Source of the DNA: Bacteroidota bacterium
GTDB lineage: Bacteria > Bacteroidota > Bacteroidia > JAFLBG01
Direction: 5' to 3'
NCBI GenBank assembly: GCA_017303975.1
Contig: JAFLBG010000005.1
Span: 1-39,352 of the forward strand
Length of the DNA: 39,352 nucleotides
Shown: piece by piece, positions 1-39,352 of the stretch
Layout of the letters: each line of letters starts with the position of its first letter
How positions within the stretch are numbered: position 1 is the first letter of the stretch
Made by a program: the position numbers and the translations under genes
The notes under the pieces: model-generated
Databases searched by the model: none
What the model saw: only the letters and a program-made list of their open reading frames with translations
What the model was told of the DNA's origin: nothing

Positions 1-832
1 GCTGAGAGCTCAATCTCCCTCTCATGCTATCTTTAATAGAACGGGGCTGCTCGTATATCTCCTTTAACATAAAGTGAGGAAAGCCACCCTTTTCTATGGC
101 TTCGAGTTGTACTTCTAACTCATGTACATAAGGTGTTTTTACTTTATTCTTTATGGTTCTTATTTTCAAATCTCCATTTCTCGGAATTAATGCTATTTCC
201 TCGTCTTCTAAATAAACCACATTCTTTGTGTACTCCACAATTGGCGTAGCATCTGAGGCAACAAAAAATTCGCTTTCCCCTACTCCAATAACCAAAGGAC
301 TTCCTTTTTTTGCAGCAATTAATTCGTTTGCATTGTCTTTTGCCATTACTACAATAGCGTAAGCTCCAACAACCTCATTCAAGGCAATCCTAACGGCTTC
401 AAACAAACTCAAATTTTCTTTTGCTTGAATATCTTCTATTAAATGAATTAACACTTCTGTATCGGTGTCGCTTAAAAAAGTGTGTCCTCGTTTTTTTAAT
501 TCCTCTTTGATGGTTGCATAATTCTCAATTATTCCATTGTGAATCATAACCATATTCTTGCTTTCTGAATAATGCGGATGCGCATTCACGTCATTGGGTT
601 CGCCATGCGTGGCCCAACGTGTATGCCCTATCCCGATAGTTCCGGAAATATCTTTTTTCACACAAAATGCTTCCAAATCTGCAACCTTCCCTTTGCATTT
701 AAAAACATTTAATGTTTTGTTTAATAAGGCTATGCCTGCACTGTCATAACCTCTGTATTCAAGTCTATGCAAGCCTTTTATCAATATTGGGTATGCTTCC
801 TTTTTTCCTATGTATGCTACAATTCCGCACAT
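1..832 (-). CDS. glmS: Glutamine-fructose-6-phosphate aminotransferase, N-terminal part (cut by window edge)
   Basis: This enzyme makes glucosamine-6-phosphate from fructose-6-phosphate and glutamine, the first step to UDP-GlcNAc for peptidoglycan and LPS. The visible part starts MCGIVAYIG, so Cys2 is the N-terminal nucleophile of a class II glutaminase. It continues with LEYRGYDSAGIA, a GHTRWATHG motif and an HNGIIENY motif, all typical of GlmS. About 277 codons are present. The reading frame is open to the window edge, just after a QPRSIKDSMRG segment where the linker to the two SIS (isomerase) domains begins, so the C-terminal half lies outside. The ATG lies 12 bases after the stop of the DUF4270 gene, which suggests one transcript with it and the glycogen synthase homologue. 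Identification is secure. Confidence 0.95.
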   Translation of the reverse strand, partial: MCGIVAYIGKKEAYPILIKGLHRLEYRGYDSAGIALLNKTLNVFKCKGKVADLEAFCVKKDISGTIGIGHTRWATHGEPNDVNAHPHYSESKNMVMIHNGIIENYATIKEELKKRGHTFLSDTDTEVLIHLIEDIQAKENLSLFEAVRIALNEVVGAYAIVVMAKDNANELIAAKKGSPLVIGVGESEFFVASDATPIVEYTKNVVYLEDEEIALIPRNGDLKIRTIKNKVKTPYVHELEVQLEAIEKGGFPHFMLKEIYEQPRSIKDSMRGRLSSQ

Positions 833-844
833 GGTTTTAACTAT

Positions 845-2194
845 TTATTTTAATTCTGTAAAAGTTAGTATCAATTTCAATTTATAATTCGCATTAGTGC
901 CACCACCGATAACCACTCTATTTACAGTAGATTCCGGTAGTTGTGGCGTAAAAACATATCCATAATCTCGCACAGTTGGATTATCCAACAAAAATTGAAT
1001 GTGCCTTGTAATATTAAATCTATATTCTTTTTGTGAAGACAAATACAATCCTGTAAGCGAACTGCCTATAAAGTATTCTTGATCTATCATAGCAAATTTC
1101 TGACCTATAGAGTCTGCCACGAAAATATTTAATTTTCTAGGTGGTCGATTGGCAAAGGAAGGATCTAATTTCACAATTAATTCCGCTTTGTTTATGGCCA
1201 AATTTGTTGTATTAACAAGATTTCTTAGATAAGGCTGTCTGATTCGAACTCTTAAGCCAGAACCGGCTTGTATGTAACACAAATTTTGTCCAAGTGTAGA
1301 ATCGCTTAATTGATTAAGAATTGCAGTGGAAGAATAATCATTCTCAAAATGATTTACTCTGGCACATGTTTTTGCATCAAACGGCAAATTAAACAAGAGG
1401 GAATCTTGTGTATCGTTATGATAATACAGCATTATTCTTGTGGTGGAACTGTTTGTAAAAAAGCTCATGACAGCACCATTTCCGGAAGATGGATTATCCG
1501 ATGTTTTAATTTGCAACCCTTTGAAAAAGTTGAAAAAGGCTGCGGTATCAGACATCTGCGAAGAATTTCCAAGAAAATTTTGTCCGAATGTATTGCTCAA
1601 TTTAACGCGCAAATGTGGTGCTTCTTTGGCAGTACTCCACCACCCTGCTATACTATCCAACGGCTTGGGCGAAAAGGTAGTTGCGTTTGCTAAATCGGTT
1701 GAGTTTACTGCAAAATTTTGATTAGAATAATATGTTTGATTCGCATAAATACGTTGCTGCAATTCATACACCTGCAGCGTGTGTTGAGCAGAAAGATTGC
1801 CTAAAATTGCGGTATCGTAAGTAAGACAGAGTACCGCTGAATCAAGTACCGGATTTGTACCAAAATCGGGATTTGCTCCGGCATATTGAAATTGAATTGC
1901 AAATGAGGCTTTACTTGTCCCAAAGGCAGGGTCGTTATAAACGCCTAATAAATTGTAGGGAACAGAACTACTGCTTATAGAATCTAATTTTTCTGTGTAC
2001 GTTATTAGTGTTGTTGTATCAACTATGGCAACATTTAATTGATCGCCCTCCGGTTGAACATCCAATCCCAAAATACTTGATTCGTCTTTACAAGAAGCAA
2101 AAGCTATTACCAATAAGAAATAAAAAAACTTAGCCCCGAAAATACGGGGCAAGTTTTTTTTATCAGAATACACAATACGTTTATTATAAATCAT
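845..2194 (-). CDS. DUF4270-type lipoprotein
   Basis: This is a 449-residue exported protein of unknown function. The N terminus has a short charged stretch, a hydrophobic core FFYFLLVIAFAS and a Cys at about residue 35, which fits a lipoprotein signal with processing before Cys. The early segment (about 60-100) holds a PYNLLGVYNDPAFGTSKAS stretch like that of the Bacteroidota DUF4270 family, and the length also fits. I infer an envelope lipoprotein, periplasmic or surface side unknown. It sits between a glycogen synthase homologue (10-base gap) and glmS (12-base gap), and I recall the same order, with panC divergent, from other Bacteroidota. The odd point is a terminator-like hairpin inside the first 25 codons (listed separately). 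The upstream ATG is kept because no later start would leave a charged n-region before the signal core. Confidence 0.75.
   Translation of the reverse strand: MIYNKRIVYSDKKNLPRIFGAKFFYFLLVIAFASCKDESSILGLDVQPEGDQLNVAIVDTTTLITYTEKLDSISSSSVPYNLLGVYNDPAFGTSKASFAIQFQYAGANPDFGTNPVLDSAVLCLTYDTAILGNLSAQHTLQVYELQQRIYANQTYYSNQNFAVNSTDLANATTFSPKPLDSIAGWWSTAKEAPHLRVKLSNTFGQNFLGNSSQMSDTAAFFNFFKGLQIKTSDNPSSGNGAVMSFFTNSSTTRIMLYYHNDTQDSLLFNLPFDAKTCARVNHFENDYSSTAILNQLSDSTLGQNLCYIQAGSGLRVRIRQPYLRNLVNTTNLAINKAELIVKLDPSFANRPPRKLNIFVADSIGQKFAMIDQEYFIGSSLTGLYLSSQKEYRFNITRHIQFLLDNPTVRDYGYVFTPQLPESTVNRVVIGGGTNANYKLKLILTFTELK
2121..2160 (-). terminator. Terminator-like hairpin inside the 5' end of the DUF4270 gene
   Basis: The stem GCCCCG (2133-2138) pairs with CGGGGC (2145-2150) over a 6-base loop. 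It can be extended by CTT/AAG on either side of a one-base bulge, and has A/T runs on both flanks. Read on the minus strand it is a GC-rich stem followed by a run of seven T, the form of an intrinsic terminator. It begins about 55 bases after the glycogen synthase homologue stop and lies within codons 12-25 of the DUF4270 gene. It may end part of the upstream transcript or act as an attenuator for DUF4270-glmS. Confidence 0.55.
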
Positions 2195-2204
2195 AAATAC
2201 TCAA

Positions 2205-3032
2205 CTACGCCAAAACAGGCTCTGCTTCTAATATTTCAGAATAAAAATCATTGTATGCATCTACATAAGTATCGGTATCATGAAAATCCAACACCGGCTT
2301 TCCGCATTTTTTCAAATACTTTTCTACTTCCGGATTTATTTTTTGACTACCTCTTACTACTCCATCAGCCCACTCAATAGCATGTTTGGTAACATTCAAG
2401 AATGATGGGGCTTCCAATGTTTTAACATCTTTCTTATCTACACCATCAAACAATACTTTTTTAGCATGGTCCTTATGTAGAGATGTTGTGAAATCATCGT
2501 CATATACCGAATAGATAATTTTTGTATCGGCAAACAACGGATTATCACGGAACGATTTTTTAATATACAACGGCACCAATCCAGTAAACCAACCGTGGCA
2601 ATGGATAATGTCTGGAGACCATCCAAGCTTTTTAACGGTTTCAATCACCCCTCTGCAAAAAAAGATAGAACGTTCATCATTATCCGGAAAAGCAGCGCCT
2701 TTCTTGTCGGTTAGCGTAGCTTTACGCCCAAAATAATCATCATTATCTATGAAATAAACTTGCATTCGGGCGGCTTGTATAGAGGCTACTTTAATAATTA
2801 ACGGATGATCCATGTCGTTTATTACTAAATTCATCCCGGATAAGCGAATTACTTCGTGTAATTGATTTCTTCGCTCATTTACCAAACCATATCTAGGCAT
2901 AAATGCACGAATCTCTCGCCCTTTTTCCTGAATACCTTGAGGCAAATAACGAGAAATTGTTCCCATCGGGGTTGAATCCAAATACGGGGTAATTTCTTGC
3001 GATACAAATAAAACTCTAGCCTTTTTTTTCAT
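2205..3032 (-). CDS. Glycogen/starch synthase N-terminal-domain homologue (GT5-like, single domain)
   Basis: The 275 residues match the N-terminal Rossmann domain of GT5 glycogen/starch synthases: RVLFVSQEITPYL at the start, MPRYG near residue 48, VYFIDNDDYFGR near 110, a DNDERSIFFCRGV segment, and DIIHCHGWFTGLVP near 142-155. Full GT5 enzymes are about 470-500 residues with a second GT-B domain; here the protein stops after the first domain. The ADP-glucose-binding KTGGL motif expected after the first strand is replaced by DSTPMGTISRYLP. Catalysis of glycogen synthesis is therefore doubtful. The fold and the conserved linkage to DUF4270 and glmS suggest a sugar-nucleotide or regulatory role, but this is inference. 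It is the first gene of a likely three-gene transcript with a good promoter at 3166-3196. The start is the only ATG before the first strand. Confidence 0.8.
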   Translation of the reverse strand: MKKKARVLFVSQEITPYLDSTPMGTISRYLPQGIQEKGREIRAFMPRYGLVNERRNQLHEVIRLSGMNLVINDMDHPLIIKVASIQAARMQVYFIDNDDYFGRKATLTDKKGAAFPDNDERSIFFCRGVIETVKKLGWSPDIIHCHGWFTGLVPLYIKKSFRDNPLFADTKIIYSVYDDDFTTSLHKDHAKKVLFDGVDKKDVKTLEAPSFLNVTKHAIEWADGVVRGSQKINPEVEKYLKKCGKPVLDFHDTDTYVDAYNDFYSEILEAEPVLA

Positions 3033-3165
3033 GTATGATTTTTTTTTACTTAATTACAGTGTTAATTTGACAGAAAAGACAAAGGAATTGATTTGAGGTA
3101 AAATGTATTTTGGTGTAGATGTTTTTGTTCCCTATCATATCAGATAAATCCCTCAAAATTTTACA

Positions 3166-3196
3166 CAAAGATAGTTATTTTTTCGGTGAAATTCAA
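3166..3196 (-). promoter_or_regulatory. Bacteroidota-type promoter for the glycogen synthase homologue unit
   Basis: On the minus strand a TTG (3194-3196) lies 20 bases before TATCTTTG (3166-3173), a full match to the Bacteroidota TAnnTTTG -7 element. The start of transcription would be near 3160, giving a leader of about 125 bases. No equally good promoter was seen for the divergent panC. Confidence 0.6.
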
Positions 3197-3249
3197 GTTT
3201 ATTAATGCCAATAGTATGCAATGCGCTGATAATGAATTAAATAGACGAA

Positions 3250-4089
3250 ATGCAGGTTTTTGATAAAAAAATAGCCATTCAGGCCTATATTGAACAGCTT
3301 AAAAAAAGCGGCAACACGGTTGGCTTTGTCCCAACCATGGGTGCATTGCACAAGGGACACATATCTTTAATTGAAGCTGCTAAAAAAGAATGCGACATTG
3401 TAGTAAGCAGTATATTTGTAAACCCTACCCAATTTAACGACAAGAACGATTATACACGGTATCCAAGAACTGTTGATAATGATTTACGCATGTTGGAATT
3501 GGCCGGATGCTCTATCGTATTTACACCTACTGAACAAGAAATGTATCCGGAAAAAGATATTCGTTTTTTTGATTTAGCAGGACTAGACACCCGAATGGAA
3601 GGCGCTCACAGACCTGGACATTTTAACGGTGTAGCACAAATTGTAACAAAGCTTTTTGAAACTGTATTGCCCGACAAAGCTTTTTTTGGGGAAAAAGATT
3701 TTCAACAATTGGCGATTATCAAACATATTACAAAGCAAGCCAACTTACCAATTCAAATTATAGGCTGCCCAACACTGCGTGAAACGGACGGCTTGGCCAT
3801 GAGCTCTCGAAACACATTGCTTACACAACAAGAGAGAGCACTTGCTCCAAAAATTTACCAAGTGCTTACTCAACTAAAAAAAGACATCAATACATTTACA
3901 CTACAAGAATTATGCGCGAGAGCCTTGCAAGAATTAAGTGCAGAGCCTCTTTTTAGTCCGGAATATTTAGAGGTTGTTGATAGCGAAACACTACTACCTG
4001 TTTTTTCGAAAGAAAAAAACAAACGTGTGGTGGTTTGTACTGCAGTAAAACTAGGCAATGTACGCCTTATAGATAATATTATTTTATAA
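3250..4089 (+). CDS. panC: Pantoate-beta-alanine ligase (pantothenate synthetase)
   Basis: PanC joins pantoate and beta-alanine with ATP to make pantothenate, the precursor of coenzyme A, in the cytoplasm. The 279 residues cover the whole family length. Visible motifs are VPTMGALHKGHISLI (residues about 27-41, with the HIGH-like nucleotide site), VNPTQFN (about 57-63), FNGVAQIVTKLF, FFGEKDFQQLAII, and MSSRN for the second half of the ATP site. The gene diverges from the glycogen synthase homologue, and its last 11 bases overlap the convergent pafA end. No panB or panD is next to it in this window. The start ATG precedes a normal N terminus, and no Shine-Dalgarno site is seen, as usual in this phylum. 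Confidence 0.96.
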   Translation: MQVFDKKIAIQAYIEQLKKSGNTVGFVPTMGALHKGHISLIEAAKKECDIVVSSIFVNPTQFNDKNDYTRYPRTVDNDLRMLELAGCSIVFTPTEQEMYPEKDIRFFDLAGLDTRMEGAHRPGHFNGVAQIVTKLFETVLPDKAFFGEKDFQQLAIIKHITKQANLPIQIIGCPTLRETDGLAMSSRNTLLTQQERALAPKIYQVLTQLKKDINTFTLQELCARALQELSAEPLFSPEYLEVVDSETLLPVFSKEKNKRVVVCTAVKLGNVRLIDNIIL

Positions 4090-5719
4090 CTCCGGTTATC
4101 ACTTTTCCTGTACATCCATTTGGATAAGGGATGTTCAAAATATTGGAAAGTGTTGGTGCTATATCCGTAATATTTACAGCTTCATTTGTACTGCCTGATT
4201 TTATTGCTCCTCCGTACCAAATTAAAGGAACGTGTGTATCGTAATTATAAGCAGAACCATGTGTAGTACCGGTATGTTGGTATTCCGTCCATCCGGGATT
4301 AAACGTGATAATCATATCACCGGATCGTTGTGCATTAAATCCATTTTGAATTTTTTTTGTGATGCCATCCGTAAAACTGGTTGTAAGTATCGTTTTTGCA
4401 GTAATTACCGATGCTACACCATCCATTGAATAGGCAATAGATGCAATAGTTTCGTACACTTTTTCAATATCAATATTCTTGGCTTTTATTTTTGCATTAT
4501 CTAAATACACTTGTTGATTTATGTATTCGAGTAATAATGTATCGCCAAACTTTTGTAGCAGTGCAGATGTAACTTGTTTCGCAAAAGCCTTGTCATCGAA
4601 GTATCCTGCAGGTATCTTGTTGTCGATTAGATAAGCAGGAACATCAACAGCACCGTGATCGGCTGTTAAAAAAATAAGTGCGTTTTGTTTACCTACCCAC
4701 ATATCAATAAATTTCAAAAACTCTGCAATGTCTCTATCTAAGCGTAAATAACAGTCTTCCAACTCAATAGATTGTGGACCAAAAGTATGGCCAATATAAT
4801 CGGTAGAAGAGAAACTAAGTGTTAAAAAATCTGTATTGGTCGATTTACCAAGCTGTTCTGCTTTAATAGCTTCTATCGCAAAATCCTTTGTGAGTGAATT
4901 TCCAAATGGTGTAGTGCGAATAATTTTAACCCCCTTGTCTTTATAAAGCGCTGGTAAATCATATGGGAACACCGGTTTCACGCCCGACTTTAAAGAACCT
5001 TCGTACAAATTATCATCGGCTGCGCTCTCCGTGTATTGCTCAATTGGCAATAACGTTGTCCACGGCTTGTTTAGATACTTTTCATATACTTTATTCTCAT
5101 TAAAGGTTTGTGTCCATTTTGGCAACTCGCTTCGGTAGTAAGAGCTGGTAATCCAATTGCCTGCATCCAAATCAAACCAGTAGGCGGCATCTGCCATGTG
5201 CCCCGCTGGCATTATTGCACCTCTATCTTTAAGTGCAATACCAATTACCTTCGATTTCTTGTTGGTATGTAATTTAAGTTGGTCGCAAACGCTTGTAGAG
5301 AGCATGTTTCGTGGCGACATCTGTCCTGCTTTGGTAGTGCTGCCAACCGTTGATTGAGATTTATCTTCTGCGCAATAAATAGTTGTTCCTGTTTTGCGGT
5401 TATACCAATCGTTAGCAATAATACCATGAATTAAAGGTGTTGTACCGGTAAAAATTGATGCATGCCCAGGACCTGTGTAAGTTGGAACATAATTGTAATT
5501 GGTATTCTTACAAAAAAAACCTTCGTTTACCAAACGCCTAAATCCGCCTTGCTGGTATTTATCCCAAAAGCGATAGATGTAATCGTAACGCATTTGATCT
5601 ACTACAATGCCAACAACCAATTTCGGTGCAGTATTCTTTGTAGGTTGAACGGGTTGTTTTTGCTGAGCGAAAATGGTTAGTGTACATAATACACTAAAGA
5701 GTAAACCTGATTTTTTCAT
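4079..5719 (-). CDS. pafA: PafA-type alkaline phosphatase (exported phosphate monoesterase)
   Basis: The 546-residue protein has a signal peptide (MKKSGLLFSVLCTLTIFAQ) and an alkaline-phosphatase-superfamily domain. Metal ligand Asp41 lies in VVDQMR. The nucleophile Thr lies in PTYTGPGHASI (about residue 82), Asn103 in ANDW, and a KDR motif appears in ALKDRGAIMPAGH. Further ligands fit SSTDYIGHTFGP, LTADHG and a THGSAYNYDTHVP segment. This Thr/Asn/KDR set is that of PafA phosphomonoesterases, reported as phosphate-insensitive in Flavobacterium. It would release phosphate from organic phosphomonoesters outside the cytoplasmic membrane. The Met at 5719 is chosen because it opens a clean signal peptide. 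The frame stays open upstream to 5860, where it runs through a REP-like palindromic element, so a longer N terminus starting near 5806 is possible. The endonuclease I gene lies just upstream, separated by a terminator. Confidence 0.9.
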   Translation of the reverse strand: MKKSGLLFSVLCTLTIFAQQKQPVQPTKNTAPKLVVGIVVDQMRYDYIYRFWDKYQQGGFRRLVNEGFFCKNTNYNYVPTYTGPGHASIFTGTTPLIHGIIANDWYNRKTGTTIYCAEDKSQSTVGSTTKAGQMSPRNMLSTSVCDQLKLHTNKKSKVIGIALKDRGAIMPAGHMADAAYWFDLDAGNWITSSYYRSELPKWTQTFNENKVYEKYLNKPWTTLLPIEQYTESAADDNLYEGSLKSGVKPVFPYDLPALYKDKGVKIIRTTPFGNSLTKDFAIEAIKAEQLGKSTNTDFLTLSFSSTDYIGHTFGPQSIELEDCYLRLDRDIAEFLKFIDMWVGKQNALIFLTADHGAVDVPAYLIDNKIPAGYFDDKAFAKQVTSALLQKFGDTLLLEYINQQVYLDNAKIKAKNIDIEKVYETIASIAYSMDGVASVITAKTILTTSFTDGITKKIQNGFNAQRSGDMIITFNPGWTEYQHTGTTHGSAYNYDTHVPLIWYGGAIKSGSTNEAVNITDIAPTLSNILNIPYPNGCTGKVITGVIK

Positions 5720-5728
5720 ATCGAAAAA

Positions 5729-5776
5729 CACACCCCTTTCCCGATAGCTATCGGGACCCTTCTCAAGAGGGGAAAA
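5729..5776 (-). repeat. REP-like palindromic element at the pafA 5' end
   Basis: On the minus strand this reads as a C4-TCTTGAGA-AGGG half-palindrome, then the perfect 18-base palindrome TCCCGATAGCTATCGGGA (5739-5756), then AAGGGGTGTG. It shares both outer parts with the element at 16841-16872, which lacks the inner palindrome. In frame it encodes SPLEKGPDSYRERGVF ahead of the pafA start, against SPLERGLRGVF in the other copy. It is probably a dispersed non-coding repeat. Confidence 0.7.
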
Positions 5777-5820
5777 CACGCACAAGGACTTTTTATTATT
5801 TTTCATACATCTATATTTTA

Positions 5821-5854
5821 ACAAAAAAGCCCCGCAAGTGCGAGGCTTTTTTTT
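5821..5854 (-). terminator. Intrinsic terminator after the endonuclease I gene
   Basis: The arms 5829-5836 and 5839-5846 form a GC-rich stem with one G-U pair on the minus strand. An A run precedes it and a T run follows, so it can work in both directions. It lies 14 bases after the endonuclease I stop and before pafA, which implies that pafA is mainly transcribed separately. Confidence 0.75.
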
Positions 5855-5867
5855 ATTCACTTATTTT

Positions 5868-8102
5868 TTATTCAATAATTAGTTTTTGAGTTGCCTGTAT
5901 GTTTCCATTATCTACTTTAACAACATATACCCCTTTGGATGCATTAGACAAATCAATTGCTTGAGTCATATTAGTCGATTTGTCAATCTGAGTACTCCAA
6001 ATAATTCTACCGGAAATATCAGAAACGCTTATCTGCATATTCTCCTTTATACCCAATGCAACAAATGTAAACTTACCATCTTGAGATGGATTTGGATACA
6101 ACATAAAATCAACTGCATTTTCTTGCTCTACTATGCTGTTCCATGTATTACATGGTAAAGAGGGAGAAGAAATTTTTGTCATCGTATAAAAATCAATATA
6201 ACAAGCAAAATGAACACTATCAATAAATGGATTTCTATTTCCTTGCAATGAATCTAAATAATCATTTCTTGAAATTTCCCAAGAATCTGGTAAATCTTGG
6301 TAGTGCCACTTTTTCAACACATCTTGATTTTGACCATAAGGAATTGTACCGCTTATTGGATTTGGGAACTTCCAGTTATTGCCACTTACACCGTTGTAGC
6401 AAACAGCCATATACATCAACGCTCTTGCAGCATCACCTTTGTGGGAGTCTTTTGGTTCAAAAACTTTTTTTCCATAAACATCAAACCCAAGCTTACAGCC
6501 TTTAAAGGTAGAAAGCGGAGTTCCAACAACCTCCCCTAAAGGATAGTTTAGCCGTATTTGATTTGCATTGGTAAATTCTGTAGGAAACAAGTGATGTTGG
6601 TCGTTGTATTCAGGAAGCTCTACCGGTTGATCTGCCGGGTTAGTAGGCATCCAGTTGTGGCAATACGTATGTTCACGGCTATAATCAGAGGTTGTCCAAC
6701 TAAACGGTGGAGTATAAACATACACATCTCCGCTATACACACAAGTAACATATTTTTGACCATTTGCAGTATCCTGCGCTTCAAAATTATTTAATATTGT
6801 TGGTGCATAATTACCATAAAAATAAGAAGTGTGTGGGTTGATCACAGAACTTAATGTTGTAAGGAAATTCGCATTTGAAACAGATACCCCATTGTAATAA
6901 TTTGCATTTACCATTGTCTTAGCAACGGAAGTGGTAGCATTTTGAAGCGGAGAGGCACTGTACTTGGTATAAGAACTTCCTCCATTAAAGGCATAAACTG
7001 CAAAGTGATAATTTGTGTTTGCAAGTGTATTCTTTAAATAAAATGCGGAATCTAAACCTACGTAACACACTTTAGATACTCCTACATTATCCCCTACTCC
7101 ATAATTAGCACCGTCTGTAGGAACATCAGTAACAGCAGAACCTTTTTTCACTAAAACTATATACCCTGCATCAGGCTTTGGATTTGAGTGATTAAACTTT
7201 GCTTTTATTCTGTATGACTTATTATCTACTACCGTAAAAGCTGCAGGAGATGTTGGTTGTGATGCGAAATTACCACCAATACCATACAAATAAACAACAT
7301 AGCTACTTTCATCAGCATCGTTATTTGAAATAGTTAATGTTGCCAATCGTGTACCGGAAACAGGAGGAGTAAAATCAATATTTATTGTTCCTGTTGATAA
7401 TGCTGTAACAGCAGATGGTGCGCTTGTAATAGTAAAATCACTCTGATTAGTTCCGCTAATAGCTGTGGAGGAAATAGACAAAGTAGTAGCTGTTCCCAAA
7501 TTTTCTACTAGTAATGCATGCGGCATTGTCATACCCACCATTCCCGGCAAATAAATAGTTGAGCCATTGGCTACTTTTAAGTTGTTGTATTTTACATTTA
7601 TTTCTTGCGCTGGTGTAGCAGGCGCAATTGCTAAATTAATGTCATCTATTCCTATATTATGTCCAGAAACTTTATTAACAAAAATAAAACGGATATATCT
7701 ACTTGCGCTATTAGGATTGTCTGTATAAAGCGTATATGCACTTGTTGATGGGGCAGTATGCGAACGAAGCACTGTCCAACTTGTACCATTTACGGATTCC
7801 TCTACATTAAAAGTTCCTTGAAAAGCACCACTCGTATTGTTTCCTTTTAATTGGTAGGTAAGTGCACCGGGAGCATCTGAAAAATAAACCTGTAAATACT
7901 CCCCTGTATTATCGAACTTAGCCGCAAATGGCGCTGACGGAACACTTTGTGTATAAGGATTGTTAGCAACAACACCTTGCTCAGACCAACCTGTAGGTAA
8001 TGTGAAGTTTGTAAAATTCCACGAAGTTGGCAAGGTGGTTTGTGCTATTACTGCCATTGCTGAGCAACCGAACAATAAAATACTTTTTATCTTTTTTATC
8101 AT
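5868..8102 (-). CDS. T9SS-secreted endonuclease I family protein
   Basis: This 744-residue exported nuclease has, in order: a signal peptide (to AVIAQ, residue 21), a discoidin/PKD-like region, and a choice-of-anchor beta domain (about 165-280, ending SNNDADESSYVVYLYGIGG). A spacer and an EndA/NucM-type endonuclease I domain follow (about 400-640), then a T9SS type A sorting domain from LYPNPSQDGKF (about 667) to the end. Nuclease motifs are SREHTYCHNWMPT near 475, DQHHLFPT near 504, KGDAARALMYMAVCY, and ISRNDYLDSLQGNRNPFID. The REH/HH residues supply the beta-beta-alpha metal active site. The enzyme should cut DNA (and RNA) non-specifically outside the cell. It follows the TonB-receptor gene by 42 bases on the same strand and ends at a clear terminator. 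The direct signal peptide supports this ATG. Confidence 0.92.
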   Translation of the reverse strand: MIKKIKSILLFGCSAMAVIAQTTLPTSWNFTNFTLPTGWSEQGVVANNPYTQSVPSAPFAAKFDNTGEYLQVYFSDAPGALTYQLKGNNTSGAFQGTFNVEESVNGTSWTVLRSHTAPSTSAYTLYTDNPNSASRYIRFIFVNKVSGHNIGIDDINLAIAPATPAQEINVKYNNLKVANGSTIYLPGMVGMTMPHALLVENLGTATTLSISSTAISGTNQSDFTITSAPSAVTALSTGTINIDFTPPVSGTRLATLTISNNDADESSYVVYLYGIGGNFASQPTSPAAFTVVDNKSYRIKAKFNHSNPKPDAGYIVLVKKGSAVTDVPTDGANYGVGDNVGVSKVCYVGLDSAFYLKNTLANTNYHFAVYAFNGGSSYTKYSASPLQNATTSVAKTMVNANYYNGVSVSNANFLTTLSSVINPHTSYFYGNYAPTILNNFEAQDTANGQKYVTCVYSGDVYVYTPPFSWTTSDYSREHTYCHNWMPTNPADQPVELPEYNDQHHLFPTEFTNANQIRLNYPLGEVVGTPLSTFKGCKLGFDVYGKKVFEPKDSHKGDAARALMYMAVCYNGVSGNNWKFPNPISGTIPYGQNQDVLKKWHYQDLPDSWEISRNDYLDSLQGNRNPFIDSVHFACYIDFYTMTKISSPSLPCNTWNSIVEQENAVDFMLYPNPSQDGKFTFVALGIKENMQISVSDISGRIIWSTQIDKSTNMTQAIDLSNASKGVYVVKVDNGNIQATQKLIIE

Positions 8103-8144
8103 AATCTATTTCTATATACTTTCTGCTAATTACTTGATCCTATT

Positions 8145-10913
8145 TTAGTAGGTAATTTTCAATCCAATGTTAAATCTTCTGCCTTGTCCCATAAACACTT
8201 GGGCTGTGTAAGCATTAAACCCTAAACCATTTTGCGCATCGGATATAAATTCTGTATTCAACACATTAAATACTCCTCCATTTAAATCAAACTTTAATTT
8301 CCAATATTTAAACCCGTATCCAAAGTTAACATCTACCAAGCCATACGCAGGCATTTGCCATGACTCACGATTTGCATTACCACTTTGAACGGTAAGTGTT
8401 GTTGGGTCGAAATTAGAAAAATTTTTATCGAAGTAGGTGTATTTAGCTTTAATGTATAGAGCTTTAATAGGCTCGTAACGTACGCTACCTGCATACTGAA
8501 TTTGAGCTGCATCACCTACATGTACTCCCTTTGCTTTAAACTCAACAGAATCAACAATTATATTATTATCGTCTGACACGAAAACTTTTTTCTCGGTGTC
8601 TGTAATCCAATCGCCTATAGATATGGCTCCTTCAACATCAATTTTACTTGTTATTTTATAAATTCCATCCAACTCCAATCCCTTATGTATAGCAGTTAAG
8701 CCATTTATATTATAAGAAAAAGTACCATCAGGAGTAGATACAGTAGGAGTGTTTTGTTGGGGCTTATTTTCCCAATGAGTCATGTATGCATTAAAGTTAA
8801 TTGAAACTTTTTGGTGTCTATAACCATAACCAAATTCTAACGCTTTTACTTTTTGGTTTTCAACATCCAAGAATAATTTATTGTTATTGTCAAACACATT
8901 GTTAAAACGTGGAGCCATTTCTAAGTACCCAATATTAGCAAATACGTTGTGATGATCGTTTATGTTGTAATTGCTTCCTCCTTTTATCGTATAACCTAAA
9001 TACCAAACCCTGTCTGTAGTTGCAGCTCGAGCTTCTGCAGAATGATTATAATAAACCTTGTCTTTATAAACAATACTATCATTAGCACCTAACACTTCCT
9101 TAAAGGTGGTATCTGATAATACCAAATCTTTTTTCTTAAAATAATCTATACGTTGGTATCCTGTTTGTGAGCCAGTAAGTGTTAAAAAAGCACTCCATTT
9201 GTTTTTTGTATATTCTAGCTGAACAAATGTACCACCCCAAATAACTATACCATCGTTATGATAAGTAATTTTATCTCCCTTTCTTTTCATTGCAGCTTCT
9301 AAATCGGTTGGTTTTTGATTTTTATTGCTATTGTCTCTGTAATAATCGCCACCTAATAAATCATAAACTTCTTGGTAGTGCATGCCTCGGTAATAACGAG
9401 CATCAAGCCCTCCGGTAAAAGTAAAAGCCGTATCAATGGTCCATATTGCAGTAGAAAGTAAACCTATCCAGTAATGGTTGTTTATAGAGCTTCTAATTAT
9501 GCGCGATGATTTATTTTCTGTGGTACTATACAATGCATCAATCGCAGTAGAATTTTGGTCATATACTTTTTGCATATCCCAAGCACCGGTATTACTATCA
9601 CGTGGTGCTCCAGATGTTGTATTATAGCCTGTTCCACCACCTTTACCAACTGACAAATAAGCAATATTTGATAAATACAACTTAGGAGTTACATTCCAAG
9701 AATGCGAAAGATTGAATTGGGGTTTATGGAAATAATTCATTCGTTCGCTTACATATTCTCCATTTACAATTCCCCAATTAGGGTTAAATGTAGCACCTCT
9801 ATTGCCTTGTGTAGGAGTTGTATATTTATTTGAATCGAATCTGTAAACAGAATCTATTTGAGCATCGGTCATGCCGGCTTTCTTAGCATATTCTTTACTT
9901 AGTATCGGAATTGGCATTTTAAAAGAACGCTGTCCGTGGCTCTGCGGAGCACCTATGGCACTAGCACTTAACAAATGATTCCCTAATCTTTTTTGAATTT
10001 TTATGAAATAAGACCATTGATCATTCCATGTTTGATCTGCCCATCCATCACCTGTAGTTCTTGCTCCTGCTGCAGTAATTCCCCAACCACCTTTAAGTAA
10101 GCCTGAATTAAAAGAAAGGGATGTTTTCAGCATCTTATTATTCCCAACTTCTTGTTTTAAAATAATTGCTCTTTTTTGGTCAATACCCCTAGTCATTACA
10201 TTGATGGTACCACCAACAGAAGCTACTGCTAATTTAGATGCTCCTAAACCTCTTTGTACTTGCATGTTTTGCGTTACATCGGAAAGTCCTGCCCAATTGG
10301 ACCAATACACCCAACCGTTTTCCATATCATTAACCGGAACACCATCAATCATAACAGCTACGTTTCGTTGGTCAAACCCTCGAATAGTAATACGCGCATC
10401 GCCTGCACCTCCACCCTGCTCTGTAGCATAAGCTCCGGGGGTTGAATTTAGCACCATAGGTAAATCTCTATTACCAAGTTCCTCTTGAATTTTTTGTGCA
10501 GATACGTTAGAAAACGCAACGGGAGTTTCGCGCATTTTTGCCACATCGGCTACAACCTCTAACTCTTTGGTAGTATATACTTGTGGTTGAAGTGAAAAGT
10601 TAAACGTTAAGGGCTTATCTGAGATTTTAATTTTTTGCTTTATTGGATTATATCCAATAGAAGTGATAGTAAGTGTGTATTCGCCTTTGTCTAATTTTAG
10701 AGAATAATTTCCGTTGATATCGGTAATGGTGCCCTTTCCATCGGCAACGGTAACATTGGCTCCGATGATGGTTTCACCGGTTTCAGGATCTTTGATAGTT
10801 CCTTTAACTTCTCCTTTACCTTCATTACCCTCCTGTGCAGGAAGGGTAATGAAGCAAAGAATTGTAAAAATTGTAAGGAATAAAAATCGTACTTGAATAG
10901 CTGCTTTATTCAT
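8145..10913 (-). CDS. TonB-dependent outer-membrane receptor with CarboxypepD-reg domain
   Basis: The 922-residue protein starts with a signal peptide (to about residue 26). A carboxypeptidase-regulatory-like beta domain follows (about 35-110: GTIKDPETGETIIGANVTV, then SIGYNPIKQKIKI). The plug domain (about 125-245) has GGGAGDARITIRGFDQRNV and SVGGTINVMTRG, and a beta-barrel ends in RFNIGLKITY, an aromatic-terminated last strand. No SusD partner is adjacent, so it is not a standard SusCD pair. Imported substrate cannot be read from sequence. Its position between a secreted lamin-tail protein (34-base gap) and a secreted endonuclease (42-base gap) suggests uptake of a nucleic-acid product or a linked ion, which is inference. 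It is co-transcribed with both neighbours, judging by strand and spacing. Confidence 0.93.
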   Translation of the reverse strand: MNKAAIQVRFLFLTIFTILCFITLPAQEGNEGKGEVKGTIKDPETGETIIGANVTVADGKGTITDINGNYSLKLDKGEYTLTITSIGYNPIKQKIKISDKPLTFNFSLQPQVYTTKELEVVADVAKMRETPVAFSNVSAQKIQEELGNRDLPMVLNSTPGAYATEQGGGAGDARITIRGFDQRNVAVMIDGVPVNDMENGWVYWSNWAGLSDVTQNMQVQRGLGASKLAVASVGGTINVMTRGIDQKRAIILKQEVGNNKMLKTSLSFNSGLLKGGWGITAAGARTTGDGWADQTWNDQWSYFIKIQKRLGNHLLSASAIGAPQSHGQRSFKMPIPILSKEYAKKAGMTDAQIDSVYRFDSNKYTTPTQGNRGATFNPNWGIVNGEYVSERMNYFHKPQFNLSHSWNVTPKLYLSNIAYLSVGKGGGTGYNTTSGAPRDSNTGAWDMQKVYDQNSTAIDALYSTTENKSSRIIRSSINNHYWIGLLSTAIWTIDTAFTFTGGLDARYYRGMHYQEVYDLLGGDYYRDNSNKNQKPTDLEAAMKRKGDKITYHNDGIVIWGGTFVQLEYTKNKWSAFLTLTGSQTGYQRIDYFKKKDLVLSDTTFKEVLGANDSIVYKDKVYYNHSAEARAATTDRVWYLGYTIKGGSNYNINDHHNVFANIGYLEMAPRFNNVFDNNNKLFLDVENQKVKALEFGYGYRHQKVSINFNAYMTHWENKPQQNTPTVSTPDGTFSYNINGLTAIHKGLELDGIYKITSKIDVEGAISIGDWITDTEKKVFVSDDNNIIVDSVEFKAKGVHVGDAAQIQYAGSVRYEPIKALYIKAKYTYFDKNFSNFDPTTLTVQSGNANRESWQMPAYGLVDVNFGYGFKYWKLKFDLNGGVFNVLNTEFISDAQNGLGFNAYTAQVFMGQGRRFNIGLKITY

Positions 10914-10947
10914 GGGTTATAAAAGTTAAGTAGCTAGTTGTGTAGCA

Positions 10948-11865
10948 CTATTGCTTAGCTACTTTCACTAACTTGTTATTTACTGAACTATCTGCAAATT
11001 TTACATTTACAAAATAAAGTCCTTTAGGTAAATTAGAGTTTAATTCTACTTGAACTTTAGATGAATTATCTGCAACAGAAACAACATTAACTAAACTTCC
11101 TAAAGCATCGTATACTTCAATTGACTTAATGTCAGAAGATGCAACGATATTAACTTTTGAGGCAGTAGGGTTAGGATATACAGATACTTTTGCAGTAGAT
11201 GTAATTTCGCTAAGACCTGTGTTACCACAGCTACAAACGTGGCCTTTTAATTGAGACCAAGTATCTCTTGGAAGAGTGTCCCATTGTGCAAATGCATTAA
11301 ATGCAGTAGGATTAGTAGTTACACCTGTTGTAACCGAAGACTTTCTGATCATAGTTTGATCTTTAGTTAAATAAGCACCAGTTCCTGTGTTATAAGGAAA
11401 AACATCATCCCAACCTCCACCAGTAGGTTGTTCTCCTATTTTACCAACAATATCAATAATTTTGTACGGAGAAATTTTCACCAACAACATAGCATCATCG
11501 CCATTAAAATACAACGGATCTGGGTATGCATTTCCTAATTTATCTGCTAATGCTTGCAAAATTGGGCTGCATGCCGGAGAACTAGTTTGGCTAGTAGTTT
11601 GACCATTGGCTGCTACATAAACACTATGAGCACCAAGAGTTCCAGATAAATCTAAACTATCAGCACCAACAGATTGTCCATTTGAATATCTTACAATTCT
11701 ATAATTGGCCATATTTACCGAACCTGAAGTCGGATTATATATTTCCATTGCCTTGCTATTCCCAGAACCTTCTACATATTCCGAAAAAAATAATTCATCA
11801 CATTGAGCAAAAGCTGCAGTGCTCAATCCTGCTAATACTACTAAAGAAAGTAATTTACGCTTCAT
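10948..11865 (-). CDS. Lamin-tail-domain protein with T9SS sorting signal
   Basis: The 305-residue exported protein has a signal peptide MKRKLLSLVVLAGLSTAAFA, then a lamin-tail domain (about 22-170: LFFSEYVEGSGNSKAMEIYN, then NYRIVRYSNGQ and LSGTLGAHSVYVAANGQ). A short Cys-containing segment (VCSCGN) follows, then a T9SS type A sorting domain from VYPNPTASKVNI (about 236) to the end (KLVKVAKQ). Lamin-tail domains in bacteria often accompany or are fused to secreted nucleases and phosphatases. Here a receptor and an endonuclease I follow on the same strand. The start at 11865 is chosen because it opens a proper signal peptide and lies about 35 bases after a good promoter; the upstream in-frame ATG at 11952 would lie upstream of that promoter. 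It is probably surface-attached or released. Confidence 0.88.
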   Translation of the reverse strand: MKRKLLSLVVLAGLSTAAFAQCDELFFSEYVEGSGNSKAMEIYNPTSGSVNMANYRIVRYSNGQSVGADSLDLSGTLGAHSVYVAANGQTTSQTSSPACSPILQALADKLGNAYPDPLYFNGDDAMLLVKISPYKIIDIVGKIGEQPTGGGWDDVFPYNTGTGAYLTKDQTMIRKSSVTTGVTTNPTAFNAFAQWDTLPRDTWSQLKGHVCSCGNTGLSEITSTAKVSVYPNPTASKVNIVASSDIKSIEVYDALGSLVNVVSVADNSSKVQVELNSNLPKGLYFVNVKFADSSVNNKLVKVAKQ

Positions 11866-11905
11866 AGTTGTTTTTTTTAAGTTTTTAATTTTTTGTAAAG
11901 CGTGG

Positions 11906-11937
11906 CAAAGATAGCTTATAAAAGCAACATAAAACAA
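11906..11937 (-). promoter_or_regulatory. Promoter of the lamin-tail/TonB receptor/endonuclease unit
   Basis: On the minus strand TTG (11935-11937) is followed after 21 bases by TATCTTTG (11906-11913), a full -7 match for Bacteroidota. Transcription would begin near 11900, leaving a leader of about 35 bases. It is the only good promoter upstream of the three close-spaced genes, so it probably drives all of them. Confidence 0.6.
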
Positions 11938-12172
11938 GTAGTATGTTATCAAATTTTTAAATGATTGCCCACGAAATGTTGAAATCTTTTTATTCCTTAA
12001 TAATGAGCGAGTTAAATGAAAGTGAATTGGAAATTATGAATTAGAAATGTTGAATTGGATAGCGTGTGGTGGAGGAAATTAAGAATTAAGAATGAAGGAT
12101 TAAAAACTAAGGATTGAGACTGAAGGATTTAAGAACTGTTCGGATTACAGAACCAAACTGGGTTAATCTAAT
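11938..12172. other. Intergenic stretch with degenerate short A/G-rich repeats
   Basis: Between the hldD stop and the lamin-tail promoter there is no convincing gene. GAATTGG occurs at 12024 and 12052. From about 12074 to 12135 the sequence is a run of loosely repeated units of the AAGAATTAAGAATGAAGGATT kind, with a period near 7-15 bases. This looks like decayed simple repeat. No hairpin terminator for hldD was found. Confidence 0.5.
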
Positions 12173-13138
12173 CTAATAGTACTTGTTAGGAAGTAAATAA
12201 TTTTGCACATAGTCTTGTACACCATCCTCTAATACCGTGAAGGATTTGGTGTAACCAATAGACTTCAGCTTACTCATATTGGCTTCGGTAAAATATTGAT
12301 ATTTATCGCGTATATCAACAGGAGTGTCAATAAAATCAATTACTTCGGGCTTGCTTAATGCCTTGAAAGTGTTTTTTGTTAAATCTAAAAAAGTCCGAGC
12401 CTTACCACTGCCTAAATTATAAATTCCGGAATCTTTTCTGTGGTGAAACAAAAAATAACACACCTCCACTACATCTTTTACATACACAAAATCTCGCAAC
12501 TGCTCTCCATCTTTATAGTTTGGATTATGCGACTTGAACAGTTTCATGCTGCCAGTTTTCTGAATTTGATGATATGCATGGAATATAACGGAAGCCATTC
12601 TTCCTTTATGATACTCGTTGGGACCATACACATTGAAAAATTTTAACCCTGCCCAAAAGTAAGGTTGCTTGGCTTGTTTAACAGCCCACTTATCAAAATC
12701 ATTTTTAGAATCTCCATACGGATTCAAAGGTTTTAACTTCTCAATAATTGTATGATTATCTTCATACCCAAACTCTCCTAAACCGTAGGTTGCCGCAGAA
12801 GACGCATAAACTAATGGAAGGCCATATTCACAACATTTATCCCAAACAGCTTTGGTGTAATTCAAATTCAGTTTATCGAAAATATCTTTATTGAATTCAG
12901 TAGTATCTGTGCGGGCCCCAATATGAAATACAAACTGAATGAATTTATGATTAGCTTCTATCCATGAAACAAAACTATCGCGTTCTATTCTTTTTGATAT
13001 TCTCTTCCCTTCTAGATTAGGGAGTTTCATCTCAGATGAAAAATCATCTACTGCAACAATGTCAAAATATCCCTCTTGATTTAATTTACTAATTAAACAA
13101 CTTCCTATAAAACCTGCAGCGCCTGTTACAACTATCAT
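12173..13138 (-). CDS. hldD: ADP-L-glycero-D-manno-heptose 6-epimerase
   Basis: HldD converts ADP-D-glycero-D-manno-heptose to the L,D form used in the LPS inner core. The 321 residues form an extended SDR. TGAAGFIGS (5-13) is the NADP-binding Gly motif. VDDFSS follows the second strand, SSAATYG is near 113-119, and YGDSK has catalytic Tyr141 and Lys145. KFFNVYGPNEYHKGRMASV and LRDFVYVKDVV are typical of the heptose epimerase subgroup, and the length matches. It is the last gene of a three-gene run after mqnB and mqnD, with a 10-base gap from mqnD, although it belongs to a different pathway. The start ATG lies directly before the first beta strand. Confidence 0.92.
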   Translation of the reverse strand: MIVVTGAAGFIGSCLISKLNQEGYFDIVAVDDFSSEMKLPNLEGKRISKRIERDSFVSWIEANHKFIQFVFHIGARTDTTEFNKDIFDKLNLNYTKAVWDKCCEYGLPLVYASSAATYGLGEFGYEDNHTIIEKLKPLNPYGDSKNDFDKWAVKQAKQPYFWAGLKFFNVYGPNEYHKGRMASVIFHAYHQIQKTGSMKLFKSHNPNYKDGEQLRDFVYVKDVVEVCYFLFHHRKDSGIYNLGSGKARTFLDLTKNTFKALSKPEVIDFIDTPVDIRDKYQYFTEANMSKLKSIGYTKSFTVLEDGVQDYVQNYLLPNKYY

Positions 13139-13148
13139 AATTATCTAT

Positions 13149-13976
13149 TTACAAAAAAATTGATTGATTAAAGTTAGTGATAATTCTTTTTTCAATTGCC
13201 TTATCAAAAAGAGTTTGCACAGCGCGCTTACCATCAATACCTAAATCAACAGAATACTTATTTACATACAAATCTATGTGCTTCTGTATAACAGACTCAT
13301 CCATCTCTTGCGCATGCTTCTTTACATATTCTCTACTAGCACTTGGATTTGCAAAGGCATACTCAACACTTTTACGTATTAATCTATCTATTTTAAGTTG
13401 AATCGATTTTTCTATTTTTCTATTAACCACAATACCTCCTAACGGGATTGCACTACCCGTAAGCGTTTCCCAATATTCTCCTAAGTCAATTATTTTTACA
13501 AGGCCTTTCTGTTCGTAGGTAAATCTATTTTCGTGTATAATAACACCTGCGGCTACCTTGCCAGACAAAACAGCATTTTCAATATCAGAAAACAGCATTT
13601 CTGTTTTGTTTTTTGCATCAGGATAGGCTAATGAAAACAGTAAGTTGGCAGTAGTATATTTTCCGGGAATAGCAACTGTCATTTCTTCAACTTTAAACTT
13701 TAAATTTTGAGCTTGCGTAATTAATAACGGTCCACAGCCAAAACCTAGTGCGCTACCGGAGTTTAGTAATGCATACCTATCTACCAAATGCATATATGCA
13801 TGGTAGCTTAATTTAGAAATATCGAGTTCGCCTTGAAAAGCCTTGGTATTCAAAGACTCTACATCTTCCATTACGACATCAAACTCCAATCCTTCTAAAT
13901 CAATCTTACCATTTACCAAGGCATCAAAAATAAAACAATCATTGGGGCAAGGGCTAAAGCCTAATGTATATCGCAC
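13149..13976 (-). CDS. mqnD: 1,4-dihydroxy-6-naphthoate synthase (menaquinone, futalosine route)
   Basis: MqnD acts on cyclic dehypoxanthine futalosine to give 1,4-dihydroxy-6-naphthoate in the futalosine pathway to menaquinone. The 275-residue protein has the MqnA/MqnD periplasmic-binding-protein-like fold. It begins YTLGFSPCPNDCFIFDAL, the family signature, with DISKLSYHAY near 53-62, GSALGFGCGPLLI near 77-90 and AAGVIIHENRFTY near 137-150. It follows mqnB by 11 bases and precedes hldD by 10. The start is GTG at 13976; no in-frame ATG fits, since the next Met would remove the conserved N-terminal motif. Confidence 0.92.
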   Translation of the reverse strand: MRYTLGFSPCPNDCFIFDALVNGKIDLEGLEFDVVMEDVESLNTKAFQGELDISKLSYHAYMHLVDRYALLNSGSALGFGCGPLLITQAQNLKFKVEEMTVAIPGKYTTANLLFSLAYPDAKNKTEMLFSDIENAVLSGKVAAGVIIHENRFTYEQKGLVKIIDLGEYWETLTGSAIPLGGIVVNRKIEKSIQLKIDRLIRKSVEYAFANPSASREYVKKHAQEMDESVIQKHIDLYVNKYSVDLGIDGKRAVQTLFDKAIEKRIITNFNQSIFL

Positions 13977-13987
13977 GTATCGGTAGT

Positions 13988-14647
13988 TTAAAGTGAGTGG
14001 ATTATATTTAGTAACTCTTCATTCAAATTTTTTATAGCCAAAAGAATATTCCATTTACTTCTATCTCTTCTCTCCACATAGTTAGAAATACTTCGTATTT
14101 GAAAATAAGGTGTAGCTTGATTTTCCATAGCATACATAAAAGCTGCTCCTTCCATAGTCTCTACATCAGACTTTATCCTACTTTCAATTTTTGAAATAGA
14201 TGTATCGTTTCCATGCACAGTATTTACTGTAATTCCGGAAACCTTTCTTAAAGAACGAATGATTTCGTTTTTACTTTCCAATATGTTTTCGAATTTATTT
14301 TTTCCGGGCAAATTCAATTCTTCAAATTTCAAAAATTTATCTCCATCTTCTGCTCCTAGTTCATAAATACAATCGGTTGTAACATTTACGACTTCACCTA
14401 TTGACAGTTGCTTGTTTATCGCACCACAAATACCAACATTCAAAATTAAATCGTATATATTATTTTGCAAACGCCTGCCTAGTTCGAATGCTGTGGCGAC
14501 CATGCCTACAGAGGTTATGAGTATGTCTACAATGCATTTCTCACTAGAAAATCTAGATACATTATTTGTGTCTATAGAAATAAACTTCAACCGAGAAACC
14601 AAAATTTCAACCTCCGATTTGGTGGCAGCAACAATAAGCAGTTTCAA
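13988..14647 (-). CDS. mqnB: Futalosine hydrolase
   Basis: MqnB removes hypoxanthine from futalosine to give dehypoxanthine futalosine in menaquinone synthesis. The 219 residues belong to the nucleoside phosphorylase/MTA-SAH nucleosidase fold: LLIVAATKSEVEIL at the start, ILITSVGMVATAFELGRRL near 45-65, LILNVGICGAINKQLSIGEV near 68-90, and VETMEGAAFMYA near 160 with the Glu that contacts the ribose. The start is TTG at 14647. An in-frame stop lies a few codons upstream and no ATG is available. The gene is first in the mqnB-mqnD-hldD run. No clean promoter was seen between it and the divergent pterin gene. Confidence 0.9.
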   Translation of the reverse strand: MKLLIVAATKSEVEILVSRLKFISIDTNNVSRFSSEKCIVDILITSVGMVATAFELGRRLQNNIYDLILNVGICGAINKQLSIGEVVNVTTDCIYELGAEDGDKFLKFEELNLPGKNKFENILESKNEIIRSLRKVSGITVNTVHGNDTSISKIESRIKSDVETMEGAAFMYAMENQATPYFQIRSISNYVERRDRSKWNILLAIKNLNEELLNIIHSL

Positions 14648-14787
14648 ATAAAGATGTTTTAATTTTTTACACTATACGTTTAAGCCTTGCTGTTTTTCTC
14701 TTTGCAGAAACACGACTATTTGACAACATAAAAGTATCGATTAAAGTTATAATTCTTAAATCTACTTTAAATTATTTATCTTAAAGC

Positions 14788-15198
14788 ATGATTTACATTA
14801 CACGAAAAGAACATTTTAATGCTGCCCACAAACTTTCCAACCCCAATTGGAGCGAAGAAAAAAACGTAGAGGTTTTTGGAGGATGTTCCAATCCTAATTG
14901 GCATGGACATAATTACAATTTGTTTGTTACCGTTAAAGGAGAAATAAACCCGGAAACAGGCTATATTATTAATCTTAAAGACTTAAGTAGCTTAATAAAG
15001 GAACATATTTTAAAAAAAATTGATCATAAAAACTTGAATTTGGATGTCGATTTTTTGAAAGGAAAAATGACATCAACCGAAGTACTGGCAATGGAAATAT
15101 GGAATCAATTAAATGAAAAAATACAAAAGCTAGGCGCACAACTACATTGCATAAAGCTGTATGAAACAGAAAATAATTATGTAGAATATTATGGATAA
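14788..15198 (+). CDS. 6-pyruvoyl-tetrahydropterin/6-carboxytetrahydropterin synthase family enzyme
   Basis: The 136-residue protein is a COG0720 pterin synthase that acts on dihydroneopterin triphosphate, the product of the folE enzyme encoded next. Zinc ligands are His14 (FNAAHKL), His39 and His41 (HGHNY). Cys33 is the catalytic cysteine, Asp79-His80 (IDHKNLNLDV) the proton relay, and Glu126 (YETENNYVEYYG) the pterin anchor. The cysteine-to-HGH spacing is C-x5-HGH (CSNPNWHGH), as in eukaryotic PTPS of tetrahydrobiopterin synthesis; the queuosine enzyme QueD usually has C-x3-HGH. Either 6-pyruvoyl-tetrahydropterin or 6-carboxytetrahydropterin could be the product. Automatic annotation may call it queD. 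It sits 84 bases before folE. Confidence 0.88.
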   Translation: MIYITRKEHFNAAHKLSNPNWSEEKNVEVFGGCSNPNWHGHNYNLFVTVKGEINPETGYIINLKDLSSLIKEHILKKIDHKNLNLDVDFLKGKMTSTEVLAMEIWNQLNEKIQKLGAQLHCIKLYETENNYVEYYG

Positions 15199-15233
15199 TG
15201 CTAAATTTTTAATGTTGAATGTTTAATAGTAAA

Positions 15234-15263
15234 AAACTTTAAACTTTCAAACTTTCAAACTTT
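15234..15263 (+). repeat. Four tandem AAACTTT units between the pterin gene and folE
   Basis: AAACTTT is repeated four times with periods of 7, 8 and 8 bases (AAACTTT, AAACTTTC, AAACTTTC, AAACTTT). It lies 20 bases before the folE start. It may be simple-sequence drift; no -7 promoter element can be made from it with confidence. Confidence 0.6.
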
Positions 15264-15282
15264 ACAACTATAGACTAATTGC

Positions 15283-15882
15283 ATGAGTAACTATAAAAAA
15301 ACAGAAGAGTACAATAAAGAGAATACTGAAAAAATTTCAGAATACTATAAAGATATTATTCTAAAAACCGGTGAAGACCCTACTAGGGAAGGTCTTTTAA
15401 AAACACCCGAACGTGCTGCAAAAGCAATTCAATATTTAACCCAAGGATATGATTTAAATCCAAAAGAAATTTTAAAATCAGCTTTATTTAAAGACGACTA
15501 CAAACAAATGGTGATTGTAAAAGATATTGAATTATATTCTTTGTGCGAACACCATTTATTGCCTTTCTTTGGGAAAGCTCATATAGCCTACATTCCCAAC
15601 GGGCACATTGTGGGCTTAAGCAAAATACCGCGCGTAGTAGATGCTTTTGCACGCAGACTGCAGGTACAAGAACGTATGACACATGATATACGTGATTGTA
15701 TTCAAGAAACATTGAATCCGCTTGGGGTAGCGGTTGTAATTGAAGCAGCACATCTATGTATGCAAATGCGTGGAGTACAAAAACAAAATTCTGTTACTAC
15801 TACATCGGCTTTTACAGGCGAGTTTTTGAAAGATACTACTCGTAAGGAGTTTATCAGTTTAATTTCATCGAAACTACACTAA
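15283..15882 (+). CDS. folE: GTP cyclohydrolase I
   Basis: FolE opens GTP to 7,8-dihydroneopterin triphosphate, the entry to folate, queuosine and biopterin. The 199 residues are of normal length. Zinc ligands are Cys88 and His91 in [12 protein letters not shown] and Cys159 in [31 protein letters not shown] (115-134) and [16 protein letters not shown] complete the active site and substrate contacts. It follows the PTPS-family gene, which uses its product, and precedes fabD by 32 bases. The three likely share a transcript. The ATG is followed by a charged helical N terminus typical of the family. Confidence 0.96.
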
Positions 15883-15914
15883 GAACTATACACCAATTAC
15901 TAACTACTTATTTT

Positions 15915-16805
15915 ATGAACGCATACATTTTTCCAGGACAAGGCTCACAATTTCCAGGTATGGGAAAGGAGCTTTACGAAACAAACTCGTTAGCCAAAGA
16001 ATTATTTGAAAAAGCTAATTCTATTTTAGGATTTAGAATTACCGATATCATGTTCAATGGAACCGAAGAAGAATTAAAACAAACAAAAGTTACACAGCCT
16101 GCCATATTCTTGCATTCGGTGGTGTTGGCAAAAGTTGCAGGAGACAAATTTAAACCAGATATGGTAGCAGGACACTCGCTGGGAGAATTTTCTGCTTTAG
16201 TAGCAAACAATTGCCTGTCGTTTGAAGACGCGTTAGTACTGGTTTCTAAACGTGCATTGGCAATGCAAAAAGCATGCGAAGCGCAACCATCCTCCATGGC
16301 CGCTATATTAAATTTAGACGATAAAATTGTTGAATCTATTTGTGCAGAAATTACTGCCGGAGGAAATATTGTAGTTGCAGCAAATTACAATTGCCCCGGA
16401 CAACTTGTTATTTCAGGCTCTGTAGAAGGCATAACTATTGCTTGCGAAAAATTAAAGGCAGCTGGTGCAAAAAGAGCACTGGTATTGCCTGTTGGCGGAG
16501 CATTTCACTCTCCTTTAATGGATCCTGCCAAACAAGAACTTGCAGCTGCAATACATGCTACTACATTTAATACTCCTATTTGTCCGGTGTATCAAAATGT
16601 AACAGCCAATGCAGTGAGTAATCCGGATGAAATAAAAACAAATTTAATTGCACAACTAACAGCACCTGTGCGCTGGACGCAATCGGTGCAACAAATGATT
16701 TCAGACGGAGCTGCTAATTTTTACGAAGTGGGTCCAGGCAAAGTATTACAAGGATTGGTGAAGAAAATTAATAACACTGCAAGCGCAGAAAGCATTTCAA
16801 TTTGA
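15915..16805 (+). CDS. fabD: Malonyl-CoA:ACP transacylase
   Basis: FabD moves malonyl from CoA to acyl carrier protein for fatty-acid elongation. The 296-residue protein starts AYIFPGQGSQFPGMGKEL. Nucleophile Ser88 is in VAGHSLGEFSA, the active-site His198 is in GGAFHSPLM, and the malonyl-binding Arg fits SKRALAMQKACE near 111-122. The C-terminal segment FYEVGPGKVLQGLVKK is also typical. The stop codon lies two bases before the ATG of the following outer-membrane-barrel gene, so the two are probably translated from one transcript. Identification is secure. Confidence 0.96.
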   Translation: MNAYIFPGQGSQFPGMGKELYETNSLAKELFEKANSILGFRITDIMFNGTEEELKQTKVTQPAIFLHSVVLAKVAGDKFKPDMVAGHSLGEFSALVANNCLSFEDALVLVSKRALAMQKACEAQPSSMAAILNLDDKIVESICAEITAGGNIVVAANYNCPGQLVISGSVEGITIACEKLKAAGAKRALVLPVGGAFHSPLMDPAKQELAAAIHATTFNTPICPVYQNVTANAVSNPDEIKTNLIAQLTAPVRWTQSVQQMISDGAANFYEVGPGKVLQGLVKKINNTASAESISI

Positions 16806-16807
16806 AG

Positions 16808-17494
16808 ATGAGAAAAAACACAAAATATCGCACATTCATTTCCCCTCTCGAGAGGGGACTAAGGGGTGTGTTCCTAGTTTTAATTACACACTTTACCTTA
16901 TCAACTAATGCCCAATTCGTTCGTGGAATAGGCATTATGGGAGGAGTAACATTTGCCAAACATAAATTCGAATTCAAAAACCCGGATGCTATAGAAAAGA
17001 AGAAATTTGTTTTCGGTTTTAATGGAGAACTATTCGGAGAATTTGGAAGAGGTGAATACATCCGCTGGCAATCGGAATTTCAATACAACCAAAAAGGCAG
17101 CAAAGACAAAACAGACAGCACCACGTATAAAAATAAATTAGCATACGTATGTTGGAATAACTATTTAAAAATTCGTTACGAGCTGTTTGGTGGAATCCCT
17201 TATTTGCTTATTGGCCCACGAATTGAATATAAATTATCAGAAGCAATGCAATCACCAACTGTAGTAAGCAGCTTCAAAAACTTCCAATTCAGTCCATCGT
17301 TTGGTGCAGGGTGGGAGTTTGTTACGTACTCCAACATAAAACCAATTGTAGAAGTGCATTACAATCCGGACATGTATTTAAATGCTTACAAAACAACTCC
17401 CCTTGACATTAAAAACAGAGCTTGGGAAATTCGTGTTGGTCTGAAATACTTGCTAGGAAACGCAAGTGAGGATTGCCCTCCGGTGTATAGATAA
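16808..17494 (+). CDS. Outer-membrane beta-barrel (PorT/OMP_b-brl-type) protein
   Basis: The 228-residue protein has an N-terminal signal sequence ending near FTLSTNAQ. A set of alternating hydrophobic strands follows (GIGIMGGVTFAKHKF, FGFNGELFGEFGR, EYIRWQSEFQYNQKGS, YLKIRYELFGGIPYLLIG, GAGWEFVTY, WEIRVGLKYLLG), as in small Bacteroidota outer-membrane barrels of the PorT-like group. No specific function can be given. The ATG at 16808 is used; a TTG two codons earlier overlaps the fabD stop. The N-terminal stretch before the signal core (SPLERGLRGVF) is encoded by a REP-like palindrome, so the original N terminus may have been shorter or remodelled by the insertion. Confidence 0.7.
   Translation: MRKNTKYRTFISPLERGLRGVFLVLITHFTLSTNAQFVRGIGIMGGVTFAKHKFEFKNPDAIEKKKFVFGFNGELFGEFGRGEYIRWQSEFQYNQKGSKDKTDSTTYKNKLAYVCWNNYLKIRYELFGGIPYLLIGPRIEYKLSEAMQSPTVVSSFKNFQFSPSFGAGWEFVTYSNIKPIVEVHYNPDMYLNAYKTTPLDIKNRAWEIRVGLKYLLGNASEDCPPVYR
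16841..16872 (+). repeat. REP-like palindromic element in the 5' end of the outer-membrane-protein gene
   Basis: This is a perfect 16-base palindrome CCCCTCTCGAGAGGGG (16842-16857) followed by ACTAAGGGGTGTG. It shares its outer parts with the element at 5729-5776. Here it lies in the reading frame, between the start codon and the hydrophobic core of the signal peptide. Confidence 0.75.
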
Positions 17495-17519
17495 CAATTA
17501 GATTTCTGGTAGACTTTAC

Positions 17520-18164
17520 CTACATGCGCTGAAAAACATCTTCAACCTCTCGAAGAATCATTGCTGTAGCTCCCCAAACTATCTTGTTTTGTATTTTATA
17601 ACAAGGAACCTCTCCGATTAAATCAGGTGTAAGCCTTACTTTTTCCATTGCTTTTAAACCGGCATTTAGCAATTCATTTCTAACGGATACATATAGCACA
17701 TCTTCAACTTCTTGGGCAAAAGGGGTTACGGGAGGTCTGCTACTACAAAAAAACAGAAATGGATATACCATAAAATTGCTGACCGGAATGTAGAGCTTGC
17801 TCAACTCCCCTATAAAATCAAGCGATTCCAGCCCAATGCCAATTTCCTCATTTACTTCACGCACCGCAGTATGATAAAGTGATTCATCCACCGACTCCTT
17901 CTTTCCACCGGGGAATGCAATTTGATTGCTATGATGACCGTTGTAGCTGGGACGCTGTATCAAGATAATCTCTAAATCATTTCCTGCAGGATATACAATA
18001 ACTCCAACAGCACTAGCTTGTGGATTAAAAGTTGGTTGCTGCAAATAATGATTTAAGGGCTTACGTATAAAAGGTGCCATTTCTAATTGAACTTCTTCTC
18101 CAGGAAGAGCAACAGACACGAGATGTTTTAATGCATTCACCTTATAAATAAAATCATTTGTCAT
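17520..18164 (-). CDS. Nudix hydrolase, CoA pyrophosphatase (NudL/UPF0035) type
   Basis: The 214 residues carry the NudL-type arrangement. LIQRPSYNGHHSNQIAFPGG is the UPF0035-like motif directly before the Nudix box, and GGKKESVDESLYHTAVREVN continues into EEIGI. These enzymes usually split CoA or acyl-CoA into 3',5'-ADP and phosphopantetheine. The Nudix box has one extra residue between the Gly and the REUxEE core compared with the textbook spacing, as can occur in this subgroup. The ATG at 18164 (MTNDFIYKVNALKHL) is preferred because family members begin with such a helix before LPGxxxQxxMAP. An in-frame ATG at 18191 would add nine hydrophobic residues. The gene lies 108-135 bases downstream of hflX on the same strand and may have its own promoter. 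Confidence 0.85.
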   Translation of the reverse strand: MTNDFIYKVNALKHLVSVALPGEEVQLEMAPFIRKPLNHYLQQPTFNPQASAVGVIVYPAGNDLEIILIQRPSYNGHHSNQIAFPGGKKESVDESLYHTAVREVNEEIGIGLESLDFIGELSKLYIPVSNFMVYPFLFFCSSRPPVTPFAQEVEDVLYVSVRNELLNAGLKAMEKVRLTPDLIGEVPCYKIQNKIVWGATAMILREVEDVFQRM

Positions 18165-18257
18165 AAGAAAAGACAATACTACGTAAAACATCTTTAATCT
18201 GAAACATGCCGCCAGTGTACTTTTTCAAAAGTGAGCATTGTATATTTCGGCCCTACA

Positions 18258-18265
18258 CAAACTTA
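18258..18265 (-). promoter_or_regulatory. Possible -7 element for the Nudix gene
   Basis: TAAGTTTG on the minus strand matches TAnnTTTG, about 70-95 bases before the candidate start codons. No TTG lies at the right distance upstream, so support is weak. Confidence 0.3.
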
Positions 18266-18299
18266 TAGCATTGATGCCAAAAAACAGAGGGAACAACTC

Positions 18300-19526
18300 C
18301 TAGTACAAGAAATTATTGAACGGATATATTTTTGTGTGAATCTCCTTGGCGGTGTTATACAACAATTCACGCAACTCTTCGATATTACTTTTTTCTGTAG
18401 CCGAAATAAAAATACATGGGGAATTCAACTTACTCATCCATGATTTTTTCAAATCCACCAAAGACATGTTTTTCTTTGTTGCAGGTGTTAAATCATCATT
18501 TTCTTTTTCAATAAATGTATAGGCATCAATCTTATTGAATACAAGTATTATTGGCTTATCGAACGCTTTTATATCTATCAATGTTTGGTTCACTACCTTT
18601 ATATGATCTTCAAATCCAGGGTTAGAAATATCAACCACATGTATTAATATATCTGCCTCTCGAACCTCATCCAACGTAGATTTAAATGACTCTACTAATT
18701 GAGTAGGCAACTTGCGAATAAAACCTACGGTATCTGAAAGCAGGAAAGGTAAATTGTGCAATACCATTTTTCGCACAGTGGTATCTAGTGTTGCGAACAA
18801 TTTATTCTCGGCAAACACTTCTGATTTTGTAAGCAAATTCATAATGGTTGACTTACCCGCATTGGTATATCCAACCAGCGCAACCCTTACCAACTCGCCT
18901 CTATTTTTGCGCTGCGTAGCCATTTGCTTATCAATCACAACTAATTTTTCTTTTAGTTGGGCTATTTTATCTCGCACAATTCGTCTGTCGGTTTCAATCT
19001 CTTTTTCTCCTGCACCTTTCATTCCAATACCACCTTTTACACGGTCCAAGTGTGTCCACAAACCTGTTAATCTTGGTAGCAAATACTGGTATTGTGCTAA
19101 CTCCACTTGGGTTTTAGCATGCGCAGTTCTTGCTCTCGATGCAAAAATGTCGAGTATCAACGAGTTTCTATCTAAAATTTTACACTTAAATTCTTTCTCT
19201 AAATTTCGCTGTTGTGAGGGAGATAGCTCATCGTCAAATATGGCTAAATCTACTTTGTGCTCGGCAATAAACTGTTCTATCTGCGCTACTTTTCCGGAGC
19301 CAATAAATGTTCTTGGGTCTGGCTTCTCCATGCGTTGCATGAAACGTTTCAGTGTTTTTGCCCCGGCCGTTTCGGACAAAAAGGAAAGCTCATCTAAATA
19401 CTCATTAACTTTTTCTTCGTCTTGCTCTTTGTTTAAAAGACCAATAAGAACTGCGGTTTCTTGTTTCTTAGCAGTATCGTACAAGCCATTCTCAGCATTC
19501 TTTTTCCCATCCTCTCCTTTGCTCAT
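18300..19526 (-). CDS. hflX: Ribosome-associated GTPase HflX
   Basis: HflX binds the large ribosomal subunit, splits stalled ribosomes after stress and hydrolyses GTP. The 408-residue protein has the N-terminal HflX domain (about 20-190): RTFIGSGKVAQIEQFI, DDELSPSQQRNLE, DRNSLILDIFASRARTAHAK, and the Gly-rich loop KGGIGMKGAGEKEIETDRR. The G domain follows: G1 GYTNAGKST, G2 ATLDTTVRKM, G3 DTVGFIRKLP, G4 NKID, and G5 near FISATEK. The C-terminal domain is short. It follows the membrane/cytochrome gene by 15 bases and is probably co-transcribed from the promoter at 20347-20377. The start ATG is followed by a polar segment; nothing suggests a later start. Confidence 0.95.
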   Translation of the reverse strand: MSKGEDGKKNAENGLYDTAKKQETAVLIGLLNKEQDEEKVNEYLDELSFLSETAGAKTLKRFMQRMEKPDPRTFIGSGKVAQIEQFIAEHKVDLAIFDDELSPSQQRNLEKEFKCKILDRNSLILDIFASRARTAHAKTQVELAQYQYLLPRLTGLWTHLDRVKGGIGMKGAGEKEIETDRRIVRDKIAQLKEKLVVIDKQMATQRKNRGELVRVALVGYTNAGKSTIMNLLTKSEVFAENKLFATLDTTVRKMVLHNLPFLLSDTVGFIRKLPTQLVESFKSTLDEVREADILIHVVDISNPGFEDHIKVVNQTLIDIKAFDKPIILVFNKIDAYTFIEKENDDLTPATKKNMSLVDLKKSWMSKLNSPCIFISATEKSNIEELRELLYNTAKEIHTKIYPFNNFLY

Positions 19527-19541
19527 TTTCTTTTTTTTAGA

Positions 19542-20216
19542 TTATTTGTGCTCTTTCAATACTTCATCAACATATGTTCCCACGGCATCAATTTCATCTG
19601 CCGTAAGTATAGCCCCAAATGGAGCCATTGCACCTTTTCCGTTTGTTACGATTTCTTTTATGGCATTTTTATCAAGTGCAGTAACTGTTAAATCTTTTGC
19701 ACCTGCGGCACCAAGCTTTCCATTTGCACCATGACACACAATACAATTAGACATAAACACTGTCTTTCCATCAATAGGTGCCACTTCTGCTACAACAGTA
19801 TTGACAGTATCTACATTGTTGGCAATGGTGGTATCAACTGCCGATTGCTGCATTGATTTAAGAGCTGATTTTTTATGCATCTCTGCCAACCCATAGCTCA
19901 TCACTATCATAATAAGAGAAAGCAGAGCCAACGCCTTATTTGATTTCTTAAAGCCAATTATAGCAACCGGGATAGATGCCAACACCAAACATACTTTCAC
20001 AATCAATAGAGTTGTAATAACAGGTATTTGTGTAATCATATAAATACCGGTCAACAAAAACAATGTACTAATAATCATTTCGGGCACTTTAGCCACCTTC
20101 GTTATTTTATCGAGCAAGGTTTTGTTGTTGGTTAAAAGTAAAATGGTTTTTACTAAGTACAAGCCTAAAAATAAGAGTACTGCTACTTTGTGTGTTTGAT
20201 AAAGGATTGTGTACAT
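19542..20216 (-). CDS. SirB-like four-helix membrane protein fused to a c-type cytochrome domain
   Basis: The 224-residue protein has four hydrophobic helices (about 11-29, 48-62, 65-89 and 95-111) resembling SirB-type small membrane proteins (HKVAVLLFLGLYLVKTILLL). A low-complexity linker (about 115-148) and a mono-haem cytochrome c domain follow. The haem site is Cys158-Ile-Val-Cys161-His162 (NCIVCHGANG), and the distal ligand is probably Met197 (GKGAMAPFG). The cytochrome domain should face the periplasm, anchored by the helices. It may pass electrons in respiration, but a partner is not visible here. It is the promoter-proximal gene before hflX. Whether the helices bind haem is unknown. 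Confidence 0.78.
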   Translation of the reverse strand: MYTILYQTHKVAVLLFLGLYLVKTILLLTNNKTLLDKITKVAKVPEMIISTLFLLTGIYMITQIPVITTLLIVKVCLVLASIPVAIIGFKKSNKALALLSLIMIVMSYGLAEMHKKSALKSMQQSAVDTTIANNVDTVNTVVAEVAPIDGKTVFMSNCIVCHGANGKLGAAGAKDLTVTALDKNAIKEIVTNGKGAMAPFGAILTADEIDAVGTYVDEVLKEHK

Positions 20217-20346
20217 ATAAATTTATTATTAATTTTTTTTGAATTTATTATTTCTTCTACGCTTGATTTTTTTCAGGGATACTGTTTTTTTACACCATCC
20301 AAAACTATATGATAATTAACTCCTATGTAATTAAAAATCATGGTGT

Positions 20347-20377
20347 CAAATATACTAGTAGAATTGTCCATTTCAAA
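20347..20377 (-). promoter_or_regulatory. Promoter for the cytochrome/hflX unit
   Basis: On the minus strand TTTG (20374-20377) is followed after 19 bases by TATATTTG (20347-20354). Both elements match the Bacteroidota consensus in full. The leader to the ATG at 20216 would be about 125 bases. No clear promoter was found for the divergent amidohydrolase gene in the same 254-base gap. Confidence 0.65.
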
Positions 20378-20470
20378 ACAATAACTACAATACGCAAGTT
20401 TCTTCTCGCCTATTTGAGGTGCTAAGTATTCTAAAAATTCAATACTTTTACCAAAAATAGTTAAGTATCC

Positions 20471-23400
20471 ATGAAACGCATTCTTATTGCATTATTCTTT
20501 GCAACGTGTATTTTGTACAGCTCCACAGCACAAGAAACTTTTCACATAAATGGCATTTACGAAAAAGCAACTAGTTATTATGCTTTCGCCAACGCCACTA
20601 TTCATGTGGATTATAACGCAGAATTAAAAAACGCCATTCTCCTTATAAAAGAAGGGAAGATTATTGACGTTGGCGAAAAAATCACTATACCGAAAGATGC
20701 TATTGTAATTGACTTGAAAGGAAAACACATCTACCCATCTTTCATCGACTTATATTCCTCATACGGAATGCCAGAGATAAAGAAAAATACAGGAATGCCC
20801 ACTCCACAATTAGAAACCGCTACCAGAGGGGCCTACAACTGGAATCAAGCTATTAAGCCGGAAACAGACGCGTATAAGCTTTACGCTAACGACACAAAAG
20901 CTGCGGAAGAGTTGCGCTCTTTGGGATTTGGAGCAGTTTTAACATCGCAAAAAGATGGCATAGCCAGAGGCTCGGCAACACTCGTATTAGTAGGAGATGA
21001 AAAAGAAAACAACAATATACTAAAAGACAAAGCTGCTGCTCTATATTCATTTAACAAAGGAACTTCTACACAAGATTACCCGCAATCGTTAATGGGGAGT
21101 ATCGCACTACTAAGACAAACGTATTTAGATGCTGCATGGTACAAAAGCTTTCCTATAAAAAAAGAATATAATATTTCGTTGGATGCTTGGAATCAGCTTC
21201 AAACATTGCCACAAATTTTTGAAGTAGGCGACAAATTTTCGGCACTGCGTGCAGATAAAATTGCAGATGAATTCAACGTAAATTATATTATTAAAGGTGC
21301 TGGCAACGAATACCAACTGATAAATGCTATAAAAAATACAAATGCTAAATACATTGTTCCGCTTAATTTTCCGCAACCATATGATGTAGAAGACCCACTA
21401 GAAGCCAACAATTTATCACTAGCAGAAATGAAGCACTGGGAGCTAGCTCCTGCAAATGCTGCTTTTCTAGAAAAAAGCAATATTGATTTTGCTTTTACAA
21501 TCGCTGATTTAAAAAGCAAACCTGACTTTTTTAAACAACTACAAAAAGCAATAAAGTGTGGGCTGTCAGAAAAAACTGCATTAAAAGCGCTTACACACAC
21601 TCCGGCCCAACTTATAGGAATGAGTGGGAAGTTGGGGTGTATAAAAAAGGATGCCATTGCAAATTTTCTACTTACTTCACACACTATTTTCGACAAAGAA
21701 AATATACTTTTTCAAAATTGGATTCAAGGAAAGCCTTATATTTTGGCAGATATAAACAAGCCGGATATTAGAGGAGAATATCTACTTACCATTGAAAAAC
21801 AAACAAACACACTTGTTATAGATGGAACTACTTCAAAACTAAACGGAAGCATTAAGCACACCACAGACACCACTAAACACATTGCTACCATTGCATTATC
21901 GGGCAATCAACTTACAATTCATTTTGAGACTGATTCCGGATTTATACGTTTAGCAGGTTATGCAGACTCAGCCCAAACCATGCAAGGGAAAGGACAATTG
22001 CCGAAAGGCGAATGGATTAGCTGGAAAGCAACGTTAGTAAAAAAACATATTCCCGAAAACAAGCCAGATTCAGTAGATACAAGCATTGCAGAGCTTGGAG
22101 AAATTTACTACCCATTTACTGCTTATGGCAAACCATTGCTGAAAGAGTCCCTAATTGAAAAAATAAAAACCAGATACGATGCCGTATTAATTAAAAATAC
22201 AACCATTTGGACAAACGAATCGGAAGGCATTTTAAAAAACAAAGATGTATATATTGTGGCTGGTAAAATTGTGCGAATTGCAGATAACATTGATGCCAAC
22301 AAAGGCGCATTTGCAAAAATTATTGATGGTACAGGGAAACATCTAACATCGGGAATTATTGATGAACACTCACATATAGCATTGGCTGGAGGTGTAAACG
22401 AAGGCACCCAAATATCAACAGCAGAAGTGAGAATGGGAGATGTAATTAACTCGGAAGACATAAATATTTACAGACAATTAGCGGGTGGTGTAACTACTTC
22501 GCAACTCTTGCATGGCTCAGCGAACCCAATTGGCGGACAGTCTGCATTGATAAAATTACGTTGGGGAAAAACTTCTGAAGAAATGAAATTTGAAAAAGCG
22601 GATGGTTTTATAAAATTTGCGTTAGGCGAAAATGTAAAACAATCCAATTGGGGCGACAATCAAGTAATTCGCTTCCCTCAAAGCCGAATGGGAGTTGAAC
22701 AAGTTTATTACGATTATTTTTACAGAGCCAAGGAATACCAAGCAAAATGGGACGCTTATAACAAGTTGACTCCTAAAGAAAAAACAGCAAACCCGCAACC
22801 TAGAAGAGACCTTGACCTAGAAGCTGTTTCGGAAATACTACAAAATAAAAGATTTATTACTTGTCATTCCTACGTACAATCTGAAATAAATATGTTGATG
22901 CATGTAGCCGATTCTTTCGGGTTTAAAATAAATACGTTTACGCATATTTTAGAGGGCTACAAGATTGCGGACAAAATGAAAAAACATGGAGCCGGAGCCT
23001 CTACATTTGCCGACTGGTGGGCATATAAAATGGAGGTAACCGATGCAATACCTTACAATGCAGCTATCTTAAATAAAATGGGTATTGTAACTGCAATTAA
23101 TTCTGATGATGCAGAAATGGCTCGCAGATTAAATCAAGAAGCTGCAAAAGCAGTTAAATATGGAAATGTAAGCGAAGAAGATGCTTGGAAAATGGTGACA
23201 CTAAACCCTGCTAAACTTTTACATATTGACAACAAAGTAGGTAGCGTAAAGGTGGGCAAACATGCCGACTTAGTGCTTTGGTCTGACAATCCACTATCCA
23301 TTTACGCCACAGTTGAAAAAACATTAATTGATGGACTAATTTATTTTGATAAAGAAGAGGATATAAAACTTCAAGAAGAAATAAAAAAAGAGCGGGCAAG

Positions 23401-23518
23401 AATCACAAAAAAAATGTTAGTTGAAAAGGCTGGCGGAGAGCCCACACAGAAAGCCACACAAAAAAAACAAAAATTATATCATTGCGACACGATAGAAGAA
23501 ACAGCTACTGCCGAGTAA
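20471..23518 (+). CDS. Exported tandem amidohydrolase-fold protein (N half degenerate, C half with metal site)
   Basis: The 1015-residue protein has a signal peptide (MKRILIALFFATCILYSSTA). The N-terminal half (about 25-430) follows the amidohydrolase pattern: IKEGKIIDVGEKITIPKDA, GKHIYPSFIDLYSSYG, and ALKALTHTPAQLIGMSGKLG. It lacks the HxH metal motif at the GKHIYPSFIDLYSSYG site. The C-terminal half (about 575-985) keeps it: IIDEHSHIALAGGV (His near 632 and 634), ITCHSY near 797, FTHILEGYK near 823, AINSDDAE near 878, and a closing ALW-type segment NPAKLLHIDNKVGSVKVGKH. It resembles imidazolonepropionase-like/prolidase-type exported hydrolases; the substrate is unknown. A spacer domain (about 435-570) separates the halves. 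The next gene, 25 bases downstream, encodes a related degenerate protein. Confidence 0.85.
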   Translation: MKRILIALFFATCILYSSTAQETFHINGIYEKATSYYAFANATIHVDYNAELKNAILLIKEGKIIDVGEKITIPKDAIVIDLKGKHIYPSFIDLYSSYGMPEIKKNTGMPTPQLETATRGAYNWNQAIKPETDAYKLYANDTKAAEELRSLGFGAVLTSQKDGIARGSATLVLVGDEKENNNILKDKAAALYSFNKGTSTQDYPQSLMGSIALLRQTYLDAAWYKSFPIKKEYNISLDAWNQLQTLPQIFEVGDKFSALRADKIADEFNVNYIIKGAGNEYQLINAIKNTNAKYIVPLNFPQPYDVEDPLEANNLSLAEMKHWELAPANAAFLEKSNIDFAFTIADLKSKPDFFKQLQKAIKCGLSEKTALKALTHTPAQLIGMSGKLGCIKKDAIANFLLTSHTIFDKENILFQNWIQGKPYILADINKPDIRGEYLLTIEKQTNTLVIDGTTSKLNGSIKHTTDTTKHIATIALSGNQLTIHFETDSGFIRLAGYADSAQTMQGKGQLPKGEWISWKATLVKKHIPENKPDSVDTSIAELGEIYYPFTAYGKPLLKESLIEKIKTRYDAVLIKNTTIWTNESEGILKNKDVYIVAGKIVRIADNIDANKGAFAKIIDGTGKHLTSGIIDEHSHIALAGGVNEGTQISTAEVRMGDVINSEDINIYRQLAGGVTTSQLLHGSANPIGGQSALIKLRWGKTSEEMKFEKADGFIKFALGENVKQSNWGDNQVIRFPQSRMGVEQVYYDYFYRAKEYQAKWDAYNKLTPKEKTANPQPRRDLDLEAVSEILQNKRFITCHSYVQSEINMLMHVADSFGFKINTFTHILEGYKIADKMKKHGAGASTFADWWAYKMEVTDAIPYNAAILNKMGIVTAINSDDAEMARRLNQEAAKAVKYGNVSEEDAWKMVTLNPAKLLHIDNKVGSVKVGKHADLVLWSDNPLSIYATVEKTLIDGLIYFDKEEDIKLQEEIKKERARITKKMLVEKAGGEPTQKATQKKQKLYHCDTIEETATAE

Positions 23519-23543
23519 TGACTAACATCTTAAAAAAACTACC

Positions 23544-24863
23544 ATGCTAAAAAAAATCATATCTCTTTTGCTGCTAATTAGCACCTACTTTATAGGTACA
23601 TTCAGCACTCATTCTTTGGCACAACAACCTATTCCGGCAAATGCACAAACAAAAAGTATTTTACTAGTTGGCGGCACAGCCCATATTGGCAACGGAACGG
23701 TACTAGAAAAATCTTTGATTGGATTTAAAAATGGGAAACTAGCAATGGTAAAGCCATTCACGACCGATTATAAAAATGAGGGGTACGAAGAAATTATTGA
23801 TGTATCCGGGAAACATATTTATCCGGGGATTATTGCACCTAACTCTACCTTGGGTTTGGTTGAAATAGAATCGGTAAGAGCAACAAGAGATTTTTCGGAT
23901 GCTATTTTATATGCACCCAATATTCGTGCACAAATTGCATACAACACCAATTCAAAAATAACACCAACCGTAAGAGCCAATGGGGTTTTAATTGCTCAGG
24001 TTGCACCACGCTCCGGTTATTTATCGGGCACATCTTGCATCATGGAACTAGACGGATGGAACTGGGAAGACGCTACATTAAAAGCTGATGACGGTATTCA
24101 TTTAAACTGGCCAGCTTTTCAAAAAAACACCGGTTGGTGGGCAGAACCGGGCACACTAGAAAAAAACACGCTCTACACAAAGCAAACAACAGAAATAATT
24201 TCTTTTCTTGAGAACGCAAAAGCATATTGTGCTGCAACAGAACATCCTGAAAAAGATTTAAAATCCGAATCGTTAGCTAGAATTTTTAATGGCACACAAT
24301 CGCTGTTTCTGCATGCAAATGGCACTAGGGAAATTACAGATGCTATTCTACAACTAAAAAAGTTAAACATCCCTAAAATTGTACTTATTGGAGGGAAAGA
24401 CATTTCTCTTTCCATAGATATTCTAAAACAACACAACATTCCTGTAATTGTAAATAGGCTTCACGATTTGCCCGAAAAAACGGAAGATGATATAAACACG
24501 CTATACAAACTACCTGCATTATTAAAGCAACATGGAATTTTATTTTGCTTAAACAACGAAGGAGACATGGATGCAATGAATTTGCGGAACCTCCCGTTTC
24601 TAGCAGGAACTGCTGCCGCTTATGGACTTAGCAAAGAAGAGGCATTAAGTACTATTACTTCTAACGCGGCAAAAATATTAGGTATTGATACTTTAATTGG
24701 CTCACTAGAAATTGGGAAACACGCTACTCTCTTTGTTTCTGAAGGAGATGCATTGGATATGCGCACAAACAATGTTACACACGCATACATACAAGGAAAA
24801 AAAATAGATTTGAATACCGAACAAAAACAGTTATATAAAATCTATTCAGAAAAATTTAAATAG
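23544..24863 (+). CDS. Exported amidohydrolase-family protein lacking the HxH metal motif
   Basis: The 439-residue protein has a signal peptide (to about residue 26, SLAQ). It aligns by eye with the N-terminal half of the preceding protein: GKHIYPGIIAPNSTLGLVEI here against GKHIYPSFIDLYSSYGMPEI there. The C-terminal motif of the fold is present (ALSTITSNAAKILGIDTLIG, then SLEIGKHATLFVSEGDAL). At the site where active amidohydrolases have D-x-H-x-H there is IIAPNSTLG, so the usual two-metal centre cannot form. A partner or scaffold role for the active domain of the upstream protein is possible but inferred. The 25-base gap supports one transcript. Confidence 0.82.
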   Translation: MLKKIISLLLLISTYFIGTFSTHSLAQQPIPANAQTKSILLVGGTAHIGNGTVLEKSLIGFKNGKLAMVKPFTTDYKNEGYEEIIDVSGKHIYPGIIAPNSTLGLVEIESVRATRDFSDAILYAPNIRAQIAYNTNSKITPTVRANGVLIAQVAPRSGYLSGTSCIMELDGWNWEDATLKADDGIHLNWPAFQKNTGWWAEPGTLEKNTLYTKQTTEIISFLENAKAYCAATEHPEKDLKSESLARIFNGTQSLFLHANGTREITDAILQLKKLNIPKIVLIGGKDISLSIDILKQHNIPVIVNRLHDLPEKTEDDINTLYKLPALLKQHGILFCLNNEGDMDAMNLRNLPFLAGTAAAYGLSKEEALSTITSNAAKILGIDTLIGSLEIGKHATLFVSEGDALDMRTNNVTHAYIQGKKIDLNTEQKQLYKIYSEKFK

Positions 24864-24943
24864 AGATATTCCTCCATTTATTGCAAACAGACCAACTACA
24901 ATTGCACACAAGCGCCTGATTTTCCTATAATTAGTTTATCCTC

Positions 24944-24975
24944 TTGACTTGTAGCTATTCTTTTCTCTATATTCG
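24944..24975 (+). promoter_or_regulatory. Promoter of the SprB-repeat adhesin gene
   Basis: TTG (24944-24946) is followed after 21 bases by TATATTCG (24968-24975), one mismatch from TAnnTTTG. Transcription would start near 24983, leaving a leader of about 100 bases that contains the inverted repeat at 24993-25013. Confidence 0.45.
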
Positions 24976-24992
24976 CACCACTTTAAAAAAAG

Positions 24993-25013
24993 CAAACGAA
25001 ATAGCCTCGTTTG
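24993..25013 (+). repeat. Inverted repeat in the adhesin leader
   Basis: CAAACGA (24993-24999) and TCGTTTG (25007-25013) are perfect 7-base arms around a 7-base loop, just after the predicted transcription start. It could be an operator or a leader hairpin. No T run follows, so it is not an intrinsic terminator. Confidence 0.45.
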
Positions 25014-25081
25014 TATTAAACATAAATACCAATAACAAACCGGCTATGACACACGACAATTAAGAAATAAAAATTAGACAA

Positions 25082-28000
25082 ATGAAAAGAGTTTACACAT
25101 TTATCCTTGCTGTATTATTTTTCAGCAACTTACAACTTCAAGCACAATGTGGCATTACGCTATCTTCTGCTACTACCACTATAACATGTAATGGTGGTAC
25201 TAATGGAGCTATAACAGCTACAGCAGGCGGAGGAACACCATACGGAACTAACAGCCCTGGCTTAATTATTTCTGAATTCTTAGCAAATCCTCAAGGTACA
25301 GATGCTCCATACGAGTACGTTGAACTACTTGCAACGAAAGAAATTAATTTTGCTACAACCCCTTACACGGTAATATTTTCTAACAACGGTATAGCAAATG
25401 CAAGTGGTTGGACCCAAGGAGGCTTAGTTACGTATGCGTTTGAGATAAGTGCAGGAAAAGTTAATGTTGGCGATGTTGTATATGTTGGAGGCTCTTCAAT
25501 GAATGTTTCCGGAACAATTGTACGATCTATTTTTAACGATGTAAACAATGGGGATGGAGGAATTGGAACAGCACAAAACAATGTATTAGGAAATGGAGGA
25601 GCAAATGCCGATGGAATAGCTGTGTTTAACGTTGGCACTGCATCTCTTACAAATAGCACTGTTCCAGTTGATGCAATATTTTTTGGTTCATCTATTGGAA
25701 GTGCAGAAGTATCTTCAACACAAGGATACCAGCTACCTGTAAATGATTTATACAGTGGTGGAAAATTAACAAGCACAAGTTTCCTATTACCGGATCCGCA
25801 AGAAAAAGAACTATATGTAGCAACGGGAACCTACAATGAAAAAACACTTCAATTTTCATCTGCCAGAACATGGTCAGTTACCACAACATCTTCAGACAAA
25901 GCCAGCTTTGTAAATCTTATAAATTTATACGACTATGCATGGTCAACAGGATCTATCACAAATACTACAACAGGTTTATCAGCGGGAACATACACAGTAA
26001 GTGTTACAGATGCCGTACCATGTGCACAATCATTTACCGTAAATGTTGCACAACCTTCAGTAATTGCGGTTTCCTTTACAAAAAGTAATATTAGCTGCAA
26101 TGGTCTTTCTAACGGCTTGTTAGTTGCTACTCCTTCGGGAGGAGCAGGTGCACCTTATTCTTATTTGTGGGGCAATGGTTCTACCACTTCAACTATATCA
26201 GGATTAGGAGTGGGGACCTATTCTGTTCTTGTATCCGACAAAAACGGATGTGTTTCTAATTTATTTACTGAATCAATAACACAACCCGCTGCGTTAACTG
26301 TTTCATTAACATCTTCCAACAATGTTTCGTGTAAGGCAGGAACAAACGGGTTAATTAATATTACAACATTAGGAGGAACACTTCAATACAGCTATTCTTG
26401 GAGTAATGCAGCCACTACAGAAGATTTAACATCTATTGGTGCAGGAACATACGCAGTATTAGTAACAGACGCAAATGCTTGTACTCAAACATTTACCACC
26501 AGCATTACAGAACCGGCATCGGCTTTAACAGCTAGTGCATCGGTAGCAAATGTAATTTGCTTTGGTGCAACTACCGGCAGCATAAACCTTTCTGCTACTG
26601 GCGGAACAGCCGGATATGCTTACATGTGGAGCAACAGTGCTACCACAGAAGATGTATCAGGTGTTGCAGCAGGAAGTTACTCTGTTACGATTACAGACGG
26701 AAACGCTTGTACGCTGGTAAAAAACTACACACTTACCCAAAACACAGCTATAACAGCTAGTGCAACTGTAAGTAATTTAACATGCTTTGGAAACCAAAAT
26801 GGATCTATTACTCTATATTCAACTTTAGGCGGAACACCAGGATATACTTACTCTTGGAATAATGGAGCAACTACTGCAAACATTAGTGGAGCAGCTTCCG
26901 GCAATTACAATGTTACTATTACTGATTCACAAGGCTGTACATCAGTTCTAAATTATGTAATTACATCTCCTTCTGCATTAAGCGCAACTACATCAGTAAC
27001 TCATGTAGTTTGTAATGGTGGTGTAGGTGGAGTAATTAACTTAGGTGTTTTTGGAGGAGTTGTTCCACACACATTCCTTTGGAGCAATGGTTCTACCACA
27101 CAAAATATTAATACACTTAGCGCAGGCGTATATCAGGTTACTATAAAAGACGCAAACAATTGTACGCTTGTTATAACAGACACAATTAATCAACCCACAG
27201 CATTCAACTTTAATTTTATTGTTAAAGATGCTTGCTATGCAGACACTTCCGGCTCTATTAATTTAACTGTTTCCGGAAACACAGCACCTTATTCATACTC
27301 ATGGAGTACAGGCGATACGAAAGAAGACCTAAATAAACTTACAGGAGGAATGTATTATGTAGCTATTACAGACATCAACAACTGTGTAGGCGTGGATTCC
27401 GTGAATGTAAATGAACTAATGTCGCCAATAACAATTACCGATTCTATTGCAAATGCTACTTGTAACGGTATAAACAACGGTATGATTGATATTACCGTAA
27501 ACGGTGGATATGGCAACAATTCATTTTTATGGAGCAACAATAGTATGACCGAAGATATTGATAGTGTAACTGTTGGTATGTACAATGTAACTGTTACAGA
27601 CGGAGAAGGTTGTACAGCTAGCGCTCAATATACAATTGCAGGAGATTCGGCACTTACGCTTACACTAACTCAAACACATGTTGTTTGTTTTGCAGATAGC
27701 AATGGCGCTGTATTAGCTGCAGCAAATGGAGGAGTTATGCCATACTCTTTTATGTGGAGCAACACTGCTACAACAGCAGCACTTGCAAACTTAATGGCAG
27801 GAACCTACTACGTAACTGCGATGGATTCTGTTGGCTGTATGGCAATGGATACTATTACACTAAACCAAGTAGCTCAAGTAGCTTCGGGAGTTTCTGCATC
27901 CGATTCTGTTTTGTGTAAAGGAGAATTTACAACACTTACAGCCTCTTCTGCTAACGGAGGAATATCTTATGTTTGGTTTAACAATCAAACTACAAATCCA

Positions 28001-28594
28001 ATAACAGTTATGCCTACTGCAACAACCAACTACAGTGTTACTGCTTTAGATTCTGTAGGTTGTTCCGCATCGGTAAATATTACTATCACGGTAAACAATT
28101 TACCTCCGGTAGTATTCAATGTAGCTCCTGATACACTTTGCTCAACTTCATTTGGAGCGCTGCTTCAAGGAGGTAGCCCTGTAGGAGGAACTTACTCTGG
28201 TTCATTTGTAAACAGCACAAATGATTATTTTAACGTGTCAGCCGCTGGATTAGGAAATCATGTTATAAATTATTCCTATACCGATAGCAATGGATGCTCA
28301 CTTATGGTAAAAGATACACTAAGTGTTGTATTGTGCACAGGTATTGAAGAAGAAACTGCCAGCTATTTTGGACTATATCCAAATCCTAATGACGGAAATT
28401 TCTCCGTTGAGGTAAACTCAACTCTTGACAATGCAACACTTACCATTATCAATAACACAGGTGCAACTGTTTACACACAAGCTATAGAGCAAAATATGAG
28501 CACTGTATCCTTAAACACTTTACCTAAAGGATTGTATATGGTAGTTATAACCAATTCAGGAACTACATCTACAAAGCGGGTTATAATTCAATAA
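25082..28594 (+). CDS. Large SprB-repeat surface adhesin with inserted lamin-tail domain and T9SS sorting signal
   Basis: The 1170-residue exported protein has a signal peptide to QLQAQ (about residue 22) and nine SprB-type repeats of about 75 residues. Typical elements are NGSI, GGTPGYTYSWNNGATT, SAGTYTVSVTD and GC. The first repeat is split: TITCNGGTNGAITAT up to TPY (about 33-54) resumes as YDYAWSTG (about 283) after an inserted lamin-tail-like domain of some 225 residues (LIISEFLANPQGTDAPYEYV). After the repeats come one Ig-like unit (about 935-1020), a second beta domain, and a T9SS type A sorting domain from YPNPNDGNFSVEV (about 1102) to KRVIIQ. Such proteins act in adhesion or gliding on the cell surface. 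A strong terminator follows. Confidence 0.9.
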   Translation: MKRVYTFILAVLFFSNLQLQAQCGITLSSATTTITCNGGTNGAITATAGGGTPYGTNSPGLIISEFLANPQGTDAPYEYVELLATKEINFATTPYTVIFSNNGIANASGWTQGGLVTYAFEISAGKVNVGDVVYVGGSSMNVSGTIVRSIFNDVNNGDGGIGTAQNNVLGNGGANADGIAVFNVGTASLTNSTVPVDAIFFGSSIGSAEVSSTQGYQLPVNDLYSGGKLTSTSFLLPDPQEKELYVATGTYNEKTLQFSSARTWSVTTTSSDKASFVNLINLYDYAWSTGSITNTTTGLSAGTYTVSVTDAVPCAQSFTVNVAQPSVIAVSFTKSNISCNGLSNGLLVATPSGGAGAPYSYLWGNGSTTSTISGLGVGTYSVLVSDKNGCVSNLFTESITQPAALTVSLTSSNNVSCKAGTNGLINITTLGGTLQYSYSWSNAATTEDLTSIGAGTYAVLVTDANACTQTFTTSITEPASALTASASVANVICFGATTGSINLSATGGTAGYAYMWSNSATTEDVSGVAAGSYSVTITDGNACTLVKNYTLTQNTAITASATVSNLTCFGNQNGSITLYSTLGGTPGYTYSWNNGATTANISGAASGNYNVTITDSQGCTSVLNYVITSPSALSATTSVTHVVCNGGVGGVINLGVFGGVVPHTFLWSNGSTTQNINTLSAGVYQVTIKDANNCTLVITDTINQPTAFNFNFIVKDACYADTSGSINLTVSGNTAPYSYSWSTGDTKEDLNKLTGGMYYVAITDINNCVGVDSVNVNELMSPITITDSIANATCNGINNGMIDITVNGGYGNNSFLWSNNSMTEDIDSVTVGMYNVTVTDGEGCTASAQYTIAGDSALTLTLTQTHVVCFADSNGAVLAAANGGVMPYSFMWSNTATTAALANLMAGTYYVTAMDSVGCMAMDTITLNQVAQVASGVSASDSVLCKGEFTTLTASSANGGISYVWFNNQTTNPITVMPTATTNYSVTALDSVGCSASVNITITVNNLPPVVFNVAPDTLCSTSFGALLQGGSPVGGTYSGSFVNSTNDYFNVSAAGLGNHVINYSYTDSNGCSLMVKDTLSVVLCTGIEEETASYFGLYPNPNDGNFSVEVNSTLDNATLTIINNTGATVYTQAIEQNMSTVSLNTLPKGLYMVVITNSGTTSTKRVIIQ

Positions 28595-28611
28595 ATAATT
28601 TTTTCTACTAC

Positions 28612-28647
28612 AAAAGGCGGAGTCGTATTTATACGACTCCGCCTTTT
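28612..28647 (+). terminator. Strong intrinsic terminator after the adhesin gene
   Basis: A perfect 16-base stem (28612-28627 with 28632-28647) surrounds a TTTA loop. Its core is GGCGGAGTCGTA and its ends are A4/T4, so it can stop transcription from either side. It lies 17 bases after the stop codon. Confidence 0.88.
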
Positions 28648-28692
28648 GCATTTCAGAGAATTATCTTTAAACAAAAAGGATACACTTATTTT

Positions 28693-28700
28693 TATCTTTG
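28693..28700 (+). promoter_or_regulatory. -7 element directly before the PLP-enzyme start (possible leaderless mRNA)
   Basis: TATCTTTG ends five bases before the ATG at 28706, so transcription would start at or next to the start codon. It is also part of the 14-base perfect palindrome ATCTTTGCAAAGAT (28694-28707). No good -33 element was found at the usual distance. Confidence 0.4.
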
Positions 28701-28705
28701 CAAAG

Positions 28706-29578
28706 ATGGTTAGAAATATAAACTCTCCTTTCCTAGTTGAAAAAGAAATTAAACTATCTGTTCTGCTAACAGAAAAACCAGACACTCCAGGAGGCAACAA
28801 GCACTATAAATTAAAATATAACATTGAAAAAATGTTCGCTGAAGGACTAGCTACACTGCTTACTTTTGGAGGTGCCTTTTCTAATCACATTTTAGCTACT
28901 GCAATTGCAGGGAAAAAGGAAGGCTTCAAAACCATTGGCATTATTAGAGGCGAAGAATTAAATCCCGACTCGAATAGTATTTTGAAAGATGCACACAACA
29001 ATGGAATGCAATTGCACTTTGTATCAAGGGAAGAGTATAGAAAAAAAGACACTCCGGAATTTATTTCGCAGCTAATAAAAGAATTCGGAAATTTTTATTC
29101 ATTGCCCGAAGGTGGCTCAAACACACTTGCTGTAAAAGGATGTGAGGAAATTTTACTTGAATCTCATCAAGAGTATAATTATATAACATGCGCTGTTGGA
29201 ACAGGAGCAACGCTTGCAGGAATAATAAATGCGAGCAATAACAAACAAAAGGTAATTGGAATTAGTGTATTGCAGCAATCCGGATGGCTTGAAAAACAAG
29301 TTGAGAGTTTCCTTATGCCCCCAAACCGAATTAACTGGGAACTAAACAACGATTATACTTTTGGAAAGTATGGAAATGCAAATACCCAACTAATTGATTT
29401 TTATTTTTATTTTAAACAAGAATTCGGCATCGAATTAGATTTGGTGTATTCAGCAAAAATGATGTTTGGTATTTTTGATATGATTAAGAAAAACAAAATT
29501 GAACCGGGAAGTTCCATTCTCGCAATACACACAGGAGGAACGCACGGCAACAAAGAGTTGATTAAAAAATATAGATAG
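28706..29578 (+). CDS. PLP-dependent ACC deaminase/D-cysteine desulfhydrase family enzyme
   Basis: The 290-residue protein is a fold type II PLP enzyme. Lys32 in PGGNKHYKLKYNI is the expected Schiff-base lysine. TFGGAFSNHILATA (about 53-66) and a GTGATLAGII phosphate loop near 171-180 are the family's other marks, and AIHTGGTHGN lies near the end. Members deaminate 1-aminocyclopropane-1-carboxylate or desulfurate D-cysteine; sequence alone does not settle which. The frame is open upstream to a TTG at 28646 inside the terminator hairpin, which is rejected. The ATG at 28706 fits the family N terminus (NSPF before KLSVLLTEK). The next gene begins 5 bases after the stop. Confidence 0.87.
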   Translation: MVRNINSPFLVEKEIKLSVLLTEKPDTPGGNKHYKLKYNIEKMFAEGLATLLTFGGAFSNHILATAIAGKKEGFKTIGIIRGEELNPDSNSILKDAHNNGMQLHFVSREEYRKKDTPEFISQLIKEFGNFYSLPEGGSNTLAVKGCEEILLESHQEYNYITCAVGTGATLAGIINASNNKQKVIGISVLQQSGWLEKQVESFLMPPNRINWELNNDYTFGKYGNANTQLIDFYFYFKQEFGIELDLVYSAKMMFGIFDMIKKNKIEPGSSILAIHTGGTHGNKELIKKYR

Positions 29579-29583
29579 CACGT

Positions 29584-30486
29584 ATGCAACCCATTTCCCT
29601 AAGAGGTTTATTTTTAATCCCACTATTCTTATCTGCATTTTTTTTATTCTCTACAAACCAAACCAATGAAGATGCAGAGCAATATATAAAAAATTACAAA
29701 AATGATGCCATAAAAGAAATGAAAGCGCATGGCATTCCTGCTAGTATTATATTAGCACAAGGATTACTAGAATCAAGTTATGGCAAAAGTAAGCTTGCGG
29801 TAAATGCCAATAACCACTTTGGAATAAAATGCCATAACTACTGGACAGGAGAAAAATTTATTCAAGACGATGATGCAGAAGACGAGTGCTTTAGAAAATA
29901 TAAAACCGTTTTAGAATCGTACTCAGACCACACCGCTTTTTTAAAAACAAGACAGCGATACGCATTTCTATTTGAACTTAAAACTACCGATTACAAAGGC
30001 TGGGCAAAAGGCTTGAGCAAAGCCGGATACGCCACCGACCCAAAATACAGCGATAAACTTATTAACATTATTGAGAATTACAAACTGTATCAACTGGATA
30101 GCAACAGCAAACACAAGCCTACTTCAAATTCAAACCTAACACCAACGCATGAAGTAAAACGAAATAATCGAGTAAAATACATTACCATAAAAAAAGGCGA
30201 CACCTTTTATTCTATCGGAAAAGAATTTGATATAAGCCTCACTGAATTATACTCTTACAACGATTGCGATTCTACCTATATATTATCAGAGGGAGAAAAA
30301 ATTTATTTAGGGGTAAAAAGAAGAAAAAGCAAAATCCCGTTTCATGTTGTAAAAGATGGGGAATCACTACACCGCATTTCGCAAGAATACGCTGTTACTA
30401 TAAAAGCTATTTGCAAAAAAAACAAACTGCCGAAAAATAAAATATTTGTAGTGGGAGAAAAAATTTGGCTTAGGAAACAAAAATAA
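29584..30486 (+). CDS. Exported N-acetylglucosaminidase with two LysM domains
   Basis: The 300-residue protein has an N-terminal hydrophobic segment (about 5-24), then a glucosaminidase domain (about 28-175) with catalytic Glu63 in AQGLLESSYGKSKLA and NNHFGIKCHNYW. Two C-terminal LysM domains follow (YITIKKGDTFYSIGKEFDI near 200-245 and FHVVKDGESLHRISQEYAV near 257-297), which bind peptidoglycan glycans. It cuts or remodels the cell-wall sugar backbone in the periplasm, as in cell separation. It starts 5 bases after the PLP gene and its stop lies one base from the convergent mutY end. Confidence 0.92.
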   Translation: MQPISLRGLFLIPLFLSAFFLFSTNQTNEDAEQYIKNYKNDAIKEMKAHGIPASIILAQGLLESSYGKSKLAVNANNHFGIKCHNYWTGEKFIQDDDAEDECFRKYKTVLESYSDHTAFLKTRQRYAFLFELKTTDYKGWAKGLSKAGYATDPKYSDKLINIIENYKLYQLDSNSKHKPTSNSNLTPTHEVKRNNRVKYITIKKGDTFYSIGKEFDISLTELYSYNDCDSTYILSEGEKIYLGVKRRKSKIPFHVVKDGESLHRISQEYAVTIKAICKKNKLPKNKIFVVGEKIWLRKQK

Positions 30487-30487
30487 A

Positions 30488-31537
30488 TTAACTGCGCTCT
30501 TTCCAGTATTTCTCAATAAGTCGAGGAATTGCGTAGTTTTTTATTTTTTTTAGTGAAACAATTCGATTGTTTTCTTCGAAAGAAATTTTAGAGCAATCTG
30601 AAACAACCACTTCTATAAACTTAGCATGTATTTTTTGATGGCTTAATTGATGTAAAAAATAAGTAGAGATTTTTTTAACCACATTTTTACCGGAAAGAGT
30701 TTTCTTAAATTCTTTTGAAGTCAATACACTTTCAATTGGCTTTGATTCCGTATGCTCAATTAGCGGAAAATCGTACAACCCTTGCCAAATATCATTTGCA
30801 CCTCGTTTATTTAAAATAATATTGTTTTTCTTATCTGTAATAACCAAATAATAAAAATACCTGTTACGAATTTTAAGTTTCTTTTCCTTAACAGGGAACA
30901 ATTGCACCGAATTATTTTTAAACGCATAACAATACGAACGCACACAACAGCTTGAACACAATGGATTCTTTGGTTTGCAAACCATTGCCCCTAACTCCAT
31001 AATGGCTTGATTATTTGACGCAGCATTTTTTACATCTAACAGCTCTTGTGCCAATTTCATAAACTCTACTTTGCCGGTTGCACTATTTATTGGAGTATTT
31101 ATTTCAAATAATCTGGACAATACGCGATAAACATTGCCATCTACAACTGCGTATGGCTCGTCAAATGCAAACGAAGCAATTGCAGCGGCAGTGTAATCTC
31201 CAACTCCTTTTAATTTTTTAATCTCCGAATACGTTGTCGGAAAAACTCCGTTGTGCTCTTTAACAATTGTTTTAGCTGCAAAATGCAAATTACGCGCTCT
31301 AGAATAGTAACCTAATCCTTGCCATAATTTTAATAATTTTTCTTCCGAAGCTTTTGCTAAATCGGCAACAGTCGGGAAATTCTCTACAAATTTTAAGTAA
31401 TAAGGCAACCCTTGTTCTACCCGTGTTTGCTGTAAAATAATTTCCGACAACCAAATTAAATAAGGATTGCGAGTTGCCCGCCAAGGCAAGTCTCGCTTAT
31501 GCTTTTCGTACCATTTTATTAACTCCCTAGAAATCAA
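30488..31537 (-). CDS. mutY: A/G-specific adenine glycosylase
   Basis: MutY removes adenine paired with 8-oxoguanine. The 349-residue protein has LPWRATRNPYLIWLSEIILQ (17-36, with catalytic Glu32), the helix-hairpin-helix KLKGVGDYTAAAIASFAF (108-125), and Asp133 in VVDGNVYR. The iron-sulfur cysteines lie in CKPKNPLCSSCCVRSYC (C-x6-C-x2-C-x5-C). A C-terminal Nudix-like 8-oxoG-recognition domain (about 225-345) completes it. The start is TTG at 31537: an in-frame stop lies seven codons upstream, and the next Met would lose the catalytic region. It is divergent from the HU gene. Confidence 0.95.
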   Translation of the reverse strand: MISRELIKWYEKHKRDLPWRATRNPYLIWLSEIILQQTRVEQGLPYYLKFVENFPTVADLAKASEEKLLKLWQGLGYYSRARNLHFAAKTIVKEHNGVFPTTYSEIKKLKGVGDYTAAAIASFAFDEPYAVVDGNVYRVLSRLFEINTPINSATGKVEFMKLAQELLDVKNAASNNQAIMELGAMVCKPKNPLCSSCCVRSYCYAFKNNSVQLFPVKEKKLKIRNRYFYYLVITDKKNNIILNKRGANDIWQGLYDFPLIEHTESKPIESVLTSKEFKKTLSGKNVVKKISTYFLHQLSHQKIHAKFIEVVVSDCSKISFEENNRIVSLKKIKNYAIPRLIEKYWKERS

Positions 31538-31595
31538 AGTGTAATCGCATTTTTAGAACAAACAAATTAGTCCCATTTTTGTTTAACATACTAAT

Positions 31596-31625
31596 TTTCA
31601 GTTAATTTAAAAATTAGTATATTTG
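31596..31625 (+). promoter_or_regulatory. Promoter of the HU gene
   Basis: TATATTTG (31618-31625) is a full -7 match, with TTT (31596-31598) 19 bases upstream in the -33 place, though a C replaces the G. The leader to the ATG at 31655 would be about 25 bases. Confidence 0.5.
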
Positions 31626-31654
31626 TAAGGTATTAATAATTAATTAATTACAAA

Positions 31655-31954
31655 ATGACAAAGGCAGACATCATTAACGAGATTTCTGAGAAGACAGGAA
31701 TTGAGAAATTACAGGTTCAAACTGTTGTTGAATCTATGATGAAATCGATAAAAGATTCATTAGTAACCGGCAAAAACGTTTATTTAAGAGGCTTTGGCAG
31801 CTTTATCGTAAAAAAACGTGCAGAAAAAACTGGCAGAAATATTTCTAAGAACACCGCTATTATTATTCCTGCACACTTCATTCCGGCATTTAAACCGGCT
31901 AAAATTTTTACTGATAAAGTAAAAAATAATGTAAAAGTAGCAGAAGACAACTAA
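31655..31954 (+). CDS. HU family DNA-binding protein
   Basis: This small nucleoid protein of 99 residues begins MTKADIINEISEKTGIEK. The DNA-binding arm region includes NVYLRGFGSFIVKKRAEKTG (about 42-61), and KNTAIIIPAHFIPAFKPAKI follows, the usual HU/IHF C-terminal helix. It bends DNA and helps compact the chromosome. Its stop overlaps by one base with the next gene (TAATG), so the two are translated together. The order HU, TPR protein, small basic peptide and RNase E/G is one I recall from many Bacteroidota. Confidence 0.93.
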   Translation: MTKADIINEISEKTGIEKLQVQTVVESMMKSIKDSLVTGKNVYLRGFGSFIVKKRAEKTGRNISKNTAIIIPAHFIPAFKPAKIFTDKVKNNVKVAEDN

Positions 31955-32778
31955 TGCGAATTGGATCTGGTTTATTTTGGTTGGTTATTGCACTAGCCTT
32001 ACTTTTTATTGCACTTTACTTTGCCAACACTAAACCTTCTTTAAAAAAGGTAGAAGATTCTCATGACCATACCACTACCTCCGATTTTTCTCTAAACTTC
32101 GATTCAATAATTAAAGCTTCGGTCGCAGTTCTATCTGCAGCCGAAAAAGAAAAAATAGGTGCGTTTTCTAAAAATGTGGAGGCAAATCAAGCCAACTACG
32201 ATTCGCTAATTGCATTTTGGGATGCTAAAAAAATGCCGGTAATTGCATCGTACTACACCGAACAGCTTGCCAATAAAAAAAACACATCGGGCTACTACAC
32301 TACTTCCGGACTTCGGTATTACCGTGCAGTAGGTTTTGCTAAAGAAGATATGCGCCCTGCTTTATATAGCAGCGCAATACGTATATTAAACAAAGCAATT
32401 GAACTAAATCCCAATAATTTAGAAGCCAAAACCGGATTGGGAGTATGTTACGTAGAAAGCACCCCTGAACCAATGAAAGGTATTACCCTTTTAAGAGAAG
32501 TTGTGCAACAAGATTCTACTTTTATTGACGCACACATTAATTTGGGGCTATTTGCCGTAAAATCAGGCCAGTTTGACAAGGCAATAGACCGATTTAACAA
32601 AGTGCTAAAAATAAATGCTGAATATTTAGAAGCTTATTTATATCTTGCGGACTGCTACGAGCAGGTTGGTAATAAAAAAGAAGCTATATTTGCGCTCGAA
32701 AATTATAAAAACAGAGTAAACGACATTACTATAAAAAACGAAATTGAAAATTATATTAACAAATTAAAAAACAGTTAG
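31954..32778 (+). CDS. Membrane-anchored TPR protein
   Basis: The 274-residue protein has one N-terminal membrane helix (about 6-26, FWLVIALALLFIALYFA), then a polar linker. At least three tetratricopeptide units follow (about 145-265, with RILNKAIELNPNNLEAKTGL, DAHINLGLFAVKSGQFDKAI and EAYLYLADCYEQVGNKKEAI). These make protein-binding solenoids. A specific partner is not visible. It overlaps the HU stop by one base and ends 3 bases before the 29-residue basic gene, so all probably share one mRNA that leads to the RNase E/G gene. Confidence 0.88.
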   Translation: MRIGSGLFWLVIALALLFIALYFANTKPSLKKVEDSHDHTTTSDFSLNFDSIIKASVAVLSAAEKEKIGAFSKNVEANQANYDSLIAFWDAKKMPVIASYYTEQLANKKNTSGYYTTSGLRYYRAVGFAKEDMRPALYSSAIRILNKAIELNPNNLEAKTGLGVCYVESTPEPMKGITLLREVVQQDSTFIDAHINLGLFAVKSGQFDKAIDRFNKVLKINAEYLEAYLYLADCYEQVGNKKEAIFALENYKNRVNDITIKNEIENYINKLKNS

Positions 32779-32781
32779 ATT

Positions 32782-32871
32782 ATGCCAAGCGGTAAAAAAA
32801 GAAAAAGACATAAAATGGCTACCCACAAACGCAAAAAACGTTTGAGAAAAAACCGACATAAAAAGAAATAG
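32782..32871 (+). CDS. 29-residue basic ribosomal-type peptide (mS38/bS22-like, AURKAIP1/COX24 type)
   Basis: The peptide has 29 residues, about 19 of them Lys, Arg or His: it begins MPSGKKRKRHKMATHKRKKR and ends LRKNRHKKK. This KKRKRHKM-x-HKRKK pattern is that of short Bacteroidota AURKAIP1/COX24-domain proteins, related to mitochondrial mS38 and actinobacterial bS22, which bind the small ribosomal subunit. The ATG lies 3 bases after the TPR stop. The frame is short but complete and highly family-like, so it is taken as real. The RNase E/G gene follows after a structured gap. Confidence 0.85.
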   Translation: MPSGKKRKRHKMATHKRKKRLRKNRHKKK

Positions 32872-32884
32872 GTAGCAATCATTC

Positions 32885-32921
32885 TATAGCACTTTAGAGT
32901 ATTTTTCTCTAAAGTGCTATA
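32885..32921 (+). other. 15-base perfect hairpin downstream of the basic peptide gene
   Basis: Arms 32885-32899 and 32907-32921 are perfectly complementary (core TAGCACTTTAGAG) around a 7-base loop, 13 bases after the stop. No T run follows, so it may be a processing or stability element rather than a terminator. It lies between the peptide gene and the RNase E/G leader. Confidence 0.7.
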
Positions 32922-32939
32922 TTCAACTTAATCCTTAAC

Positions 32940-33096
32940 TTTTGTTTATTAACTACATGCCGAAAGCACTGTAGTTATTGTTATTTGTTTACATTGAGCA
33001 TTGTATGCTCTTTGGCTAAACCTGTGTGCGCTGCGGTTAAACAGGCTTAGCTTTTATAAAAGTATGAGTGTGCCGTAGTGTTAAAACCGAAGATGT
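32940..33096 (+). promoter_or_regulatory. Structured leader of the RNase E/G gene
   Basis: Three hairpins lie in series before the start codon. AACTACATGC-CGAAA-GCA-C-TGTAGTT (32951-32976) is a 10-pair stem with one bulge. GAGCA/TGCTC (32996-33010) is short. GCTAA-A-CCTGT with ACAGG-C-TTAGC (33015-33051) has ten pairs around one mismatch and is followed by TTTT. Such a leader fits autoregulation by the nuclease, known in principle for E. coli rne, but this is inference. No TAnnTTTG promoter was found within it. Confidence 0.55.
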
Positions 33097-34644
33097 ATGA
33101 ACAACGAACTTATAATTAATGTAACCGATACAGAAACTACCATTGCCATATTAAGCGATAAAAGACTTGTTGAACTTCATAAAGAAAATGAGAACAACAA
33201 TTTTTTAGTAGGCGATTTGTTTTTAGGTAAGGTAAAAAGAGTTATACCATCATTAAATGCCGGATTTGTAGATGTAGGATACGAGAAAGACGCATTTTTA
33301 CATTACCTGGACTTGGGGCCACAGGCCGGATCGTTAAATAAGTACGTAAAACAAGTACAAACCGGGAAGCAAACCACTTCCAATCTAATGTACTTTAAGA
33401 ACGAAGAAGATATTCCTAAAGACGGAAAAATAAACAACGTATTATCTGCCGGACAACACATTTTAATTCAGATTGCAAAAGAACCTATCTCCTCCAAAGG
33501 ACCACGAATTACAACAGAATTATCTATTGCAGGTAGATACTTAGTGCTAACTCCTTTTTCGGAACGAATTTCTGTGTCGCAAAAAATTGGAGAAGCTGAA
33601 GAACGCAACCGGTTGAAAATTTTAATACAAAGCATTAAGCCCAAAAATTTTGGCGTAATTATTCGTACCGTAGCCGAAAACAAAAGTGTAGCTGAATTGG
33701 ATGCCGACTTAAAAGACTTGGTAAATAAGTGGAATGAGTGTTTTGAAAATTTAAAAACTGCACAACCCCCATACAAAGTATTAGGCGAAATTGGCAAAGT
33801 AAATTCTATTTTACGCGATTTAATGAACGAATCATTTAATAGTATTCACGTAAACGATGAAAGAACATACGAAGAAGTAAAAGAATATTTGCAAACCATT
33901 GCTCCCGAAAAAGAAAAAATGGTGCGCTTGTATAAAGGTCAAACTCCTATTTTCGACAACTTTAATGTTGATAAGCAAATAAAAGCTCTTTTTGGAAAAA
34001 CAGTAACCATGAAATCTGGTGCGTACTTAATAGTAGAGCACACAGAAGCACTGCATGTTATTGATGTAAATAGCGGTAACAGAGCCGGGTCGGAAGGGCA
34101 AGAATCAAATGCGTTGCAAGTAAACTTAGAAGCAGCAACAGAAATTGCCCGTCAACTAAGGCTTCGAGATATGGGTGGAATTATTGTAGTTGATTTTATT
34201 GATATGCATTCTCCTGAAAACAGAAAAGTGCTGTATCAAAAAATTAAGGACGAAATGCGCACGGATAAAGCCAAACACAATATTTTACCTCCAAGTAAAT
34301 TTGGGTTGGTGCAAATAACACGTGAACGCGTACGCCCTGAAATGAATATTGTAACAGTTGAAAAATGTCCTACCTGTGCCGGTTCCGGAGAAATTCAAGC
34401 GAGCGTATTATTAATCGATCAAATAGAAAACAGCTTACGCAATATACTTATACAAAATAAAGAAGCTACTGTAACAGTTTGTGTACACCCATTTATAGAG
34501 GCATATATTACCAAAGGCCTATTATCACTAAAAAGGAAATGGGCATTCAAATACAAAAAAAATATTCGAATAAAAGGTGTTTCATCTTACCACTTTTTAG
34601 AATATCGCTTTACGAACAAAGAGGGCGATGAAATAATTATGTAG
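33097..34644 (+). CDS. rng: Ribonuclease E/G family protein
   Basis: This endoribonuclease cuts single-stranded RNA in rRNA processing and mRNA decay. The 515-residue protein has an S1 RNA-binding domain near the N terminus (LVGDLFLGKVKRVIPSLNAG, then FVDVGYEKDAFLHYLD). The catalytic DNase-I-like region follows: YLIVEHTEALHVIDVNSGNR has the first metal Asp and GGIIVVDFIDMHSPENR the second. The zinc-link cysteines lie in KCPTCAGSGE (about 423-432). Length fits RNase G rather than the longer RNase E, though Bacteroidota members are usually only called Rne/Rng. It is downstream of HU, the TPR protein and the small ribosomal-type peptide. Confidence 0.93.
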   Translation: MNNELIINVTDTETTIAILSDKRLVELHKENENNNFLVGDLFLGKVKRVIPSLNAGFVDVGYEKDAFLHYLDLGPQAGSLNKYVKQVQTGKQTTSNLMYFKNEEDIPKDGKINNVLSAGQHILIQIAKEPISSKGPRITTELSIAGRYLVLTPFSERISVSQKIGEAEERNRLKILIQSIKPKNFGVIIRTVAENKSVAELDADLKDLVNKWNECFENLKTAQPPYKVLGEIGKVNSILRDLMNESFNSIHVNDERTYEEVKEYLQTIAPEKEKMVRLYKGQTPIFDNFNVDKQIKALFGKTVTMKSGAYLIVEHTEALHVIDVNSGNRAGSEGQESNALQVNLEAATEIARQLRLRDMGGIIVVDFIDMHSPENRKVLYQKIKDEMRTDKAKHNILPPSKFGLVQITRERVRPEMNIVTVEKCPTCAGSGEIQASVLLIDQIENSLRNILIQNKEATVTVCVHPFIEAYITKGLLSLKRKWAFKYKKNIRIKGVSSYHFLEYRFTNKEGDEIIM

Positions 34645-34950
34645 GAAAAAGTTGAAGCTAAACTTTTTTTGTAAGAAACACCACCTAATTTTCTTAAGAA
34701 TTCACATTTTTTTGTGCATTCAAATTGTGCTTTTATCAAGGCTTTCGTGCTTGAAGTGCACGTATAAATATTTTTTTCTCTAATTACCAAAATCCAACAA
34801 TTCCGTTTTTTTTGTTTTTATTTTTTAAGGTTTACGTGTTAATTAGTGGTAGAACAAAACAGTTATTTTTTCACAGCACCATTTATTCAAATAACTACAA
34901 ATAAGAATAACACACCTATATCATATTACCATAAAACAATATTTACACAT
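34645..34950. other. AT-rich gap without a recognisable gene
   Basis: The gap between the RNase E/G gene and a small basic gene is very rich in A and T, with several T runs. A weak terminator-like stem AAAAAGTT/AACTTTTT (34646-34653 with 34661-34668, plus T run) begins right after the stop. A small CGTGC/GCACG stem lies near 34750. A frame opening with GTG at 34846 is not convincing. No promoter match was found. Confidence 0.4.
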
Positions 34951-35160
34951 ATGAAAAAATCTAAACACACAGTGGAAACAAAGCATTCACCCTCTACCTT
35001 ACAAAACAAGCGAAAAAGGGTAAAGGAATCTCCCAAAAACTCATTTTCTGCAAAAAAGAAGCAATTAGAGGCTAAAAACGACCTAAATCACATCATTTTT
35101 AGAGAGCGGATATCCGGGTTAGACATTCTTGGGAACGAATTGTTTGGGTATATGTATTAA
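34951..35160 (+). CDS. Small basic hypothetical protein
   Basis: This 69-residue protein is not recognised. The first 45 residues are polar and strongly basic (MKKSKHTVETKHSPSTLQNK, then KRKRVKESPKNSFSAKKKQ). The end is ordinary (IIFRERISGLDILGNELFGY). It could bind nucleic acid or be an over-predicted frame. The ATG at 34951 is preferred to a GTG 35 codons upstream, because the added stretch is low-complexity and unlike the rest. It lies 306 bases from the RNase gene and 159 bases before the next unknown gene. Confidence 0.45.
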   Translation: MKKSKHTVETKHSPSTLQNKRKRVKESPKNSFSAKKKQLEAKNDLNHIIFRERISGLDILGNELFGYMY

Positions 35161-35319
35161 TTTGGGATGCTTTAATTGCTTCACCGAAAACCATATTAAT
35201 TGCTGACTATCAGACACTTAAAATAAATAACCTCACTTTTGAATTGTAATAATAGCGTTTTTTTGGTTGGACTTCCCTTTTTTTAGATGGTAACTTTCAC
35301 ATAAATCAATACAAAAACC

Positions 35320-35871
35320 ATGAATACATCAACAATTGCAGTAACTAAAAATTTAGGAAGCATGATTGCCAATGCAATGTCATCATTTTTTAAATCAACC
35401 GAGATTAATAAAAACTTTACAACTTCACTAATTGACAGCAAAGGAAATATTTTTACCAAATCAATTCTTTTTGGGAACGAAAATATTCTAGCTGATTCAA
35501 AATTGTTGAATTTAAAAAACAGCACTTACATTAATTATCCTGTTTTACAAGAGTTATCCGAAGAAGGATTCTATGTAGGAGCAATTACTGATTTCATGGA
35601 AAGCGATTCCGCTCAAGGATGTTCTATTGGAGAAGCTTTTATTGTTGGGAAAGAGGGGTATATTCTAAAAATAAACTATGAAGTTAGTGATGTAAAAAAA
35701 CAATACTTTTCAGACAGAACAACTGATTTAAGAGAAAACACAATTGGAGTGCTTAACACTACCATTCCTTTTGAGATTGATTCAAAAGAAACTTTTATTA
35801 GTGTTTTCAAATACTTACTGCCGGTTTTAAAAAGATACTACACACTGCAAGTTTCGGCATTAAAAAACTAA
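35320..35871 (+). CDS. Hypothetical protein, no recognised family
   Basis: The 183-residue protein shows no family I recognise. It has no signal peptide or membrane helix and looks like a soluble alpha/beta protein: an N-terminal helix (TKNLGSMIANAMSSFFKS), a middle with SLIDSKGNIF, EGFYVGAITDFMESDSAQG and AFIVGKEGYILKINYEV, then a helical end (FISVFKYLLPVLKRYYTLQV). Its stop is 7 bases from the convergent ABC-F gene. A real gene is likely from length and composition, but no function is offered. Confidence 0.7.
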   Translation: MNTSTIAVTKNLGSMIANAMSSFFKSTEINKNFTTSLIDSKGNIFTKSILFGNENILADSKLLNLKNSTYINYPVLQELSEEGFYVGAITDFMESDSAQGCSIGEAFIVGKEGYILKINYEVSDVKKQYFSDRTTDLRENTIGVLNTTIPFEIDSKETFISVFKYLLPVLKRYYTLQVSALKN

Positions 35872-35878
35872 CACCTGT

Positions 35879-37813
35879 TTAGGTTAATTGGTCTAATTTT
35901 TTTTGAACCTCTTCCCATTGCGACATTTCCGCTTCAAGCGATTTTTTCAGCATATCGTATTTAGCAAATTCTTCTTTGTTGGCTAAAACTGCTTGATATT
36001 CGTTAGGGTTGGCAAGCTTTGCATCAAACTCTTTTATTTGAGCCTCTAACTGCTCAATATTTTTTTCGCTTTTGGCCAATTGATTCTGCAATTGCTTTAT
36101 TTCTTTTTGCTTATCGTCTTTTGGTGCAGTATCAACCAAAACCTTTGCTTGAGCTTGTTTTGCGGCAGCTTGTTCTTTTTGCTTTGTATTTAAATCGTTA
36201 AGCGTATCAATTTTTCTGGTTTGCAAATACTCATTCACATCGCCAAAATATTGTTTTACATTTCCATTTTTAAACTCAAACACCTTATTTGTTAGACCTT
36301 GCAAAAAATCTCTATCGTGAGAAACAACAATAAGCGTACCATCGTATTTGAGCAAAGCATTTTTTAATACTTCTTTCGATTTTATATCTAAGTGATTGGT
36401 AGGCTCATCCAACACCAATAAATTATAGGGTTGAAGCAACAATCGGCACATTGCTAAACGAGACTTTTCTCCACCCGATAACACTTTTACTTTTTTATCT
36501 ACATCATCGCCACTAAATAAAAACGAACCCAAAATATTTCTAACACCTTTCCTCACTTCTCCAACAGCAATCTCATCAAGGGTTTCGAGCACGGTTTTGT
36601 TTCCATCCAATATCTCTGTTTGGTTTTGTGCATAATACCCAATCTCTACATTTGCACCCAAATTTAAAGTGCCTTCATATTTTTGTTCGCCTACAATAAG
36701 TTTAGACATGGTAGATTTCCCCTCTCCATTACGTCCTACAAAAGCAATTTTTTCTTGACGCTCAATCGTATAATTAACATTGCTAAAAATCAATTTAGCA
36801 TCGTACTGTTTTTTTACATCAATTGCTTCTACAACAACCTTTCCGGAGCGAGGTGCGGGCGGAAATTGAAATTTAATGGATGTATTATCATCTGCATCCA
36901 CTTCAATTACTTCTATCTTATCTAACTTTTTTATAAGCGATTGCGCAAAGGAAGCTTTATTAGCCTTTGCTCGATACTTATCTATAAGTTGCTCTGTTTT
37001 TTCTATAAATTTTTGTTGATTTTTGGCTGCTGCCAATTGTGTGTCCTTGCGCTCTTTTCTTAATATCAAATACTTGGAGTAGTTAGCTTTGTAATCGTGT
37101 AACTTGCCCAATGATATTTCTAATGTTCGCGATGTAATATTATCCAAAAATGCTTTATCATGCGAAACAAGCACTACAGCGCCATAATAACCTTTTAAAA
37201 AATCTTCTAGCCACTGAATTGATTCAATATCCAAATGATTGGTTGGCTCATCTAACAATAAAATAGAAGGTTTTTGCAACAACAATTTTGCCAACTCAAC
37301 TCGCATACGCCACCCACCGCTAAACTCATCCATCAATCGAGTAAAATCTTTACGTTCAAAACCTAACCCCAAAAGTGTTTTTTCTATCTCTCCCTGCAAT
37401 CCATCTGCATCCAGTACGTTTAATCTATCGTGTAAATCATTCAGCTCATTTAACATCTGCATATAACTATCCGACTCGTAATCGGTGCGCACTTCTAACT
37501 GATGATTAATTTCGCTGATTCTGTTTTCTACTTTCTTTACTTCATCAAATGCAGTAAACGTTTCGTCAAAAACAGTTTTGCCTAAATTATGATGCATCTC
37601 TTGAGGCAAATAGCCTATGGTAAAAGAATTAGGCTTGCCAACCTCCCCAGAATCGGGCTTTTGTTGGCCTGCCAGTATTTTAAGCAAAGTAGATTTGCCG
37701 GCACCGTTCTTGCCTGCCAAACCAACTCTATCTCGGGCATTAATTAAAAATGATATACCATCGTACAAATATGTACCACCAAAACCTACTGTAACATTAC
37801 TTACCGAAATCAT
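35879..37813 (-). CDS. ABC-F family ATPase (ribosome-associated)
   Basis: The 644-residue protein has two ABC cassettes and no membrane segment. The first has Walker A GLAGKNGAGKSTLL (about 32-45), signature FSGGWRMRVELAK and Walker B SILLLDEPTNHLD. The linker (about 240-310) is charged and helical, as the P-site tRNA-interaction region should be. The second has Walker A VGRNGEGKSTMS, signature LSGGEKSRLAM and LLVLDEPTNHLD. A C-terminal coiled coil (about 560-640) follows. ABC-F proteins act on the ribosome to relieve stalled or antibiotic-bound states, and this one is of the Uup/YdiF-like general type; the exact subgroup is not assigned. It lies 55 bases downstream of the SDR gene on the same strand. 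Confidence 0.93.
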   Translation of the reverse strand: MISVSNVTVGFGGTYLYDGISFLINARDRVGLAGKNGAGKSTLLKILAGQQKPDSGEVGKPNSFTIGYLPQEMHHNLGKTVFDETFTAFDEVKKVENRISEINHQLEVRTDYESDSYMQMLNELNDLHDRLNVLDADGLQGEIEKTLLGLGFERKDFTRLMDEFSGGWRMRVELAKLLLQKPSILLLDEPTNHLDIESIQWLEDFLKGYYGAVVLVSHDKAFLDNITSRTLEISLGKLHDYKANYSKYLILRKERKDTQLAAAKNQQKFIEKTEQLIDKYRAKANKASFAQSLIKKLDKIEVIEVDADDNTSIKFQFPPAPRSGKVVVEAIDVKKQYDAKLIFSNVNYTIERQEKIAFVGRNGEGKSTMSKLIVGEQKYEGTLNLGANVEIGYYAQNQTEILDGNKTVLETLDEIAVGEVRKGVRNILGSFLFSGDDVDKKVKVLSGGEKSRLAMCRLLLQPYNLLVLDEPTNHLDIKSKEVLKNALLKYDGTLIVVSHDRDFLQGLTNKVFEFKNGNVKQYFGDVNEYLQTRKIDTLNDLNTKQKEQAAAKQAQAKVLVDTAPKDDKQKEIKQLQNQLAKSEKNIEQLEAQIKEFDAKLANPNEYQAVLANKEEFAKYDMLKKSLEAEMSQWEEVQKKLDQLT

Positions 37814-37832
37814 ATTTTTTTAAACTAAAGCG

Positions 37833-37863
37833 CAAAGGTAGGCAATATTAGTGTAGTAATAAA
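37833..37863 (-). promoter_or_regulatory. Promoter of the ABC-F gene
   Basis: On the minus strand TTT (37861-37863) stands 20 bases before TACCTTTG (37833-37840), a full -7 match. The leader to the ATG at 37813 would be about 15-20 bases. The -33 side overlaps the 3' end region of the SDR gene. Confidence 0.5.
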
Positions 37864-37868
37864 GGGTG

Positions 37869-38657
37869 CTACAAACAACCTGTTCTACCCCCATCAACCG
37901 GCAGGTTGATTCCATTTATATACGATGCTGCGGGCGAAGCCAAAAATGCAACAGCAGCAGCTATTTCAGATGCTTCGGCAAAACGACTCATAGGAATTTC
38001 GCTCAACATCTCCTGCTCTACTGCGGTTACAGACTCGCTATTTTTTTGAGCTTTATTACTTATAATTGTTTCTAGCCTTTGCGTGCGTGTAGCTCCTGGC
38101 AATACATTATTTACGGTAATTCCGTATGGAGCTAATTCTAAAGAAAGTGTTTTACTCCAATTGGCTACTGCGGCTCTTATCGTGTTCGACACACCTAACC
38201 CTTTTAGCGGCTGCTTTACCGAAGTACTAATAATATTAATAATTCTACCGTAGCCGTTTTTCTTCATGCCATCAATGCACAATTGAACTAACAAGTGATT
38301 GCACAATAAATGATTATTAAATGCCACCAAAAACTCGTCCATTTTTGCGCCTGCGATAGGCCCTGCAGGAGGCCCCCCTGTATTGTTTACCAAGATGGAA
38401 ATGGAATTTCCTTTATTAATATAATCCTCTAGGCTTGTTTTCAACCCATTTATATTGGAAAAATCTGCCACTATAAAATCGTGTACTTGATTGGCACTTG
38501 TATCAAGCTCTTTGCAAGTCTGCACCAATGCTTCTTTATTGCGTGCCAACAATGTTACCTTAGCGCCCAATTTGGCCAACTCTATTGCACTTGCCTTTCC
38601 AATACCCTGCGTACTGCCACAAACAAGAGCATGTATCCCAACTAAACTTATATTCAT
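37869..38657 (-). CDS. Atypical short-chain dehydrogenase/reductase (YxxxK replaced)
   Basis: The 262-residue protein has the classical SDR fold. The cofactor loop is CGSTQGIG (13-20), with LLARN at the end of the second strand, suggesting NADP. VADFSN, LVNNTGGP (about 89-97), GRIINIISTSV (Ser144) and the C-terminal INGINLPVDGG are also present. The Tyr-x-x-x-Lys catalytic pair expected at 157-161 is replaced by Ser157-Asn-Thr-Ile-Arg161 (GVSNTIRAAVANW). This SN-x-x-R variant occurs in a known SDR subgroup, so it is not damage. Substrate and activity are uncertain. It is 31 bases downstream of the TerC-family gene. Confidence 0.87.
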   Translation of the reverse strand: MNISLVGIHALVCGSTQGIGKASAIELAKLGAKVTLLARNKEALVQTCKELDTSANQVHDFIVADFSNINGLKTSLEDYINKGNSISILVNNTGGPPAGPIAGAKMDEFLVAFNNHLLCNHLLVQLCIDGMKKNGYGRIINIISTSVKQPLKGLGVSNTIRAAVANWSKTLSLELAPYGITVNNVLPGATRTQRLETIISNKAQKNSESVTAVEQEMLSEIPMSRFAEASEIAAAVAFLASPAASYINGINLPVDGGRTGCL

Positions 38658-38688
38658 TCCTACTTATTTTGTATTGAATTATTTACCA

Positions 38689-39352
38689 CTAATTACTCTC
38701 ATTGGAGGAATTTCTGCGCCTTTCCTCTTTTCTTTTTAACCGAATATTTAAAAACTCTACCAACAAAGAAAATGCCATGGAAAAATAAACAAACTCCTTA
38801 GGAACATGAATATGTGCAGCATCCAACACCAATAACATTCCTATCATCAGCAAAAATGCAAGTGCTAACATTTTAATGGTAGGATTGTTATTTATAAAAT
38901 CACTTACTTTTTCCGAGAAAATAAGCATGATAACCATTGCAATTATTACAGCTAAAATCATAACCAAAAGATTAGACACCAAGCCTACGGCAGTTAGAAT
39001 AGAGTCGAACGAAAACACGATATCAATAAATACAATTTGAGTAATGATGGCATTTAATGCTACCTTTTTAATTTTAGGTCCACTCTCTTCATTTCCTTCA
39101 ATTTTGTTGTGAATCTCGGTAGTTGTTTTTACCAACAAAAACAAACCTCCTGCAAAAAGTATTAAATCTCTTCCGGTAGCTTCAAATCCAAATGCCTCAA
39201 ACAATGGTTCTTTTAAGCCTACTATCCACGAAATACTAAACAACAATATTATACGCATAACCAAAGCCAACATTAATCCTACCGACCTAGCCTTTGCTTG
39301 CTGTTCGCGAGGCAGCTTGTTTGCTACAATAGAAATAAATATAATATTGTCT
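38689..39352 (-). CDS. TerC family integral membrane protein (N terminus beyond window)
   Basis: The visible 220 residues are mostly membrane helices with an acidic/polar pattern typical of TerC. The frame is open to the window edge, where it reads DNIIFISIVANKLP, then RSVGLMLALVMRIILLFS, so the start (usually about 15-20 residues earlier) is missing. FSFDSILTAVGLV (about 120) is the second conserved Asp-containing motif. TerC proteins are implicated in tellurite resistance and in metal (Mn) export or metalation of secreted proteins. The end is highly charged (RLKRKEERRRNSSNESN). It is followed by the SDR gene after 31 bases. Confidence 0.9.
   Translation of the reverse strand, partial: DNIIFISIVANKLPREQQAKARSVGLMLALVMRIILLFSISWIVGLKEPLFEAFGFEATGRDLILFAGGLFLLVKTTTEIHNKIEGNEESGPKIKKVALNAIITQIVFIDIVFSFDSILTAVGLVSNLLVMILAVIIAMVIMLIFSEKVSDFINNNPTIKMLALAFLLMIGMLLVLDAAHIHVPKEFVYFSMAFSLLVEFLNIRLKRKEERRRNSSNESN

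Follow-up and report, generated by a model that had tools for sequence, protein, structure and literature searches.

Among the described systems closest to the locus reported here is an operon of Riemerella anatipestifer, a species in which no pilus homologues have been detected and in which insertions in RA0C_RS04915, polar on RA0C_RS04920, abolish natural transformation (PMC8459023). The first of these genes encodes an outer-membrane protein with a CarboxypepD_reg domain and the second a DUF5689/DUF5017 protein; both are listed as essential, and in F. columnare an extra small gene lies between the receptor and DUF5689 genes (PMC8459023). SusCD/RagAB importers also combine a TonB-dependent receptor, bearing a CarbopepD_reg N-domain, with a surface partner, and ExeM-type extracellular nucleases (NF033680) carry a lamin-tail domain (LTD). 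Finally, putative DNA-degradation loci of Candidatus Izemoplasma group extracellular nucleases with the LTD domain and with nucleotidases or transporters, as do the present locus and its relatives, but they belong to Gram-positive-type organisms, rely on ABC transporters and include neither a TonB receptor nor the type IX system (T9SS) (PMC8289736).

The window, that is, the whole stretch of 39,352 nucleotides of a Bacteroidota bacterium (contig JAFLBG010000005.1) that was analysed, contains the following features of the locus.

11906-11937, minus strand: promoter-like pair TTG-N21-TATCTTTG, Bacteroidota-type, 5' of the LTD gene, a consensus match by eye
10948-11865, minus strand: predicted T9SS-secreted lamin-tail-domain (LTD) protein, 305 aa, from Pfam and tail matches
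8145-10913, minus strand: TonB-dependent receptor of clade A1, 922 aa, with CarbopepD_reg_2 and Plug
5868-8102, minus strand: predicted T9SS-secreted endonuclease I, 744 aa, with PF04231, a T9SS tail and the REH motif
5823-5852, minus strand: predicted Rho-independent terminator hairpin at the 3' end of the three-gene operon, from folding energy against shuffles
4079-5719, minus strand: PafA alkaline phosphatase, 546 aa (NF042991), outside the conserved unit

The original prediction described the first three genes as a closely spaced unit that ends at a single terminator, and the coordinates, all on the minus strand, and the hairpin folding bear this out. As predicted, the LTD and receptor genes are separated by 34 bases and the receptor and endonuclease I genes by 42, and the hairpin, which is accompanied by U-tracts and lies directly 3' of endonuclease I, folds with -19.2 kcal/mol (z -5.4; none of 200 shuffles was as stable). 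Because of this position of the terminator, PafA lies beyond the end of the operon. As to the good shared promoter that had been proposed, a Bacteroidota-type pair is readable by eye, as a consensus match, 5' of the LTD gene (TTG at 11937-11935, 21 bases, TATCTTTG at 11913-11906), whereas a generic sigma-70 scan returned promoter-like sites in no excess over shuffles (34 vs 38). Further 5' of the operon, positions 12173-14647 hold ordinary housekeeping genes, one for an ADP-heptose epimerase and two for menaquinone synthesis by the futalosine pathway. A perfect 18-base palindrome, TCCCGATAGCTATCGGGA, is located just 5' of PafA at 5739-5756 and has only two copies in the genome.

Domain searches agree with all four gene identities that had been assigned. 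The LTD protein matches PF00932 (E 2e-12) and ends in a type-A T9SS tail; the corresponding sorting domain (TIGR04183/PF18962) scores over the cut-off in both this protein and endonuclease I. Its N-terminal two thirds resemble the LTD part of the exonuclease ExeM (E 1e-21), but in contrast to the ExeM type it has no nuclease domain, the nuclease being encoded by a separate gene. An AlphaFold model built on the LTD alignment (mean pLDDT 77) comprises two beta-sandwich domains; lamin A/C and C-terminal domains of T9SS proteins are among the Foldseek matches, and the modelled fold is consistent with an LTD plus a sorting domain. The receptor shows the domains that define a TonB-dependent receptor, namely Plug (PF07715, E 1e-13) and the N-terminal CarbopepD_reg domain (PF13715, E 6e-17), and is probably an outer-membrane importer; by sequence, it has only weak relatives in the PDB. 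Unlike in SusCD/RagAB importers, to whose solved SusC homologues it is weakly similar, no SusD-like lipoprotein is encoded next to the receptor in the window, where its neighbours are instead the T9SS-type LTD protein, its probable partner in DNA handling at the surface, and endonuclease I. The latter matches PF04231 (E 4e-27) over positions 7-233 of 235, and hence over the full catalytic domain, contains the REH motif in the alignment and aligns with the Vibrio nuclease 1OUP/2IVK. The same genome holds a second, stand-alone endonuclease I in a 369-aa frame (G000:C36:3384-4055; L001, L051). PafA is recognised by NF042991 with 799 bits (cut-off 650).

The conservation of this arrangement was assessed in the receptor clade A1, the profile of which was seeded with 13 receptors from genomes of the same class, found by receptor similarity. 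The loci comprise 80 named loci from GTDB contigs, where at least 576 relatives exist, together with further ones from 295 Bacteroidia genomes, giving 112 distinct A1 loci, or 98 at <80%, 77 at <70% and 51 at <60% receptor identity. They were fetched by receptor sequence and not by their neighbours, yet an LTD protein accompanies all 13 seed receptors. The A1 receptors form one clade in the tree (SH-aLRT 98). An LTD gene lies upstream of the receptor in 97 of the 102 A1 loci with enough sequence, a predicted nuclease is present in 84/94 and both occur together in 83/94, with median gaps of 51 and 20 bases, while the genes flanking the cassette vary between lineages. Among 20 control loci of neighbouring receptor clades there were no LTD genes and one nuclease (Fisher P 1e-18 and 2e-13, values that are too optimistic because all 13 seeds have the LTD protein and closely related lineages do not count as independent observations). 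A receptor gene with LTD and nuclease neighbours recurs in no fewer than 24 sampled families, and since the grouping is conserved across homologous loci, it is more than chance. The co-occurrence of this receptor clade with LTD and nuclease neighbours, on which the original prediction had staked itself, was therefore found, and its core idea of a surface DNA-handling set distinct from SusCD is strongly supported by the conservation in A1.

Several further observations concern the receptors and their loci. A neighbouring receptor clade (L047, L178, L161-L166) occurs without LTD or nuclease genes, and in L047 it has NAD-synthesis-like genes beside it. One record, CP034120.1 (L054), is titled Glaciecola amylolytica, the name of a gammaproteobacterium, but contains the full cassette and the 5'-nucleotidase pair within Crocinitomicaceae-like flanks and is probably mislabelled. 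Receptor net charge, considered as a sign of DNA binding, showed no clear difference between the clades, and the motif D-L-x-G-G was discarded as a common mark of A1 and the Riemerella-type family A4 (see below), as some other receptors have it too.

The position of the nuclease in A1 loci is filled by proteins of unrelated folds, with endonuclease I in 56 loci, a PLDc_2 protein in 30 and both in 2. The catalytic motifs are retained in nearly all of them (REH in 60/61 endonuclease I proteins and HxK in 34/35 of the PLD type). The PLDc_2 proteins usually begin with a DUF5689-like domain and end in a T9SS tail, and DUF5689 is also found on the N-terminal side of some endonuclease I proteins of A1 loci. 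From the slot that they occupy we infer that the PLD proteins are nucleases, though phospholipase activity is also possible for them. Roughly one A1 locus in ten has no adjoining nuclease. In nine cases the operon extends downstream into a two-gene 5'-nucleotidase, composed of the C-terminal domain (PF02872) and Metallophos (PF00149), and an Exo_endo_phos_3 nuclease lies near six A1 loci. In L099 and L109, one 1030-aa protein matches both the endonuclease I and the LTD profiles, a possible fusion; likewise, a single 1318-aa frame in L092 matches LTD and receptor and may be a fusion. A protein of 144-162 aa follows the receptor, mostly before the nuclease, in L036 (lipocalin-like), L037, L183, L188, L190, L192, L195 and L196, and in the A1 locus L198 receptor, PLD-type nuclease and recA stand in a row on the same strand.

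To compare the cassette with the Riemerella operon, family A4 was defined in 10 genomes of two families (f54, f63) by a strong DUF5689 match directly downstream of a receptor of 910-957 aa, two of the ten having one small gene in between. A4 would be the family of the RA0C_RS04915/RA0C_RS04920 operon, recognised by its architecture. Among 30 A4 loci, 29 encode the DUF5689 protein, 24 an Exo_endo_phos_3 nuclease, four a PLD protein, two endonuclease I and two a 5'-nucleotidase. The cassette and the Riemerella operon therefore have in common a CarboxypepD_reg TonB-type receptor adjoining a surface protein, as well as the DUF5689 domain and nucleases as partners, with PLD, endonuclease I and 5'-nucleotidase modules appearing in relatives of the latter. 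They differ in receptor clade, in that the LTD protein replaces the DUF5689/DUF5017 protein and in that the cassette has a dedicated T9SS nuclease within the operon; moreover, the transformation data are those of Riemerella. The homology between A1 and A4 receptors extends along the entire protein, at 21-22% identity (hhalign 21%), but they fall into separate clades, and a quick tree joins A4, on a long branch, to other receptors that lack a link to nucleases (99). With A4 as a stand-in, profile scores and tree rule out that the window receptor is an orthologue of RA0C_RS04915, while the functional analogy is kept: by association, the cassette may work like the Riemerella operon, even though its receptor lies outside the A4 clade and no DUF5689 protein is encoded downstream. 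The genome of the window lacks an A4 receptor at E 1e-90 and a DUF5689 protein at 1e-6.

With scoring confined to three candidates in each of the 295 Bacteroidia genomes, A1 was found in 80, A4 in 63 and both in none, where about 17 would be expected (P 1e-10 if genomes are independent). This exclusion is not taken as proof, as phylogeny confounds it and explains part of it, and the deficit at the family level is weak, three families having both A1 and A4 where 5.7 are expected (P ~0.1). In these families (f3, f20, f29), A1 and A4 occur in different genera.

Components that could act on DNA further inward are present as well. The window's genome encodes ComEC, DprA and a protein of 307 aa that bears three HhH motifs, and no T2SSE/pilus ATPase scored over the Pfam cut-off, so that a type IV pilus ATPase is not clearly present. 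The set corresponds to the inner part of the Riemerella scheme, whereas the outer part is another one. These inner genes are common across the class and do not single out the cassette: the HhH protein is carried by 272/295 genomes whether or not an A1 or A4 receptor is present, and its distribution is uninformative as a test of a link to competence.

We propose that the three genes constitute a surface system that depends on T9SS and TonB and takes up extracellular DNA, a reading to which we give an even chance. The LTD protein and the nuclease would be exported by the type IX system and retained at the cell surface, where the LTD protein may bind nucleic acid and present it to the receptor. 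DNA would be cut by endonuclease I, or by the PLD-type enzyme in other lineages, and the TonB-energised receptor would then move DNA-derived poly- or oligonucleotides to the periplasm. There, 5'-nucleotidases, encoded in the same operon in some lineages, would set nucleosides and phosphate free, while some of the DNA could travel further inward through the generic ComEC/DprA/HhH machinery. Conservation, nuclease swapping with retained catalytic motifs, the downstream 5'-nucleotidase pair, the protein that matches both endonuclease I and LTD, accessory genes common to A4, the non-overlap of A1 and A4, and the ComEC, DprA and multi-HhH genes of a genome with no clear pilus ATPase speak for uptake; against it stand the lack of orthology with A4, the confounding of the non-overlap by phylogeny, the possibility that PLD proteins are phospholipases and the tenth of loci without a nuclease. 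In the best reading the imported DNA would serve nutrition, and possibly transformation; substrate, transport direction, the function of the LTD protein and any role in transformation are inferred.

The main rival to the import of DNA pieces is the nutritional import of small nucleotides, in which the secreted nuclease would break DNA down extracellularly and mono- or short oligonucleotides, nucleosides or phosphate would enter through the receptor as food, with neither polymeric import nor transformation. We consider this possible, though on balance unlikely. The secreted nucleases and the 5'-nucleotidase pair of some operons fit such scavenging, as does the assimilation of DNA carbon in sediments by Bacteroidota such as Lutibacter (PMC8289736), but a dedicated surface LTD protein would hardly be needed for nucleotides alone, and in Riemerella the A4 operon, whose architecture matches, is essential for transformation, i.e., for the entry of gene-length DNA (PMC8459023).

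More doubtful is the extension of DNA uptake to a role as the outer-membrane DNA importer of natural transformation in the many Bacteroidota families without type IV pili and without the Riemerella-type operon, in which a TonB-driven channel with interchangeable surface nucleases would take the place of pilus and secretin. Secreted nucleases also have roles in biofilms and defence in other bacteria, and the cassette might accordingly be a surface DNase that remodels biofilms or serves defence, its receptor taking up some unrelated substance, e.g., a metal that the nuclease needs. This appears improbable, as receptor, LTD protein and nuclease remain together in no fewer than 24 sampled families even though the fold of the nuclease varies, an indication of a shared nucleic-acid substrate and not of the cofactor of one enzyme. 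Least of all do we expect the four-gene phosphate-scavenging locus of the original prediction, for although PafA hydrolyses phosphomonoesters, is adjacent on the same strand and has a homologue two genes away from one A4 receptor locus (L236, the single instance noted, which also holds endonuclease I and Exo_endo_phos_3), it lies past the intervening terminator and adjoins none of the homologous A1 loci examined, and it was hence rejected as a member of the unit. The emphasis on phosphate scavenging is unproven; the two-part 5'-nucleotidases that occur in roughly one locus in ten lend it at most indirect support.

No literature describing LTD protein, receptor and endonuclease I as a unit was found in a search that left most subscription journals outside its scope. 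For the entry of DNA across the outer membrane of pilus-less Bacteroidota, one operon, in one family, is known genetically. With A1 comes another receptor family whose partners are of a similar kind; it is spread over 24 sampled families, was never found in one genome with A4 and has a nuclease slot occupied by two unrelated folds. The cassette would thereby provide concrete candidate genes for DNA feeding and, possibly, gene transfer in Bacteroidota from freshwater, marine and sludge habitats.
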